From Lachnospiraceae bacterium (GTDB lineage: Bacteria; Bacillota; Clostridia; Lachnospirales; Lachnospiraceae): a stretch of DNA of 64,000 bases. Position numbers and translations under genes: made by a program. Positions 1 to 64,000 of the stretch are shown in pieces. The stretch spans positions 1-64,000 of the forward strand of contig JAGBOC010000016.1 of NCBI GenBank assembly GCA_017634065.1, written 5' to 3'. The notes beneath the pieces are model-generated. The model was not told the DNA's origin, did not search any database, and saw only the letters and a program-made list of their open reading frames with translations. How positions within the stretch are numbered: position 1 is the stretch's first letter; the number at the start of each line of letters is the position of its first letter.

Positions 1-103
1 ATCTCTTTTTGCAACTCTAATAAAATTTTTTATTGAAATTCAAGAAAAGTATAATAATATTTCCGATTTTTATGTTTTAATAATAGTTTTTACAATTTTA
101 TTA

Positions 104-328
104 TCATTGTTTTTTCTTGATATCAAACATATCAAAAGCAACTTTAAAGGCACAACCAAATCCCAAAAACGAAAAAACTTGAATAAAAAGAGACGAAAGA
201 AATAGAACTATTTCATCATCAATTTTTATTGATGTTACAAATCCACTTACAGAAAAACAAGAAAAAACAATTGCAAGCATTAGTACTCTAATATCTATTT
301 TAACTTTTTTGCTATCTTTGTTTTTCAT
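104..328 (-). CDS. Small two-helix membrane protein of the conjugative element
   Basis: This 74-residue protein of unknown function has a short lysine-rich N-terminus followed by two hydrophobic stretches (about residues 14-32 and 41-63), so it is probably a small integral membrane protein. I start it at the ATG at 328 because GGAGG lies eight bases upstream; the longer in-frame start at 352 would put that ribosome-binding site inside the gene. It is the last element gene visible on the left. Its leader is the complement of the RNA1 promoter and resembles the leader of the gene starting at 7378. No family was recognised. Confidence 0.6.
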   Translation of the reverse strand: MKNKDSKKVKIDIRVLMLAIVFSCFSVSGFVTSIKIDDEIVLFLSSLFIQVFSFLGFGCAFKVAFDMFDIKKKQ

Positions 329-345
329 TTTTTTAACCTCCATAC

Positions 346-373
346 TTGACAAAAATTAAATAAATGGTATAAT
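346..373 (+). promoter_or_regulatory. Sigma-70-type promoter for candidate RNA1
   Basis: TTGACA at 346-351 and TATAAT at 368-373 are separated by 16 bases, so both hexamers match consensus. It points rightwards, against every neighbouring gene, and has no open reading frame downstream. The only thing it can drive is the structured segment at about 380-494. A nearly identical arrangement recurs at 7395-7423. Confidence 0.75.
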
Positions 374-379
374 GATTAT

Positions 380-494
380 GTAAAACTTGAGCACTACCGA
401 GAGCATTAGGACTCTTGCATATAGACTCAAGTATAAAATAAGTGAGTGTAGATCGTGGGAATTAGACCCACGGAAGCTGCTCACTTATTTTATT
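380..494 (+). ncRNA. Candidate small antisense RNA (RNA1)
   Basis: About 115 nt of plus-strand RNA is expected between the promoter at 346-373 and the terminator ending near 491. Stem 1 pairs ACTTGAG (385-391) with CTCAAGT (426-432) and holds an inner 6-bp stem (398-403 with 412-417). Stem 2 pairs 435-446 with 480-491 perfectly and encloses CGTGGG/CCCACG (454-459 with 467-472) around a 7-nt AATTAGA loop. The RNA lies opposite the intercistronic leader between the MuF-C gene and the small membrane gene and ends at the MuF-C stop codon. The two-hairpin layout resembles antisense regulators such as FinP, but no known RNA family was recognised. Expression is inferred. Confidence 0.6.
435..493 (+). 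terminator. Terminator hairpin of RNA1
   Basis: A perfect 12-bp stem (435-446 with 480-491) ends in an A/T-rich run on both sides, so it could work in either direction. It also serves the convergent MuF-C gene, whose stop codon (490-492) lies in its right arm. Confidence 0.65.
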
Positions 495-1896
495 GTTGCA
501 AAATATCTTGTTTAGTCAAAACTTGTTTTTCTTTAAAGATTTCTATTCCTGTTTTCTTTTCAAGTTCATTTATATTTTTTTGATCTGTAAATAATAATTT
601 ATTATCATTAAGTGCTTTGTTTACAAAATTGTTGAAATTATCTTTCCCATATACACTTAATATAAAATTACTATCTATTTGTTTAAAATCATAAGTTCCT
701 TTTCCATTAGGTTCTATCGCTGCCATTACTGGAAGTTTGTTTTTATCAATATCGTTAAGTATTGCAACAACAGCTTTATCTTTACTCATTGACTTCATAA
801 TAATTGCTGGTTCTTTTAGTAATTCAGGGAGATTATAAAACTGTTCTTTTGATATATTATGTTCTTCATTACAATATTTAATATGTCTTTTTGTCATAAT
901 CATATCTAAATTAGTATCAAGTCCTATCTTCCCATATATTTCAGGAGTTTTACATATTTTTACAGCATTTAAAGTATCATCTAATATATCACTATCCAAC
1001 ACTTTATCAATTTCGGCTTTATAATCATTAAAGATTTTGTCTTCGTTTAAAGATTTTTGACCTATTTTTGTTGACATATTATCATACTCTTTAATTAATT
1101 CTTCAGTGAAATATTTGCCATTAGCATCGAAATGAGTATAATAAAAATCTATCGCAATAGAACTTACTTTTTCTATATATTCATTTAGCTTAGTTTCAAT
1201 TCTTAAAGATGACATATGATGTTTCATTAAGTTTGCATCATTTCCTAAATCTATAAGTGCCTTTTCTTTTGCAATATTTTTACTAATATCAATTATCCAA
1301 TCTTTTCTCTCTCTTTCTGTAAACTTATTCCACATTGGTTGCCAAACTTTCTTTAAGAAATCTTTGTTTAATATCTCTTCAATATGTTCGTGGAGTCTTT
1401 TACGAATAAAATCATTAAATGATACAATATAATCTTCTGCAATTGTTTTTTTTGTCTCCATAGTATATTCATAAGACTTTATATAATCTTCTTGTGCATT
1501 TGTTTTGTAATTTGATTCTTTTGATTTATTATAAAAGTCTTCATGTGATGCTTTATAAATTTCTACATAGAATTTTGATTGTGAAAAGCTATTATATATT
1601 AAGCTTTTAGTTGTATCTTGTAATGCTGACCAATCTCTAATCTGATGCTCAAAAACTTCTGCTTTATTAAAAAGTTCTTCTGCATCTTTATATTTAGTCC
1701 TTAACATAGAATACTTTTCATTTTCCTCTTTAGGTTTCCATGCTTCCTTAAATAAATCATCATACCTCTCACAAAGCCCTAATATGTTTAAATTACGACA
1801 AATATTATAGATTTCTTCAGAAGTCATATTTAGATTATCTTTATACATATCTGCAATAAATAGGTATTCCTCAGGTTTTAATTTCATTACACTCAT
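490..1896 (-). CDS. MuF-C-domain (BECR nuclease-like) protein after VirD4
   Basis: This 468-residue protein has a long, charged, mostly helical N-terminal region (about 1-310) and a C-terminal domain (about 315-468) that I recognise as phage MuF C-terminal-like. The recognisable pattern is a TKRH segment, FYNLPELL-EPAIIMKS, a LNDID strand, GTYDF, SVYG and a final LLFTD. The domain is assigned to the barnase/EndoU/colicin/RelE nuclease group in phages and conjugative elements. A paralogous domain is encoded at 7514-8278. AGGAG precedes the ATG, 13 bases after the virD4 stop, so the two are co-transcribed. It may be a protein transferred with DNA or a toxin-like effector; no signal peptide is present. 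Activity is not demonstrated by the sequence. Confidence 0.6.
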   Translation of the reverse strand: MSVMKLKPEEYLFIADMYKDNLNMTSEEIYNICRNLNILGLCERYDDLFKEAWKPKEENEKYSMLRTKYKDAEELFNKAEVFEHQIRDWSALQDTTKSLIYNSFSQSKFYVEIYKASHEDFYNKSKESNYKTNAQEDYIKSYEYTMETKKTIAEDYIVSFNDFIRKRLHEHIEEILNKDFLKKVWQPMWNKFTERERKDWIIDISKNIAKEKALIDLGNDANLMKHHMSSLRIETKLNEYIEKVSSIAIDFYYTHFDANGKYFTEELIKEYDNMSTKIGQKSLNEDKIFNDYKAEIDKVLDSDILDDTLNAVKICKTPEIYGKIGLDTNLDMIMTKRHIKYCNEEHNISKEQFYNLPELLKEPAIIMKSMSKDKAVVAILNDIDKNKLPVMAAIEPNGKGTYDFKQIDSNFILSVYGKDNFNNFVNKALNDNKLLFTDQKNINELEKKTGIEIFKEKQVLTKQDILQQ

Positions 1897-1909
1897 AATT
1901 TATCTCTCC

Positions 1910-4180
1910 TTACACTTTACCATAAAAATTTTTACTTCCTTGTCTATAAGCATTATTAGTAAATCCATTTATATAATTCACTACATCAGCATCTTCTACA
2001 AAAGGTCGCCAATATGATGGCTTATCTTCCTCAATTATTATAGGTCGCTCTTTTTCACGGACAAATCTCAAAACCTCATTATATTTCTCGTTTCCCATAT
2101 TATAAAGCCTATTAAATAGTGTTTTACCTATATCAGGGGTATTTGCCATAATAGGAGTTTCGCCGTCCATTACTAAAGCATATGGTCTTTTGAGCTGTGC
2201 AAGTTCTGAAGCTTGTAATAACTCTCTACCACACAAATTAGTTGAAGTTGATTGACTATTTATGTTTCCCTTTTCTTTACTACTACTTGTTGACATGCTA
2301 TTACTTGCTATAGTATATTTTCCAAGTTTCTTTGATAATTCTTCAAGTGTTGCTGGGTCTGTTGATTTTAAATATATCCAAGTTTGACAATTTGATTTTA
2401 TAATAGAAGTCGTTTCTTTATCATACTTCTTAATCATTTGTGCAAAATCTTGAAGAACTAAATTAAGTCTTATTCCTCTTCCAGCTCCTACTGTAAGCTT
2501 AGCTGCAAGATCGGGTATTGCTGCAAAGTTTCCAAATTCATCAAGGTCTAAATCTACTTGTATTGGAAGCCTACCACCATACTTATCAGACATCTTTACT
2601 AATTCATTATAAAGTTGGCTTACAATAATTGAAGCGATAGGATAATACATAGTATTCTCATCAGGAAGAATAATATAGAGTATTTGCTTTCGTTCTCCCA
2701 TCTCAGTTAAGTTTATATCTGTTCTGTGTGTTATCTTCCATATAGATGGTTGAGAATATAATCTTAATGTATTCATTGCTCCACTTATAAAAGAAAGTCT
2801 TGTCTGTTCTGCAGCATTTATAATTGGTGCAAAATTATCTATAGCTGGATGTGTTGGGTTTTTATCTTGTAAAAACTTTATATATTTTGCAAGAAGACAA
2901 GTGCTTGGGTCTGCTTCAGATTTTCCTTGACTATCATTGATAAATCTATACACACTTGCTAAATTCTGCTTTTCAGGTTCATCTTTATTTGCAATTATAG
3001 TTGATAAAATAGAGCCTGTAATAACAGCCTTTTGACCATCATGCCAAATTCTTTCGCCTTTACACTCTCCTACAAGAATATTAGACAATTCTTCAGTATA
3101 ATTTATTGCTCTATCTATATCATTATCATTTACAGCATCAATAATAGGTTGCAGAAGATTATATCTACTGCTTTTATCAGGGTTTTTAAAGTCAAGACAT
3201 ATAACTTCATAACCTAACTTTTTTACAAATTTATTTGTATATTGATAAAGTTCGCCTTTTGGATCAGATACACATATTGAATGCCCTGCAAGTGCTTGAT
3301 TTCCAATCGTAGGAAGTATAAAGCATCTTGTCTTACCGCTTCTTGTCGCTCCTAAATCAATTGTATGTAAATCAGATGAAATATAATGAATTTTATTTGT
3401 ACCATTTGCTAAAATATCAATATTGGCAATTATTCCACCTCTTTCAAAGATGATATATGGATCTTCTTTTTTATTATAAGGTGTTTTCTTTGCTTCTTCC
3501 TTTTTAACTTTTTCTTCTTCAATTTTTATTATATTTTTACAAAAGTCTAAATCTTCATCATCTTCAAATACATCAAGCATATTAAAATCGCTTTCTTCTA
3601 CACTTTCAATATTTGGCTCTACATAATTATCTTCATCATAATCTACAACTAATCGCATTCTATCTATATCTAAGCCTGCTTCTTTCTTTTCATTGCTACT
3701 ATAAGTTTTATGCTTATAAAGATTTTCACTATCTTCTTTAGATATACCACCCTTATCTAAGTAATACTTAATTTCAGAATTTTCTTTTTCATCAGGTTGT
3801 AAAAGCCTTTTAACAACTTCATTGTTTTCATCAAGAATATTATACTTATACTTTTTATCTAACTCTTTTTTATCAAGAAAATGTGCAGTTCCATATTGTC
3901 CTTGTCCAGCTGGTTCAGGTATATAAATATCATCTGTAACTTTTATCATATTTGACTTATATCTTGTCATCTTATTTGAAAGTTTAAAATATATTAAAAT
4001 GACTATAGCAATGATTAAAGCAATTATTGTCATTATATTTTGAAATGATTTTGTGCCTAAGACACTAAGTTTAGATTGTAAATCGCTATTATGAAAAACA
4101 GCATTATCAAAAAAATCTGTTGAAAAATTATAAGTTCCATTAGTTGCTGGATTTGTAAGTATTTGTTCAAATAAACTCAT
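1910..4180 (-). CDS. VirD4/TraG-type conjugative coupling protein
   Basis: This is the type IV coupling ATPase that links the relaxosome to the transfer channel. It is 756 residues long, with a hydrophobic helix at about 47-66, a very acidic linker (about 150-235), Walker A GATRSGKT (277-284) and a Walker B region with LDEFG near 546-550. It matches the VirD4-like proteins of Tn1549/CD1115-type elements in layout. Only one clear N-terminal membrane helix is visible, where many relatives have two. It is followed 13 bases later by a MuF-C-domain gene and preceded by an unknown gene that separates it from virB4. Family assignment is strong; the substrate is inferred from context. Confidence 0.93.
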   Translation of the reverse strand: MSLFEQILTNPATNGTYNFSTDFFDNAVFHNSDLQSKLSVLGTKSFQNIMTIIALIIAIVILIYFKLSNKMTRYKSNMIKVTDDIYIPEPAGQGQYGTAHFLDKKELDKKYKYNILDENNEVVKRLLQPDEKENSEIKYYLDKGGISKEDSENLYKHKTYSSNEKKEAGLDIDRMRLVVDYDEDNYVEPNIESVEESDFNMLDVFEDDEDLDFCKNIIKIEEEKVKKEEAKKTPYNKKEDPYIIFERGGIIANIDILANGTNKIHYISSDLHTIDLGATRSGKTRCFILPTIGNQALAGHSICVSDPKGELYQYTNKFVKKLGYEVICLDFKNPDKSSRYNLLQPIIDAVNDNDIDRAINYTEELSNILVGECKGERIWHDGQKAVITGSILSTIIANKDEPEKQNLASVYRFINDSQGKSEADPSTCLLAKYIKFLQDKNPTHPAIDNFAPIINAAEQTRLSFISGAMNTLRLYSQPSIWKITHRTDINLTEMGERKQILYIILPDENTMYYPIASIIVSQLYNELVKMSDKYGGRLPIQVDLDLDEFGNFAAIPDLAAKLTVGAGRGIRLNLVLQDFAQMIKKYDKETTSIIKSNCQTWIYLKSTDPATLEELSKKLGKYTIASNSMSTSSSKEKGNINSQSTSTNLCGRELLQASELAQLKRPYALVMDGETPIMANTPDIGKTLFNRLYNMGNEKYNEVLRFVREKERPIIIEEDKPSYWRPFVEDADVVNYINGFTNNAYRQGSKNFYGKV

Positions 4181-4207
4181 AAAAACTCCTTTTTTATAGT
4201 TTTAAAG

Positions 4208-4906
4208 TTATATGTCAACATTACTTTTCAGTTTTATAATATTTGTTGCCTTTTTAACAAAAGACTTTACATCTTCTTTCTGACCATTTGTTATATTTTT
4301 TATGTTTGACAATAAAAATATTATTGTTTTAAGTTCAGATAATGAAAAAGAATTGTTGTCTTTTAGTTCTTCTACTTCATAGAGCCCTGACCTTTTACTA
4401 AAAATACTTATTGCATCTTTTAGATTGTAAACTATATTTTCATCTTCATAAGGAATAAACAAATCTAAAACTTCATCATCTTCTTTCATAATGCTTTCAT
4501 ACAGTATATGGTAACTTATACCAAAAAAACCGTGTTCTCTATAGAATAAACATACATTGTCATATTTCATAATCAATTTATATATTTTCTTATTTATGTA
4601 ATACTCTTGATATTGACTAAGATTATATGGATAGTCATAGTCAATGTTGAGTTTTTTTAAAACTTCACCAATTATTTCTATAATCTCATTCCATTTATTT
4701 ATCATTGAATCAGATATATGCACTAAATCATCATCTATTAAATTAGGCACATCTGGAAATATAAGACCACTATTCTTTTCTATTTCAAAAGTAGAATCAT
4801 CATATATGAATTGAAAATATTCTTTTGACCGTTCGTTATTAAGCACCTCACAACCTTTACTTTTTAATACTTTTTCAAGTTCAGTAAAAATATTTTCATT
4901 TATCAT
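4208..4906 (-). CDS. Unknown cytosolic protein between virB4 and virD4
   Basis: This 232-residue acidic protein is rich in Ile, Asp and Glu and has no signal peptide or membrane helix. I do not recognise its family. Its ATG overlaps the virB4 stop by one base (TAATG), with GGAGG just upstream, so translation is probably coupled to virB4 and its product is likely made together with the transfer ATPases. Its place between the VirB4 and VirD4 genes suggests a transfer accessory or adaptor, but nothing in the protein itself shows that. Confidence 0.75.
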   Translation of the reverse strand: MINENIFTELEKVLKSKGCEVLNNERSKEYFQFIYDDSTFEIEKNSGLIFPDVPNLIDDDLVHISDSMINKWNEIIEIIGEVLKKLNIDYDYPYNLSQYQEYYINKKIYKLIMKYDNVCLFYREHGFFGISYHILYESIMKEDDEVLDLFIPYEDENIVYNLKDAISIFSKRSGLYEVEELKDNNSFSLSELKTIIFLLSNIKNITNGQKEDVKSFVKKATNIIKLKSNVDI

Positions 4907-6705
4907 TATCTACCTCCAGCACTACCCATATAATAAAACTCAGTTTCATCAATGACAAAATTAGTGTGTATTTTTTTAGTCCCAGCGATAAGTAAAGCAT
5001 GACCTCTAATTTGAGCCTCTAATAACTCCCTTTCTGCTTCAGTTAAATTAAATAATTTAATTTCTTCAAGTAAGTTTTGACCATCAGTTCCAAAAAGCAA
5101 CTTATAACAAGCTGTAGATAAAAGACTTTGACCATATTGTTTAATTGCTGGATTAAGAAAATCTTCCACATCATGAGTTATGAGTATTAAAGAACCCTCA
5201 TATTTTCTTATTCTCTTACTTATATTTCTTAAGAATATGAGAGTTTGCGGAACTTTGACATCAACCAGTAAATAAGATTCATCTGCACATATTAAAGTTT
5301 TTTCATTTCTGTCATGTTCCACCAAGTTCCATATATAAGTTATAACATTATAGTACTCAGCACTTTTCTTATTGTCGCTTGCACTTTGTAAATCTTTTAT
5401 ATCAAATACTACAAAGCTACTGTTTATATTTATATTTGTGTGTCCATTCCACAAGAATTGATCTGCACCTTGTACCATATCATATAAATAAGAAAGTAAA
5501 TTTTTTAGTTCGTTGTTTTCTTTATCCTTTTTGCTTTCTTCTTCTAAAGTTTCATATAAATCAGAAAGTATTGGATAATCTTCATTCTTTAAATTGTCTA
5601 TTTCTGTGTTCCAGTCAATACCTTTCTTTTTATATGTTTTTACTATACATTTTTTAAGCTGTGCCATTTCTAAATCAGTTATCCCATTATTATAGAGTTT
5701 GAAAAATACCTCTAAAGTTCCAATATGTCTTGCTAAGTCATTTAAGTTTTCTTTTTCAACTCCTACATTTTCTTCATCTTCATCTATAGGAGCTTTAAGT
5801 ATTTGCATAGGATTTATCTTATTTTTTCCACCTACAACATTTATAACATCTCCATCAAGTTCTTTAGCCATATTTATATACTCTCTTTCAGGATCAAGAG
5901 CAATTATTTTAGTACCTCTTGCATATTCATTTAATAAAATATGCTTAGTTGCTGTGGACTTTCCAGAACCTGGCTTTCCTGTTATAACCATATTACTATT
6001 GGTTCTATCATTACTTCTAAGCCAAAAATCAATAATGATAAGTGAATTATTTACATCTTTGCCAAGATAATATCCACTACCATCATTAAAACCTGTTGAA
6101 GCAAAAGGGAAACCACCTATATAAGTTGATAACGGCATTACTTTCCCAAAAATCTCGTTTATTCTCTCATTCATTTGATAAGTAGGACTTATACTCTCAA
6201 GACATTGCTTTTGAAGATTAGGAAGTGCCCTATTAAGCCCACTTATACTTGCGACATTATCATTTATAGTGTTTTCTACCTGTTCAAATAATTCTTCATT
6301 TTTAGAAAAGCCCATTATATTAACAGAAACTTGACCAATTCTTTCATTTGCTCTAAGTATCATTTCAAGCAAGTCATTCATATTCTCTACACTTATAGCT
6401 GCCTCTTTTATACTGTTCATTTCTCTACCTGTTTCTTGTTGTTCTAAGTTTTGTTTTGTATTTCTATTGATGGCGGCTGTTATAGCATTATTAGCAACAG
6501 GTCTATAATGTATATTTACAAAAGTATTAGGAATATTTGTAATTCTACTTAAGAACCCACAAGATGAAGTCTGTGGATATTTTGTAATACCATAAATTCT
6601 TGCAACATTTTCTCCATATTCAAAATTGTTTCTGTTTATCTTTACACAAGTTGGACTTAAAATATTTATAAGTCCTTTATTTACCTCTTTTTTCATTTTC
6701 GCCAT
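4906..6705 (-). CDS. VirB4-type conjugative ATPase (CD1110-like)
   Basis: This is the VirB4/TrsE-type ATPase that powers the type IV secretion channel. It is 599 residues long, with Walker A GKPGSGKS (243-250), a DPEREY motif shortly after, Walker B LICADES (471-477) and a downstream ITHD motif near 510. It begins directly in the middle part of the VirB4 fold. The expected N-terminal domain is encoded by the overlapping upstream gene (29-base overlap, different frame). A GGGGG-type ribosome-binding site precedes the ATG. The size matches the CD1110-like group rather than the roughly 800-residue VirB4 proteins. Confidence 0.93.
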   Translation of the reverse strand: MAKMKKEVNKGLINILSPTCVKINRNNFEYGENVARIYGITKYPQTSSCGFLSRITNIPNTFVNIHYRPVANNAITAAINRNTKQNLEQQETGREMNSIKEAAISVENMNDLLEMILRANERIGQVSVNIMGFSKNEELFEQVENTINDNVASISGLNRALPNLQKQCLESISPTYQMNERINEIFGKVMPLSTYIGGFPFASTGFNDGSGYYLGKDVNNSLIIIDFWLRSNDRTNSNMVITGKPGSGKSTATKHILLNEYARGTKIIALDPEREYINMAKELDGDVINVVGGKNKINPMQILKAPIDEDEENVGVEKENLNDLARHIGTLEVFFKLYNNGITDLEMAQLKKCIVKTYKKKGIDWNTEIDNLKNEDYPILSDLYETLEEESKKDKENNELKNLLSYLYDMVQGADQFLWNGHTNININSSFVVFDIKDLQSASDNKKSAEYYNVITYIWNLVEHDRNEKTLICADESYLLVDVKVPQTLIFLRNISKRIRKYEGSLILITHDVEDFLNPAIKQYGQSLLSTACYKLLFGTDGQNLLEEIKLFNLTEAERELLEAQIRGHALLIAGTKKIHTNFVIDETEFYYMGSAGGR

Positions 6706-7378
6706 ATAAATCTTCCCCCTTCAATATAGATATATTATTTTTATCATCTTCTACATTATCGTAATTATAAGTACCAAGATTATTAAATAGATTAATGAGT
6801 TTTCTTATTTGCTTTGTGTTTAGTATATGTACCTTAAGTCCTGCAGCCATTAACCTACTTTTAAAGTTTTCAGTCATTTTGTTTATGTCTTCTAAATCTT
6901 TATCAGATACTAACTTAAAATAAAACTTTCTTTCAGTTGTGTTTCCTTGTTCAACAAAATTTCTAAGTATTCTCTCATTGTTTTTAAGCAATATCCTTTG
7001 TTTTGAGTTATTTGTTTTTCTTAAATCATCATCAAATTGCTTTAGAAGTTTATCTACATTAAAAGGTTGGCTTATTGCAAATAAGTCAAAATCGTGCTGA
7101 ATGTTTACAAGTTCCGCTCTTAAGTTTCTTATAAGTCTTGACTTATCATTTTCGGACAAAAGGTCTATACAAATTGATTCAATTTCTATAAACTTAATAA
7201 ACAATCCATTTAGTGTATATAGACAATCGTTGTCTATATCACAGACATTTAAGAAGCTTTGACTTGTGTCCTTTTCATCCTTTCCAAGTTTAACTTTTAC
7301 TTTTTTTGAATTATTAGAAACCATTAAATAAATGATTCCTAAAACTCCTACTACTCCAAGATATATAAAACCTTGCAT
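6677..7378 (-). CDS. Membrane-anchored VirB4 N-terminal-domain protein
   Basis: This 233-residue protein has one N-terminal transmembrane helix (about 4-21). The soluble part resembles the N-terminal domain of TrsE/VirB4, with an IEIESI strand, a LLSENDK turn and a long helix, and lacks any ATPase motif. It sits where a PrgI-type membrane protein is usually found ahead of virB4. It overlaps virB4 by 29 bases in another frame, so this is either a natural split or an old frameshift. Each part has its own ribosome-binding site, which favours two proteins. GGAGG precedes the ATG. The leader is opposite the RNA2 promoter. Confidence 0.65.
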   Translation of the reverse strand: MQGFIYLGVVGVLGIIYLMVSNNSKKVKVKLGKDEKDTSQSFLNVCDIDNDCLYTLNGLFIKFIEIESICIDLLSENDKSRLIRNLRAELVNIQHDFDLFAISQPFNVDKLLKQFDDDLRKTNNSKQRILLKNNERILRNFVEQGNTTERKFYFKLVSDKDLEDINKMTENFKSRLMAAGLKVHILNTKQIRKLINLFNNLGTYNYDNVEDDKNNISILKGEDLYGENEKRGK

Positions 7379-7394
7379 TTTTCACCTCCAAAAT

Positions 7395-7423
7395 TTGACA
7401 AAATTGTTGTTTTATGATAGTAT
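7395..7423 (+). promoter_or_regulatory. Promoter for candidate RNA2
   Basis: TTGACA (7395-7400) and TAGTAT (7418-7423) are spaced by 17 bases, with a TGA just before the -10 giving an extended -10 element. It faces away from the gene starting at 7378 and into the 3' end of the MuF-C gene, exactly as at 346-373. Confidence 0.65.
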
Positions 7424-7429
7424 GTTTGT

Positions 7430-7516
7430 AAAGAGTTGGGGGCAATTGTAGCCCTTTCATCTTTTTATAAATTAAGTGGCTCTGTTCATTATGCGACAGA
7501 TCGTCCACTTTTTTTA
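7430..7516 (+). ncRNA. Candidate small antisense RNA (RNA2)
   Basis: About 87 nt of plus-strand RNA is expected between the promoter at 7395-7423 and the T-run at 7509-7515. Stem 1 is GGGC (7440-7443) paired with GCCC (7451-7454) around an AATTGTA loop. Stem 2 pairs AAGTGG (7474-7479) with CCACTT (7505-7510) and contains TCTGT/ACAGA. It ends in the stop codon of the convergent MuF-C gene and lies opposite the leader of the VirB4 N-domain gene. RNA1 also has a 7-nt AATTNNA-type loop closed by GGG/CCC, so the two may be distant paralogues. No known family was recognised and expression is inferred. Confidence 0.55.
7474..7516 (+). terminator. Terminator of RNA2
   Basis: The AAGTGG/CCACTT stem is followed by seven T residues on the plus strand, while the minus strand has only a weak T-run. 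This makes it a rightward Rho-independent terminator and supports transcription against the operon. Confidence 0.7.
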
Positions 7517-8278
7517 TTGCTGCTGTTCAAGCAAGTTTTCATTCTCTTTATTAAATATTTTCATACTTGTTTTTACTTCAAGATCCTTTATAACCAATTC
7601 ATCTGTAAATAAGATTTTGTCTTTATTGTCATTTAAAAACTTGCTAAAATTTTCTCGCCCATATATAGAAGTAAGTAAATTTGTGTCAATTTGCTCAAAA
7701 TCGTATGTGCCTTTTTCATCAGGTTTAATAGAAGCCATAATAGGATTTTTTTCATTGTCTATATCATTTAAAAATACAATTATTGACTTTTCATCTTTTT
7801 GCGACTTCATTATTATTGCTGGATTTTCAAATAACTTAGGTAAATTGTATAATGTTTGTCTATTTATTCCATGTCCACCCTGTTCTTTATCTTTGCAACA
7901 AATTCTTACTTTCCCTCTTTTCATTGTAATTAAATTATCATCAAGCCCTACTTGTTTTAAAGTTTCTGTAGGCTTACAAATTTTTAAATAATTAGATTCA
8001 TTTGATAAACTGTCTTTTACATCAATAATTCTATCAATTTCAGCTTCATATATTTTTTGTTTTAGTTGAATTAAGTCAAATTTTTCAATATCTTTTCTAT
8101 TATTGTATTCATTTTTCGGAATAAAAATTTTATCAACAAGGCTTGGATTTAAATTATGAGTATTAGTATTAATAAGATTAGTTAATTTAAATAAAACAGC
8201 ACAGTCAGTATTTTTATCGAAGAAAACACCATATACATCATAATTAATTTTAGCCCATTCACTATATTTAATTTCCAT
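7514..8278 (-). CDS. Second MuF-C-domain protein
   Basis: This 254-residue protein has a C-terminal part (about 95-254) paralogous to the end of the protein at 490-1896. Shared features include EIDRIID, KICKPTE, a GLD-NL segment, LYNLPKLF-NPAIIMKS, LNDID, GTYDF, SIYG and LFTDE, and both end in glutamines. The N-terminal 90 residues differ and are not recognised. It follows a terminator-like hairpin pair after the secreted-protein gene and precedes the VirB4 N-domain gene. The ATG is preceded by AGGAAATATTAAA, a weak ribosome-binding site. The role is unknown; a nuclease-type effector or an inactive relative are both possible. Confidence 0.6.
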   Translation of the reverse strand: MEIKYSEWAKINYDVYGVFFDKNTDCAVLFKLTNLINTNTHNLNPSLVDKIFIPKNEYNNRKDIEKFDLIQLKQKIYEAEIDRIIDVKDSLSNESNYLKICKPTETLKQVGLDDNLITMKRGKVRICCKDKEQGGHGINRQTLYNLPKLFENPAIIMKSQKDEKSIIVFLNDIDNEKNPIMASIKPDEKGTYDFEQIDTNLLTSIYGRENFSKFLNDNKDKILFTDELVIKDLEVKTSMKIFNKENENLLEQQQ

Positions 8279-8322
8279 ATTTTAATATTTCCTTTCTACT
8301 TAACATTTTATAAATTAAAAGA

Positions 8323-8362
8323 GAGCCTATAATACATTTGTTTCTTTAATGTTTATAGACTC
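8323..8362 (-). terminator. Terminator-like hairpin before the second MuF-C gene
   Basis: GAGCCTATAA (8323-8332) pairs with TTATAGACTC (8353-8362), and ACATT/AATGT extends the stem. On the minus strand it is followed by TCTTTTAATTT. It probably ends or attenuates transcription from the secreted-protein gene. Confidence 0.55.
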
Positions 8363-8376
8363 CCCTGGTAATTAGT

Positions 8377-8429
8377 CTTGACTTTAACTAATTCATTTAT
8401 TTTGGAAGATCACTTCAATTAAAGTCAAG
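8377..8429. repeat. 11-bp inverted repeat after the secreted-protein gene
   Basis: CTTGACTTTAA (8377-8387) and TTAAAGTCAAG (8419-8429) are perfect inverted arms 31 bases apart. The repeat starts two bases after the stop codon at 8432. It could protect the mRNA 3' end or bind a protein. It is next to the terminator-like hairpin at 8323-8362. Confidence 0.6.
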
Positions 8430-8431
8430 CC

Positions 8432-9784
8432 TTAGTTTCCTTGTTTTATATGTAAATCATCCCATATACTACCTACTACTTCCATATATTGACTTGTAGA
8501 TAGTGTAAGCTCTCCTGCTGGACAAAAACACGAACTTACTTCTGCCAGCACCTCATATGCTCCATCAGGAAAATATATCGGTATATAATGCACATTATTA
8601 TTAAAATGGCTATATGGATTTTTCGGTATATCATTTTCCATAGTATGAAAATTAGGAAGTCCATAATGCACATTACTTGGATCATTGTCAATATCCTTAT
8701 TCTCTCCTCTATCTGCATATGTATCATAATCAAACTCAGGATAATAATACATTGTAACTTGTGGATGTGTAAAATACTCTTTATAGTCATACTGTATAGC
8801 TAATGGATTAGGTGGAAAGCTATATATTGATGAGCAATTAACTCTATACCATACTCCATAACCACTTCTTATAGTTTCTATCCTATCATAATCAAAATCT
8901 TGTGGGTAACCATCAGGAAAAGGAGTGTTATCAGCGAGCTGTAATTTTTGACTTGTAATTTGTAAAGCTACAGAGTGATCCCATCTTTCCCAAATAACTT
9001 CTCCCCAATCTTGAGCTTGTACATTACAATCTCCAGTAGGACACTCGTGATTTTCTGCATTTTCAGGACATCTGTGCATCATACAAGTTACATCAGCATC
9101 CCCATCTAAACTATCATATTCTTCAGGGTATCCATCTGTATCATTTCCTGACCTTGTACATACATAATGCCAATCTTCTTCCCATCTATAAGTATATGTA
9201 TGAAATTGATGTAAAAGAACATCAGCCATTCTTCCCACAGGTGCAGAAGTTTCTATATCTCCCTCATCTCTATAGTCATCATAATTAGTATCAGGTGGAA
9301 CATTATATTTAGGATTATATATTTTACAAGTTATAGTTGCAGATGTTTTTTGTTCTCTATTAATAAGTATATATCCACCACTTGAAACACTTACATTTAT
9401 AGTAACCGTTCTTTCATCAAATAAAGTATTAATTTTAGGGGTTTTCCATTTAACCCAAAATAATCTTGTTTCGCCTTTAGCTATTGCACCTTGTTGTGTA
9501 TGAGAACCACAAGCACCTGAGAAGCTTACTCTACATTCGCCAGTTTTATTTACAGCTCCAGCTTTAGCATCATCATCTTTTCTCTCATGGGGTCTATAAT
9601 TTTGTCTTGGAAAGCCCTCAGGAGCATATACTTCTACAGCAGTTATTACTTCAACATCATCATTATACTCATGATAATTCCCAGTCCAATTTGCATTATT
9701 ATCATAAAAATTATAAGAATAAGTTATATTAATATTCATTATAGCAATTATAATAAAAACTATGATTTTTGATATTACTTTCAT
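8432..9784 (-). CDS. Large secreted Tyr/Asp/Cys-rich protein of the transfer region
   Basis: This 450-residue protein has an N-terminal signal peptide (hydrophobic residues about 5-22, then a polar stretch) and no later membrane helix. The mature part is rich in Tyr, Asp, Trp and Pro and has about a dozen cysteines, with several clusters (near CMMHRCPE, ECPTGDC, SCFCP), so it is probably disulphide-stabilised and outside the cell. I do not recognise the family. The gene lies among pseudopilin-like and conjugation genes, so a surface adhesin or mating-contact role is possible but only inferred. It is followed by hairpins that separate it from the MuF-C gene. Confidence 0.75.
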   Translation of the reverse strand: MKVISKIIVFIIIAIMNINITYSYNFYDNNANWTGNYHEYNDDVEVITAVEVYAPEGFPRQNYRPHERKDDDAKAGAVNKTGECRVSFSGACGSHTQQGAIAKGETRLFWVKWKTPKINTLFDERTVTINVSVSSGGYILINREQKTSATITCKIYNPKYNVPPDTNYDDYRDEGDIETSAPVGRMADVLLHQFHTYTYRWEEDWHYVCTRSGNDTDGYPEEYDSLDGDADVTCMMHRCPENAENHECPTGDCNVQAQDWGEVIWERWDHSVALQITSQKLQLADNTPFPDGYPQDFDYDRIETIRSGYGVWYRVNCSSIYSFPPNPLAIQYDYKEYFTHPQVTMYYYPEFDYDTYADRGENKDIDNDPSNVHYGLPNFHTMENDIPKNPYSHFNNNVHYIPIYFPDGAYEVLAEVSSCFCPAGELTLSTSQYMEVVGSIWDDLHIKQGN

Positions 9785-9792
9785 ATTTCCTC

Positions 9793-10236
9793 CTACTCAT
9801 CATTTATATCATAATAATAAATCTTTCCAGTATGATAATTAGGTATATTGCTTATTGCATTTGACCGTGTTGGAATACTTACTTTTTCTATGTCATATTT
9901 CACAGATGAATATGTAGAAACTATAAGACTATTTTTGTTCCCTGCATAATACTCACTTATATTAGTTTTGTTTTCATTTTCTTCGCTATGACTATTGTTC
10001 TCATCACTATAGTTATTTACTATTTCATTATTTGTAATGTTTTCAGGGTTTAATTCCTCTTCAATAAATTCTACATCATTTGTTTTCTTTTCTTCACCCC
10101 ATATATCTTTATACTCAACTTTTTTATAATTTGTTTCATAAATAAATATCATAGCTAAGACTAAAAGTATTATAAAAATAAATATAATTGCAAACATTTT
10201 TACTTGCTTTTCTTTCTTTTTACTATCTTTATACAT
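9793..10236 (-). CDS. Bitopic membrane protein
   Basis: This 147-residue protein has a basic N-terminus, one transmembrane helix (about 13-33) and an Asn/Glu-rich extracytoplasmic tail of low complexity. It lies 8 bases before the secreted-protein gene and shares its operon. The tail would face the wall, so a channel or surface accessory is plausible. No family is recognised. Confidence 0.65.
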   Translation of the reverse strand: MYKDSKKKEKQVKMFAIIFIFIILLVLAMIFIYETNYKKVEYKDIWGEEKKTNDVEFIEEELNPENITNNEIVNNYSDENNSHSEENENKTNISEYYAGNKNSLIVSTYSSVKYDIEKVSIPTRSNAISNIPNYHTGKIYYYDINDE

Positions 10237-10248
10237 ACTATACCTCTT

Positions 10249-10779
10249 TTAATGAAATTTCCTTAAGTCATTATATTCATATTTTGGAGTCCATATAGAA
10301 GAACTATGAAGATTTATTGTAAGTGGAAAATTAATTTTTGATAATTGCATTGGTACATCAAATTTTAAATACATATCTATATAATACATTCTCTGTTGTC
10401 TTCTAAGTCCTGTATTAGTTAAAGTTACAGATACATCATAAAACTTATAATACTCATACCCTGTGTCTTCATTAGGTTTTACATATGTTTCCCCATCTGT
10501 TTCTACAGCTAAAATATCTACAAGTCTTGATACTACATCTGCATAATCTCTATAATCGCTAAAGCTGCTTCTACCATCAGTCCTATATGCTCCTGTATAG
10601 CCATCTCTTATACTTTTATAAATATCATCATAATTCTCATTTAGTACATATACACAACATTCATTCATAGCATCTTTTACTTTAAATATTATAGTCGTAA
10701 CTCTTAGTGTTTCCATAATGACTTTTGTTAAGCCATATAACATAAGCAATACACATAAAGCTTTTATAAGTCCTTTCAT
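10249..10779 (-). CDS. TadE-like membrane-anchored protein
   Basis: This 176-residue protein has a single N-terminal hydrophobic helix (about 4-30) and a beta-rich extracellular part. Its size and position next to the DUF4320-type and TadC-like genes suggest a minor pseudopilin-like protein, but sequence motifs are not decisive. It starts 8 bases after the previous gene in the same minus-strand operon. It could instead be a conjugation-specific surface protein. Confidence 0.5.
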   Translation of the reverse strand: MKGLIKALCVLLMLYGLTKVIMETLRVTTIIFKVKDAMNECCVYVLNENYDDIYKSIRDGYTGAYRTDGRSSFSDYRDYADVVSRLVDILAVETDGETYVKPNEDTGYEYYKFYDVSVTLTNTGLRRQQRMYYIDMYLKFDVPMQLSKINFPLTINLHSSSIWTPKYEYNDLRKFH

Positions 10780-10787
10780 AAATTACC

Positions 10788-11189
10788 TTACCTTTTATAA
10801 TATACCTCAGATTTTCCTGTTGCTACACTTACCATTGGTATATTAAGATGAATAATTTTATTGTTAAGCTTAAAGTTATCTCTTGCATATACTTTTATTT
10901 GTCCATTTAGTTGTACTCTTTTAGAACTTTTATAGCCGCTATATTCAAAAGTAACTTCAGGATTGATTTTAAGCCTTTGCTTTAATCTATTTATATAAGC
11001 ATCTTGTGAAACCGAACCCTCTATTTCACAACTTCTAACAAGTTCTCTTGCAAAAGAATCAAGTTTTTGCTGGTGGTGGAAATACGGAAGAAATATTAAA
11101 AGAGAAGAGAAACCAACAAATATTACAAATAATGATAAAAGCATCTCAACACTAAATATATCTCCTCGCTTTTCTTTTAGAAATTTCAT
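10788..11189 (-). CDS. DUF4320-type pseudopilin-like protein
   Basis: This 133-residue protein has a short basic leader ending in GDIFSVEMLLSL, where a Gly followed by a hydrophobic helix and a glutamate looks like a class III prepilin processing region. The helix covers about residues 12-32. It resembles DUF4320 proteins found in Firmicute conjugative plasmids. It lies directly after the TadC-like gene, which supports a Tad/type IV pilus-like complex. No prepilin peptidase gene is in the window. Confidence 0.6.
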   Translation of the reverse strand: MKFLKEKRGDIFSVEMLLSLFVIFVGFSSLLIFLPYFHHQQKLDSFARELVRSCEIEGSVSQDAYINRLKQRLKINPEVTFEYSGYKSSKRVQLNGQIKVYARDNFKLNNKIIHLNIPMVSVATGKSEVYYKR

Positions 11190-11201
11190 AAGTCCTCCTT
11201 T

Positions 11202-12056
11202 CTAATAACTTAATATCTCTGCCATCTCTCCCCATATCTTTACTTTAACTATATACATATACATTATTATTACTAATACTGTAAGAATAATAATATATTT
11301 CTCAATTCTTTTAGGTCTTAGTATTGTTTCTTTTCTCAGATTTTCAACTTGCTTTGTTTGAAACTCTCTATATAGTATTTTTATATAATCTATACTTTCA
11401 TCTCCTCTTAATACTGATATTATAGCTTTAAGTACTCTACTAAATTCATAAGAATTAATTCTCATATCAAGTCGCCTTAAAGCTTCTATTCTACTTCCGC
11501 TTATCATATCAGCAATAGTTATTTTTATTTCTTTTTTGAAATATGGATTTGCATTTTTCTCATATATTTCAAGTGCTGGAAGTATGTCTTTAGATGTTTT
11601 ATAATTTTGTATTACATAAGAGAGAAATCTTGGAATTTCTTCTTCTATAGCAATTCTCTTCTTTCGTAAATCTTTATTAATTTTATCAAATTCACTATAT
11701 ATCTTTATTAAGAAAATGACAAAAGTAATAGTTCCTAAAATTGTATCTATAAAAAACAGTCCGATACTTAAAAGCAAAAAGAAAATGCTATTTATAATAC
11801 AGTTAGATACATATACTTCAGGAGTCATATTAATATTTAGTAAATCAATTTTATATAATAAGTCTTTGTATATAAAGTCTGGTATTTTAATAAAGTTAGA
11901 TAATTTTATTGCTTGTTTTCCATCAGAATCTCTTTTAGTTCTTTTAAAAATATTTATATTACTAAAATTGATTTTATATATATGGAAAACATCAAGTAAA
12001 ACAAAATATATAAACAACGAAAACGATATAAAGATGATTATATATACAATTTTCAT
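11202..12056 (-). CDS. TadC-like type II secretion F-domain membrane protein
   Basis: This 284-residue protein has an N-terminal helix (about 3-25), two adjoining helices (about 83-118) and one C-terminal helix (about 250-272). The large cytoplasmic loop in between resembles the T2SSF domain of TadB/TadC inner-membrane platform proteins, with IEEEIPRFL and SRVLKAIISVLRG segments. Such proteins anchor pilus assembly ATPases. No TadA/CpaF ATPase or second platform gene is visible, and the relaxase gene lies only two bases upstream. Either the partners lie outside the window or the protein works with the VirB4/VirD4 ATPases. Confidence 0.65.
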   Translation of the reverse strand: MKIVYIIIFISFSLFIYFVLLDVFHIYKINFSNINIFKRTKRDSDGKQAIKLSNFIKIPDFIYKDLLYKIDLLNINMTPEVYVSNCIINSIFFLLLSIGLFFIDTILGTITFVIFLIKIYSEFDKINKDLRKKRIAIEEEIPRFLSYVIQNYKTSKDILPALEIYEKNANPYFKKEIKITIADMISGSRIEALRRLDMRINSYEFSRVLKAIISVLRGDESIDYIKILYREFQTKQVENLRKETILRPKRIEKYIIILTVLVIIMYMYIVKVKIWGEMAEILSY

Positions 12057-12058
12057 AT

Positions 12059-13504
12059 TTAATACGATAAAGCATCTTCAATCTCTTTTTGAAGTTGTTT
12101 CTTTCTCCTTTCTTCTTCCTCTTCTAAAGAATAATTAGTCTTATTATATTGTTCATTTTGATTTTTAATAGTTTTGGCAAGCTCAAGTAAAAAACTTCTT
12201 GTATTTGCAATATGTTCTTTTTTGTTTTCATTCCTTAAATAATTTTTAATTATTTCTTTTTTGATAAATGTGTCAATATCTTCATTTATAAAATATTTGA
12301 TTCTTTCAATGTCGCTTTTTGTTGGTTCTATATTATTCTTAGTATAATTTTCATTTATAAATTTACTATAAATATTATCAACTTCAAACTTTATAGAATC
12401 AAAGGCTTTTATATTGTTTGTTAGCATTTTAAATCTTGTTTTAATCTCAGAGTTTTGTGAAAAAGCAAATTGTATCTTTTTAAACAATTCTTCTTTTTTA
12501 TCTTCATAATTTCCTAAAGTAATAATATTAGAAACTGTATTTTTTAAGTCATTAGATAAATCATTTATAGCCTTTTCCTGTTCAAGTATTTTTTTAGAAG
12601 TAATTGAAAGTTTTACATCTTCATAAACTTTCCTTTTTTCACTATTTATATTTTCAATAAGTTCAAAGTGTTTCTTTAAATCAATATTGTTTTCAAAATC
12701 AAAATTGAATTTTTTATATAATGTTTCAAGTCTATGGTGCTCGCCTGTTTTCTTGTCAGTAATATATATTTTTCCCACTTTCCCTATATTAAGGTCATCA
12801 TCTACCCATCTAATTTGATATCCGTTATTTATTAACTGTTTTATAAATAAATATTTGTTACTTGTTTTTTTAGCAATTTCATTAATCTTAATTGCAAAAG
12901 CTTCTTGTTTTGTCATATTGCCATTTTTAATAGCATTGTATAAGCCTTTATCATATATAGATTTTTTATTAATATTCTTTTTAGCAATACTTAAATCATT
13001 TTCAAGTAACAATTCATTCATTTCCTTTTTACACCTACTTAAAAAGCTTCTTGGTAAATTGATCTTTTTTCCTGTATCCACATTTACAGAATTTATAATA
13101 ATATGCGAGTGCATATTATCTTTTCCGTGTTCATGTGTTGCTATAAATATTTGATATCCATTTAAAAAATTTTTTTCTTTCTCATATAATCTATTTATAA
13201 GCTCCACATTAAGCTTATGTATTAACTCGCCACCTAATTTTTTACTATCATCATAATCAAAAGAGGCTACATAATGTTTTGCAAATCTATTTATAGAGCC
13301 ATCTTTGTTTACATCTCCATCTTTCCCATATCTTTTCTTAACCATTAGCATATCTTCAAAAGCCATATCAGGATCATCAAGAGTATTAATACCAGTAAAT
13401 AAATTATGTTCAATTTTTTCTTCATTTGGACAATAATGCTTAAGCATATAATCAAAATGCTCTCTTGATTTTATGTCTTCAGCCGCTTTAAATATCGCTG
13501 CCAT
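12059..13504 (-). CDS. MOB_P-type relaxase
   Basis: This is the DNA relaxase that nicks oriT and pilots the transferred strand. It is 481 residues long. Tyr20 in FDYMLKHY is the likely nucleophile, by analogy with the DYI-NP motif. The histidine metal motif is HEHGKDNMHSH (124-134), with His132 and His134 in the canonical HxH. The C-terminal half (about 270-470) is charged and probably coiled-coil. It follows mobC by ten bases and is nearly fused to the TadC-like gene (two bases). The assignment to the PF03432 family is firm; the nick site is not known. Confidence 0.9.
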   Translation of the reverse strand: MAAIFKAAEDIKSREHFDYMLKHYCPNEEKIEHNLFTGINTLDDPDMAFEDMLMVKKRYGKDGDVNKDGSINRFAKHYVASFDYDDSKKLGGELIHKLNVELINRLYEKEKNFLNGYQIFIATHEHGKDNMHSHIIINSVNVDTGKKINLPRSFLSRCKKEMNELLLENDLSIAKKNINKKSIYDKGLYNAIKNGNMTKQEAFAIKINEIAKKTSNKYLFIKQLINNGYQIRWVDDDLNIGKVGKIYITDKKTGEHHRLETLYKKFNFDFENNIDLKKHFELIENINSEKRKVYEDVKLSITSKKILEQEKAINDLSNDLKNTVSNIITLGNYEDKKEELFKKIQFAFSQNSEIKTRFKMLTNNIKAFDSIKFEVDNIYSKFINENYTKNNIEPTKSDIERIKYFINEDIDTFIKKEIIKNYLRNENKKEHIANTRSFLLELAKTIKNQNEQYNKTNYSLEEEEERRKKQLQKEIEDALSY

Positions 13505-13514
13505 AATATACCTC

Positions 13515-13838
13515 TTATTTTATTTTGTCATATATTTCATTCAATAATCTCTGTATATATAGATACTTTGTCTTTATCTCTTCTGTTTCTTCTTTAGTAC
13601 ATTGTCCAGTTTCATTAAGTTTTTTTGCTATTTGATTAATATTGTTTCCTTGTCTTTTAAGTTCTGTTTCAAGTTCTTTTGTATCAATATGAGTGATTTT
13701 TATATTCTGCTTATATAAAAGTTCTACAAAATAATCCGTAAGTGATAAATTCACTTTTTCAGCATTTTCTTTAAAGTAGTTATAGTCTTTTTCATTAAGT
13801 CTAATTGCTATCATTTTGTTTTTTTCTTTAGTTCTCAT
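13515..13838 (-). CDS. mobC: MobC relaxosome accessory protein
   Basis: This 107-residue protein has a ribbon-helix-helix-like N-terminus (IAIRLNEKDYNYF) and the typical MobC segment LKRQGNNINQIAKKLNETG. MobC proteins bind near oriT, help open the DNA and improve nicking. It starts ten bases upstream of the relaxase gene and is co-transcribed with it. Confidence 0.88.
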   Translation of the reverse strand: MRTKEKNKMIAIRLNEKDYNYFKENAEKVNLSLTDYFVELLYKQNIKITHIDTKELETELKRQGNNINQIAKKLNETGQCTKEETEEIKTKYLYIQRLLNEIYDKIK

Positions 13839-13847
13839 TTCTTATCC

Positions 13848-14288
13848 TTATAAATATCTTGTTTTAGCAATAGTTTCATATTTTTCATATTCTTTTAAAT
13901 AATCATTTATTTCTATAATCACTTTTCCTTTCTCAGATATGTTAAATGGATTTGGGTAATAATCAATGCCTTTATTAAAATGTTTTAAAAGAACTTGTTC
14001 AATAAACTCTTTCTTGTCAAAATCACTACAATGTTTTTCAATAAAAGATAAAAGACAATCAACTATAAGTGTGGTTTTACATTTTTCCTTGATAATTTCA
14101 TTGCCAATTTGATTATTTATAAACAATTCTGTAAACTTTATATATTCTTCTTTACATTCACTGCAAAGCTGAGTTTTAAATACTTTACTAAACTTTTCTT
14201 CTTCGTTTTTAGTGCTAATTAAAAACTCAGGTGGGTCAAAATATATTTTGATTTCATTCCCACATCTATCGCAAAATGTTTTTTTCAT
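13848..14288 (-). CDS. Small zinc-ribbon protein
   Basis: This 146-residue protein has an N-terminal CxxC (Cys6, Cys9) and a second CxxC about 30 residues later, which would hold one zinc ion. The rest is helical and charged and I do not recognise it. It overlaps the upstream gene by four bases (ATGA), so the two are translationally coupled and sit between the candidate oriT and mobC. A nucleic-acid-binding role in DNA processing is possible. Confidence 0.6.
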   Translation of the reverse strand: MKKTFCDRCGNEIKIYFDPPEFLISTKNEEEKFSKVFKTQLCSECKEEYIKFTELFINNQIGNEIIKEKCKTTLIVDCLLSFIEKHCSDFDKKEFIEQVLLKHFNKGIDYYPNPFNISEKGKVIIEINDYLKEYEKYETIAKTRYL

Positions 14289-14500
14289 TTTTTCTCCTTT
14301 TCTAACATTTCTTTTAAGTTTTCATACTCTTTATTTGGATCTATAAAAACAATCCTTTCGCTTAGCTTTTTTAGTGTTTCCTCATAGAACTTTCTTTTAG
14401 TTAAAGAACATTTAAAGATTATATAAATAGCATCACTTAAGAACTTTGCCATTTCTTCTTTTGTTTCTATATTTTTAATATGTGCAAATACATCTTCCAT
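14285..14500 (-). CDS. Small hypothetical protein
   Basis: This 71-residue helical charged protein has no recognised domain. It is the first gene after the candidate oriT hairpin and overlaps the zinc-ribbon gene by four bases. A GGAG lies 14 bases before the ATG, which is longer than optimal, so the start is less certain. Confidence 0.55.
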   Translation of the reverse strand: MEDVFAHIKNIETKEEMAKFLSDAIYIIFKCSLTKRKFYEETLKKLSERIVFIDPNKEYENLKEMLEKEKK

Positions 14501-14520
14501 TTTTAAATTTAAAGCTCCGT

Positions 14521-14570
14521 TAAGGTTTCCCTTGCCACAGGTGGAGCAAGCCTTACAAAGTGGTCTTTTT
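14521..14570. other. Candidate oriT hairpin between parB and the mob genes
   Basis: TAAGG (14521-14525) pairs with CCTTA (14551-14555), and CTTGCCAC (14531-14538) pairs with GTG plus GCAAG (14541-14550) across a two-base loop and a small bulge. A seven-T run follows on the plus strand. An oriT is normally a hairpin upstream of mobC and the relaxase, and this is the only strong one in that interval. GCTCC upstream can also pair with GGAGC at 14543, giving an alternative fold. It may instead be a terminator. No nick consensus was confirmed. Confidence 0.35.
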
Positions 14571-14601
14571 TTATTCTACAGGAGTATTTATATCGATCAA
14601 T

Positions 14602-15606
14602 CTACTTATGATTCTTTATATACTCTTTTACAGCTTCTTTTATAGTACTTTCAACTTCTTCTTCACTCTTGTTTTTAAAGAAGTCATCAAACTCTTCAAT
14701 CTCTTTTACTTTTATTGAATAAGAAGTCTTAGACTTTTTCTTGTTACAAATGGTTATAACTTTTTTAATATCTAAGATGATACCCTTTTCATTTTGCTCT
14801 TTTAGTTCTTTCGCTTTTTCGGTGTCAATTGATAAAGTTTTATCCTTTATCATATCAAAGATGTCTTTTATAAGAGACTTGTCAAGAGAACAAAGCATAT
14901 ATGCATTATCAAGAGAGATAAGTTTTTCATCTATGCAAGTAAACATTTCTTTCCTAAGTGTCTTATAAAGCTTTATATACTTCATAATAGTAATTCCACT
15001 TAAGCCATATTGCTTACCTACTTGATCTGTAACCTTACCACCAGCACTTACATTTTGCTTGTTTCCTAAATCTTCTTTAATTCTTTTATTCATTATCTTT
15101 TTAAAAGAATCTGCAATTTGAGAAAGTGCTGCTGCTTTTTGATATGACCCCATTGACTCAAAAGATCTTCTTGTCATATTGGAAGTATTGAATATAAATA
15201 CAGCTTCATCTATTCCTATATCTTTTTTAAGTACAACAGGAACTTCTTTATACTTTAGATCCTTTTCAGACAATTTTTTTAGTGCAAGCCATCTATGTTT
15301 TCCACTAAGTATAATATACTCATGATTTTCATTTTCCCATATTATAAGAGGCTCTATAATACCTCCTGTTGTTTCTATACTTTTCATAAGTTCTTCAAAC
15401 CTCTCATCACTATAATCAAATTGGTTATATGAAGTATCATAATCAGAAAAAGGCTTTAATTCATCAATACTCATAGTCTTAGTAGAATTATCACTAATTA
15501 GTTTCTTCTTAGTATCATTGATACTGCCACTTCCAAAATCATCTTCAAAAGTTTCAAGCTTTCTTTCCTTTCGCATTGCTTTAAATTTTTCTTTGTCTAA
15601 AGACAT
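14602..15606 (-). CDS. ParB-type partition protein
   Basis: This 334-residue centromere-binding protein has the ParB/Srx N-terminal fold with IDELKPF (about 45-51) and the CTP-site motif SGKHR (near 117-121). A central helix-turn-helix (YGLSGITIMKYIKLYK) follows. ParB loads onto parS and works with the ParA ATPase to segregate a plasmid or stabilise an excised element. It lies three bases after parA. No parS palindrome was identified with confidence. Confidence 0.88.
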   Translation of the reverse strand: MSLDKEKFKAMRKERKLETFEDDFGSGSINDTKKKLISDNSTKTMSIDELKPFSDYDTSYNQFDYSDERFEELMKSIETTGGIIEPLIIWENENHEYIILSGKHRWLALKKLSEKDLKYKEVPVVLKKDIGIDEAVFIFNTSNMTRRSFESMGSYQKAAALSQIADSFKKIMNKRIKEDLGNKQNVSAGGKVTDQVGKQYGLSGITIMKYIKLYKTLRKEMFTCIDEKLISLDNAYMLCSLDKSLIKDIFDMIKDKTLSIDTEKAKELKEQNEKGIILDIKKVITICNKKKSKTSYSIKVKEIEEFDDFFKNKSEEEVESTIKEAVKEYIKNHK

Positions 15607-15609
15607 CTT

Positions 15610-16407
15610 TTACCCCCTTACATCCCCTACATATTTCATTAATTCTTCAGTAAACTTTGTATACGCAACACTCGCAGGAGAAAACTTGTCATATACATTT
15701 ATTGTTTCGCCCATGCTTTGAGCTTCTTTTACTTTTACAGTTATAGGAATTTGAGTATTAAATATGTTTATTTCCATTCCCACATTTTCCTTAAGTTCCT
15801 CTATAACTGCCTTTTCAAGATTTGTTCTTCCGTTTGCCTTAGTTATAAGTATTCCTGCAATTGTTAAAGCTGGATTTCCTTTTTTCTTTATACTATTTAT
15901 ATGCTTTATCATCTCTGTAAGTCCATCCACAGCCATAACTTCAGCCTCTACAGGAAGAACAATATAATCGCTTGCTACCATTGCATTTTTAAGAACCGTT
16001 CCAAGAGTTGGAAGACAATCAATGATTACATATTCATACTCTTCTTTAATCTCTTCAATTAATTGTTTTAGTATCATTTCTCTATAATCAGCATTTACAA
16101 GATTATTCTGAAGAGCATATAATTCATTATTTGCAGGGATTATATCAAGTCCTTGCTTTTCAAGATGTATGATATACTCTTCTTTTTTAGGCAACTCTTC
16201 TTCCAAAATAATTTTATTTAAGACATCATTAATTGTAAGACTCAGATGTTCTTTGTCCTCTACCCCCATAATATCTGTCGCATTTCCTTGACCATCATAA
16301 TCAATTAATAATACCTTTCTTCCTTTGCCTGCAAGAATACTTGCAAGAGTTGTTGAAGTAGTTGTTTTACCTACTCCACCTTTTTTGTTCATTACACTAA
16401 TTACCAT
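15610..16407 (-). CDS. ParA-type partition ATPase
   Basis: This 265-residue Walker-type ATPase has a deviant P-loop KKGGVGKTTTS (about 8-18), a DYDGQGNAT segment and DCLPTLG. It moves ParB-bound DNA along the nucleoid. AGGAGG precedes the ATG, and a strong terminator lies 34 bases upstream, so parAB probably has its own promoter overlapping that hairpin. The pair with parB suggests the element is or was an autonomous plasmid, or is maintained after excision. Confidence 0.9.
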   Translation of the reverse strand: MVISVMNKKGGVGKTTTSTTLASILAGKGRKVLLIDYDGQGNATDIMGVEDKEHLSLTINDVLNKIILEEELPKKEEYIIHLEKQGLDIIPANNELYALQNNLVNADYREMILKQLIEEIKEEYEYVIIDCLPTLGTVLKNAMVASDYIVLPVEAEVMAVDGLTEMIKHINSIKKKGNPALTIAGILITKANGRTNLEKAVIEELKENVGMEINIFNTQIPITVKVKEAQSMGETINVYDKFSPASVAYTKFTEELMKYVGDVRG

Positions 16408-16440
16408 TTTTAAATCCTCCTAAGATTTTAATATTGAAGT

Positions 16441-16469
16441 AAAAAAATAGAGAGCTTTAACTCTCTATT
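16441..16469 (-). terminator. Terminator after the SpoVG-like gene
   Basis: AATAGAGAG (16446-16454) pairs with CTCTCTATT (16461-16469) around a six-base loop and is followed by seven T residues on the minus strand. It ends the SpoVG-like transcript just before parA. Confidence 0.8.
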
Positions 16470-16498
16470 CTGCTACTTCTTAAATATATAAATTGCAT
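16468..16498 (-). repeat. 31-bp inverted repeat, copy A
   Basis: On the minus strand this segment reads ATGCAATTTATATATTTAAG and continues to AGCAGAA. It matches 18340-18370 on the plus strand with one mismatch in 31 bases. It lies between the SpoVG-like gene and parA. Confidence 0.8.
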
Positions 16499-16573
16499 CT
16501 CCTATATTTAAAAATTATAAAATTTCAATTTTCAAATTAACAATTTATTTGAAGAATAAATAATAAAGCAATT

Positions 16574-17257
16574 TTATTGCACAGGTGCATCTTGACTTTG
16601 ATTTTGCTCCTGCGACTCAGTTTGCTCTTTTGCAGCTTCTTTTGGATGGTTCTTTTGCCATTCCTCAGCTTTTACAACAGATTCTTTAACTGCATCAAGC
16701 ACTTTGGTTCTACAATCAGCTGTTATAGGATTACAAAACTCTTTAAATTCCTTTATACCCTCTTCATTTGTCTTTGGATATGATGGGTAGAGAATTTGGA
16801 TTTCTTGCTTTTTATCTCTTATAACAGATACATCATTTATAGTGAACATATCATCTATATTGATTTTTGCCTTACCTATAATTTTACCATTCTTTATGTC
16901 AACTTCAGGCTTCAAATATGTGGTTGCTTTTACAGAATAAGGCTTTTGTTCATCCCCTAAATTGAGTTTCACAGTTTTTTCGTTTTTTTCTTCAAGCTCT
17001 TTATAAGCCTCAATAATTTTGTCTGCAACTCCTTTAAATGACTTTTGTACTTCTATCACAGCCTTACTTTTTTCTACTCCCTCTTTATCTGTGTAATACT
17101 TTCCAGGAGTAGAAACAAAATAGTTATCATTACTCAAATTCTTTCTAATTTGAAAACTATTTAAGTAAAACTCATCATTCAAGTATATTGCCACATATCC
17201 ATAAGGTTTCTTGTCTTCCCATTCAGTATTTCTTGTTAAATTTACTGTTATCTTCAT
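16574..17257 (-). CDS. Tandem SpoVG-like DNA-binding protein
   Basis: This 227-residue protein has two copies of a SpoVG-like fold. The C-terminal copy (about 125-195) shows the clearest pattern: INIDDMFTINDVSVI, then a strand and FCNPITADCRTKVLDAV, comparable to SpoVG. The N-terminal copy (about 15-90) has FYLNSFQIR and a similar order. A Glu/Gln-rich tail of about 30 residues follows. SpoVG proteins bind DNA and RNA and can regulate transcription. Its place between the primase and parAB suggests a role in replication or control of the element. AGGAG precedes the ATG. Confidence 0.65.
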   Translation of the reverse strand: MKITVNLTRNTEWEDKKPYGYVAIYLNDEFYLNSFQIRKNLSNDNYFVSTPGKYYTDKEGVEKSKAVIEVQKSFKGVADKIIEAYKELEEKNEKTVKLNLGDEQKPYSVKATTYLKPEVDIKNGKIIGKAKINIDDMFTINDVSVIRDKKQEIQILYPSYPKTNEEGIKEFKEFCNPITADCRTKVLDAVKESVVKAEEWQKNHPKEAAKEQTESQEQNQSQDAPVQ

Positions 17258-17307
17258 AACTTTGCTCCTTTCATTTTCTAATTAATATTTCTAATTTTAT
17301 GTTTTAG

Positions 17308-17359
17308 CAAGTTCCCCACCGTGCTATACACGGAGGACTTGTTAGGGCTTAAGCCCTAA
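17308..17359. repeat. Two adjacent hairpins between primase and SpoVG-like genes
   Basis: CAAGT (17308-17312) pairs with ACTTG (17337-17341) and encloses CCGTG/CACGG (17319-17323 with 17329-17333). Beside it lies an 18-bp perfect palindrome, TTAGGGCTTAAGCCCTAA (17342-17359). Together they fill the intergenic gap. They could terminate the primase transcript, form a single-strand replication origin or regulate the next gene, whose possible TTGCTA/TATTAA promoter overlaps the first hairpin. I cannot tell which. Confidence 0.6.
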
Positions 17360-17365
17360 GACCTA

Positions 17366-18331
17366 TTAAGTGCTTTCGCACAAAACATTTAAGTTTGCCT
17401 TATAATTAACCAAATCTTCATTAAAATCTTTGTGTGTTGGCTTAATTCTCATTGTGATTATGTTTTTATTAGCAAGCTCTTTTAATAAAGTTTCTGTGTA
17501 TGTATTTCCAGGTTCATCATTATCAAAACATATATTTACTTTATTTATATTAGTTCCATATTGTTCTATTGCCTTATTTATTGACTTGTTGTTAAGTCCA
17601 CCAGCACATAAGAACAATTTATTTTCAAGCGGCTTTTGAGATATTACTTGTAGGTTTATAAAACTTATTAAATCAATTGGAGCTTCAAATAAATATATAT
17701 CAAATTTGCTGTTTTTCGTATAATCTACTTTGAAAGCATAAGTTTTATCAGAGTTTTTATAATCATATTTATCGTATTTATTTTCAAATGTTGGTTTTAT
17801 ACTTCTTAACGACAAATACTTTTCTTTACCTTTTTCATCTTTACCTATAAACCCTACATACTTGTTGTTATGAATTGTAAATTGCTTTATATGCTTATCA
17901 TTTATAAGCTTTAAAACTATTAGCTTGTCAATTTTTCTTTCATTAACTAAATAGCTAATAGCATCATCATAATTGTTATCACTTACTGGCATTATCAAAT
18001 CTTGTTTTGTTAAATTATTCTGTGGAGAAACAAAACTTTTATGATTTTCAATTTGATTGTTTCCTGCATATTTTAATAATTTTTCACAAGCCTCTAAATA
18101 CGAACAGTTATCATACAATTTTACAAAATCAATTATGTTTCCTTTTTCATTAGTAGAAAATTTATAAAACCCATTTGAATTTTTATATAGATAAAATCCA
18201 CCAAGCGACTCTTCAATAATTTTATATGCTTTCCCTTTTGTTGTTTCATTTAACTTTATCCCTCTTGCTATTGCATAATCAACAATGTCTATATTCTTAA
18301 TAATGGACTTTTGCTCTTCATTAACATACAT
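17366..18331 (-). CDS. TOPRIM-domain primase-like replication protein
   Basis: This 321-residue protein resembles DUF3991/TOPRIM (LtrC-like) proteins of conjugative elements. Residues about 10-90 resemble a primase zinc-finger domain without its cysteines. The TOPRIM half has FEAP (Glu216) and a FDNDEPG motif (269-275) whose acidic residues bind metal. It probably primes the complementary strand or element replication. No good ribosome-binding site precedes the ATG, and inverted-repeat copy B lies just upstream. Confidence 0.8.
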   Translation of the reverse strand: MYVNEEQKSIIKNIDIVDYAIARGIKLNETTKGKAYKIIEESLGGFYLYKNSNGFYKFSTNEKGNIIDFVKLYDNCSYLEACEKLLKYAGNNQIENHKSFVSPQNNLTKQDLIMPVSDNNYDDAISYLVNERKIDKLIVLKLINDKHIKQFTIHNNKYVGFIGKDEKGKEKYLSLRSIKPTFENKYDKYDYKNSDKTYAFKVDYTKNSKFDIYLFEAPIDLISFINLQVISQKPLENKLFLCAGGLNNKSINKAIEQYGTNINKVNICFDNDEPGNTYTETLLKELANKNIITMRIKPTHKDFNEDLVNYKANLNVLCEST

Positions 18332-18339
18332 ATCAGTTT

Positions 18340-18370
18340 ATGCAATTTATATATTTAAGAGGTAGCAGAA
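18340..18370 (+). repeat. 31-bp inverted repeat, copy B
   Basis: This is the partner of 16468-16498, in opposite orientation, with 30 of 31 bases identical. The two copies bracket the SpoVG-like and primase genes (about 1.9 kb). It lies eight bases upstream of the primase start. Confidence 0.8.
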
Positions 18371-18702
18371 ACAAAATTTCTACTACTCTTTATATCATTT
18401 TTATAATATCGCTTCCTACACATATGTTTTATATCGTTCCTTTAGTAAGATCTTTACTAAGTTATTTCCACTACTTCCCTTTTAGACTGTCACCCATATA
18501 ATTAGGCAAGAGTGTGAGTCTTTTACTCCCTCTCGCATAGAACTTAATACTAATTTAGTAATTAAGTAAGGTTTTGTTTCCGTATCTGTTTAAAACACAT
18601 GCTATAAAATAATAAATTATCTATTATTTGTTTTTCATGGTACATAAGGCTAATTTACTTTCCATTAGGTAAGTTTCTTACCTTACGACCCCTCTTAACA
18701 AA

Positions 18703-18726
18703 AAAGACAGGTCTTAGCCTGTCTTT
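18703..18726 (-). terminator. Terminator after the flavodoxin-like gene
   Basis: AAAGACAGG (18703-18711) pairs with CCTGTCTTT (18718-18726) around a six-base loop, with T runs on both sides. The minus strand has TTTTTT, so it terminates the flavodoxin-like gene and may shield the element from chromosomal transcription. Confidence 0.8.
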
Positions 18727-18818
18727 AAAATTTTACTTTTATAACTATTTTATTCTATTTTTCTGTTGCATTCAGTCTGCAAACTTTCAAAACCTCTAAA
18801 AAGCGAACACTAAAAAAA

Positions 18819-19547
18819 CTATTTCACGTCAAAATCTGCACTCAAAAATGTAAACCAATCTTTTAGAGCCTTTTGGTCTACACCACCATCAAATCTCTTT
18901 CCGCTCATAATTCTTACACTAGTATCAGCGGTATTTGCGAGATATTGGTCTATCATACCCATCTCTCCACCAGTGCAAAATGGTATAATTATCTTGTTCT
19001 TAAGCTTTCCCACAAAAGTATATACTACCTTTGGTGCATTCTCATACCAAACTGGAAATCCAAGAACTATCAACTGATAATTATCGACATTTATATTCTC
19101 TATCTCTGGAAGTTTGGTAATCGCTCTACTTTTTTCTATCTCGCTAATAGTTGCAAGAACTATGCCATATGCTGTCTCATATTCATCATCAATGTCCTCT
19201 GTCTCATCAAGAAGAGGATTAAACTCATCTTCAAGATAAATCCTTGAGTTTACATTGCTGTAGTCAAGATCTTCTTCACAATATGGAACCTTCGGAACTA
19301 TCTCAAGTATGTCAGTTGAAAGTGCTTCTGCAAATGTTTCAGCTACATTTTTTGTGTCATCATTTAGTGAAAAATATACCACCGCAATTTTCCTATTATT
19401 GACATTTTCTTCAAGATTAAATATTTCTCTTGTCGAATCTACCTTCTCACTCATCTCATCTTTCTTTCCACAAGCAAATGACATCATAGCAAAAATCACA
19501 AGCCCCACTACAATAAGCACTCTCATATTTTTTTTATTATTTCTCAT
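18819..19547 (-). CDS. Flavodoxin-like lipoprotein
   Basis: This 242-residue protein has a lipoprotein signal ending in SFAC (Cys26). The mature part is flavodoxin-like, with an AVVYFSLNDDTKNVAE loop as the FMN phosphate site and GFPVWYENAP. It would anchor a flavin redox protein on the outer face of the membrane. Relatives are common in Firmicutes; the partner is unknown. AAGGAG precedes the ATG. It lies at the chromosomal side of the element boundary and has its own terminator. Confidence 0.82.
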   Translation of the reverse strand: MRNNKKNMRVLIVVGLVIFAMMSFACGKKDEMSEKVDSTREIFNLEENVNNRKIAVVYFSLNDDTKNVAETFAEALSTDILEIVPKVPYCEEDLDYSNVNSRIYLEDEFNPLLDETEDIDDEYETAYGIVLATISEIEKSRAITKLPEIENINVDNYQLIVLGFPVWYENAPKVVYTFVGKLKNKIIIPFCTGGEMGMIDQYLANTADTSVRIMSGKRFDGGVDQKALKDWFTFLSADFDVK

Positions 19548-19569
19548 CGCTACTACTCCTTACTTATAA

Positions 19570-19596
19570 AAATGAGTGGGCATCATTCACCCACTC
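19570..19596 (-). terminator. Terminator of the DUF4258/zinc-finger pair
   Basis: GAGTGGG (19574-19580) pairs with CCCACTC (19590-19596) around nine bases, followed by ATTTTTA on the minus strand. It separates the pair from the flavodoxin gene. Confidence 0.75.
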
Positions 19597-19618
19597 TACT
19601 ATTCAAAACATAACATAC

Positions 19619-19849
19619 TTACGCTGCTATATTAAAGTCACACAAATTAATTTTTTCTTTTTTCTCTAATTCTTTTTCTATAATCTTGTCTATGATATCA
19701 ATATCACTCATATTATACAATACTTCACCGCATTGAGAACATATTTTACAAGGAACATTTTCAATTATAAAATACATATTATCTACATTGCGATAATATG
19801 TTGTACGTGAATCTACTATCTTTTCATTTCCACAATATGCACATTTCAT
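19619..19849 (-). CDS. YgiT-type zinc-finger antitoxin-like protein
   Basis: This 76-residue protein has two CxxC motifs (Cys3/Cys6 and Cys37/Cys40) and a short basic C-terminus, as in the N-terminal metal domain of MqsA/YgiT-type antitoxins. A DNA-binding helix-turn-helix domain is missing. It starts two bases after the DUF4258 gene and shares its promoter. The pairing suggests an antitoxin that binds the DUF4258 protein. Confidence 0.65.
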   Translation of the reverse strand: MKCAYCGNEKIVDSRTTYYRNVDNMYFIIENVPCKICSQCGEVLYNMSDIDIIDKIIEKELEKKEKINLCDFNIAA

Positions 19850-19851
19850 AA

Positions 19852-20163
19852 TTAACTACCCTTCTTTTTTGTAAAATCTTCATTCCATATATCTGCATCT
19901 GGTTCATATGCAGTTATTAAATAACTTGTTTCTCCACCAGTCCCTACTACAATGTGTATAGGTCTTTTACCACTATATCCGCTGATTAGGCAACTTGGGA
20001 ATGGCTTATCATCTTCATATTGCTTTATTATTCTGCCATTATCAATAGCACTATATATATCCGCATTAGTGATATTTCGAATATGCATCTTTATATCACA
20101 GTGTTCTGTCACATATATATTTCTATTATTCTTATGCGCTTTTATCAGATTAATATCTATCAT
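19852..20163 (-). CDS. DUF4258 (RelE/BECR-like) toxin candidate
   Basis: This 103-residue protein has the DUF4258 layout: a YVTEHCDIKMHIRNIT segment, a DIYSAIDNGRII helix, a PIHIVVG strand and a final YLITAYEPDADIW. DUF4258 proteins are related to RelE-like RNases and are commonly paired with YgiT-type zinc proteins. The ATG lies only 11 bases after the -10 element and lacks a good ribosome-binding site. Toxicity is inferred from pairing. Confidence 0.65.
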   Translation of the reverse strand: MIDINLIKAHKNNRNIYVTEHCDIKMHIRNITNADIYSAIDNGRIIKQYEDDKPFPSCLISGYSGKRPIHIVVGTGGETSYLITAYEPDADIWNEDFTKKKGS

Positions 20164-20174
20164 TCTACATAATT

Positions 20175-20203
20175 ATTTTATATCTAAAAAAATGTATTGT
20201 CAA
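20175..20203 (-). promoter_or_regulatory. Promoter of the DUF4258/zinc-finger pair
   Basis: TTGACA (complement of 20198-20203) and TAAAAT (complement of 20175-20180) are separated by 17 bases. Transcription would start about four bases before the ATG, so the leader is extremely short. Confidence 0.75.
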
Positions 20204-20236
20204 CACATTTAATAACTCATTTTGCATTACTAATCA

Positions 20237-21406
20237 TCACTTATGTAGTTTCCCAAATAATTCCTTGGCGAAACACATTGTACTTTCCACATCTTCTATT
20301 GTAAACTTCTTTTTGTTGAGTTTCTTTTTATTAAAAACTTTCATTCCTTTTTCTATAAAATCTACAATCTCAAGATAATTAATTTTTTTATCAAGAAAGT
20401 TTTTTACTGCCACTTCATTTAATGCATTGTATACCGATGGCATAAGTCCACCAAGTCTTATTGCTTCGTATGCAAGTGCAAGTCCTTTAAATGTTTTCAA
20501 ATCTGGAGTTCCTATACTTATCTTGTCAAGTTTAGTCCAGTCGATTTCATTTTCATTTATAAACTTTCTATTTTCCTTATATAGAGCATACTCTATTGGT
20601 ATTCTCATTGATGGCACTCCGAGTTCTGCTTTCACCGCCCCATCCACAAATAAAACCATACTATGAATTATAGATTCTCTCTGCACCACCACATCTATTT
20701 TATCATAAAGCATATTAAAAAGATGATGTGCCTCCATGACTTCAAGACCCTTATTTACAAGAGTTGAACTATCTATAGTTATCTTTTTACCCATCGACCA
20801 ATTTGGGTGCTTTAATGCATCTTCAACTTTTATATTCTTAAGTTCTTCCCTTTTTCTCCCATAGAAAGGTCCACCAGATGCAGTAATTATGACCTTTTTT
20901 ACAGTACTCTCTTTCTCCCCCTGTAGGCACTGCCAGATGGCAGAATGCTCACTATCTATAGGTCTTAAGTCAACTTTATATTTTCTAACAAGTGGCATTA
21001 TGATATCTCCAGCACAGACAAGTGACTCTTTATTTGCAAGACAGACTATCTTTTTTGCTTTCACTGCTTCTATAGTTGGTCTTATGCCTATCATCCCTAC
21101 TACTGATATCACAACCATATCTGCATCTTTTAAAGTTGCAAGTTTCAGAAGCCCATCCATTCCTGTTAGGACTTTTACACTAATTTTATTTTTACTGCAA
21201 ATATCTCTAAACTCAACTGCCTTATCTTCATCATAAATTGCTACAAGTTTAACTCCAGTAAGTTTCACTTGTTCAAATAATTTTTTAACATTGCTCTTAC
21301 AAGCAAGTGCTACTATTTTTTTATCCCCTACTGTCTTTATGACATCTATACTTTGAGTCCCGATGCTACCAGTAGAGCCGATTATAACTACTCTATCTTT
21401 TTTCAT
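20237..21406 (-). CDS. dxr: 1-deoxy-D-xylulose 5-phosphate reductoisomerase
   Basis: This NADPH-dependent enzyme makes 2-C-methyl-D-erythritol 4-phosphate in the MEP isoprenoid pathway. The N-terminal motif VIIGSTGSIGTQ (about 6-17) binds NADPH; NKESLVCAG, PIDSEHSAIWQ and TASGGPF are characteristic of Dxr. The catalytic loop has HPNWSMG. I choose the ATG at 21406 (389 residues) because GGAGAG lies just upstream; the longer reading starts at a TTG at 21442 without a ribosome-binding site. It is downstream of maf and possibly co-transcribed. Confidence 0.95.
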   Translation of the reverse strand: MKKDRVVIIGSTGSIGTQSIDVIKTVGDKKIVALACKSNVKKLFEQVKLTGVKLVAIYDEDKAVEFRDICSKNKISVKVLTGMDGLLKLATLKDADMVVISVVGMIGIRPTIEAVKAKKIVCLANKESLVCAGDIIMPLVRKYKVDLRPIDSEHSAIWQCLQGEKESTVKKVIITASGGPFYGRKREELKNIKVEDALKHPNWSMGKKITIDSSTLVNKGLEVMEAHHLFNMLYDKIDVVVQRESIIHSMVLFVDGAVKAELGVPSMRIPIEYALYKENRKFINENEIDWTKLDKISIGTPDLKTFKGLALAYEAIRLGGLMPSVYNALNEVAVKNFLDKKINYLEIVDFIEKGMKVFNKKKLNKKKFTIEDVESTMCFAKELFGKLHK

Positions 21407-21447
21407 TTCTCTCCATAAATTAGTACATATATTATTTATCAAATATA

Positions 21448-22083
21448 TTAATAATCACTCATACCATATTCTTTAATTATCTTATTAAATGCCTTCATCG
21501 GAAATCCTATGACATTGTCAATCTCTCCATCTACCTTAATGGCAAAATCAAAACCCGGGTCCTGTATCCCATAACTTCCTGCCTTATCAAGAGGTTTACA
21601 CCTTGCTATATAGTCTTTTATCACATCATCATCTATTCTTCTAAACGTAACCTTTGTAATCTCGTGGGTGACTTTTATATCACCATCTTTCATCACACAC
21701 ACTGATGAAGCGACTATATGAGTTTTGCCCGAAAGTAATTTTAATGTTTTCACTGCATCATTTTCATCTTTTGGTTTGCCAACTATTATACCATCATTTA
21801 CAACAACTGTGTCACAACTTACGATTATGTTTGCATTATTTGCATTTGAAGCTTCACCTGGCAAATATAATCCTTCATTGCCTTGTGCATTATCTTTCAT
21901 AATCTCATCATACACAGCTCTTGCCTTTGTGATAGCACAGTCATTTACAAGTTCTTCACTATACTTCTCACCTACTATTTTTTTCTCTTCACAACTTGGA
22001 ATTACAACTTCAAAGTCAATGCCGTTTCTTTCCAGTATCTCTTTTCTCCTCGGCGATGAAGAGGCTAAAATTATTTTTTTCAT
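21448..22083 (-). CDS. maf: Maf-family nucleoside triphosphate pyrophosphatase
   Basis: This 211-residue enzyme hydrolyses non-canonical or m-form nucleotides (dTTP/UTP class) and restrains septum formation. It begins with the SSSPRRKEIL motif and has SCDTVVVNDG in the active site. A 20-residue insertion with Asn/Gly-rich sequence (about 68-86) is longer than in most relatives. It lies just before dxr. A weak GTGAG sequence precedes the ATG. Confidence 0.88.
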   Translation of the reverse strand: MKKIILASSSPRRKEILERNGIDFEVVIPSCEEKKIVGEKYSEELVNDCAITKARAVYDEIMKDNAQGNEGLYLPGEASNANNANIIVSCDTVVVNDGIIVGKPKDENDAVKTLKLLSGKTHIVASSVCVMKDGDIKVTHEITKVTFRRIDDDVIKDYIARCKPLDKAGSYGIQDPGFDFAIKVDGEIDNVIGFPMKAFNKIIKEYGMSDY

Positions 22084-22214
22084 ATACTCACTTGAATAAT
22101 GGGACGAACCACATTATTATTTTTCACATTATATATATAATATTATATCATATTTTTTAAGAAAATAGGTTTATTATAACAATCTTGTTTTATCAAAAAA
22201 ATATTTATCTCATA

Positions 22215-22255
22215 AAAAATAACCACCCTATAAGCGTAGGAAAGTGGTTATTTTT
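22215..22255 (-). terminator. Terminator of the atp operon
   Basis: AAAAATAACCAC (22215-22226) pairs with GTGGTTATTTTT (22244-22255), with an inner CCTA/TAGG stem. It lies about 80 bases after the atpC stop and ends the operon in the minus direction. Confidence 0.85.
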
Positions 22256-22333
22256 ATAATTTACTTTGGCATAACTATAAAAGTTATACTTTAGATTATA
22301 TCTATTATGATGTATTCTCTTTGTCAATTAACC

Positions 22334-22737
22334 TTACATCTCTGCTACTTCAAGTCTGACATTTGCCCTTTTAAGTGATTGTTCTGCTCTTGCCAAATCA
22401 GTGTCAGGCTCTCTCTTCTCAAGTCTATCAAGTGCTCTTTCTCTTGATGCCTTCGCTCTTTCTACATCAATCTCTTCTTTACGTTCCATTGTTTCAGCAA
22501 GAATTGTGATGACATCTGGCATAATAGTTGCGATTCCTGATATCAGTGCAGCATAAGTTGGTTTCTCTTTTCCTTCTTCATATATAGCAAGTTTTCCTGG
22601 TGCTATGATTTGAGTCATAGCAACATGACCAGGCATTACTCCTACACAGCCTTCTGTAGTAGTGTATTCAAGCATGGTACACTCGCCATCAAATTCAATC
22701 TTATCAGGAGATATAATTTGTAATCTAACTTTGTTCA

Positions 22738-22738
<1 letters not shown>
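22334..22738 (-). CDS. atpC: ATP synthase epsilon subunit
   Basis: The 134-residue central-stalk subunit couples rotor movement to catalysis and inhibits ATP hydrolysis. It has the N-terminal beta-sandwich (residues about 1-85, with EFDGECTMLE and GCVGVMPGH) and a C-terminal helical hairpin with EIDVERAKASRERALDRL. Its ATG overlaps the atpD stop by one base, so translation is coupled. It is the last gene of the operon. Confidence 0.96.
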
Positions 22739-24135
<1,397 letters not shown>

Positions 24136-24141
24136 TTATCG

Positions 24142-24231
24142 GGCTCACTATACTCGCCCCTACGGTATGGCTTTCGCCCCTACGATTTTGGCTTTCGCCT
24201 CTACAGTGTTGGCTTTCGCCCCTACGGTGTT
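24142..24231. repeat. Tandem 21-bp repeats with GAAA tetraloops between atpG and atpD
   Basis: Three 21-bp units lie at 24169-24189, 24190-24210 and 24211-24231, with degenerate copies on each side (from about 24142). On the mRNA strand each unit contains GGC-GAAA-GCC, a GNRA-capped hairpin, and the 10-base core is identical in all three. They lie just upstream of the atpD ribosome-binding site. The neighbouring bases vary, so the hairpin is the conserved part. Confidence 0.8.
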
Positions 24232-24243
24232 GGCTTACCCCAA

Positions 24244-25164
24244 CTATATTGCATTTGCTCCTGCAACTATCTCAGTAAGTTCTTGAGTTATTGCTCCTTG
24301 TCTTGCTCTATTATACATGATGCCAAGTTTGTCGCTTAGTTCTTTTGCATTCTTTGTAGCACTGTCCATCGCTGTCATTCTCGCACCATTTTCAGATGCA
24401 ATTGATGCTGTAAGTGCCCCGTATAAAAGTGTTGATATGTATTGAGGTATCATTTTATTAAGAACTTCTTCCTCATCCATTTCATAATTCATCGGCATAC
24501 TACTTTCTTCATCGTATTTTGATTTCGCTACTGTAAATGTTTTCTTGCCAAGAAGTTCAGTGTCATCATCTGTATTTTTCTCTACTGTATCAAATGGCAA
24601 AAGCTTAAGCACTCTTGGTATATGCGTAATTGTATTTTTGAAATATGTATACACAAGATAGATTTCATTGATTTTTCCTTCTACGAAATCATCAAGCACT
24701 TTTCTTGCGAGAAGTATATATGGTCCATACTTTATATCTTCCATGCCTTCAGAAAAATCCAACTCAATAGTAAAGCCTTTATTCTTTAGTTCATCTCTCA
24801 CTTTTGTTCCTACAGCATATACAAGTGTATCATTTTTATCAAACTTTATAGATGCTTCTTCACCTATGAGTTTTCTAACGATACTCGCATTATATCCTCC
24901 GGCAAGACCCTTATTAGATGAGAAAACTATGATGCCTTTTTTACCACCTGGTTTTCCTTTCAGATACTTATGAGTTACTACAGTTGACTTCTTTATAATT
25001 CCTGTTATCTTCTCATACATAGCATCAAAAAAGGGTACAGCATCAGTAGCAATCTGTTTAGTCTTCTGGAGTTTCACAGTTGCTACAAGTTTCATAGCCT
25101 TTGTAATCTTACCAGTAGACTCGACAGTTCTCTTTCTTTTTTTTATCTGCTTCATTGAAGCCAT
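24244..25164 (-). CDS. atpG: ATP synthase gamma subunit
   Basis: The 306-residue rotor shaft subunit starts MASMKQIKKRKRTVESTGKITKAM, with the N-terminal coiled coil inside the alpha3beta3 ring and the matching C-terminal helix ending ELTEIVAGANAI. It is slightly longer than the usual 285-290 residues, mainly because of a charged loop around residues 195-225. It follows atpA by six bases. Confidence 0.96.
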   Translation of the reverse strand: MASMKQIKKRKRTVESTGKITKAMKLVATVKLQKTKQIATDAVPFFDAMYEKITGIIKKSTVVTHKYLKGKPGGKKGIIVFSSNKGLAGGYNASIVRKLIGEEASIKFDKNDTLVYAVGTKVRDELKNKGFTIELDFSEGMEDIKYGPYILLARKVLDDFVEGKINEIYLVYTYFKNTITHIPRVLKLLPFDTVEKNTDDDTELLGKKTFTVAKSKYDEESSMPMNYEMDEEEVLNKMIPQYISTLLYGALTASIASENGARMTAMDSATKNAKELSDKLGIMYNRARQGAITQELTEIVAGANAI

Positions 25165-25170
25165 AATTTA

Positions 25171-26688
25171 TTATCCCTCGTATCCTTTTGTTTTTTTGAA
25201 GCTTGAAATGGTTCTTCCAAGAGCTTCTTCAATCTCAGGTGTAAGTTCCTTCTTCTCTCTTATATCACTAAATATCTGTGGTGCAGTATTCTCTATGTAA
25301 GCGAAAAGTTCTGATTCAAAATCAAGTATCTTATCAACAGGCACATCAAGTAAATATCTCTTTTCTGCTGCATATATTATAGTTATCTGCTTTTCTACAG
25401 GGAGTGGTTTGTATTGAGGTTGCTTCAAAATCTCACGAACTCTCTCACCTTGAGCAAGTTGTTCTCTTGTAGCCTTATCAAGGTCTGAACCAAATTGTGC
25501 AAATGATGCAAGTTCTCTAAATTGTGCAAGTTCTATTCTTATAGGTGCAGCAATTTTTTTCATAGCCTTTATCTGTGCTGAACCTCCAACACGGCTAACT
25601 GAGAGTCCTGCATTTATAGCTGGTCTAAATCCTGCATTAAACAAATCTGTCTCAAGATATATCTGTCCATCTGTTATTGATATAACATTTGTAGGAATAT
25701 ATGCTGATACATCTCCAGCCTGTGTCTCTATGATAGGAAGAGCTGTAAGTGAGCCACCTCCAAGTTTGTCATTAAGTTTTGATGCTCTCTCCAAAAGTCT
25801 ACTATGTAAATAGAATACATCACCAGGATATGCTTCTCTCCCCGGTGGCCTCTTAAGAAGAAGTGAGAGTGTTCTGTATGCTGCAGCATGTTTCGTCAAG
25901 TCATCATAAACTATAAGCACATCTTCACCTTTCTCCATCCACTCTTCACCAATAGCACATCCAGAGTATGGTGCTATATATTGAAGTGGTGCAAGGTCAG
26001 ATGCAGTTGCTACTACAACTGTTGTATAATCCATAGCACCAAAATCTTCAAGTGTCTTAACTATATTTGCGACAGTAGATGCTTTCTGTCCTATCGCAAC
26101 ATAGATACATTTCACACCCTGACCTTTTTGATTTATTATAGTATCTATTGCTATTGCAGTCTTACCAGTCTGTCTATCTCCTATTATAAGTTCTCTTTGT
26201 CCACGACCTATTGGTATCATAGCATCTATGGCTTTGATACCAGTTTGTAATGGCACCTTAACAGACTTTCTATCTATAACACCATGTGCAATTCTCTCTA
26301 TAGGACGAGTTGCAGTTGTATTAACTGGTCCCTTATTATCTACAGGTTGTCCTATAGCATTTACAACACGGCCTATCATCGCATCGCCAACTGGCACTGA
26401 CATGATTCTCTTCGTTCTCTTTACAGCATCGCCTTCTTTTATGTCATCTGCATCACCAAGAAGAACACAACCGATATTGTCTTCCTCAAGGTTAAGAATC
26501 ATACCATAGATTTCTCCTGGGAATTCAAGGAGCTCTCCTTGCATGGCATCTTTTAACCCGTGAATTCTCGCGATACCATCTGCAACTTGGAGGACTACCC
26601 CTTCTTCCTCTACACCAGTAGCGTCTTGATATTTTCCTATTTGTTCTTTTATTATAGAACTAATCTCTTCTGGTTTTAAATTAATCAT
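25171..26688 (-). CDS. atpA: ATP synthase alpha subunit
   Basis: The 505-residue non-catalytic nucleotide-binding subunit has the P-loop GDRQTGKT (about 169-176), LVSRLGG-like [11 protein letters not shown] and a C-terminal helical domain. Its ATG overlaps the atpH stop by four bases. It holds catalytic residues at the alpha-beta interface, including the arginine finger in SVSRVGG. Confidence 0.98.
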
Positions 26689-27290
26689 AGTTTTAAACCC
26701 CTTAGACTCTTCGTTAAATCAAACATTTTAGTTTTATATGTTTTATCAAGTACTCTGTCATCTACTTTTATTTTCAGTCCTGCGATCAAACTCTCATCCA
26801 CTCTATAATCGACGATAATTTTTTCATAGTGAGCTGTAGCCTTCAACTTATCTTCAAGTTCCTTTTTCTTCCTATCATCAAGAGCATGTGCTGATGTCAC
26901 TACTGCCTCTCCGATATTTTTACTCTTAAGTGTCAGATGAGAAAAATGTTTAAGAATATTTACGATTTCTTTTGATCTGCCTTTCTTTATAACTATTGAT
27001 ATAAAATCCAAAATCTTTGGATCATTGCCTTTATTCAAGTCAATACTAAATAAACTCAAAACTTTTGCAAGAGGTCCCTGCCAAATCTTTTTTGTAAAAA
27101 GTTCTCTTATAAAAGTTATCTTCTCATCAGTAGAAACTTTTGGATTAGCAAGAAAGTCTTTCACATCAGCTGTGCTCTCCCACACAAAAATTATATCTTG
27201 AGCCTCTTCATACATTTTCTCAAGTTGGTTATTTTCTTTTGCGAAGTCAAATAAAGCTTCACCATAGATTTTTGACACTAACCTTGCCAT
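26685..27290 (-). CDS. atpH: ATP synthase delta subunit
   Basis: The 201-residue peripheral-stalk subunit links the b subunits to the top of F1. It shows the OSCP/delta pattern: YGEALFDFA near the N-terminus, an ITFIRELF helix and a C-terminal [19 protein letters not shown]. It overlaps atpF by 13 bases and atpA by four, giving translational coupling on both sides. Confidence 0.94.
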
Positions 27291-27814
27291 GCATTTGCTC
27301 CAATCTCTGATAATGCTTCTTCAAAGAGTTTGTCTTCATTTGCTGTATTTACATTCTCTTTTATAATCTTTGATGCGATAAGAGTTGAAATACTTATAAC
27401 TTGATTTTTAAGCTCGTCAACGGCTTTTGCTTTTTCTTGCTCAATCTCTTTATTTCCGCGATTTATAATATTCTGTGCTTCTGTCCTTGCATTTCCTATT
27501 ATTTCCTCGCTCATCTTCTTTGCATTCTTTCTTGCTTCTTCCAAGATATTTTCAACTTCTACTCTTGTGTCAGCAAGTTTTTTCTCATAATCTTTTTTAA
27601 GTCCATTTGCTTCTGCTTCAAGTCTTTTTGCATTTTCAATTTCATTTTTAATCTTGTCACTTCTATTCTTTAGCACTTTCTGGACTGGCTCAAAAAGAAA
27701 ATAAGACAAAGCAAAGAAAAGTATAAAGACATTTATACCTGTTATCATAGAATCAAAAATCAACTGTCCATCAAAACCAATGATTCTAAATAAGCTTTCC
27801 CCTGCTAAAAACAT
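27278..27814 (-). CDS. atpF: ATP synthase b subunit
   Basis: The 178-residue peripheral-stalk subunit has one transmembrane helix (about 21-42, with FFALSYFLFEPV) and a long charged coiled coil thereafter. It anchors delta to the a subunit. It overlaps atpH by 13 bases. Confidence 0.94.
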   Translation of the reverse strand: MFLAGESLFRIIGFDGQLIFDSMITGINVFILFFALSYFLFEPVQKVLKNRSDKIKNEIENAKRLEAEANGLKKDYEKKLADTRVEVENILEEARKNAKKMSEEIIGNARTEAQNIINRGNKEIEQEKAKAVDELKNQVISISTLIASKIIKENVNTANEDKLFEEALSEIGANAWQG

Positions 27815-27889
27815 TTACTTGCTCCTTTTTTTAATTCGTTTCCTTTTCTTCTCTTTTGTCACTATCTCGCTTTGCTAGATAGGATAATC

Positions 27890-28189
<300 letters not shown>

Positions 28190-28262
28190 TTATTAATTTT
28201 ATTATGTACTAATTATAAAAATCGTAAGTCTACCTCTAAAGTTTTTGTAAATACATTTGCCA

Positions 28263-28976
28263 TTACAACTTATCATTTACATACACCATCGTAAGCATAC
28301 AGAAGACATATGTTTGTATACATCCGCTAAATAAATCAAGATATGCATGTAAGAATGATGGCACTGCTATTCTTCCAAGAAGTGGTACCATACCATACCA
28401 AAGTCCCAACATTATAACACCTGACAAAAGGTTCGCAAAAAGACGAAGTGAGATTGATATTGGGTTTGCAAACTCTCCGATAAGATTTATTGGGAAAAGT
28501 ACTGGAAGTGGTTGAAAAAGTCCTGTGAAATGTCCCACTCCATGATTCTTAATTCCTTGGAACTGGACAATGGCAAATGTAAATACACCAAGACAAAATG
28601 TAGTTCCATAATCTGCTGTAGGTGCTCTCATACCAATGAAACCAGATAGATTGCAAGTTAGAATAAAAATAAAAATGGTGCCGATGTAATTTATAAATCT
28701 ATTTCTATTAGACCCTAAAATACTATCAGCCATCCCATTTAATGCTTCTATTGCCATCTCTATGAAGTTTTGTAAGCCTGTTGGAATCTCTTTTGCTTTT
28801 CTAAACTTTGAGCCAACTACTATACCAAAGATCAATATTATAAGAGTTATAAGCCATGAAGATATGGCAGTAGTTGTAATCCAGATATCACTACCAAGAA
28901 ACTTAAAAGGAAGTTTATACACTCCTCTTATCATAAATGATTCTGCTAATTCATTTCCTGCTAAAAATAATCCCAT
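28263..28976 (-). CDS. atpB: ATP synthase a subunit
   Basis: The 237-residue membrane stator subunit forms the ion half-channels. The essential arginine lies in the conserved SLRLFANLLSG segment (about 176-186). Five or six transmembrane helices are visible. It works with the c ring, here predicted to carry Na+. AGGAG precedes the ATG. Confidence 0.95.
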   Translation of the reverse strand: MGLFLAGNELAESFMIRGVYKLPFKFLGSDIWITTTAISSWLITLIILIFGIVVGSKFRKAKEIPTGLQNFIEMAIEALNGMADSILGSNRNRFINYIGTIFIFILTCNLSGFIGMRAPTADYGTTFCLGVFTFAIVQFQGIKNHGVGHFTGLFQPLPVLFPINLIGEFANPISISLRLFANLLSGVIMLGLWYGMVPLLGRIAVPSFLHAYLDLFSGCIQTYVFCMLTMVYVNDKL

Positions 28977-28990
28977 ATCACTCCTAAACT

Positions 28991-29431
28991 CTACTTCTGT
29001 AACTTTTTTTCTATAATAGGTGTAAGGTATGCTCCGATTTTTATACCGAGTGTAGAAAGTGCAAACATCACACCACCAATAAGTCCAAAAGTTTTTTCAT
29101 TTATTACTATAACGAGTATTATGCAAAATGCTACAAGTCTTACAGTACTCATAAGTGCTATATGCTTTTTTGCATACTTCTCATCATTTGCAGATATTGC
29201 TTTTGATAAGGATAATGCCATAGAATATAAACCTATGACACTACATACAAGACCAATCAAGATGCAAACTATATTTTTAGTTATAAAGATTATGGTCTTA
29301 CTGCTTTCCATATTTTTACTTTTACAATAAAGTAAAAATACAATTACAGATATAATTAGTAGGACTACATTATATAGTGCAGTTCCTATTATCATACTTC
29401 TTAAAGTTCTTTTCAGTTTACTGTCTAACAT
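28991..29431 (-). CDS. atpI: AtpI-like membrane protein
   Basis: This 146-residue protein has four hydrophobic helices (about 13-33, 47-70, 94-110 and 112-133). It holds the usual place ahead of atpB for the AtpI/ATP synthase subunit I family, which aids c-ring assembly and possibly Mg2+ or Na+ handling. The sequence is not strongly conserved, so the call rests on topology and position. Its ATG overlaps the stop of the small gene upstream. Confidence 0.75.
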   Translation of the reverse strand: MLDSKLKRTLRSMIIGTALYNVVLLIISVIVFLLYCKSKNMESSKTIIFITKNIVCILIGLVCSVIGLYSMALSLSKAISANDEKYAKKHIALMSTVRLVAFCIILVIVINEKTFGLIGGVMFALSTLGIKIGAYLTPIIEKKLQK

Positions 29432-29565
29432 TACTCTTCTTCATTCGCATCTTTGCCAAGTGACATTTGATTCACAAAATATGCTACATTTCCAGTCACT
29501 ATCGCTGCTATAGTTACACAAAGTATAACTACTGCGAAAAAAAACCAAAATAAAAATCCGTCCAT
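29431..29565 (-). CDS. 44-residue single-helix protein at the head of the atp operon
   Basis: I start this at the ATG at 29565, where GGAGG lies five bases upstream; the longer reading (29619) starts with a TTG inside the promoter. The protein is one transmembrane helix (about 4-29) with a charged tail. Its stop overlaps the atpI start. It could be an AtpZ-like assembly factor, but it is shorter than usual for that family. Unrecognised by sequence. Confidence 0.65.
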   Translation of the reverse strand: MDGFLFWFFFAVVILCVTIAAIVTGNVAYFVNQMSLGKDANEEE

Positions 29566-29590
29566 AGCTACCTCCAAATAGTGCCTTTTT

Positions 29591-29619
29591 ATTTTATCAA
29601 ATGCTGTAAACTTTTTCAA
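29591..29619 (-). promoter_or_regulatory. Promoter of the atp operon
   Basis: TTGAAA (complement of 29614-29619) and TAAAAT (complement of 29591-29596) are 17 bases apart, each one base from consensus. Transcription would begin about 20 bases before the ATG of the first small gene. Confidence 0.75.
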
Positions 29620-29662
29620 TACCGAAATCTACTATATTAGTCTCTTAAAATGTGAATATATC

Positions 29663-30460
29663 CTATTCGGTTTCACTCTCTTTTACAATATCTATGACTG
29701 TTTTTAGCATAAGCTGTGCATATGCAGCACAGCCATCCCCGCTTGGATGTACTCCATCTTCTATTATAAATGTCTCATCCATCCTTGCCACCTTATTCCA
29801 GTCAGCAACATAGCAATTTTCATGTGTCTCTATAAAATTAAGTAGGTCTCTATTTCTATTTCTCTCCTGTCCGACATATGGCATAACTATAGTAGGTATA
29901 ATCAGAGGTCTACCTTCAATTCCTTCATATATATGCTCAAGTACTTCCACATCTATACCCTTCATAGCATTATTGCCAAGGGAAAGTATCATTATATCTC
30001 CAACTCTTCCAAGTTCTTTCATAGCATCAAATGCTTCTATACCCTTCTCCATCTCACGACCAGAGACAGAGTCCTGGGTTAGATTTCTGAAGCATCTATT
30101 TAGATAAGTTTTAGATAAATCACTTATTGAATCTCCTATGATAGAAACTTTCACATCTTTGTATTTGAAATACTCATCCTTTGTCACATAGACAAGTTGT
30201 CCTAGTTTATGATTCAGTTCATCAATTTTGGCAAGAGTTGCTCTATACACATCACCACTTACATCTGACAAATCTATGCTTTCAGGTACAAAGGTATCTT
30301 CAGTCTCAACTACTGATTGCTCCACCTCACCTTTAGATTCATCCATCATATCACTACTTACACTACTACAAGCAAAACAAAAAAGTATTAGGATATAACT
30401 CATTATCACTAAAAAATATCTTATCATCTTATTTAATTCTTTTTTATAAAAATCTTTCAT
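29663..30460 (-). CDS. SGNH-hydrolase-like lipoprotein
   Basis: This 265-residue protein has a hydrophobic leader ending in CFACSS, a lipobox, so it is anchored outside. The SGNH/GDSL domain has GDSIS (block I), a SLGNNAM segment for the GxND block and DGVHPSGDG with the catalytic Asp-His. The order matches the hydrolase domain of the neighbouring OatA-like protein, so this looks like a duplicated secreted partner. Its substrate is unknown; cell-wall or polysaccharide ester groups are likely. Confidence 0.75.
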   Translation of the reverse strand: MKDFYKKELNKMIRYFLVIMSYILILFCFACSSVSSDMMDESKGEVEQSVVETEDTFVPESIDLSDVSGDVYRATLAKIDELNHKLGQLVYVTKDEYFKYKDVKVSIIGDSISDLSKTYLNRCFRNLTQDSVSGREMEKGIEAFDAMKELGRVGDIMILSLGNNAMKGIDVEVLEHIYEGIEGRPLIIPTIVMPYVGQERNRNRDLLNFIETHENCYVADWNKVARMDETFIIEDGVHPSGDGCAAYAQLMLKTVIDIVKESETE

Positions 30461-30489
30461 AACGACTTTGCTTCCATATATGATACAAA

Positions 30490-33141
30490 TTATTTATATG
30501 TCACTTTTAGCATTGGTCTTATGCCAAAGTCATCAGTAGTCACATAGTCACCTTTCATAACTATTTCACCACTTGCTGATACATTTAATATATGATTATC
30601 AGCATCTCCTGCTGTTCTTGACCACCAATCTGCATATCCATCTTCATTTACATATCCACCTATGCTCTTAAAATATTCTGTGCCTTCACATTTTAAATAT
30701 TTGTCGCCAAGATATTTTTTTATCTCATCATAAGATGGTAAGAACACTCTATCATACGTTACATTTGCTTCCGCTGTCTTATATTCTGGGTTCTTATGAT
30801 TTTCAAGTGCACTTAAAATTATGAACTTTGCTCCGACATTTTCAAATGCTTCACTATAAAACTCACTACCAAGCCATTTTCTTATACTACTTTTTTGCCA
30901 AATTGTACTTGCATAGACATCATTATACTTTCTTCTATCAAGAACATATTTTGATATCAAAGTTTCAGTCTTCAACTCTTCATTTTTATCTACCACTATC
31001 CATTCAATAGGCTCTTTCTTATCACTACTATTTATATAATATGATCCAAATTGCACTGTGTCGCCAACATTTTTTTCTATCTCCACAGCAAATTTCATCT
31101 TTTCGCCACTGCCATAGTATTGCCATTCATTTCCAACTTTTCTCCACTCAAGACTTTCTATAGCAGTCTTAAATATAAGCTGTGCATAGACATCAGTCCC
31201 CAAACCTTGCGGATGTGTATCATCCCCTATAAAATATTCTTTATGAGTTTTCATCGTGCTATGCCAGTCAGCAAGATGGCAATTATCATGTGTTTCGGCA
31301 AACTTACGAATAGCAGTATTTCTCTGTTGCTCCATTACGACATATGGTATCGCCACAGTCAAAATAATCATCATCCTTCCATCAAGATTGTCATATATTT
31401 CTTCAAGTACATCAACTCTTATATCACTATCAGAATTAGTTCCAAGAGCCACTACAACGACATCTCCAAGTTCACCTTTTCCCTTCATTTCATAAAAAAT
31501 AGGAAGGGCATTTCTTAACTGTCTATTACCTTCTGCATTTATCACTGCACTTGGGAAATACACAGAAAGAGACCCGCGTGAACCTTGTGTAACTGAATCT
31601 CCTATAAAAGATATCTTCATATTGCGGTATTCAAGGAACTCATCTCTAGTCAATGTGGCATCCCCACCTACAAGAGCATTTACCTTATTTATTCTATTAA
31701 ATACAGTCTGAATCTTATATGAGTTTAATTCTTCGGCGCTCAAAATAAGTTTCCCATCTTCGTCATATAAACCTTCTGTGCTTTCTTCTTTTTCTAAATC
31801 AGTCGTAAGTGAATTAGTTGCTACGATAGGTTTTGTTTCTAGAAGTCTACTTATCTCATCATCATTTTGTTCTGTGAAATATTTTAGCATCTCATCTTCA
31901 GTAGTTTCTGTAAGCCAAGTGGTATCATTTTTATCAGCGAGTTTAGGAGCATCTCCTACAATATTTTTCATTATAAAAGCACTTGCAAATACTATAAGTG
32001 TCATTGATATTATAAGCACTGATGAAAGTTTTCTATCCTTATGGTTAAAAAACAAAACTTGTATAAGTCTATATATCACTTCTGATGCGACTAAAACTAC
32101 AATTGAAATGATAATGAAAAATACTTTCATATCAATATTCGCATGTGCAAGAAATCTATTTGAAAAAACTATTATAGGATAGTGAATTAAATAAATTATA
32201 TAACTTCTATTTACGATTAAAGTAGAAAGTTTATTAAGTACATTTTTATTACTAGCATTTACATCTTCTTGCCTTTCATTTATTTCATAGTTTTCTTCAT
32301 AAGCATTTATCTCATCACTGTATAATATCACGAGTAGCGCTGATGCAAGTACAGAGTAAGTTATTATGATTCCTACCACTTGAGAATCTGAACTAAAATT
32401 AACTACCATCGCATAAATCATTATAAATAATAAAATATACTTAAGCAGTCTTAAAAGTCCTGATACTCTGCTAATTGTGCTTGAGATTTTATTAGATATG
32501 ACGGCAGATACTGCCCCAAGTAAAAAAGTAGAAAGCCTTGTGTCAATACCATAATAGATTCTTGTTAAGTTTACTCCCTTTGACACAAGATATATCGAAA
32601 TTATAATTGATAGTAGAGTTAAAAGCAAAAAAGAAATTAAATATTTATTTTCATTACTTTTTTTATAGAAAGGTGTTACTAATAAGAAAAATAAAACATA
32701 AAACTGAAACTCAAGTGATAAAGCCCAGATATGGGTGAGTGGCTTTATGCTATTCATCGCTTCAAAGTAAGACTCGTTTCTTAATATTTGTGCATAGTTA
32801 TTTACAGACAAGACACTGCTTACTGCATCTACTGGAAGTTGAATTAGAAAGTTTCTAAAATAGAAAAACATAAATGCAATAACTACTATGATAGTAAAAA
32901 GTAGGGCTGGGTAGAGTTTGAAAATCTTGTCAGTAATTTTTTTAACCGGTGAAACTTTTGATTCCTCACTATCCATACACTGTTTCATTGTGAGAAATCC
33001 TGCAAGTACAAAAAATACCACAACTCCAAGATATCCACTTGGCACAAAGTTTGGCATCAAATGATATAGAAATACTCCAAGAAGTGCCAATATTCTTAAG
33101 TAGTCAAACGACTTAATATACTTTTTATTATAACTACTCAT
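30490..33141 (-). CDS. OatA-like acyltransferase-SGNH-DUF6273 fusion
   Basis: This 883-residue protein has three parts. The N-terminus (about 1-380) is an acyltransferase-3 membrane domain of roughly ten helices with His27 in the first conserved motif. The middle (about 505-660) is an SGNH domain with GDSVTQG, ALGTNSD and DDTHPQG. The C-terminus (about 680-883) resembles DUF6273, with VQFGSYYIN, IEWIVVD and WWSRTAG segments. OatA-type proteins O-acetylate peptidoglycan or wall polymers from the cytoplasmic acyl pool. A DUF6273 tail on such a protein is unusual. It shares an operon with the SGNH lipoprotein 29 bases downstream. Confidence 0.85.
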   Translation of the reverse strand: MSSYNKKYIKSFDYLRILALLGVFLYHLMPNFVPSGYLGVVVFFVLAGFLTMKQCMDSEESKVSPVKKITDKIFKLYPALLFTIIVVIAFMFFYFRNFLIQLPVDAVSSVLSVNNYAQILRNESYFEAMNSIKPLTHIWALSLEFQFYVLFFLLVTPFYKKSNENKYLISFLLLTLLSIIISIYLVSKGVNLTRIYYGIDTRLSTFLLGAVSAVISNKISSTISRVSGLLRLLKYILLFIMIYAMVVNFSSDSQVVGIIITYSVLASALLVILYSDEINAYEENYEINERQEDVNASNKNVLNKLSTLIVNRSYIIYLIHYPIIVFSNRFLAHANIDMKVFFIIISIVVLVASEVIYRLIQVLFFNHKDRKLSSVLIISMTLIVFASAFIMKNIVGDAPKLADKNDTTWLTETTEDEMLKYFTEQNDDEISRLLETKPIVATNSLTTDLEKEESTEGLYDEDGKLILSAEELNSYKIQTVFNRINKVNALVGGDATLTRDEFLEYRNMKISFIGDSVTQGSRGSLSVYFPSAVINAEGNRQLRNALPIFYEMKGKGELGDVVVVALGTNSDSDIRVDVLEEIYDNLDGRMMIILTVAIPYVVMEQQRNTAIRKFAETHDNCHLADWHSTMKTHKEYFIGDDTHPQGLGTDVYAQLIFKTAIESLEWRKVGNEWQYYGSGEKMKFAVEIEKNVGDTVQFGSYYINSSDKKEPIEWIVVDKNEELKTETLISKYVLDRRKYNDVYASTIWQKSSIRKWLGSEFYSEAFENVGAKFIILSALENHKNPEYKTAEANVTYDRVFLPSYDEIKKYLGDKYLKCEGTEYFKSIGGYVNEDGYADWWSRTAGDADNHILNVSASGEIVMKGDYVTTDDFGIRPMLKVTYK

Positions 33142-33172
33142 TAAAATCTATTCCATTTAGTTCATTAGACAT

Positions 33173-34123
33173 TTACAACTCTGACACTGCACCGTAAAAT
33201 CCTGCCTTGTTTTTAAGTTTCGCTATCATAATTTTAGGAAACTTTTTTGTTATGAATACTTTCTCTTTAAGATGCTTCATTATGATTTTAGTGATAAATG
33301 TTCCTTCATTTGAGACACCACCACCTATAAGGATAATCTCTGGTTCATACACGAGCATTACTATAGATATAACTATACTTAAATAATTAAGTGATTTTTC
33401 AAGTGCAGCAAGTGCCTTTTTATCACCTTTTTTTGCTGGTCTTATTACATCTTTTGCCTCTTTAGCTATATTTGTATTATACATTCTATTATAGACATTT
33501 ACTATTCCTCTACCTCCTGCCACTGTCTCAAGGCAACCCACATTTCCACAATTACATTTTACTGCTTCATCTGAAAAATCAACTTTAAGATGTGAAAGTT
33601 CTCCTGCTACTCCATTTTTTCCTTCCACAAGTTTACCATCAATGATTATACCTACACCGACAGCTGTTCCAAGTGTCATAAGGCATATTGATTTATATTT
33701 TCCTTTCAGAGTTTTATTGTACTCACCAAGAGCTGCTGCATTCGCATCATTATAAACTCGGACATTTACCTTTTTGCCAAATCTTCTCTTTGTTTCTTCA
33801 ACTATATCATATTTCTTATTCCAATTAATATTTACTGCACGAAGCACCTGATTATTTACAACTGGTCCTGGAATAGCTATACCTATTCCTGCAATAGTGC
33901 TTTTCGTTACACCGTGTTTATTATTAGAACAATAATTCTCTATAGCATCAAGCATTTCTTTTGTCAATAATTTTTCAGCATCTTTTTTTCTCACCTTTGT
34001 ATCCACTGAAAAACCATCTACAAACTTTTTATTTTTATCAAAAACTCCAAACTTAATCGTTGTCCCACCTACATCAACACCGATATAAAACTTTTTTTCA
34101 TTTTCCTTTTTACCGAAAGCCAT
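33173..34123 (-). CDS. ROK-family sugar kinase (probable glucokinase)
   Basis: This 316-residue protein has the ATP motif GVDVGGTTIKFG (about 18-29) and the ROK zinc-binding sequence CNCGNVGCLET (about 189-199). ROK kinases phosphorylate glucose or N-acetyl sugars. Its place in the glycogen/maltodextrin cluster suggests glucokinase that uses glucose released from glycogen or maltodextrin. It lies between the envelope genes and the GH13 gene, with a GGAG site. Confidence 0.85.
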   Translation of the reverse strand: MAFGKKENEKKFYIGVDVGGTTIKFGVFDKNKKFVDGFSVDTKVRKKDAEKLLTKEMLDAIENYCSNNKHGVTKSTIAGIGIAIPGPVVNNQVLRAVNINWNKKYDIVEETKRRFGKKVNVRVYNDANAAALGEYNKTLKGKYKSICLMTLGTAVGVGIIIDGKLVEGKNGVAGELSHLKVDFSDEAVKCNCGNVGCLETVAGGRGIVNVYNRMYNTNIAKEAKDVIRPAKKGDKKALAALEKSLNYLSIVISIVMLVYEPEIILIGGGVSNEGTFITKIIMKHLKEKVFITKKFPKIMIAKLKNKAGFYGAVSEL

Positions 34124-34172
34124 ATTTCTTCTCCAATTATTTTTATTATAATTACTCTTTATATCTATTTCA

Positions 34173-36101
34173 TTACATTATCTTTAATACTTTATAGCCA
34201 AGAGGATTTATATCCACCACAAGTTTGTTGCCATTTATCTGTATACTCTCTCCACTAAGTAAATCTTCTGCACTTTTACCATTCATATCTATAACTATAT
34301 GTTCACCTTCATTATAGAATATACCTCTATTTACGAGAACCACTATTTTTTCATCTCCAAGTGCCCTTTCAAATGCAAAAGTGTGTGCTCCAGTATATAG
34401 GGTTCTAAAACTTCCTTCACCAAATGCCTTTGATTTTTTCCTAAGTTCCCCAAGTGCCATATAGTGAGAACAAAGTTCTGTATCTTCTCTACCCCAAGGA
34501 TATGGTTTCCTATTATATGGATCATTATAACCATATACTCCTACCTCATCTCCATAATATAGAAGTGGTGTTCCTGGAATTGTATATTGAAGTACTGATA
34601 GTGCTTTTAACCTACTAACTGCGAGAAGATACTTATCTCTACCTATAGAGTGATATTTCTTTTCGTCATCACTTACATCATTTACATCTCTTGAGTCAGA
34701 AAGTTTTGTTAAAGCTCTTACTCTATCATGACCATCGATAAGATTTAGATTTGAGTTAAAGTATTCTCTTGGATAATTTTCCATCTGCTTATAAAAGAAC
34801 TCTGAAAGTTCATAAGCTGATATTTGTCCCTCCATAAAATTGAGCGCTGACTCCATAAATGGATAATTCATTACAGATTTAAGTGATGCATTTATAAAAT
34901 ATTTTCTATTTTTATCATAAGATACTTTATTAGTTGCATCTTCCCAAACTTCGCCGATTAATATACTGTCTTTATTTACTTTGTCCATCGCCTTTCTTAC
35001 TTCTACTATGAATTCATCAGGAAGTTCATCAGCGACATCAAGCCTAAATCCTGCTATTCCCTCTCTCATCCAGTGCTTGACTACAGAGTTTAGACCTTTG
35101 CAAATGAAGTCAAGATAAGACTTTTGCATCTCATCAACTTCTGGTAGGTCAGAAACTCCCCACCAACTTTCATACTCATCTGGATAATTTATAAACTTAT
35201 ACCAATGATAATATTTTGATTTTTCACTATTATAAGCACCGATGCTATTATAGTTATTATACTTATTGAAATACAATGAGTCTGCGCCTTGATGACTAAA
35301 TACCCCATCAAGCACTATTCCTATGCCTTCTTTTTTTGCTGACTGGATTAGCGACTTAAAACTCTTTGCATCTCCCAAAAGTGAATCTATTTTCATATAG
35401 TCACCAATATCATATCGGTGATTACTTCTTGCTTCAAATATTGGATTAAGGTAAATGCAAGTGACTCCAAGTGATTTCAGATATGGAAGTTTTTCCTCTA
35501 TGCCTTTAAGTGTTCCACCATAAAACTCAAATGTCGATACATTTCCTTTCTCATCTCTTCTATACTCTGGATCTTTGTACCAATCATCTACAAAACTCTT
35601 GCCGTGATTTTTTCCTTCTATTCTTTTTAATGTGTCCTTTTTTCTTTCTTCATAATCAGAACCACGATTAAATCTATCTGGGAAAATCTGATAAACTATT
35701 CCTTCCTTAAACCAATTAGGTGTTTTGTCTTCTTTATAAACTGTTATCTGGTAACTCTTTGGACTATTGTCTATAAGTTTTCCTTCTCCACCTGATTGCA
35801 AATCATTATTTGAATAATAAAACTTCTCATCAATACTCTCAAGTATAAAATGATACCAGATGATAACTGGCTCTTTAGGAGTCGTGAACTTCGCTACATA
35901 AATAACTTCATTATTAACTTCTGATTCTTTCTCCATCTCTATGTCTGGAAGTTTATTATCATCCTGCCACATAGCAAGATGACATTTAAGACCCTTGATA
36001 TGATCTATGACTTTAAGTCTTAAAGTCATCTCCGTATTTACTTTTACTGCACCAAAAGGATGTCTATAGAACTCATCTCTTGAATTAAAATATACTCTCA
36101 T
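34173..36101 (-). CDS. GH13 alpha-amylase-family enzyme (neopullulanase/cyclomaltodextrinase type)
   Basis: This 642-residue intracellular enzyme has a beta-sandwich N-terminal domain (about 1-130, CBM34-like) followed by the GH13 barrel. The barrel starts with IVYQIFPDRF and has GFRLDVADE with the Asp nucleophile, IGEVWED with the acid/base Glu, and the third acid in DGHDRVR. It hydrolyses alpha-1,4 bonds in maltodextrins. No signal peptide is present, consistent with glycogen breakdown in the cytoplasm. AGGAG precedes the ATG. Confidence 0.88.
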   Translation of the reverse strand: MRVYFNSRDEFYRHPFGAVKVNTEMTLRLKVIDHIKGLKCHLAMWQDDNKLPDIEMEKESEVNNEVIYVAKFTTPKEPVIIWYHFILESIDEKFYYSNNDLQSGGEGKLIDNSPKSYQITVYKEDKTPNWFKEGIVYQIFPDRFNRGSDYEERKKDTLKRIEGKNHGKSFVDDWYKDPEYRRDEKGNVSTFEFYGGTLKGIEEKLPYLKSLGVTCIYLNPIFEARSNHRYDIGDYMKIDSLLGDAKSFKSLIQSAKKEGIGIVLDGVFSHQGADSLYFNKYNNYNSIGAYNSEKSKYYHWYKFINYPDEYESWWGVSDLPEVDEMQKSYLDFICKGLNSVVKHWMREGIAGFRLDVADELPDEFIVEVRKAMDKVNKDSILIGEVWEDATNKVSYDKNRKYFINASLKSVMNYPFMESALNFMEGQISAYELSEFFYKQMENYPREYFNSNLNLIDGHDRVRALTKLSDSRDVNDVSDDEKKYHSIGRDKYLLAVSRLKALSVLQYTIPGTPLLYYGDEVGVYGYNDPYNRKPYPWGREDTELCSHYMALGELRKKSKAFGEGSFRTLYTGAHTFAFERALGDEKIVVLVNRGIFYNEGEHIVIDMNGKSAEDLLSGESIQINGNKLVVDINPLGYKVLKIM

Positions 36102-36171
36102 ATCTATTCTCCTTTATAGCTTAAAAATATAAACCTCATATAACTTTTTACATCTTAAATGTTCCATAAAA

Positions 36172-37857
36172 TCATTTTATCCCAGCAATTTCTTTGTATA
36201 ATTTTTTATATTCTTTCGCAGAGTTTACCCACGAATAGTCTTTCTCACTCGCATTTTTAATTAATAGTTTAAATGTATCATAGTCATCATAATAAAGCGA
36301 CACTGCTTCTTTTATAGTAAATAGCAACTCGTGTGCATTGATATTTTGAAAAGCGAATCCTGTTCCTTCTTTTGTGAACTTATTAAATGGTATGACTGTA
36401 TCTTTAAGTCCACCTGTCTTTCTGACAATCGGTAGAGAAAGATATCTCATCGCTATAAGTTGGCTAAGCCCACAAGGTTCAAATATACTTGGCACCAAGA
36501 ATAAATCAGTCGCTGCATAGATTCTTCTTGATCTCTCTTCTGAAAAATAAATACTTGATGATACCTTTCCTTTATATTTATTTTCAAAATATCTAAATGA
36601 TTCTTCATATCTTGCATCACCTTGACCAAGTAAGACAAACTGTATATCCCTATAGTTAATCATTTCCTCAAATATAGCAGTTAGTAAATCCATTCCCTTT
36701 TGATCAGTAAGTCTGCTTACAAGGCCTATCATACATACATTCTCATCTTCTTTAAGTCCAAGTTCCTTTTGCAAACCTATCTTATTTTTCTTTTTAAGTG
36801 GCAATGTATCTATATCATAATTTACAAAAAGATTTTTATCAGTTTTAGGATTATAAACTTCATAATCTATACCATTTACAATTCCTCTAAATATACTTGC
36901 TCTTCTATTAAATATTTCTTCAAGTCCTTCTCCAAAAAAACTATTCTTTACTTCTTCAGCATAAGTAGGACTTACTGTTGTGATGCAGTCAGCATAATTG
37001 AGTGCTCCCATCATAAAGTTTACTGCATCTTTTTGTAAAAGTTGTCTTCTTGCATTTTCATATCGCTCAAGGTCAAGTGGGTCTTTTATCATATTTGGGT
37101 CAAACTTTCCCTGAAACTTTAGATTATGCACTGTGAAGATAGTTTTTAATTTTCTAAACTTTTCAAGTCCTTGATACATCTCTCGCAAATATACAGCAGA
37201 AAGTGCAGTATGCCAGTCATTTAAATGAAGTATCTCGGGACTGAAATCCATATATTCCAGTGCTTCAAGAAGTGCTTTTGAGAAAAATGCTATCCTTTCT
37301 CCATCATCAAAATATCCGTATGCCTTATCTCTCTTAAAATAATATTCATTATCTAAAAAATAAATTATGGTATTACCTGATTTAAGTTCATAGAGACCCA
37401 AGTATTGATTTCTCCAACTAAATGGCACATAGAACTCTGAAACCTTTACCATTTTCTTTTTGTACTCTTCTTTAATAGTAGAGAATAATGGCATTATAAG
37501 TCTTGTTTCAACACCTATGTCATTTAAATATCTTGGCAAAGCTCCTGCCACATCACCGAGTCCACCAGTTTTTATAAATGGTGATGCTTCAAATGCAGCG
37601 AAAAGAACTCTTACTTCTGGTTTCGCAGGTTTTACATCAATAGGCTTTTCATTCTGTGGTTTTTCATCTTGTTTCTTTTCATCTAATGACTTCTCTTCTG
37701 ATTGCTTTACATCTAAAGGTTTTGTCTCTGAAAGTTTTGTCTCCATTGGTTTAGCAACTTTTTCATCAGTTTCTTTAACCAAACTTTGCACTTTTGTATC
37801 ATTTACTTTCATAGGCGAACTATTTTGACTTTTACCATTTGTATAATCAGTGTTCAT
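36172..37857 (-). CDS. glgA: Glycogen synthase with extended N-terminus
   Basis: This enzyme elongates glycogen from ADP-glucose. The GT5 core begins near residue 82 and has KTGGLGDVAGALP for ADP-glucose binding and an IFEPCGLSQL motif near the C-terminus. The first 80 residues are a low-complexity Lys/Glu/Asp/Pro region with imperfect repeats such as KPLDVK, EKSLDEK and EKPIDVKP, absent from typical GlgA. The extension follows the only good ribosome-binding site (AGGAG before the ATG), so it is probably translated. Confidence 0.93.
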   Translation of the reverse strand: MNTDYTNGKSQNSSPMKVNDTKVQSLVKETDEKVAKPMETKLSETKPLDVKQSEEKSLDEKKQDEKPQNEKPIDVKPAKPEVRVLFAAFEASPFIKTGGLGDVAGALPRYLNDIGVETRLIMPLFSTIKEEYKKKMVKVSEFYVPFSWRNQYLGLYELKSGNTIIYFLDNEYYFKRDKAYGYFDDGERIAFFSKALLEALEYMDFSPEILHLNDWHTALSAVYLREMYQGLEKFRKLKTIFTVHNLKFQGKFDPNMIKDPLDLERYENARRQLLQKDAVNFMMGALNYADCITTVSPTYAEEVKNSFFGEGLEEIFNRRASIFRGIVNGIDYEVYNPKTDKNLFVNYDIDTLPLKKKNKIGLQKELGLKEDENVCMIGLVSRLTDQKGMDLLTAIFEEMINYRDIQFVLLGQGDARYEESFRYFENKYKGKVSSSIYFSEERSRRIYAATDLFLVPSIFEPCGLSQLIAMRYLSLPIVRKTGGLKDTVIPFNKFTKEGTGFAFQNINAHELLFTIKEAVSLYYDDYDTFKLLIKNASEKDYSWVNSAKEYKKLYKEIAGIK

Positions 37858-37867
37858 TTATTCTCTC

Positions 37868-38965
37868 CTAATCATTTGAGATAATCGCTGGTTTCTTGTC
37901 CGTTCCTTTATGAACTTCACCATCATCAATCATGACTGCTTTTTCTATGATAGCATCCTCTATGATAGCTTTCTTACCTATATGACACTTTTGCATTATA
38001 ACCGCATTTTTAATTTTTGCACCTTCTTCCACAACTACATCACGGAAGATAATTGAGTTCTCAATCTGACCTTTTATTATAGATCCTGTTCCTACAAGTG
38101 CATTTTTAACTTTTGCAGTATCAAAATATTTAACTGGTGGTGCATCATGAATCTTTGTATGTATAAGTCTATCTCCCATAAATAATTCTTTCATAACTTC
38201 TTCATTTAAAAGTTCTTTTGATACTTCCATATAATCTTGCACACTACTTATAGCTCTTGCAAAACCATTAAACTCATAAGTCGCTATAGAAAGTCTACTT
38301 ATATTTTCTGCTATTGCATCCATTACATCCATATAACTATAATCTTTGTACCAATCAAGTATCTTTATCATAGTATTCTTTTCAATGATGGTTGCATCAA
38401 GATAGAGATTGACTTTCTTTTCTCTCTTCTTAAGTCTTCTGATACCTTTTACCTTTCCTCTATCATCAAACTCAAGTACACAATCTCCTTCATCGCCAGT
38501 TGCATCTTTTTGATATACGAATGTTAGATTCGCATCCTTCTCAAGATGCAATTTTTCTACATCTCTAAAATCAATATTATATATCTTACTGCAAGTCGAA
38601 AGAACTAGTCTATCAAACTTTGTCTTTGTAAAGAACTGCATATTTCCACAACAGTCTCTTATAGAAAACTTGCCTTTGCCAAGGTCATAGCCATAGGTTG
38701 ACCCAGGTAAGATAAATAGTCCACCATTTTTTCTTGAAAGGCCAAAATCTTTTCCTGAACCTAAATGATCCATTATACTTCTATATATATGCGGAGTTAT
38801 AAGACCAACTTGAGTGATGCCACTATTTACCATATTTGAAAGTGAAAAGTCTATCATTCTATATCTGCTACCAAAAGGTATAGCTGCTATAGGTCTATGA
38901 GCTGTAAGTTTACCAAATCTTGAACTATTATAATTTGTTGAAATTAAACCTGCTAATCTTTCCAT
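37868..38965 (-). CDS. glgD: GlgD, regulatory subunit of ADP-glucose pyrophosphorylase
   Basis: This 365-residue protein is a GlgC paralogue with the nucleotidyltransferase fold and a C-terminal left-handed beta-helix. It lacks the full GGxGxRL pyrophosphorylase signature (it reads GLISTNYNSSRFGKLTAHR), as expected for GlgD. In Firmicutes it forms a heterotetramer with GlgC and modulates its activity. It follows glgC by nine bases. Confidence 0.92.
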   Translation of the reverse strand: MERLAGLISTNYNSSRFGKLTAHRPIAAIPFGSRYRMIDFSLSNMVNSGITQVGLITPHIYRSIMDHLGSGKDFGLSRKNGGLFILPGSTYGYDLGKGKFSIRDCCGNMQFFTKTKFDRLVLSTCSKIYNIDFRDVEKLHLEKDANLTFVYQKDATGDEGDCVLEFDDRGKVKGIRRLKKREKKVNLYLDATIIEKNTMIKILDWYKDYSYMDVMDAIAENISRLSIATYEFNGFARAISSVQDYMEVSKELLNEEVMKELFMGDRLIHTKIHDAPPVKYFDTAKVKNALVGTGSIIKGQIENSIIFRDVVVEEGAKIKNAVIMQKCHIGKKAIIEDAIIEKAVMIDDGEVHKGTDKKPAIISND

Positions 38966-38974
38966 ATACTCCTC

Positions 38975-40111
38975 CTATTTGTACACTTCGTTATCGCCAA
39001 TAAGTGCTATTTCTGCACCCTTTGATGAAGATCCAAGTTTTGCTTTTTCAGAGATGACACTTCCCTCTCCGACTATTGCTCTTACCACTTTCGCTCCTGC
39101 TTTCACAACTACATTTGGTAACAAAATTGAATCCACAACTTCAGCACCTTTTTCCACAGTCACATGAGTTGATAAAATTGATCTTGTTACTTTTCCATCT
39201 ATAAGGCAACCATTACTTACTAAGCTTTGATCAACCTTACCACTTGAGCCGACAAACTGTGGTGGAGATATATTAGAATTAGAATAAACTCTCAAATCTC
39301 TTGCAAATATATCTATGCTTGGATTATCTTTTAGTAAATCCATATTTGCTTCATAATAACTATCTATTGTTCCTATGTCTTTCCAATAGCCTTTAAACTC
39401 ATATGCAAGAAGTCTTTTTCCTTCAGACAAAAGTTTAGGTATGATATTTTTTCCAAAATCATGTTCGCTCTTTTTATCTACACTATCTTCAAGAAGAGCT
39501 TTACGAAGTACCTGCCAAGTAAATATATAGATACCCATAGATGCAAGTGTGCTATCTGGTTTCTTTGGTTTCTCTGTAAACTTCGTGATATTCAAATCCT
39601 TATCAACCGACATGATACCAAAACGACTTGCCTCTTCAAGAGAAACATTTATAACAGATACTGTGAGATCCGCTTTAGTATTCTTATGATACTGAAGCAT
39701 ATCATTATAATCCATCTTGTATAAATGGTCTCCAGACAAAATCAAAACATACTCTGGATTTTGCTCATCAATGAAATCTATATTTTTAAATATTGCATCT
39801 GCAGTTCCGTCATACCACGCTCCACCCTCTTCAGTAAAATATGGTGGTAGTAAACTCACTTGACCATTTAATCCATCAAGATCCCAACCTTCACCATTTC
39901 CAATATAAGAATTAAGAAGATATGGCTTATACTGTGTTAAGATTCCTACGGTATTAATATCGCTATTGATACAATTTGATAGAGCAAAATCAATGATACG
40001 ATACTTACCACCAAAAGAAACGGCAGGTTTTGCTATTCTTTTGGTTAATGCTTTTAATCTACTACCTTGTCCCCCCGCAAGTAACATTGCAATACATTCT
40101 TTCTTTTGCAT
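38975..40111 (-). CDS. glgC: ADP-glucose pyrophosphorylase catalytic subunit
   Basis: This 378-residue enzyme makes ADP-glucose from ATP and glucose 1-phosphate. It has [16 protein letters not shown], the [14 protein letters not shown] substrate motif, a DHLYKMDY metal motif and the C-terminal beta-helix used for allosteric control. It starts the glgC-glgD-glgA run, with AGGAGG before the ATG. Confidence 0.96.
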
Positions 40112-40153
40112 AACTACCTCCTACTTTTCTCCTTATATGTAATTTAACATAAC

Positions 40154-42574
40154 TTATTTCCAAATCTCTTCGTAATACTCTTTTATAGTTCTATCTGATG
40201 AGAAGTAACCAGCTTTTGCAATATTTACAAGTGATATTTGATTAAACTTTTTTCTATCTCTATATAAGTCTATCATCTCATTTGATTTCTTTATATAGTC
40301 ATCAAAATCTTTTATAACCATATACTGGTCGCCATATTTGAAGAGTTCATCATATATGTCAAAGAAATCAACTTTGTTAGTAGCGGTAAGTTTTCCCAAT
40401 AATTGATTCCTAATTTCTCCAAGTCTATGGTCATCATCTGCTACCTTCGCTGGGAAATAACCTGCTTGTCTGACCTTCTCTACTTCATCTTCGCGAAGCC
40501 CAAATATTTTTATATTATCTTCTCCTACCAAATTATAAATCTCTACATTTGCCCCATCCATCGTTCCAAGAGTCACAGCGCCATTAAACATAAACTTCAT
40601 ATTTCCAGTTCCTGATGCTTCTTTTCCAGCAAGAGAGATTTGTTCACTTATATCTGCTGCAGGATATATTATCTCTCCACTTGTCACACAGAAGTTTTCT
40701 ATAAATACTACTTTCAATAAATCTTTTACTGCTGGGTCGTTATTTACAAGGTCTACGATTGTATTATAAAGTTTGATAGTCTTCTTGGCAAATGCATAAC
40801 TTCCTGCCGCCTTTCCAGACATAACAAATGTTTGTGGATGGACATCTTTGATACTTCCACTCTTTATTCCATTATAAGTATTTAGTATTTTAAACATAAA
40901 TAGTAATTGTCTTTTATAAGCATGAATTCTTTTTACTTGCACATCAAATATCGAATTAGGATCCACAACTATACCGTTATTCTTTTGTATGTATTTAGCA
41001 AGATTCATCTTATTTTGAATTTTAATTTTAGAAAGTTCATCAAGTACGCCTTCATCATCTTTGTATTTCAAAAACTTCTCAAGTTTTGAAGCATCTTTCT
41101 TAAACTCTTTGCCTATAGTATTTGTAAGTAAGTTGGTAAGTCCCTCATTTGCAGACAATAAAAATCTTCTATGGCTTACACCATTTGTCTTATTGCAAAA
41201 CTTTTCAGGCATAAGCTTATACAATTCATGGAGTGTTTCTTTCTTTATTATTTCAGAGTGAATAGCAGCAACACCATTCACATGATGGCTACATATAACT
41301 GAAAGCACTGGCATATTGACATGTCCATCATAGAGTATTGAATTATTTGGAGTTCTTGGGACAGTATATCCTGCCTCTTTATCAAGTTTCTCAAAAAATC
41401 TTCTATTGATCTCTTCAATAATCATATAGATACGAGGCACAACCTTCATCATAAGATCAATAGGCCACTTCTCAAGAGCTTCTGGCATAACTGTATGGTT
41501 AGTGTATGCAATCGTATGAGTTGTTATATCATATGCCTTATCCCAACTAAGTTCATAGTCATCAACAAGTATTCTCATAAGTTCTGGTATACACATAGTA
41601 GGGTGAGTGTCATTTATATGTATCGCAACTTGATTTGGGAATTCATCCCAATTATTTACACCATGCCCTTTTACAAATCTTCTAACTATATCTTGCACTC
41701 CAGCTGACACAAGAAGATATTCTTGCTCAAGTCTAAGTCTTTTTCCGACTGCATTTCTATCATCAGGATAAAGAATCGCAGTTATAGCTTCTATCTCATT
41801 TCTATGTTTTACTGCAGTTGAATAGTCGCCATTATTAAATGCATCAAGGTCAAACTTTTCATCCTTTGGAGATGCATACCAAAGCCTGAGTGAGTTTACA
41901 TGATCGCATCCATAACCTACTATTGGTATGTCATAAGGGATGGCTCTAACTTCTCTATAATCTCTATAATGAAACTTAAAATTACCATCAACCCATTCTC
42001 TATCTACAACACCACCGAGTTTAACCATCTGAACTCTATCATTTCTTCTATCTTCAAATGGATAAGCATTAAGTAACCAATTGTCTGGAAGCTCTATCTG
42101 CTCTCCATCAACTATCTTTTGTCTAAAAAGTCCAAATCTATATCGAAGACCCATACCCATGGCATTTATACCAAGTGATGCAAGTGAATCCATAAAACAA
42201 GCGGCAAGTCTACCAAGACCACCATTACCAAGACCAGGGTCTGCCTCTTCATTAAATATCTCTTCCAAATCAAATCCAAGTTTATTCATACCGTCACGAA
42301 CTTTTTCAAGGAGACCAAACTGAACAAGATAATCTTTAAGTAGCCTTCCTATCAAAAATTCCATAGAGAAATAATATATCTCTTTTTCCTTTTTCTCAAA
42401 ACTTTCTTTTACAATTTCAGATCGCTTCTGCTTGGCAACTGAAATCAACATATGGCAAAGTGTCTCATATGCCTCTCTTACTGATAAAAGTTCTACTTCT
42501 TTTCCATGCACTCTTTTTGCATAATACTTAAAATCTTCTACAAAGTTTTTCTTACTAAAATCCATTAGCTTCAC
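40154..42574 (-). CDS. glgP: Glycogen/maltodextrin phosphorylase
   Basis: This 806-residue GT35 enzyme releases glucose 1-phosphate from glycogen. It shows GNGGLGRLAACFMDSLA near residue 115 and the PLP-binding region EASGTGNMKFMFNGA near 660, where the lysine forms the Schiff base. Length is normal. The gene lies between glgB and glgC, so synthesis and breakdown enzymes share one cluster. Confidence 0.96.
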   Translation of the reverse strand: MKLMDFSKKNFVEDFKYYAKRVHGKEVELLSVREAYETLCHMLISVAKQKRSEIVKESFEKKEKEIYYFSMEFLIGRLLKDYLVQFGLLEKVRDGMNKLGFDLEEIFNEEADPGLGNGGLGRLAACFMDSLASLGINAMGMGLRYRFGLFRQKIVDGEQIELPDNWLLNAYPFEDRRNDRVQMVKLGGVVDREWVDGNFKFHYRDYREVRAIPYDIPIVGYGCDHVNSLRLWYASPKDEKFDLDAFNNGDYSTAVKHRNEIEAITAILYPDDRNAVGKRLRLEQEYLLVSAGVQDIVRRFVKGHGVNNWDEFPNQVAIHINDTHPTMCIPELMRILVDDYELSWDKAYDITTHTIAYTNHTVMPEALEKWPIDLMMKVVPRIYMIIEEINRRFFEKLDKEAGYTVPRTPNNSILYDGHVNMPVLSVICSHHVNGVAAIHSEIIKKETLHELYKLMPEKFCNKTNGVSHRRFLLSANEGLTNLLTNTIGKEFKKDASKLEKFLKYKDDEGVLDELSKIKIQNKMNLAKYIQKNNGIVVDPNSIFDVQVKRIHAYKRQLLFMFKILNTYNGIKSGSIKDVHPQTFVMSGKAAGSYAFAKKTIKLYNTIVDLVNNDPAVKDLLKVVFIENFCVTSGEIIYPAADISEQISLAGKEASGTGNMKFMFNGAVTLGTMDGANVEIYNLVGEDNIKIFGLREDEVEKVRQAGYFPAKVADDDHRLGEIRNQLLGKLTATNKVDFFDIYDELFKYGDQYMVIKDFDDYIKKSNEMIDLYRDRKKFNQISLVNIAKAGYFSSDRTIKEYYEEIWK

Positions 42575-42686
42575 TCCCTATATATAATTATTCATTGACA
42601 AACAATTTAGTATCCATAACTCCAACTACATTTATAGTCTTCATAGTTAATGTGGCAAACCGCTTGAGAACCTCTTCCCGTATTTA

Positions 42687-44771
42687 TTATGCTTTCAATT
42701 TTAAGATCACTGCCGACAACTTTGGTAATTTCACTTCAATATAATTTTCTCTACCATGAACTTTCTTACTCTCATCATGAATGACTTTATCTAAACTACT
42801 CTCGCTATCATCATTTTGCTTTTCAATTTTTTTATTCACATTTAAAAGTATGTTATTTGCTTTTACACTTTTTAAGTTTTGCTTCTTAATACCGTTCTTT
42901 AATTCTTTATCTTCATCTTCGTATACATATTTACTTTCTATTACGTGGTCATTTATACAAGTGCCAGAACCGCCCCACTTCACATCATTTGAGTTTACTA
43001 TCTCCTCATACTTGCCAGGCATATTTACTCCAAGCCTAAAGTTTTCAATCTCATCTTTACCAAAATTAAGTATCACGATACATCTATCTTTTGGGTTAAG
43101 TGCAATTCTCTCATATATAAATATATGTTGCTTTGCATTACCTGCATCTATCCAATTAAATCCTTCCCATACCGCCTGATCTTTTTCGTAAAATGATTTT
43201 TCTTTAAGATATAGATGATTCATCATCTTTACAAACTCGTGATGTTTCTTGTGTTTATCTACATCAAGCAAAAACCATTCAAGTTGCTCATAATATCTCC
43301 ACTCAATAAATTCAGGAAATTCATTCCCCATAAAGTTTAGAACTGCACCAGTTCTTGTAATTTGATATACGAGAAGTGTTTTGATCTGTGCAAACTTCTC
43401 ATCATAACTACCTGGCATCTTATTTATTATGGAAGCTTTCCCGTGGACAACCTCATCATGGCTAAGTGAGAGCACATAGTTTTCAGCCTCTGCATATGAC
43501 ATTGAAAAAGTAAACATATTATGATTCTGTTCTCTATATGGGAAATCAGACTTTAAGTAATTAAGTGTGTCATGCATCCAACCCATATCCCATTTATAAT
43601 GAAATCCAAGTCCACCTAACTCTTTTGGTTTTGTCACATTTGGCCAAGCTGTAGACTCTTCTGCTATAGTCATAACCCCTTTATAATTTTCTCCAATTAA
43701 CTTATTTAGATTTTGGATAAATGAGATAGCTTCAAGATTTCCTTCATCACCATATTTATTAAATACTTTTTCAGCTGGATTATCTACACCATAATTCAAA
43801 TAAAGCATACTTGACACACCATCAAATCGTATGCCATCAATATGATATTTATCAAGTAAAAAAATCGCTGATGAGTTTAAAAATGACAAAACTTCTTTCT
43901 TACAATAATTAAATGTCATTGTTCCCCAATGTTTATGCTCTTTACCATCATACACTGGCTTCCCATCAAAGTACCTAAGCCCATGTTCATCCATACAAAA
44001 GTGTCCAGGCACCCAATCAAGTATGACACCTATATTATTCTTGTGACATTCATTCACAAAATACATAAAATCTTTCGGATTACCATATCTTGATGTGATA
44101 GCAAAATATCCTGTCGCCTGATAACCCCAAGAGCCATCATAAGGATGTTCATTTAGTGGCATCACTTCTATATGAGTGTATCCCATTTCTTTTACATATT
44201 TCACAAGTGATTCTGCAAGTTCTCTATATGTGAAAAAATCTTCTACTGGCACATCATCTGGTTTATTTCTCCAGATGCCAGTACTGTGTTGCATAAATGA
44301 ACCAAAATGCATTTCATAAATATTTTTTGGCTTATAAAAATGTTCGTTCTTACTTCTTTCTTCTATAAACTTTTTATCATCCCATTTGAAACCTTCCAAG
44401 TCAAATATCTTTGAAGCCGTGTTAGGACGAACCTCTGCATAAAAGGCATAAGGGTCTGCTTTATAAATATCTCTATACTCTGGTGTTGTGATAAGATATT
44501 TATAGAGATCATTTTCTTTTAAGCCTTCTATAAATGCTACCCAACATCCTGTTTCATCTATTTTTTGCATCTCACCAAGTTCAGTTTTTTTCCAATCACA
44601 AAAATCACCAACTACAAAAACTTTGACAGCATTTGGAGCATACACTAAGAATCTAACACCATCTTTTCCTTCATACTTAAACTTATGAGCGCCAAAAATA
44701 TTATAGGACTCATAATCTTCGCCGTTATTAAATAGAAAAATCTGGTCTATTGTTATGCCATATAGCTCCAT
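42687..44771 (-). CDS. glgB: 1,4-alpha-glucan branching enzyme
   Basis: This 694-residue GH13_8-type enzyme makes alpha-1,6 branches. It has an N-terminal CBM48-like domain, IRFDGVSSML with the nucleophile Asp, AEEST with the catalytic Glu and SHDEVVHGK with the third acid. In the C-terminal beta domain a charged insertion of about 55 residues (about 617-672, rich in Lys, Asp and Ser) separates two conserved strands. It is the first gene of the glycogen cluster. GGAGG precedes the ATG. Confidence 0.95.
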   Translation of the reverse strand: MELYGITIDQIFLFNNGEDYESYNIFGAHKFKYEGKDGVRFLVYAPNAVKVFVVGDFCDWKKTELGEMQKIDETGCWVAFIEGLKENDLYKYLITTPEYRDIYKADPYAFYAEVRPNTASKIFDLEGFKWDDKKFIEERSKNEHFYKPKNIYEMHFGSFMQHSTGIWRNKPDDVPVEDFFTYRELAESLVKYVKEMGYTHIEVMPLNEHPYDGSWGYQATGYFAITSRYGNPKDFMYFVNECHKNNIGVILDWVPGHFCMDEHGLRYFDGKPVYDGKEHKHWGTMTFNYCKKEVLSFLNSSAIFLLDKYHIDGIRFDGVSSMLYLNYGVDNPAEKVFNKYGDEGNLEAISFIQNLNKLIGENYKGVMTIAEESTAWPNVTKPKELGGLGFHYKWDMGWMHDTLNYLKSDFPYREQNHNMFTFSMSYAEAENYVLSLSHDEVVHGKASIINKMPGSYDEKFAQIKTLLVYQITRTGAVLNFMGNEFPEFIEWRYYEQLEWFLLDVDKHKKHHEFVKMMNHLYLKEKSFYEKDQAVWEGFNWIDAGNAKQHIFIYERIALNPKDRCIVILNFGKDEIENFRLGVNMPGKYEEIVNSNDVKWGGSGTCINDHVIESKYVYEDEDKELKNGIKKQNLKSVKANNILLNVNKKIEKQNDDSESSLDKVIHDESKKVHGRENYIEVKLPKLSAVILKLKA

Positions 44772-44858
44772 ATTGCCTCCACATATTTCTCAAATACAAA
44801 AACTGATCTGCCCTTATAGGCAAATCTATAATATGTCTATTTTATCATTATGACATAT

Positions 44859-44887
44859 AAAAAACAAGGTGCAATACCTTGTTTTTT
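44859..44887 (-). terminator. Terminator after the dUTPase gene
   Basis: AAAACAAGGT (44861-44870) pairs with ACCTTGTTTT (44876-44885) and ends in a T-run on the minus strand. It separates the dUTPase/gpmI unit from the glycogen cluster. A TTGTTT at its edge and TAAAAT 17 bases further could form a weak glgB promoter. Confidence 0.85.
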
Positions 44888-44920
44888 CAAGCTTTTTTAA
44901 GATTATAAGTTACTTGTCAT

Positions 44921-45439
44921 TTAATTTTTCTTATCAGTACTTCCAAAACCACCATTTCTAATTCCATTTGTATCATCATCATCTGTTATGAGATAATTCA
45001 TAAAAATACCTTGGCAAATGGCATCCCCTTCATTTATCATAAGAGTTGTATGTAAAGTATTTCTAAACTTGGCTTGAATATGACCTTCATTATCGGCATA
45101 AAAATAATCTGAATCAATGACACCTATTGTGTTTGTAAGTTGAAAGCCATACTTGAAACCTAACCCAGACCTTGGCACTATAAATAAAACTACTCTATCA
45201 TCCATTTCAGCTTTTATGCCAAGTGGAATGTGCACCATTTCACCTGGTTCCAATTTAAATGAAAATGGACTATACATATCATATCCAGCAGAACCAGTAG
45301 TGGCTCTTTTAGGTAATTTTATATTTGCATATTGGTCGTTTTTACTAATGACTTGTTTTTCATTTCCACTTGCATCATATACTTTGCAAGTTGAGTCTTT
45401 AAGCCACTGCTTTTCACTTATCTTATAAAACTTAATCAT
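44921..45439 (-). CDS. dut: dUTP diphosphatase
   Basis: This 172-residue homotrimeric enzyme hydrolyses dUTP to dUMP. The five-motif order is visible: AGYDMYS, a PRSGLG motif for the nucleotide, GVIDSDY with the catalytic Asp, a RNTLH region and the C-terminal RNGGFGSTDK arm. It lies 17 bases after gpmI. Confidence 0.92.
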   Translation of the reverse strand: MIKFYKISEKQWLKDSTCKVYDASGNEKQVISKNDQYANIKLPKRATTGSAGYDMYSPFSFKLEPGEMVHIPLGIKAEMDDRVVLFIVPRSGLGFKYGFQLTNTIGVIDSDYFYADNEGHIQAKFRNTLHTTLMINEGDAICQGIFMNYLITDDDDTNGIRNGGFGSTDKKN

Positions 45440-45456
45440 CTTCGCTCCTCAATAAG

Positions 45457-47028
45457 TTATACTTCCACTATACTCTTCTCCCATCCATCTGGCACTTTAT
45501 ATCCCATAAGTGTCACTATAGTTCCTGCCACATTTGCAAGGCCAAAGTTTCCATCACTTAACTTAAACTTATTTTTATCTTCATCTATTATGAACCAAAC
45601 TTTATTTAGTGAGTGAGCAGTTCTTATCTGATCTGGATTTTTATATTCATACATTTGATCTGAATTTCCGTGGTCAGCTACTACAAGCAAAAGTACATTA
45701 TTCTTTTTACATTCTTCTCTTATTCTTGTAAGTTCTATATCCACACATTCAAGTGCAACTCTTGTAGCAGTGAGACTTCCAGTATGACCAACCATATCAC
45801 CATTTGGGAAATTACATCTTATGAAAGAATATTTTTTATCATTTATTGCTTCTATCATTGCATCAGCAATCTCTCCTGCCTTCATCCATGGTCTCTGGTC
45901 AAATGGACAATTGTCACTTGGTATCTCTTTGTAAGTTTCATACTCTTCACTTACTTTACCACTTCTATTTCCATTCCAAAAGTAAGTGACATGTCCATAC
46001 TTTTGAGTTTCAGAAACTGCATACTCATATAATTTATTTTTAACCATAAAATCAGTTAATGTATTAGAAATCTGTGGTGGATTTACAAGATATTTTTTAG
46101 GTATCTTTAAGTCACCATCATATTCAAGCATTCCTGCAAATACAACATTTGGTCTCTTCCCTCTATCAAAATATGGAAAGTCGTCATCATCAAATGCCAT
46201 TGAAATCTCGATAGCCCTATCACCTCTAAAATTGAAAAGCACTACACTGTCACCATCTTCAATCTTTCCGATTGGTTTATCAGCATCTGCAATTACAAAT
46301 GGTGGCAAATACTGATCTGATTCACAACCTTCATTATAATATGTATTGATTGCTTCTTTTGCATTTGAAAAAAACTTTCCTACACCATGTACATGTGTAT
46401 CATATCCTTTTTTCACCATCTCCCAGTCAGCTTTATATCTATCCATAGTTATAAGCATCCTACCACCGCCACTTGCTATAGCAGCGTGGAAATTATCATC
46501 ATTTAACTCATTAAAACAATTTTCAATCATCTCAACATATTTAAGAGCTGACTTTGATGGCACATCTCTGCCATCAAGTAATGCATGTACAAAACATTTT
46601 TTTACTCCCGCTGATTTTGCATTTTTAATCAAGTCAATGAGATGTGAAATATTTGAATGAACATTTCCATCCGAGAGTAGTCCTATAAAATGAAACTTTG
46701 AATCATTCTTTTTACAATTCTCAACCAAGTTTCTCCAGGTATCAGTCTCGTATATCTTTCTTGTGGCGATAGCCTCATCTACAAGTTTTGCTCCTTGAGA
46801 AATAATCTGTCCTGAACCAAGAGCATTGTGACCTACTTCACTATTTCCCATGTCATCATCACTTGCAAGTCCAACGGCAGTTCCGTGTGCTGATATAGCA
46901 GTACAAAATGATTTTTCTATCATTTCTTTGTAAGTTGGCATATAAGCCACCTCAACCATATCACCTTTGTCTTTTCTTCCTATACCCACGCCATCAAGTA
47001 CAGCAATCGCAATTCTTTCATACTTCAT
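45457..47028 (-). CDS. gpmI: Cofactor-independent phosphoglycerate mutase
   Basis: This 523-residue Mn2+-dependent enzyme interconverts 3- and 2-phosphoglycerate. It starts with IAIAVLDGVGIG, has the active-site serine in GNSEVGHNALGSG and a VVADHGNSDQM metal motif near the C-terminus. No ribosome-binding site is visible before the ATG. It shares a transcription unit with dut. Confidence 0.95.
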   Translation of the reverse strand: MKYERIAIAVLDGVGIGRKDKGDMVEVAYMPTYKEMIEKSFCTAISAHGTAVGLASDDDMGNSEVGHNALGSGQIISQGAKLVDEAIATRKIYETDTWRNLVENCKKNDSKFHFIGLLSDGNVHSNISHLIDLIKNAKSAGVKKCFVHALLDGRDVPSKSALKYVEMIENCFNELNDDNFHAAIASGGGRMLITMDRYKADWEMVKKGYDTHVHGVGKFFSNAKEAINTYYNEGCESDQYLPPFVIADADKPIGKIEDGDSVVLFNFRGDRAIEISMAFDDDDFPYFDRGKRPNVVFAGMLEYDGDLKIPKKYLVNPPQISNTLTDFMVKNKLYEYAVSETQKYGHVTYFWNGNRSGKVSEEYETYKEIPSDNCPFDQRPWMKAGEIADAMIEAINDKKYSFIRCNFPNGDMVGHTGSLTATRVALECVDIELTRIREECKKNNVLLLVVADHGNSDQMYEYKNPDQIRTAHSLNKVWFIIDEDKNKFKLSDGNFGLANVAGTIVTLMGYKVPDGWEKSIVEV

Positions 47029-47109
47029 AACTATTTACTATGCGCTAGTTTTTCGCATATCCCCTTTCACATTTCTTTAACTCAATCTGCTATCTATAGG
47101 TCATATATC

Positions 47110-47817
47110 TTAATCAAATATAAAGTTCTCTTTCCCATATTTTCCAAAATAATAATATATACTTCTTTCAGCCACACTATATAAAATGTTATACATTTCA
47201 GTAAACGTCCATTTTTTATTTCTAAAATAATAGCTACCTCTATTAAATATGCCATTTGTCCCTAAATTAAATGTGTAATCTTTATTCAATTTACCAAACA
47301 TAGCAATAGTTCTCACTCTATCTAATATAGATGAACCTTTCTCAAAATCACATCCGTCACCAAAACAAACAAAAGGGAATATGCTTTCAGATAGCATATA
47401 TGCTCTAAACCCTATTACATTTTTCCCCAATCGCTCAACCGCATTTCCTTTTGCCTGTTTTTTACCACCCTTCTTGAGTATTTCATCATTTGTTCCTTGG
47501 TTCTTTACTTCATATATTAAAATAGGATAAAGATTGTTGAACTTATCCAACATATATGTTATACCACCATCCGGTGACATAAATGATTTTTCTGTTTCTA
47601 AATCTGAAAAATCAATATCTCTATGCTTGTCCTTCAAATCTGCAATTATGTCCACCAATAATATTTTCTTTTCCCATTTCAATTTACATTTTAATTTCTT
47701 CTCTAAATCTAACAATAATTGGTTTTTTACTTTAATGCACATTTTATCTTCTTTCTTTGACTTTGCATTAATGATTGTTCCTTTTCTATTAGAACTCAAT
47801 TTTTCTTTATTTGCCAT
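47110..47817 (-). CDS. EcoRI-family type II restriction endonuclease
   Basis: This 235-residue protein matches EcoRI across its core. The catalytic residues are Asp83 in SPDGGI, Glu103 and Lys105 in YEVKNQG; the spacing of 20 and 2 residues equals EcoRI D91/E111/K113. The recognition segment GNAVERLGKN (124-133) matches EcoRI GNAIERSHKN, and MLSESIFPF follows. I infer GAATTC recognition. AGGAG precedes the ATG, nine bases after the methyltransferase gene. Confidence 0.85.
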   Translation of the reverse strand: MANKEKLSSNRKGTIINAKSKKEDKMCIKVKNQLLLDLEKKLKCKLKWEKKILLVDIIADLKDKHRDIDFSDLETEKSFMSPDGGITYMLDKFNNLYPILIYEVKNQGTNDEILKKGGKKQAKGNAVERLGKNVIGFRAYMLSESIFPFVCFGDGCDFEKGSSILDRVRTIAMFGKLNKDYTFNLGTNGIFNRGSYYFRNKKWTFTEMYNILYSVAERSIYYYFGKYGKENFIFD

Positions 47818-47826
47818 ATTCTTCTC

Positions 47827-49002
47827 CTATATTTTATTTACTAAATATAAAAACTCTTTTACATGTATGTCTCTTCCGCTTAGATTTCTACACCCTCTAA
47901 ATGTATTATAATCTTTATCTAGTACTTTTACTTCACCGATATTTTTTAGAATGTCTAACATTTCGCTTTTCGATATAAATCCATCCGAGCTAAACGATAT
48001 TAACAAGTATTTTGATTTTAATTTACTACACAAATCATACATTGCTTCTTTAGAATCTTGTTTTCTATTATATCGCGATTTGTTCCACCCAATCGGTATG
48101 CCAGACACTTTACTTACTTCTTTTGGCTTTTTATAGTTCCTTAGTAAATTAAGCATAAAATAATTTGACCCATAAGGATGCTGATTGTATGGAGGGTCTA
48201 TATAGACAACGTCCACCTTAGATAGTTCTTCAGCAAGTTCATTTGCATCTCTTTGAAAAACTTCGGTGTGACAATTAAAGTTACTAAATATTGGCATTTT
48301 CAATTCTATATTTGATAGTATTCTCGTAAGTGCATTTTTTCCGTTTCCTCCAAATTGCCCTTTCCCAGTTTTTGAATTTTTATAAAATCCCTTAAAAACT
48401 CCACTAGTGTTATTATGCACGGATGCCTCATAAATTAATGGGGCTAGTAAAAATGTTTTGTATGGTTCTGGCACATTATCTAAATATTTTCTTGCAGTAT
48501 CTAAATACATTGCATTCCGAGATGTATAAAAAACACGCTCTCCATTCTTGATATTATTATCATCTTTAGGACTATACATTTCAGTTATAAACCCAGCTTT
48601 GAGATTTTTTTCTGTCCAACTAACTGTACTTTCATAATACTTTTCTAATTTATTAAAGTCAATTTCATCTTTATTTGAAAGATAACAATTATTTATTGTA
48701 AAACAATAATCTTCTAAATCATTTGCATAAAGACTTTTTGAATGCTTTTTTAGATATCTTGATACAATTCCTGAACCTGAAAAAATATCAACGCAATTCA
48801 ATTTTTCTTTTTTCAGTTTCCTTTTGACTTCATCTATACCTAATCCTATAAAATCCAATAATGATCTTTTATTGCCGAGATAAGTAATTATTTGTTCTGT
48901 CAAATAACTTTCATTTTCTAGCCTGTCGGTTTTTTTTTCTAAATACTTAAATATCGTTGGCTGTTCATATTGCTCTTTAATTTTAACAGCAGATACTCTC
49001 AT
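47827..49002 (-). CDS. D12-class adenine DNA methyltransferase
   Basis: This 391-residue enzyme has the SAM-binding FSGSG motif (about 74-78) in DIFSGSGIVSRYL and the catalytic DPPY (269-272) in YIDPPYNQHPYGSNYF. The order is that of D12/alpha-type N6-adenine methyltransferases. It is the cognate protector of the endonuclease gene nine bases downstream. M.EcoRI itself uses a different motif order, so the pair looks shuffled. GGGGGAAG precedes the ATG. Confidence 0.88.
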   Translation of the reverse strand: MRVSAVKIKEQYEQPTIFKYLEKKTDRLENESYLTEQIITYLGNKRSLLDFIGLGIDEVKRKLKKEKLNCVDIFSGSGIVSRYLKKHSKSLYANDLEDYCFTINNCYLSNKDEIDFNKLEKYYESTVSWTEKNLKAGFITEMYSPKDDNNIKNGERVFYTSRNAMYLDTARKYLDNVPEPYKTFLLAPLIYEASVHNNTSGVFKGFYKNSKTGKGQFGGNGKNALTRILSNIELKMPIFSNFNCHTEVFQRDANELAEELSKVDVVYIDPPYNQHPYGSNYFMLNLLRNYKKPKEVSKVSGIPIGWNKSRYNRKQDSKEAMYDLCSKLKSKYLLISFSSDGFISKSEMLDILKNIGEVKVLDKDYNTFRGCRNLSGRDIHVKEFLYLVNKI

Positions 49003-49035
49003 TATTACTTCCCCCTGTAATTTTCTATCACCTAA

Positions 49036-49623
49036 TTATTTAACATTATCATACTGCAAATGATGCAATTCCCCTTTCTCCACTAACCCTTTAAATGAGT
49101 TTTGTCTTAAAGCTTCATATAAAACTATAGCTACTGAATTAGAGAGATTAAGTGAACGTTCATTTTCAATCATCGGTATTCTTATGCAGTGTTCTTCATC
49201 ACTTGCTAAAATATTTTCCGGTATACCAGCCGATTCTCTACCAAACATTATAAAGTCACCATCGCTAAATGTAACATCCGTATAACTTTTATGAGCCTTT
49301 GTAGTTGCAAACCAGAGTTTAGGGCTTAAAGCATTTGCAAAGTTTTTTTCATAACCTTTACTATCTATAGATGACTTATCTTCATAAACTTTGTAAGTTT
49401 TTCGCACTTCATTTAAATATTTCACAAAATCATCATAACTATCATGAGTAAATAATTTAAGTCTTTCCCAATAATCAAGTCCCGCATGATGAATATTTTT
49501 CCTTGTAAGTCTAAAACCTATAGGATAAATCAAGTGGAGCGTAGAACCAGTTGCTGTGCAGGTTCTACCAATGTTTCCAGTGTTATCTGGTTTTTCAGGT
49601 TCTAATAATACTATATTAAACAT
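49036..49623 (-). CDS. trmL: tRNA (cytidine/uridine-34-2'-O)-methyltransferase
   Basis: This 195-residue SPOUT methyltransferase modifies the wobble base of tRNA-Leu. It begins FNIVLLEPEKPDNTGNIGRTC and has the C-terminal knot with IPMIENERSLNLSNSVAI. It starts one base after the comB stop and probably shares its promoter. Confidence 0.93.
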   Translation of the reverse strand: MFNIVLLEPEKPDNTGNIGRTCTATGSTLHLIYPIGFRLTRKNIHHAGLDYWERLKLFTHDSYDDFVKYLNEVRKTYKVYEDKSSIDSKGYEKNFANALSPKLWFATTKAHKSYTDVTFSDGDFIMFGRESAGIPENILASDEEHCIRIPMIENERSLNLSNSVAIVLYEALRQNSFKGLVEKGELHHLQYDNVK

Positions 49624-49624
49624 T

Positions 49625-50350
49625 TTACACTTCTATTCTTTTAGTCTCATATAACTTCATATCATCATTATACTCAACTTTAAGTACAAAATCAAAAATA
49701 TTTGGCATAAGACACATAAAAAAATCGGGAAGCGGAAAAGATTTTTTATCTTTGTTATCAAAAAAATGTTTGCCACAACCATCTTTAAATGTCACTAATT
49801 TTTCATTTAAGTCTATGTCCCTACCTTGCAAGAGACTTTTTATATATTCAGCACAAAGTGTATCTTCATCTGTAGGACGAATACAACTCCATCCCATACA
49901 GACAAGCGAAACAATCTCTGGCTTTTTCTTCAATATGTATTTTGCTATAGCCTTTGCAGTCACAAGTGACCCACCTATAATCTCTGTAGCATTTTTAGCA
50001 TTTTCTATTCCTTGCACACCCGATGAAGTTGAATGAATAATTGTTTTGCCACTCAAATCATACTTCATAACTAAATCTGCCGGACTATTTCCAGTGTCAA
50101 AACCAGGTAAGGTAACTCCATCTCTTTCACCAGCAAAAATAAAATCTTTATGTTTAGATTTTATAGCCATACATTCTTTCGCATCACCAACTGGATAGAT
50201 ATGGCTTACCCCTGCATTTAATGCAAATGCTTCAAAAGTAAAACACCTAAACACATCTATTACTACAGTAAGTCCTTCTGCTTTTCTTGCTCCATCAAGC
50301 AGTTGCAAGATTTTTATTTGACCATTATATTTTTCATCATTTAAACTCAT
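49625..50350 (-). CDS. comB: ComB-type 2-phosphosulfolactate phosphatase family protein
   Basis: This 241-residue Mg2+-dependent phosphatase family is known from coenzyme M synthesis but is also found in Clostridia without that pathway. It shows VVIDVFRCFTFEA, a GERDGV motif and FDTGNSPAD. No other coenzyme M genes are nearby, so the substrate here is uncertain. The ATG lies six bases after a -10 element and has no ribosome-binding site. Confidence 0.85.
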   Translation of the reverse strand: MSLNDEKYNGQIKILQLLDGARKAEGLTVVIDVFRCFTFEAFALNAGVSHIYPVGDAKECMAIKSKHKDFIFAGERDGVTLPGFDTGNSPADLVMKYDLSGKTIIHSTSSGVQGIENAKNATEIIGGSLVTAKAIAKYILKKKPEIVSLVCMGWSCIRPTDEDTLCAEYIKSLLQGRDIDLNEKLVTFKDGCGKHFFDNKDKKSFPLPDFFMCLMPNIFDFVLKVEYNDDMKLYETKRIEV

Positions 50351-50356
50351 CAGTAT

Positions 50357-50385
50357 ATTTTATAATAACTGCAAGATTATATCAA
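50357..50385 (-). promoter_or_regulatory. comB promoter at the start codon
   Basis: TTGATA (complement of 50380-50385) and TAAAAT (complement of 50357-50362) are 17 bases apart. Only six bases separate the -10 from the ATG, so transcription should begin at or next to the start codon. Confidence 0.75.
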
Positions 50386-50416
50386 TAAAAAAATCACTAT
50401 AAGTAATATAGTGATC
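50386..50416 (-). terminator. Terminator after the transglutaminase-like gene
   Basis: ATCACTAT (50393-50400) pairs with ATAGTGAT (50408-50415), followed by seven T residues on the minus strand. It abuts the comB -35 box. Confidence 0.8.
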
Positions 50417-50557
50417 TTTAACTATATATTCTTTTATCCCCTTAATATCTCTATCATCCCATCTGCTGGGTCAATTATAGGGATTTTAGATATTTTTTTC
50501 AGTTCCATTATAATTATACATAGTATCTCATTTATCTACAACATAAAATATTCTAAC

Positions 50558-51622
50558 TTATCCAAATTTAAAAATCAAAATCCTCGTATCAAACTCTCCG
50601 TCTGAAGAAAAAACTCTCTGCATATTTATTTTACCTGGTATCGTTATGTAATCCTGCATCCAATGTCCGGTATCAACTGAAAGTTTACCTTGAGTATTTG
50701 GTCCAGTAACTACTGTTATCACACTTTCGCCCATGGCAAGATGAGTTAAAATGTAAGTAGTCACTTCTAAATCATTTCCACTTAATATAAAATTGGAGTT
50801 GTCATCATGATTCGCACCAAGTAAAAGCAATTTATCAATAGTCGATTTCAATTCTGTCTCATTATTATTCATACTATGTAGAGCAATCTGACTCTCATAC
50901 ATCTTTCTTACGCTGTCGACATTTGCATTTAAATCAACGACACCAGTATTTAAGTAATAAGCAACTGTGTCTTTTCCATACTTTGTTGCCGTACATACAT
51001 TGCCATTTTCTCTTATGTGATTAATCATAAACTCACTGTCTGTCCTATTTATATAGTTATTAAAAAGTTGCCCAGTAGATAATTCAACATTTGTGATTGG
51101 GTCTTCAAATGTCACATCAACATTATACCATTCATTATCAAGATATATTTGATTCCAAGCATGAGGTCCATTTTGATTACTGCTATTTATTGCTTCACCA
51201 GTTACAACAATTGTAGACAGACCACAGTTTTTTGCCAAAAGGTCAAATGCTTTCGCATAACCAGAACAAACTGCCTTATGATTTACTAAAGCACCATATG
51301 CTTTATAACTATCATTTATATAATGACTATCATTATCTAACTCTTCAGTATCATAAGATACTGTTTCTACAAGATATTTTATTATTTGTATTTCCTTTTC
51401 AAAGTCAGACATAGATGGATTTATATAATTATTTATAAAATAATTAATCACAGAAGCAATCTCTGTATTCTTACTTTCATCTTCAGCAAGATAAGTTGTC
51501 ATAAGACTTGGATCAAGTCCCATAGTCGCTATATTGACTGCATTAACTTTATCTTGCATCTTTACAAGTAAAAATGATACTGTGAGAATACTTAATATTA
51601 ACTTTTTACATTTTTTCTTCAT
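50558..51622 (-). CDS. Secreted transglutaminase-like protein
   Basis: This 354-residue protein has an N-terminal signal sequence (about 5-28) and a transglutaminase-like core. The Cys is in AVCSGYA, the His in PHAWNQI and the Asp in NVDVTFED, all in the usual order. Bacterial relatives act as cysteine proteases or peptide crosslinkers. The C-terminal 120 residues are not recognised. A TATAAT lies six bases before the ATG and no ribosome-binding site is present. Confidence 0.75.
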   Translation of the reverse strand: MKKKCKKLILSILTVSFLLVKMQDKVNAVNIATMGLDPSLMTTYLAEDESKNTEIASVINYFINNYINPSMSDFEKEIQIIKYLVETVSYDTEELDNDSHYINDSYKAYGALVNHKAVCSGYAKAFDLLAKNCGLSTIVVTGEAINSSNQNGPHAWNQIYLDNEWYNVDVTFEDPITNVELSTGQLFNNYINRTDSEFMINHIRENGNVCTATKYGKDTVAYYLNTGVVDLNANVDSVRKMYESQIALHSMNNNETELKSTIDKLLLLGANHDDNSNFILSGNDLEVTTYILTHLAMGESVITVVTGPNTQGKLSVDTGHWMQDYITIPGKINMQRVFSSDGEFDTRILIFKFG

Positions 51623-51628
51623 AATATA

Positions 51629-51634
51629 ATTATA
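51629..51634 (-). promoter_or_regulatory. -10 element six bases before the transglutaminase ATG
   Basis: The minus strand reads TATAAT, then TATATT, then ATG. A matching -35 box is poor, so this call rests on the -10 alone and on the same spacing at comB and thiT. Confidence 0.5.
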
Positions 51635-51660
51635 AAAATAGAATGTGACGATTTTATGTA

Positions 51661-51686
51661 TAAAAATAGGGCTTCTAGGCCCTATC
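51661..51686 (-). terminator. Terminator after the zinc-binding lipoprotein gene
   Basis: ATAGGGC (51666-51672) pairs with GCCCTAT (51679-51685), and TTTTTA follows on the minus strand. It lies just after the stop codon at 51689. Confidence 0.8.
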
Positions 51687-51688
51687 TT

Positions 51689-52744
51689 TTAATTCAAAAC
51701 TCTTGATAATACTTCAAGATTTTTTCTCATATATGTGAGATAAGTTTCTCCACTCTTAATGTCCGCATCACTTACTGCCTGTATTGAATACATAGTCTCA
51801 ATCTGTGCATCTTTATTTTCACTATTTTCTATTACTGCCTTTGCTATCTTATCATCACTTCTCTCAATCTTCAAAACATATGGAAGTTTTTCTTCGCCAA
51901 GTTTATCTGACAAAAACTTTATAGTCTTAAAACTTGCTTCTGTCTCCGCAGAGCAACCCTTAAATGCTGCATAGTAGTCAAGCCCATAATCATCTACCAA
52001 ATATCTAAAAGGAAATCTATCAGCAAATAAAAGTAATTTCCTTGATGCATTCTTCACTACCGTTTTATATTCCTCATTTAAAGTTTTAAGTTCAGCTAAA
52101 TAAGCATTTAGATTTTCTTCGTACTTACCTGCTCTAGTTATATCAAGTTTTTCTATTTCTTCTTCAATAGCTGTGCAAATGATACTTGCATTATTTAGTG
52201 AAAGCCAGACATGTTCATCATATTCAATCTCTTCTTCATGTTCTTCACCATCATGCTCATGTTCTTCGCCTTCTTCATCTTGCTCTTCATCATGATGGCG
52301 TTCCTCTTCTTCCATACCTTCCTTAAGTTCTTCAACTTTAATCTTGTCTTTTAAAAGTTCCATGAGATTCAAAGTTTTCAGATTTTTATTAACTGCCTGA
52401 TTGATAGCACCATCAACCCATTTATCTGATTCGCCACCCACATAGATAAATAAATCTGCTGTCCCTATATCAAGTATATCTTTCGCTGTTGGTTGAAAAT
52501 TATGTAAGTCTACACCACTTGTCATAAGTATCTGCAAATCAAACTTATCTTCTACACCATCTATTATATTTTTTACAAAGTCATACTCCGGGTATATTGT
52601 CGTAACTATCTTTATTTTATTATTTTCATTACTTCCTTCTACAGTTTCAGTTTTCTCTACCACATTGCTACTTTTGCAAGAGATAAGAACAGTTAGTGTG
52701 ATAAACGAAACTAATAACAATACTATTTTCTTCATACTAATCAA
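51689..52744 (-). CDS. Zinc/manganese-binding ABC lipoprotein (ZnuA-like)
   Basis: This substrate-binding protein (about 350 residues) has a lipobox ending ISCKSS and the cluster A-1/ZnuA fold, with DLHNFQPTAKD holding the first histidine ligand and EHVWLS the next. Between them is a very acidic, His-rich loop (about residues 140-175) typical of zinc-binding proteins. I place the start at TTG 52744, eight bases after GGAG; the ATG nine bases on (52735) is also possible. No permease or ATPase gene is adjacent, so its transporter is elsewhere. Confidence 0.83.
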   Translation of the reverse strand: MISMKKIVLLLVSFITLTVLISCKSSNVVEKTETVEGSNENNKIKIVTTIYPEYDFVKNIIDGVEDKFDLQILMTSGVDLHNFQPTAKDILDIGTADLFIYVGGESDKWVDGAINQAVNKNLKTLNLMELLKDKIKVEELKEGMEEEERHHDEEQDEEGEEHEHDGEEHEEEIEYDEHVWLSLNNASIICTAIEEEIEKLDITRAGKYEENLNAYLAELKTLNEEYKTVVKNASRKLLLFADRFPFRYLVDDYGLDYYAAFKGCSAETEASFKTIKFLSDKLGEEKLPYVLKIERSDDKIAKAVIENSENKDAQIETMYSIQAVSDADIKSGETYLTYMRKNLEVLSRVLN

Positions 52745-52774
52745 AATGTTTTCTCCTTTCAAATTAATCTATTT

Positions 52775-54604
52775 TTATACAGTTTTATCATTCTTTTTAC
52801 TTTTTGCATTTCTAATTATCTTTATGACAAGTAACACCATCATTAAAAATACGAAACCAGATATTATATAGATAACTTTCAAAAGATTATCAGTTATCTC
52901 AAGATACTTACTTGCATTTAGTAGTGATTTTTCAGTCATATTTATAAAGCCTATATCATTTGTATAATTAATTCTCTCAAAGTATTTACTTATCGCGAAA
53001 GCATCAGCCAATATACTCGCAATAAGTAGTAATACAAATAAGATGCCTATCTTGTTTTTGTCCTTTCGCTTTTTAGCAAATACTATCACAAGTATAATAA
53101 GTATTAATCCAATCCCAAGTGTTGCTAAAAGTATTTTATAATTCAAAATGTTGTTCTTAAAATCATTTATTAAATCTTCCAAACTATATTTTCTATCGAC
53201 TGTGAACTCAATTCTTTCTATACTTCCTTCGCTATTTTCTGCCACTAATTCAAATGTATTTTTCCCAACTGGCAAAACATATTGGACATTAAACTCATTA
53301 TCTGTGACCTTTACTTCCTTGCCATTTATTGTAAACTTCTCGCTATTTCTTACTGCGCCGACAAGTTTTATCTTATCTGTGTAAACTATTTTGCCATCAA
53401 GATTTTCATACAGCTTAATAGTAGGCATAGCAAGGACATAAGTCTTTTTCTGGTCTACCTGATAAAAAATATTATTTGATACAGGAAGAATGGCACTTAT
53501 ACTATTTTGTCCCATATCAAGGTAAGAAACTATTGTACCACTTCCACTTATTGGATAATCATTTACTTTATTATTTATCTCTATATGTAAATTACTATTT
53601 GTTGCTACTTTATAGATAAAGTTCAGATATGAACTACCTTTTTCGTCAAGGTTTTCTATATCAAGATACTCTTCATCAAGCTTTACTTCTTTTAATTTTA
53701 TCTTTGACCAAAGCTTGTCCGTTATATAGCTTACTCCGATTTTTAGCTTTTTACTATCTTTATTATAAAGATAATCTACTTCATTTACATCGCCATTTAC
53801 TTCATTTACATAACTTTCCTTTTCATCTTCGTATAGAGTAACTCTATATTTTTTGGCATTTCTTATTTTATAATTTTCATAATCAACTATAATTGTCCCT
53901 TTTGTCTTATCTACATACAAATCAAAATCACTTATTTCTTTTGGCTCCCAAGTATTTTCATAAACCAAAATCTCCGTATCTTCTTCTGTATCAAAAACTT
54001 CAAAGTCATCATTTTCTCTATGCACATTTAACTTTAATCTATATGTTCCGCTTGGTAATTCAAATAAGCCTATATTTACATTTACATCAACATTTGAACT
54101 TACAACTCCATCTTTTAGTTTATACAATTTCTGTTCGCCACTACTTGTTTCATTATTATCGACAGCGATAATTTCATAGTTTATATTTTGATTTTCCTTA
54201 TCGAGTATCTTAAATGATGCAGTTATTTCATTTCGATTAAATGTATGGTTGAAGGAATCAACTACTATACTTCTTTCTTGTTCAACTATAGAATATTCTA
54301 TGTTTTCATTTTCGCCCTTATCATACCTTATCTTCCAATCTCCTGCATCCGCCTCATCAATTGAATAGATACACCACTTTTCTTCTTCATTTTCTTCTTT
54401 TTTTACATCATCTTCTATAGTTCCATCTGGTTTTATAAAATCTACATTTACAATTTCTTTATCAAAAGTAAATGTCACCACTATATCTTTTTCTTCATCA
54501 AGAGAGATTAGGTCTACTTCCTTACTCTCTGCAAAAGTAAATATCACATTGAAACTCAATATAGTTAAAAACGTTATTAATATTTTACATATCTTCTTAA
54601 TCAT
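52775..54604 (-). CDS. Secreted multi-domain membrane-anchored protein
   Basis: This 609-residue protein has a signal peptide (about 1-25), a large extracytoplasmic beta-rich region and three C-terminal helices (about 493-513, 523-541 and 579-601). The segment around 415-475 (KFTINGKEV, VLPVGKNTFELVA) resembles a glucodextranase/Ig-like fold. I do not recognise the rest. It lies eight bases after the vWA gene and probably forms a complex with it. Confidence 0.6.
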   Translation of the reverse strand: MIKKICKILITFLTILSFNVIFTFAESKEVDLISLDEEKDIVVTFTFDKEIVNVDFIKPDGTIEDDVKKEENEEEKWCIYSIDEADAGDWKIRYDKGENENIEYSIVEQERSIVVDSFNHTFNRNEITASFKILDKENQNINYEIIAVDNNETSSGEQKLYKLKDGVVSSNVDVNVNIGLFELPSGTYRLKLNVHRENDDFEVFDTEEDTEILVYENTWEPKEISDFDLYVDKTKGTIIVDYENYKIRNAKKYRVTLYEDEKESYVNEVNGDVNEVDYLYNKDSKKLKIGVSYITDKLWSKIKLKEVKLDEEYLDIENLDEKGSSYLNFIYKVATNSNLHIEINNKVNDYPISGSGTIVSYLDMGQNSISAILPVSNNIFYQVDQKKTYVLAMPTIKLYENLDGKIVYTDKIKLVGAVRNSEKFTINGKEVKVTDNEFNVQYVLPVGKNTFELVAENSEGSIERIEFTVDRKYSLEDLINDFKNNILNYKILLATLGIGLILIILVIVFAKKRKDKNKIGILFVLLLIASILADAFAISKYFERINYTNDIGFINMTEKSLLNASKYLEITDNLLKVIYIISGFVFLMMVLLVIKIIRNAKSKKNDKTV

Positions 54605-54612
54605 ACTATCAC

Positions 54613-57600
54613 CTACTCAAGCTTTCCTGATATTGATGGGAATACAAATTGAGTCTTTACTTTTTCGCCATTCTTCTCACCTTTTGCTACAAACACGAGT
54701 TTAACTTTATCTTTATGTGTCCTATATATGCCAAATGCCATACCGCCATAAAACTCTGATGAATTGTAATAAACTGGAAGTTTAATGTCATACCCTATAT
54801 TGCCTTCTGCAGTTAATCCCATAAATCTTGTATTGATAGTTGCTTCTAAAGTTCCATCAAGATTTAATTTGAAATTATCAATTGGCAATCCTATGCCTAC
54901 ACTCGCTTTGGCAAGTAAACCTACCACATCCTCATTACTAATCTCAAGAACTTTATTATCATAAGTAAAATTACCTATTTTTGCTTCCACTCTTCCAGTC
55001 TGAACTAAACCAAGAAGCAATAAATCCGCATCCGCTTCCATACTAAAATTTGAAAGTCGAAGTCTAACTTCAGCATCTGGAGCTACGAGAAGACTAAAGT
55101 TCCCTATCACAGGCACAGGTAATTTAAGTGTATCTTTTACTGATGCGACTGCAATCCTTGAACCAATTTTAATAACTAATTTATCAAAATTATGTCTTGC
55201 AATTGCATCTGTTAGTCCCTCTTTCACGCCACCAGAAAATCTGCTAAATGTTATTGGGACAGGCCCTGCAAAAATAGATACTGGGAAATCACCTATGAGT
55301 TCCAACTTATCAGGTTCTAGGTTTTTTAACCCAAACGAAACTCCTATGCCACTTGGCATACTATCATTTACTATATTTTCACCCGCTGTACTAATAAGTG
55401 GTATCTTTGCATAAACAGTAAAATCATAATTATTTTCAAGTGTATCAATATTTAATATAAAATCTCCACCAAGATTAATATCTCTATTAAACATTCTCAC
55501 AACTTTATCATTAAATAAAGTACTTCCTTTGACATTTATAGAAGTTTTGAAATTGATAGACTTGTCAGAAATTCTTGGTAAACTTAAACCGACATCAATA
55601 GGGAATTCAAATTTCGGTATATTCACAGATTTTTTCACAGAAGATTTTTTCTTTTTATTATTATCTTCCGTATTTCCAAAAACTTCAGATAATATATCAA
55701 ATACTGGACTTACTTTTTCTGCACTTGTAAACTCAAGATAATTATAATGAAGTACATATCCGAGATTCATAATGCTTGTGACATGAGGTATATCAAACTC
55801 TGCCATATTTATAGTATCACTAATTCCCTCATTTTTATAAATAGTAAAACTATTCATCTTTGGCAAATCAACTCTTTCATTGTTCTTTGCAAAAAGACTT
55901 GCTAAGCCTTTACTATTACTATCAAACTCTACATATGCACCATAGTTATCAATAAGTTTTACACTATCATTATTTATACTTCCATCTATAGTTATATCCC
56001 CATTAAAATGTAACCAGTCATTCATCGTCACATTCCCTGCAATAGTACCACCTGTATGCTCGGAAAAATCAGAATTGCCATAATACACAAATTTGTATTT
56101 TCCAAACGTAATTTCCTTTGGGGTTCCACTTTCATATACATTAAAGCCACCTGGAAGAGTCACATCTTTATTATTGAGCTTAACATTTACATCATAATAA
56201 CCTGTCAGAATATCATCAGGAACAATTAATCTCACCCTATTATTTTTTATGTCTTTTTGTTGCAATTCATATTCTATCTTATCATTTTTTAATACTACAA
56301 TAACTTCGCTATCATCATAATTATCGCTTATTAATTCGACAACCTTATTTGTCCCATCTTTATAAATATGATTTGGTGATATCTTATTTAGGACTATATC
56401 ACTATCATCGCCAATGCTTCCATCCAGCGAATATCTCTTTTTATCCCAATAACCTTTTTCAGAAATACCTATCTCAAGCGGACGGCTAAGCATCGTTTTT
56501 GTATTTTCAGCATTAAAACTTAATGTGTATAAATCTCCAGCTTTTCTGTGTAGCATCTTATATAATTCTTTTAAGCTTTCTCCATCTCCACCATAATTAA
56601 ACTGACCTATGCTTCTCAAATAACTCTCTTTGACTTCTTTTCCAAAACCAATAGTATAAACGATTGCGTTTTTTTCTTTCGCAAGTTTTACTATGTTTTC
56701 ATTTATCTCTTCTTCAGTATGGACTTTCACATCTTCGCCATCAGTCATAACAATCAAAATATTATTATATATATCATTACTCTCAAAATTATTTAGGCAA
56801 TGAATAGTTGTATCATAAATATTTGTCCCACCATCAGCTACTATCTTATCTATTATTGCATTCAGTTCCTCCATACCTGCGCCAAGTTTTGTCTCTTCTT
56901 TTACTTTGCTATCAAATAATACGATTGATATATATTCATTGTCATTCATACCATCAATAAAACTTCTAACTGACTCTTTTAAATCATCAATCTTTCCATA
57001 CATACTACCTGATACATCAAGCGCAAGTATTATGTTGGTTTTTTCATATGCAACTTTTTTCAAATCAAACTTAACATCCTTTGCGCAATCTGTTACTTGC
57101 ATACCCTTTTCAAGTTCATCAGTGCTTAAAATGTCATCATTTGAAATTGTCACTTGTGCTACTACATTTGGAAACTTTGACACATCTATATCATTTATGT
57201 ATATAGCATTCTTGATTTTTGTGACATTACTAACAGTATTTTGTACAAATGAATTATCATCCGCTTCATTATCAATTGAATTAACCAAATCTCCATCGTC
57301 AATTATACTTGAGTTCTCATAGATTGTTTTGACATACTGGTCTACTTCTTTTATATCATCATTTGCCTCGTTTGATGCAAGAAGAGTGCTTATCTTGTTC
57401 ATACTACTCTTATAAAGTCCATCTTCACTTTTGTAAGAAGTGCTAACTGCCTTATTGAAGTTTTCACTTGACTTCGTAGTATTGCCATGATAATTATCTA
57501 TTTTTGATAATTGCAAATACTTTTTTGATTCATCTTTCTTATCTACTTCTTTTTCATCAAGTATGTTTTTTATAACTGTGAGACCGGGAGTTTCAAGCTC

Positions 57601-58548
57601 ACTATTTATTGATGCAACTTTTTCATTCAATATCATTACTTGCTGATTATTTAATGTTTTACTCTCCACAAGATTATTCTTTATAAGTTCAATTTTACTT
57701 TTTATAAGTTCGACTTGCTCATCACTAACACTGCTGTATAGGCCTGTTAAATTATCATTACTTACTTGTCCGCTCATTATCAGGTCTGATATAAGCATAA
57801 GTCTTTGATAACTTGAATTATTGTCAAGCTTTGCAACTAATTCATTTATTTCCTTTTTTAGAACATTTGATTTTACAAGTGTCTTATCAACATATCTTAT
57901 GTTTTGTAATTTAGGATTTATTTTCAATCCTTCATTCATTGCTTTTACATCAGTAGCAAGTTCATCATATACACTTTCTTTATCATTAATTCGTATAAGT
58001 GCTTTTGCGAAATCATCTAACCCGCCTTCTTTTACACTGCCTGTTGCATTTGATTTAATTCTATTCTTTAACTCACTTGTATTTATTTCATCAATATTTG
58101 CCAAAAGTGATAATTCAGATTCAGCACTATTTTTATCATCTATTTCATCAATGATAGAATATATACTTTTTGCCTCTGCATAATTACCATTTAATGCATA
58201 ACTTCTTGCTTCTATCAATCTGCAATTATCATCATAGCCAAACACTTCGGCATACTCTGTTATAACATCTTTTGTCGCCTCACTTGAATCATTTGCAAGT
58301 AAACTATTTGCCAAACTCATCATCTGACTTTTAGATGGATAATTTGTATTCAATTTCTCTATGCCAAGGTCCTTCACATTAAGATATATCGTAAGAATGC
58401 TTAGTGCTATTAAAACCACAATTGATACAAACCCCTCAAAAGTAATGGCTCTTTTAATTATTAATATAAGTAAAATAATTACAAGCACAGGTAAAGCACC
58501 AATGCTTATCTGAAATAAAATATTCATAATTTCAGCGCTAATATACAT
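54613..58548 (-). CDS. Large membrane-anchored vWA-domain protein
   Basis: This 1311-residue protein has two N-terminal hydrophobic helices (about 10-32 and 38-56), a helical region (about 60-480), and a von Willebrand A domain (about 500-680) with an intact MIDAS: Asp511-x-Ser513-x-Ser515, Thr575 and Asp603. The C-terminal 600 residues are beta-rich with an FPISG-like end and no sorting signal. It would bind a ligand through divalent metal outside the cell. GGGGG precedes the ATG by ten bases. Confidence 0.78.
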   Translation of the reverse strand: MYISAEIMNILFQISIGALPVLVIILLILIIKRAITFEGFVSIVVLIALSILTIYLNVKDLGIEKLNTNYPSKSQMMSLANSLLANDSSEATKDVITEYAEVFGYDDNCRLIEARSYALNGNYAEAKSIYSIIDEIDDKNSAESELSLLANIDEINTSELKNRIKSNATGSVKEGGLDDFAKALIRINDKESVYDELATDVKAMNEGLKINPKLQNIRYVDKTLVKSNVLKKEINELVAKLDNNSSYQRLMLISDLIMSGQVSNDNLTGLYSSVSDEQVELIKSKIELIKNNLVESKTLNNQQVMILNEKVASINSELETPGLTVIKNILDEKEVDKKDESKKYLQLSKIDNYHGNTTKSSENFNKAVSTSYKSEDGLYKSSMNKISTLLASNEANDDIKEVDQYVKTIYENSSIIDDGDLVNSIDNEADDNSFVQNTVSNVTKIKNAIYINDIDVSKFPNVVAQVTISNDDILSTDELEKGMQVTDCAKDVKFDLKKVAYEKTNIILALDVSGSMYGKIDDLKESVRSFIDGMNDNEYISIVLFDSKVKEETKLGAGMEELNAIIDKIVADGGTNIYDTTIHCLNNFESNDIYNNILIVMTDGEDVKVHTEEEINENIVKLAKEKNAIVYTIGFGKEVKESYLRSIGQFNYGGDGESLKELYKMLHRKAGDLYTLSFNAENTKTMLSRPLEIGISEKGYWDKKRYSLDGSIGDDSDIVLNKISPNHIYKDGTNKVVELISDNYDDSEVIVVLKNDKIEYELQQKDIKNNRVRLIVPDDILTGYYDVNVKLNNKDVTLPGGFNVYESGTPKEITFGKYKFVYYGNSDFSEHTGGTIAGNVTMNDWLHFNGDITIDGSINNDSVKLIDNYGAYVEFDSNSKGLASLFAKNNERVDLPKMNSFTIYKNEGISDTINMAEFDIPHVTSIMNLGYVLHYNYLEFTSAEKVSPVFDILSEVFGNTEDNNKKKKSSVKKSVNIPKFEFPIDVGLSLPRISDKSINFKTSINVKGSTLFNDKVVRMFNRDINLGGDFILNIDTLENNYDFTVYAKIPLISTAGENIVNDSMPSGIGVSFGLKNLEPDKLELIGDFPVSIFAGPVPITFSRFSGGVKEGLTDAIARHNFDKLVIKIGSRIAVASVKDTLKLPVPVIGNFSLLVAPDAEVRLRLSNFSMEADADLLLLGLVQTGRVEAKIGNFTYDNKVLEISNEDVVGLLAKASVGIGLPIDNFKLNLDGTLEATINTRFMGLTAEGNIGYDIKLPVYYNSSEFYGGMAFGIYRTHKDKVKLVFVAKGEKNGEKVKTQFVFPSISGKLE

Positions 58549-58573
58549 CGCTTTGTTACCCCCATAACCTTTT

Positions 58574-58579
58574 ATTATA
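58574..58579 (-). promoter_or_regulatory. -10 box of the vWA gene
   Basis: TATAAT on the minus strand gives a short leader with GGGGG before the ATG. The -35 would lie in the feoB terminator and is weak. Confidence 0.45.
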
Positions 58580-58581
58580 AC

Positions 58582-58607
58582 ACAAAAATAGGGCTTACAA
58601 AAGCCCC
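58582..58607 (-). terminator. Terminator of the feo operon
   Basis: GGGCTT (58591-58596) pairs with AAGCCC (58601-58606), followed by ATTTTTG on the minus strand, about 35 bases after the feoB stop. Confidence 0.75.
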
Positions 58608-58643
58608 ATTTCTATATTAAGGAGAACAATCTGTCTCTAATCT

Positions 58644-60749
58644 TTAATTCTTTTTCACTGGTCTAAAGAGTAGTATCAGCACTATTGCTATCACTATAAA
58701 TGACACTACCGTTACTGCATTGAAAACTCCAGCTGTGGCAAACATACCTATATTGTATGTACACATAGCAAGTAAATAGCCGACTAACATTTGAAATGCA
58801 AAAGTAAATAATCCCCATTTCGCTTCACCCTGCTCTCTAAATGCAGTAGCAATCGCCACAAGGCAAGGTGCATTAAATATATTAAATAACATAAAGCTAA
58901 GTCCAGTTAATGCATTTCCATTAAATAGATTTTGAATAGCAAGTATGACATCCGCCTCCTCTTCTGATGCCGCATGAGCGAGCATACCAAGAGTTGCTGT
59001 GGCTTGTTCTTTTGCTATCTCTGCAGAAACAGATGCAACTGCTCCCTGCCAATTTCCAAATCCAAGTGGTGCAAATATAAATGCGATTGCTTCACCTATA
59101 GTCTTCAAAATACTTTCTTCAAGATCTACAAGTTCAAACTTAAAGTTAAAGTTCATAAGGAACCAGAGTACTACACAAGCTACAAATATTATAGTTCCCG
59201 CTTTTATCATAAATCCTTTCACTCTTTCCCAAGTATGAATAAATAAACCTTTCACTGATGGGAAATGGTATGCAGGTAACTCCATAACAAATGGTGCAGG
59301 ATCACCTGAAAAATATTTCATCTTTTTAAGTATTATTCCAAAAACGACTACTATAGCTATTCCTATGAAATACATCATAGTTGCGATAAGTGCATTTCCT
59401 GGGAAGAAAGCCTGTGTCATAAGAAGAACAATTTCCATCTTTGCTGCACATGGTATAAATGTCGCAAGTATAATTGTCATCCTTCTATCTTTTTCTTCTT
59501 CTATAGTTCTTGTCGCCATAATCGCAGGTACACCACAACCAGTTCCAACCACCATTGGTATAAATGATTTTCCAGAAAGTCCAAATCTTCTGAATATTCT
59601 ATCAAATATAAATGCAACTCTTGCCATATAGCCACTATCCTCAAGAATAGAAAGAAGTAAGAAAAGTATTGCCATCTGTGGTACAAACCCAAGTACAGTT
59701 CCGACACCACCTATTATGCCATCTATCACAAGACTTTGTACCCAGTCTGCGACATTTAAACTTACAAGGAAGTTTTCAACTGCAGGAGGTATAATCTCGC
59801 CAAAAAGAACATCATTCGTCCAATCAGTGAGAAATGTACCAAGTGGTCCCATTGCTATATAATAAACTACAAACATAATAACAGCAAATAGTGGAAGCGC
59901 CAAAATCCTGTTTGTTAAAACTTTATCTATCCTATCTGATGAAGTTAATCCATCATCTGCTTTTTTCTTAACCACTGTTTTGCTTACAAGATTTTGTATA
60001 TATTCATATCTCTGATTTGTGATGATACTTTCTGCATCATCATCCATTTCCTTCTCACAGTCAACGATATGTTCTTCTATATGAGTAAGATCGCTTTTCT
60101 TTATATTCAATTTTTCATAAGCCTTTTCATCTCGTTCAAATATCTTTATTGCGAACCATCTTATATTATTTTCATCTACTAACTTCTCAATAGACTCTTC
60201 AATATGTGCTATCGCATGTTCCACAGAACCTGTGAATACATGTGGGTGCATTTCCATTTTTTCTTTCGTAGCTTTTATACAAGCTTCAGCTGCTTCAAAT
60301 ACACCTGTCTCAGTAAGAGCAGACATAGTCACAACTTTGCATCCAAGAGCCTTTGACAATTTATCTATATCAATCTTGTCGCCATTTTTCTCTACTACAT
60401 CCATCATATTGATAGCAACTACTGTCGGAAGCCCTATCTCAAGAAGTTGTGTTGTAAGATATAAGTTTCTTTCTATATTGGTTCCATCAACTATGTTAAG
60501 TATCGCATCTGGTTTTTCATTTACCAAATAATTTCTTGCTACAACCTCTTCCAAAGAATATGGTGAGAGCGAATAAATGCCAGGTAAATCCTGTATTATC
60601 ACATTCTTATCACTTTTTAATTTTCCTTCTTTTTTTTCTACTGTAACCCCAGGCCAATTTCCAACATACTGGGTCGAACCAGTAAGAGCATTAAATAATG
60701 TTGTCTTTCCGCAGTTAGGATTTCCTGCGAGAGCAATTTTTAATCCCAT
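58644..60749 (-). CDS. feoB: Ferrous iron transport protein B
   Basis: This 701-residue Fe2+ transporter has an N-terminal G domain with GNPNCGKTTLFN (G1), DLPGIYSL (G3) and NMMD (G4), a helical inhibitor region and about ten transmembrane helices. The gate motif GTGCGVPAIMATR (about 402-414) matches FeoB. The gene is the last of the feo operon and is preceded by AGGAGG. Confidence 0.97.
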   Translation of the reverse strand: MGLKIALAGNPNCGKTTLFNALTGSTQYVGNWPGVTVEKKEGKLKSDKNVIIQDLPGIYSLSPYSLEEVVARNYLVNEKPDAILNIVDGTNIERNLYLTTQLLEIGLPTVVAINMMDVVEKNGDKIDIDKLSKALGCKVVTMSALTETGVFEAAEACIKATKEKMEMHPHVFTGSVEHAIAHIEESIEKLVDENNIRWFAIKIFERDEKAYEKLNIKKSDLTHIEEHIVDCEKEMDDDAESIITNQRYEYIQNLVSKTVVKKKADDGLTSSDRIDKVLTNRILALPLFAVIMFVVYYIAMGPLGTFLTDWTNDVLFGEIIPPAVENFLVSLNVADWVQSLVIDGIIGGVGTVLGFVPQMAILFLLLSILEDSGYMARVAFIFDRIFRRFGLSGKSFIPMVVGTGCGVPAIMATRTIEEEKDRRMTIILATFIPCAAKMEIVLLMTQAFFPGNALIATMMYFIGIAIVVVFGIILKKMKYFSGDPAPFVMELPAYHFPSVKGLFIHTWERVKGFMIKAGTIIFVACVVLWFLMNFNFKFELVDLEESILKTIGEAIAFIFAPLGFGNWQGAVASVSAEIAKEQATATLGMLAHAASEEEADVILAIQNLFNGNALTGLSFMLFNIFNAPCLVAIATAFREQGEAKWGLFTFAFQMLVGYLLAMCTYNIGMFATAGVFNAVTVVSFIVIAIVLILLFRPVKKN

Positions 60750-60763
60750 ATTTCCTCCTAAAA

Positions 60764-60985
60764 CTATTCCATCTCTAAAATATCCGCGTCATCTTTCCTG
60801 AGTGAAAGTTCGTATCCACGAACAGTTATCTCTATCGGATCACCAAGTGGTGCTACCTTTCTTACATAGATTTCTGTCCCTTTAGTAATCCCCATATCCA
60901 TGATTCTTCTTTTCACTTTACCTTCTCCATGGATCTTTATAACCTTTGAAGTCTCACCAATTTTTACATCTCGAAGTGTCTTCAT
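60764..60985 (-). CDS. feoA: FeoA-like SH3 protein 1
   Basis: This 73-residue protein has the FeoA SH3-like fold, with IGETSKVIKI, a KRRIMDMGIT turn and a C-terminal LSLRKDDADIL. FeoA proteins associate with FeoB. It starts 14 bases before feoB. Two FeoA genes occur in a row here. Confidence 0.9.
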   Translation of the reverse strand: MKTLRDVKIGETSKVIKIHGEGKVKRRIMDMGITKGTEIYVRKVAPLGDPIEITVRGYELSLRKDDADILEME

Positions 60986-61009
60986 AAAACTCCTTTCACA
61001 AAACTTTTC

Positions 61010-61264
61010 TTATACTACTTTTGCTTTAAGCAAGTCCTTTCTATCCACAAGTTCTATCATAATCTTGTCAGCCATCTCTTTTGTCACGGCAAGTCTGCTA
61101 TCTTTAACATTTATTATAATGTCTCCATCATGTGATGAAATGACGTTTACAATACTTCCGTCCACAAATCCCAAGTCCGAAAGATGCTTTTTTACATTAT
61201 CTCTGCCATTAACTTTTATTACTTTGGCAAGATCTCCTGTTTTTACAAATGTGAGTGGTAACAT
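61010..61264 (-). CDS. FeoA-like SH3 protein 2
   Basis: This 84-residue FeoA paralogue has TGDLAKVIKV and KHLSDLGFVDGSIV. It differs from the other copy in the loop after the second strand. It lies between the Cys-rich protein and the first FeoA. Whether it also contacts FeoB is unknown. Confidence 0.85.
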   Translation of the reverse strand: MLPLTFVKTGDLAKVIKVNGRDNVKKHLSDLGFVDGSIVNVISSHDGDIIINVKDSRLAVTKEMADKIMIELVDRKDLLKAKVV

Positions 61265-61280
61265 ATTCCTTACACCTCAT

Positions 61281-61418
61281 TTATATTTTTTTTAGGCTAC
61301 ATTTTTTGCAATTTGCACAGTTACCTACACATGCCATCCCATTCTTTTTTGTATAATATATAGCAGCAAAAAAAGTAGCTAAAACAATAATTAATACTAT
61401 AATAGTTGCTGTATTCAT
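61281..61418 (-). CDS. FeoB-associated Cys-rich membrane protein
   Basis: I start this 45-residue protein at the ATG at 61418, where AGGAG lies six bases upstream. It has one transmembrane helix (about 3-22) and a C-terminal CxxxCxxCxxC motif (about residues 30-40). It fits the FeoB-associated Cys-rich family and may deliver or sense iron. It is the first gene of the operon. Confidence 0.75.
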   Translation of the reverse strand: MNTATIIVLIIVLATFFAAIYYTKKNGMACVGNCANCKKCSLKKI

Positions 61419-61537
61419 AACTAACTCCTTTAATTCCAAATGTTGTCTTTCCATAAAGCACAAGCCTAATACATATAATAAACACTAACAAATATAATTA
61501 GTATTGATTTATCGCAATTTATAATATATAATACTTG

Positions 61538-61553
61538 TTAGATACATTTAACT
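61538..61553 (-). promoter_or_regulatory. Operator at the feo transcription start
   Basis: The minus strand reads GTTAAATGTATCTAAC, an imperfect dyad. It begins near the predicted start site. A near-copy, one base shorter, lies at 61649-61663 in the divergent promoter, so both probably bind the same DtxR-type regulator. Confidence 0.6.
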
Positions 61554-61560
61554 TTGTATA

Positions 61561-61589
61561 ATATATATTATTTTTTACTAATTGTCAAA
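61561..61589 (-). promoter_or_regulatory. feo operon promoter
   Basis: TTGACA (complement of 61584-61589) and TATATT (complement of 61561-61566) are 17 bases apart. Transcription would start near 61553, inside the operator. Confidence 0.75.
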
Positions 61590-61639
61590 CTTTTTATTTT
61601 TTTAACCATTGTAAAGTATGAAAACACTCGTAAGACCAA

Positions 61640-61669
61640 TTAACTTATGTTAAATTATCTAACTAAAAT
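61640..61669 (+). promoter_or_regulatory. Regulator promoter overlapping an operator
   Basis: TTAACT (61640-61645) and TAAAAT (61664-61669) are 18 bases apart. The spacer contains GTTAAATTATCTAAC (61649-61663), a match to the feo operator, and TTAAC/GTTAA arms start at 61640. This is the arrangement expected for autorepression. Confidence 0.6.
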
Positions 61670-61719
61670 ACTTATATGTTTTAAGCTTTTACAAACTATT
61701 ATCTTGAAAAGGAGAATAT

Positions 61720-62088
61720 ATGGAAAAATATGAATCAATGGAAGACTATCTTGAAGCGATACTTCGAATAAAAGAAAAACAAAACTATGTAAGATCAGTA
61801 GACATAGCTAAACTTCTTAAAGTGTCGAAGCCAAGTGTTACCTATGCCACAAAAAAACTCCGTGACCAAAACTTTATAACTTTTGATGATAATGGAATGA
61901 TTCTTTTCACATCTTCTGGTGAGAAACTTGCCATTGAGACTTGGACAAGACATAAGACTCTTGCGAAACTATTTGTTCATCTTGGAGTCAAAGAAAAACA
62001 GGCACTTGAAGATGCCTGTAAGGTTGAGCACGACTTGTCTCCTGAAACTTTTAAAGCGATAAAGAAGTTTGTAGATAATAAATTATAA
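61720..62088 (+). CDS. DtxR/MntR-type metal-dependent regulator
   Basis: This 122-residue protein has the DtxR winged helix and dimerisation domain without an SH3 domain. By alignment with MntR, Asp9, Glu12, His78, Glu103 and His104 are kept, while Cys100 takes the place of MntR Glu99, as the metal cysteine does in DtxR. So the metal site is of mixed type, possibly Fe2+-selective. It is divergent from feo, and matching operators are in both promoters. AGGAG precedes the ATG. Confidence 0.88.
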   Translation: MEKYESMEDYLEAILRIKEKQNYVRSVDIAKLLKVSKPSVTYATKKLRDQNFITFDDNGMILFTSSGEKLAIETWTRHKTLAKLFVHLGVKEKQALEDACKVEHDLSPETFKAIKKFVDNKL

Positions 62089-62120
62089 AACTTCAAAACC
62101 CAAAATACATTTATGTCCCA

Positions 62121-62735
62121 TCAACAATCTTTTTTCACAACTATAACAAGTATCGTTCCGCTTATCACACTTATCTCTGCCTTTTCATTTTTAAATTCGT
62201 TGCTAACTCCAAGTGGAAAACTGTTTGACAAAGTTTTATTTTTAATATCATACTTTGTTCCTTTTATATATTTAATTTTTGATTTATCAGTAAGAGAAAA
62301 AATAGATAAATAGGAACTCTTTTCTTTTTTTATGCTTATCTTTTTATTTTTACAGATTATTAGTTTTACATCTTTTCCAATTATTCTTCCATTTCCATCA
62401 TGGTCGGCTATATATTTTAGCATACTAATATTTGCAATAGTGTGGTCAATTCTTTTACCAAGAGCACAAATTATGTCAATATTCTTATAATTATTTGCGA
62501 GTGCATATTTTATCGCAAGTCCTGTGTCTGTATCGTCTTTTATTGAACTCACAGCTATAATATTCTTTGCATCTTTTGGCATAGGCATTGAATCAAAATC
62601 GCCCATAACTATATCAACCCTTAGCTTCATCTTCTTCGCATATAAATACCCTTTATCACAAGCGATGACTAAATCGTACTTCTTATCAAACTTTACTTTT
62701 TCAAAAAGGCCACCAGATACAATTAGACAATTCAT
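62121..62735 (-). CDS. thiN: Thiamine pyrophosphokinase
   Basis: This 204-residue enzyme makes thiamine diphosphate from thiamine. It has MGDFDSM, a KDDTDTGLAI segment and GKRIDHTIANI, as in Thi80/ThiN proteins. It starts four bases after thiT, so uptake and activation of thiamine are coupled. Confidence 0.92.
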   Translation of the reverse strand: MNCLIVSGGLFEKVKFDKKYDLVIACDKGYLYAKKMKLRVDIVMGDFDSMPMPKDAKNIIAVSSIKDDTDTGLAIKYALANNYKNIDIICALGKRIDHTIANISMLKYIADHDGNGRIIGKDVKLIICKNKKISIKKEKSSYLSIFSLTDKSKIKYIKGTKYDIKNKTLSNSFPLGVSNEFKNEKAEISVISGTILVIVVKKDC

Positions 62736-62739
62736 AGTA

Positions 62740-63264
62740 TCACACTTTCTTTTTCATTTCTTTTATAAAACTTTTAACTGCACCTACATTCAAAACTATT
62801 ATAGTAAGTACACATTCAGTAAAAATATAACTTCCATTGTATGCCACAGTATAAACTAATGGATTCCAAGTCTCAGGAGCATACTCCTTAAAGAAAATAT
62901 ATCCTGACAAAGAACTTGATATAAACCTAAGTATACATCCTAATATATATCCTATCTGCAAACCATTATTCTTATTTCTGAAAAATCCAGTGATTCCCAA
63001 GCACGTAAATGCAAATATGTAATCAAGCATCAACTGCATAGGATGAATCACATAAAAATCTGTAGTTAGATGAAGCAAAGAATATGCAAATGAAGCCATA
63101 AATCCAGTCCTGACTCCATAAAAATATCCTGGGAGTGCTACAAAAAGCATTGAAAATAAAGTTATAGAACCACCAAAAGGCAATCTTATAAACTTAATAA
63201 AACTAAGCAAAAACGCTACCGATATGAATAATGCTGATACAGCAAATTTTTTTACACTTTTCAT
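62740..63264 (-). CDS. thiT: Thiamine-specific ECF S component
   Basis: This 174-residue membrane protein has about six helices and the ThiT-type segment VIHPMQLMLDYIFAFTCLG, which carries the thiamine-binding region. It would use the shared ECF ATPase module. thiN lies directly downstream. No TPP riboswitch fits in the 62-base upstream gap. No ribosome-binding site precedes the ATG. Confidence 0.85.
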   Translation of the reverse strand: MKSVKKFAVSALFISVAFLLSFIKFIRLPFGGSITLFSMLFVALPGYFYGVRTGFMASFAYSLLHLTTDFYVIHPMQLMLDYIFAFTCLGITGFFRNKNNGLQIGYILGCILRFISSSLSGYIFFKEYAPETWNPLVYTVAYNGSYIFTECVLTIIVLNVGAVKSFIKEMKKKV

Positions 63265-63270
63265 ATAAAT

Positions 63271-63279
63271 ATTATAACA
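63271..63279 (-). promoter_or_regulatory. Extended -10 of thiT
   Basis: The minus strand reads TGTTATAAT, an extended -10, and six bases later ATG. No good -35 is seen. Transcription would start at the start codon. Confidence 0.6.
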
Positions 63280-63326
63280 TATTTTATCTTACAAAAGTTT
63301 TTTTCTTCAAAACTTACATTTCAAAA

Positions 63327-64000
63327 CTATCTATATGTTCTATAAGTTATATTCTCTTTATCGAAATATATATCAATCTGTCCGCTCTCACCCGTTTTAA
63401 GAACTTTTGAACCTATGCTTTCCATAAAATCAACAGTCGCAGGACTTGGATGACCATAATTATTATTTTTTCCGTAAGAAAATACAGAATATTTAGGTGA
63501 CGCAAGTGTGAAAAACTCTGGCACATCGGAGTTTTTAGAGCCATGATGTGGCATTTTCAAAACTTCTACATCTATTTTTTCTAATGCAAAATCATCTTTT
63601 AGCAATCTGCCTATTGTCTCCTTACCTATATCTCCTGTAAATAATGCAGAATGATTTTTATAATCAAGTCTAAAAGTTAATGACATCTCATTCTCATCTC
63701 TCTTTTCACTCTTAAGTGATTCTTCATTTGGATTAAATACTACTATCTTATACCCTTCTTTAAACTCTTTTACATCTCCTTCTTTCATATATAAGATATT
63801 TGTGCCCCGACTCTCTGCTACCGTTTTTAATTTATCAAACTTATAATCATTTGTTGCCGTGACAGGCAAAACCAAATTATTAATTTCTACTTCATCCTCA
63901 CTTTCTAAAAGATAAATGATTCCATTTGTATGGTCGCTATCAGCATGAGTTATAAATACATAATCAATGTCACTGATTGCTCGTGATTTTATATGCGGAG
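63327..64000 (-). CDS. ComEC-type metallo-beta-lactamase domain protein (5' end cut)
   Basis: The reading frame continues to the window edge, so the gene is partial at its start. The visible 224 residues have THADSDHTNG, an LFTGDI strand and MPHHGSKNS, the pattern of the ComEC/Rec2 C-terminal MBL domain. It ends with a conserved-looking short beta tail. It may be a full DNA-uptake channel or a stand-alone MBL protein; only upstream sequence can tell. Confidence 0.8.
   Translation of the reverse strand, partial: PHIKSRAISDIDYVFITHADSDHTNGIIYLLESEDEVEINNLVLPVTATNDYKFDKLKTVAESRGTNILYMKEGDVKEFKEGYKIVVFNPNEESLKSEKRDENEMSLTFRLDYKNHSALFTGDIGKETIGRLLKDDFALEKIDVEVLKMPHHGSKNSDVPEFFTLASPKYSVFSYGKNNNYGHPSPATVDFMESIGSKVLKTGESGQIDIYFDKENITYRTYR

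What the first reader, a model, noticed from the sequence alone, without database searches (positions are those of the whole stretch)
346..1896. MuF-C gene with a convergent antisense RNA (module 1)
A consensus promoter (TTGACA-16-TATAAT) drives a short structured RNA into the 3' end of a MuF-C-domain gene, and the RNA ends at that gene's stop codon. The RNA is also complementary to the intercistronic leader of the next gene. MuF-C belongs to the BECR nuclease group used in phage and conjugation conflicts. A two-hairpin antisense RNA here could limit the effector or the transfer operon, like FinP or an RNA antitoxin. I know of no described pairing of this kind.
Basis: partly seen in the sequence, partly recalled or inferred. 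Interest (0 to 1): 0.8.

Follow-up and report, generated by a model that had tools for sequence, protein, structure and literature searches.

The report
Antisense RNA hidden in MuF-C genes
Genes for a predicted RNA-cutting protein carried by phages and conjugative elements also hold, on the opposite DNA strand at the end of that protein domain, the signals for a small structured RNA with its own promoter and terminator; the RNA in this window looks like one of them, and the searches made found no description of it.

Summary
At 346-497 a perfect extended promoter starts a roughly 115-nt two-hairpin RNA that ends on the stop codon of a MuF_C gene (PF18819). The window's second MuF_C gene has the same layout (7395-7517). 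A covariance model from two related RNAs then matched the antisense strand at MuF_C domain ends elsewhere. Tested on Pfam-selected MuF_C genes with a coding tail, the opposite strand carries a near-consensus promoter (TTGACA-17-TATAAT type) and a hairpin-in-hairpin terminator beyond what the protein requires: one valine is GTC in 29 of 30 genes (8% of valines in the domains); in 15 representatives below 50% identity, promoter Stouffer z +10.8, fold z -17. All 11 modelled pairs show compensatory changes. Of 54 phage ORFs kept after fetching by a 15-nt hairpin word, 52 encode MuF_C. No Rfam match. In the window the ORFs stop early, so the RNA gene lies outside. Most likely it is a cis-antisense silencer or antidote of the predicted RNase, working like B. 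subtilis SR6/yonT; protein binding is not excluded. No transcript has been seen. Module 1 matches the family model R2 only at its promoter.

The parts
346..373 (+). Promoter of RNA 1: TTGACA-16-TATAAT with extended -10 TG
   Evidence: 12 of 12 match; best site in 64 kb on both strands
380..497 (+). Antisense RNA 1 (start and end predicted): hairpin A 385-432, hairpin B 433-493 with inner 7-nt loop AATTAGA at 460-466, U-rich tail
   Evidence: -41.6 kcal/mol, z -5.6 against shuffles; R1 match 403-502 at 25.9 bits; R2 match 342-439 only 11.6 bits
490..1896 (-). MuF_C gene 1, 468 aa; Pfam MuF_C domain at 568-879
   Evidence: PF18819 5.2e-19; place of the domain
7395..7423 (+). Promoter of RNA 2: TTGACA-17-TAGTAT with extended -10 TG
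   Evidence: aligned with the family promoter by R2
7430..7517 (+). Antisense RNA 2 (start and end predicted): family hairpin GGGGGCAATTGTAGCCCTT at 7438-7456, second hairpin 7467-7517 ending over the MuF_C stop
   Evidence: z -4.4; R2 match 7391-7475, 21.9 bits, best of 35 in window 1-10000
7514..8278 (-). MuF_C gene 2, 254 aa; Pfam MuF_C domain at 7601-7894
   Evidence: PF18819 3.8e-16; place
7389..7466 (-). Likely remnant of the MuF_C protein tail (..KGLQLP..TIIKQQ..) after the stop of gene 2, in another frame; its opposite strand holds promoter 2 and the family hairpin
   Evidence: three-frame reading compared by eye with coding tails; borders approximate
104..328 (-). Next gene after MuF_C gene 1 (74 aa, no Pfam match at 0.01); its leader is complementary to RNA 1
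6677..7378 (-). Next gene after MuF_C gene 2 (no Pfam match at 0.01; lies before the ORF 4906-6705 that I named VirB4-like from its translation); its leader is complementary to RNA 2

Best explanation
MuF_C genes carry a second gene on their opposite strand. Just past the MuF_C domain a sigma-A/sigma-70-type promoter points back at the domain and makes a short RNA (about 65-115 nt). The RNA folds as an outer stem around an inner hairpin, usually with a 7-nt loop near AAUUGGA, and ends in a U-tract over the last domain codons. In most genes examined the unit is written inside the coding sequence of the protein's tail; in this window the ORFs stop early and the unit stands alone. SHOWN by sequence: the unit, its position, selection on silent sites, compensatory base changes, strong association with MuF_C. 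INFERRED: it is transcribed, and it keeps the predicted RNase of the mobile element silent in the cell that carries the element, by pairing with the MuF_C mRNA (RNase III cleavage and/or collision of polymerases), as SR6 does with yonT. I hold the RNA gene itself at about 0.9 and the cis-antisense mode of action at about 0.5.
For: Silent-site test on 26 Pfam-selected genes with a coding tail: promoter score mean 11.5 of 13 against 8.7 for synonymous recodings, 23 of 26 at p < 0.05; valine codon GTC in 25 of 26 against 19 of 226 valines in the domains; the same with one out-of-frame gene removed from the codon pool; GTC in 4 of 4 genes added later. Fold of the antisense RNA better than recodings at p < 0.05 in 24 of 26. 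Shifted windows: promoter z between -0.8 and +0.4 on both strands against +2.8 at the site; antisense fold z -0.6 to +0.2 apart from the overlapping shifts, against -4.0 at the site. In 15 representatives below 50% identity: GTC 15 of 15, Stouffer z +10.8 (promoter), -17.0 (fold). Invariant alignment columns: TT.AC of -35, TA...T of -10 and one T of the U-tract. Covariation 0.495 against 0.193 +/- 0.017 shuffled (0 of 500) and at most 0.225 slid; 11 of 11 pairs with changes on both sides (alignment fitted to the model). Of 54 ORFs kept from contigs fetched by the 15-nt hairpin word, 52 have MuF_C. In 51 tail stretches from those contigs the outer stem, inner codons held fixed, has mean z -1.7 (Stouffer -12.4), and lysines over the U-tract are AAA in 70 of 77 against 42.7 expected. 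In the window the protein tail is out of frame or gone while the promoters stay at 13 and 11 of 13.
Against: No transcript was seen. Module 1 matches the family model R2 only at its promoter (11.6 bits, E 0.41, third of 35 in 10 kb; not listed at E <= 10). G684 has a promoter-hairpin-terminator unit at the right place but no likeness to the model (14.5 bits). Promoter test not significant alone in 3 of 26 genes (G368a, G291, G138), fold test in 2 of 26 (G368c, G802). The sense strand at the site also folds better than recodings (z -3.0). In gammaproteobacterial-type phages the promoter is weak (TTGCGA-17-TATTTT), and fold excess is absent in L161 (z +0.06 and +0.34) and small in L249 (-1.1). 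L247, found by protein alone, shows the layout by eye but neither test is strong (promoter z 1.9, fold z -1.0). Copies without MuF_C nearby by eye: G006, L190, L194, L208, L209, L217. RNase activity of MuF_C is predicted, not shown. AlphaFold on the two window sequences failed (pLDDT 39).
Confidence: 0.6

Rival explanations
1. The RNA is an antidote or cofactor that binds the MuF_C protein itself (like type III RNA antitoxins): the RNase is held or fed by the hairpin encoded on its own gene's other strand.
For: The RNA's shape and loop are conserved, inner helix 98% of cells paired, and a like hairpin is kept where the sequence is not MuF_C-coding (window module 2; G006), which simple complementarity does not require. 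The predicted enzyme is an RNase (passages).
Against: No repeats, no RNA gene upstream on the same strand, no binding data. Conserved loops are also expected for antisense kissing complexes (recalled).
Confidence: 0.25
2. The element works as DNA or as an act of transcription: antisense transcription and a terminator at the domain edge lower readthrough of the long polyvalent ORF, and the RNA itself has no role.
For: Promoter and terminator are both conserved.
Against: Compensatory changes in the inner hairpin and its kept loop go beyond a terminator's needs.
Confidence: 0.12
3. The antisense signals are a by-product of the conserved protein tail (KEKSQ..GLQLP..IIHxSxNxVK).
For: Most copies lie inside coding sequence and the tail is conserved; this was my own first reading of the R1 hits.
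Against: Synonymous recoding controls, compensatory pairs and promoters kept where the tail is not coding.
Confidence: 0.03
4. In this window the unit is a FinP-like regulator of the conjugation operon rather than of MuF_C.
For: RNA 1 and RNA 2 are complementary to the leaders of the next operon genes.
Against: The ribosome sites are not covered; the unit goes with MuF_C, not with transfer genes: it is found in phage contigs, and 16 of 16 genomes with the closest VirD4 have no MuF_C.
Confidence: 0.08

Closest known systems
SR6/yonT/yoyJ, type I toxin-antitoxin of B. subtilis prophage SPbeta (PMC5848175; abstract and passages)
   Same: About 100-nt antisense RNA with its own extended -10 sigma-A promoter, convergent on the 3' end of one gene and on the 5' side of the next gene of an operon, carried by a mobile element.
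   Different: YonT is a 58-aa toxin and SR6 overlaps it by about 65 nt; here the partner is a predicted RNase domain in proteins of about 190 to 3000 aa, the unit is usually inside the coding sequence, the RNA has a conserved hairpin-in-hairpin, and in the window it does not reach the next gene's ribosome site.
txpA/RatA, bsrG/SR4 and C. difficile convergent type I modules (PMC6563280; passages)
   Same: Antisense RNAs convergent on, or complementary to, toxin mRNAs in mobile elements of Firmicutes; RNase III decay for txpA/RatA.
   Different: Small proteins as toxins, not nuclease domains; no dual coding mentioned in the passages seen.
symE/SymR and ralR/RalA (recalled; the terms occur in papers listed)
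   Same: Type I systems whose toxin is a nuclease (recalled).
   Different: Unrelated proteins; different antisense layout (recalled).
Type III systems ToxIN, CptIN, TenpIN (recalled)
   Same: RNase toxin of a mobile element paired with a structured RNA.
   Different: RNA upstream on the same strand in tandem repeats, processed by the toxin; none of this seen here.
PBECR / MuF-C domains of polyvalent proteins (Iyer et al. 2017, PMC5512222; passages)
   Same: The protein side of this unit.
   Different: No RNA partner in the passages seen; 0 occurrences of 'antisense' or 'small RNA' in the main text.

Membership tests
MuF_C (PF18819) | Profile match over the curated cut-off | tested here: met
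   68.7 and 59.5 bits against 27.6
[quoted passage not shown]
   Gene 1 has candidates (RHIKYC, ILSVYG); gene 2 has no His at the aligned place (by eye); structure model too poor
New MuF_C antisense RNA family (this report) | Antisense promoter of TTGACA-16..18-TATAAT type just past the MuF_C domain | tested here: met
   Modules 1 and 2
New MuF_C antisense RNA family (this report) | Match to covariance model R2 | tested here: inconclusive
   Module 2 21.9 bits, E 0.0057 in 10 kb; module 1 11.6 bits, E 0.41
Type I toxin-antitoxin (SR6-like) | Convergent antisense RNA at the gene's 3' end | tested here: met
   Geometry in the window; overlap with the ORF itself is only a few nt there
Type I toxin-antitoxin (SR6-like) | Toxic protein whose mRNA is degraded or silenced by the RNA | not testable with these tools
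   Needs expression experiments
Type III toxin-antitoxin | Tandem-repeat RNA upstream of the toxin on the same strand (recalled) | tested here: not met
   Single antisense unit at the 3' side
Known Rfam families | Match at or over gathering score | tested here: not met
   Window, L076 and L029: none; six more loci at E <= 1: two matches, both under gathering and away from the unit
FinP-like fertility inhibition | Antisense to the leader of a transfer activator gene, with partner chaperone (recalled) | not tested
   No such gene recognised next to the RNA

The most novel reading that the evidence does not exclude
A toxin-antidote system in which both parts are written on the two strands of the same stretch of DNA: the C-terminal edge of a BECR RNase domain carries, in its silent codon positions, a complete antisense gene for a structured RNA that neutralises that RNase by binding it or its mRNA. 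Recombination that shuffles these domains among phages and conjugative elements would then always move poison and antidote together, and incoming DNA could make the antidote at once from a host-type promoter.
Probability: 0.4. Interest if true: 0.95.

Novelty: new variant of a known kind. Interest (0 to 1): 0.87.

Why it matters
PBECR domains occur in up to 26% of the polyvalent proteins surveyed by Iyer et al. (passage), yet how the carrier survives them is not known to me, and no RNA partner appears in the searches made. A conserved RNA gene written in the silent positions of the domain's edge gives a direct candidate, a testable pair, and a clear case of dual coding on opposite strands. The 15-nt hairpin word is also a practical marker: of 54 ORFs kept after fetching by it, 52 encode MuF_C.

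Tried and rejected
Ordinary-promoter explanation: blast hits of 340-520 in relatives covered only the promoter stretch in nearly all rows; one lies before an FMN-riboswitch-like sequence, by eye. Gene-end survey by a hand-made score: 12 or more in the 4 genes whose stop lies within about 120 nt of the domain, in 2 of 27 other MuF_C genes (4 more had no stop in the stretch), and in 1 of 115 control genes (117 less two that were MuF_C genes). I made the score after looking at those four cases, and the next nearest stops, G368c (about 130 nt) and G607c (about 165 nt), did not reach 12, so the survey is only suggestive. Likeness of RNA 1 and RNA 2 by plain alignment: p 0.0015-0.0045 against shuffles, but other places in the window score as high or higher; not relied on. 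Close relatives of the window's MuF_C proteins: none in plasmids, genome contigs or IMG/VR by peptide patterns; 3 phage records; 8 of 397 family genomes including its own. Rfam near-matches rli117 and DUF2693 are far under gathering. The structure prediction failed and was not searched further.

Selection effects: R1 came from two sequences noticed by eye. R2 was trained on 28 sequences including the 26 tested by recoding, so its scores on them are by construction; the recoding tests do not use R1 or R2. Thirteen of the 14 loci hold a MuF_C gene by choice, so only the position of the matches counts there. I left 9 of the 35 over-cut-off MuF_C places out of the first recoding test: mod1, mod2, G001 and G684 have no full coding tail, and G051, G631, G734a, G734b and G757 I had not marked. 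Four of these were tested later; G757 only by R2 (51 bits). Codon usage was pooled over the MuF_C domains (main set); G757 entered that pool out of frame, and a rerun without it gave the same counts. Per-locus tables were used and for L160, L161 and L247. Of the 85 IMG/VR loci fetched by the 15-mer, 80 went to R2 (57 with a match at E <= 0.05). Of 86 places, 14 duplicates, 8 without the tail, 7 without an open frame and 3 at contig ends were dropped, leaving 54; the 54 ORFs are a separate selection (six with under 100 open codons upstream dropped), and so are the 51, which include L209.

Full report
What is in the window. The window is the first 64 kb of a 143-kb contig of a 1.6-Mb draft genome, so nothing is known left of base 1. 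From 1 to about 18 kb it holds what I read as a conjugation cluster on the minus strand (VirD4-, VirB4-, relaxase- and ParA/ParB-like; named by me from the translations, with sequence likeness to genes of other elements, but not run against family libraries). Two genes there carry MuF_C (PF18819), at 490-1896 and 7514-8278. Of the 14 sites scoring 11 or more, five lie outside ORFs of 100 codons or more; two of these are on the + strand, and they face the stops of exactly these two genes. RNA 1 folds at z -5.6 and RNA 2 at z -4.4 against shuffles; both strands fold, so the strand rests on promoter and U-tract.

From one case to a family. A MuF_C gene in another species of the genus (G001) had a 12-of-12 promoter and a hairpin terminator at its 3' end. 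That unit, from promoter to terminator, is 80% identical in a third species (G006), where only a short remnant of the protein's tail, and no MuF_C domain, is beside it; 3 of 20 pairs are compensatory between the two. A covariance model of the two (R1) searched in 92 genomes returned those two and, as its only other match at E <= 0.05, the 3' edge of a MuF_C domain in another genus (G018, E 0.03). Over 14 loci (159 kb, 13 of them chosen for a MuF_C gene) its next seven matches lie antisense at MuF_C domain ends or in the window's two RNAs: G607, G018, G368 (two genes), RNA 1, G741, RNA 2. In 39 further loci it matched that place in 18 of 29 with an over-cut-off MuF_C gene (E up to 10).

Is it only the protein? 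In most of these genes the reading frame runs through the unit and encodes a conserved tail (KEKSQ..GLQLP..[IS]I.......V[KN]), so protein conservation was the obvious explanation. I took the 35 MuF_C places over Pfam's cut-off, marked the tail in 26 by amino acids, and recoded each stretch synonymously. The real sequence carries a far better antisense promoter than the recodings (mean 11.5 against 8.7; 23 of 26 at p <= 0.036, 3 at 0.10-0.14), and the valine under the -35 is GTC in 25 of 26, although GTC is 19 of 226 valines in the domains. The antisense RNA folds better than recodings in 24 of 26 at p < 0.05, as an outer stem around an inner hairpin followed by a U-tract. One gene had entered the codon pool out of frame; without it the counts are the same, 23 and 24 of 26. 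Windows shifted by steps of 10 codons, on both strands, show no promoter excess, and little fold excess beyond the shifts that overlap the unit; the sense strand at the site also folds (z -3.0) but has no promoter. With 15 representatives below 50% identity: GTC 15 of 15, Stouffer z +10.8 and -17.0; over all 26 genes serine is AGT in 14 of 14 and isoleucine ATA in 22 of 22 where the tail has these residues. Four genes I had first left out agree: GTC in 4 of 4, fold z -4.0 to -7.0. Of the 35 places G757 and the four without a full coding tail were not recoded.

Structure. In the alignment of 28 units the invariant columns are the TT.AC of the -35, the TA...T of the -10 and one T of the U-tract. 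On 59 model-aligned sequences all 11 pairs have changes on both sides, the covariation score is 0.495 against 0.193 +/- 0.017 for shuffles and at most 0.225 for slid partners, and the inner helix pairs in 98% of cells. The outer helix pairs in 71%, partly because its register differs between groups.

Reach. The 15-nt word GGGCAATTGGAGCCC, taken from the RNA, fetched 85 viral contigs. Of 54 distinct ORFs that read it as LQLP with at least 100 open codons before it, 52 encode MuF_C there. In 51 tail stretches from these contigs the outer stem is under silent-site constraint even with the inner hairpin codons held fixed (mean z -1.7, 19 below -2, Stouffer -12.4), and lysines over the U-tract are AAA in 70 of 77 against 42.7 expected. 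Promoter excess in 54 places is weaker, mean z +1.5, with many copies of TTGCGA-17-TATTTT type. So the hairpin-terminator is the more widespread part and the strong promoter is clearest in the Clostridia-type genes. In four phage records found by protein, fold z was -5.9 (L248) and -3.1 to -3.4 (L160), but -1.1 (L249) and about 0 (L161); promoter z 0.7, 1.7-1.8, 2.2 and about 2.1. One more phage locus found only by protein similarity, with a different tail, has TTGCAA-17-TATAAT, an outer stem, an inner hairpin and a U-tract by eye, but R2 gives it 13.8 bits (E 0.13) and the recoding tests are weak (promoter z 1.9, fold z -1.0).

Back to the window. Here the ORFs stop before the tail. After gene 2 the tail's GLQLP..TII.QQ is still readable in another frame, with promoter 2 and the family hairpin on its opposite strand (R2 21.9 bits, best of 35 in 10 kb). 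After gene 1 the RNA body has diverged: R2 aligns the promoter but scores 11.6 bits, while R1 gave 25.9 bits to 403-502, where hairpin B has an inner 7-nt loop AATTAGA. So module 2 is a good member of the family; module 1 belongs by position, promoter and layout but not by model score. That both kept promoters while the protein tail was lost argues that the RNA is selected for itself.

How it may work. MuF-C is a predicted BECR RNase domain (passages of PMC5512222). An antisense RNA made from the gene's own 3' edge is complementary to the mRNA over its whole length. The closest worked-out case is SR6, a 100-nt RNA with an extended -10 promoter that overlaps the yonT 3' end and the start of the next gene and sends yonT mRNA to RNase III (PMC5848175, abstract and passages). 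I therefore favour silencing of the RNase in the carrier cell (about 0.5), with protein binding (about 0.25) as the main rival, because shape and loop are conserved more than complementarity needs.

Novelty. Rfam has no matching family in what was scanned. Text searches for MuF-C, polyvalent proteins with antisense transcripts, and BECR-type toxins with RNA antitoxins listed no paper that describes it (titles and abstract openings of capped listings, 4 of 4 papers but 8 of 577). PMC5512222 has no 'antisense' or 'small RNA' in its main text. These searches cover open-licence PMC papers only. I file it as a new variant of cis-antisense RNA control; if the RNA proves to bind the protein, it would be a new class.

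Noticed in passing
window 7514-8278 (-): MuF_C protein 2 lacks the histidine that aligns with the proposed BECR catalytic His of other members (by eye), so it may be inactive.
   Followed up: partly
L153 1486-1606 and 1651-2145 (G006): A copy of the RNA without a MuF_C domain sits between an HsdS-like gene (by eye) and a gene with a weak CdiA_C match (25.0 bits, under the cut-off of 26.6).
   Followed up: partly
L190, L194, L208, L209, L217: Copies of the RNA hairpin outside recognisable MuF_C genes in viral contigs, most with a long outer stem; in L190 the tail peptide lies at the start of another small phage protein.
   Followed up: partly
L226 3379-3462: The hairpin word occurs twice 69 nt apart in one phage ORF, so the unit can be duplicated in tandem.
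   Followed up: no
L136 5080-5275 (G684, Faecalimonas umbilicata): The RNA unit after an ArdC-N/metallopeptidase/MuF_C gene is flanked by near-identical palindromes (TTCCGAAATTCGGAA type), possibly regulator sites; the RNA body does not resemble the family model.
   Followed up: partly
window 4906-7378 (-): The VirB4-like gene appears split into two overlapping genes, with a like pair in another element (L147: virB4 and virB4N matches).
   Followed up: no
window 1-205: The contig begins inside the element at base 1; a short open frame runs off the edge, so the gene after 104-328 is unknown.
   Followed up: no
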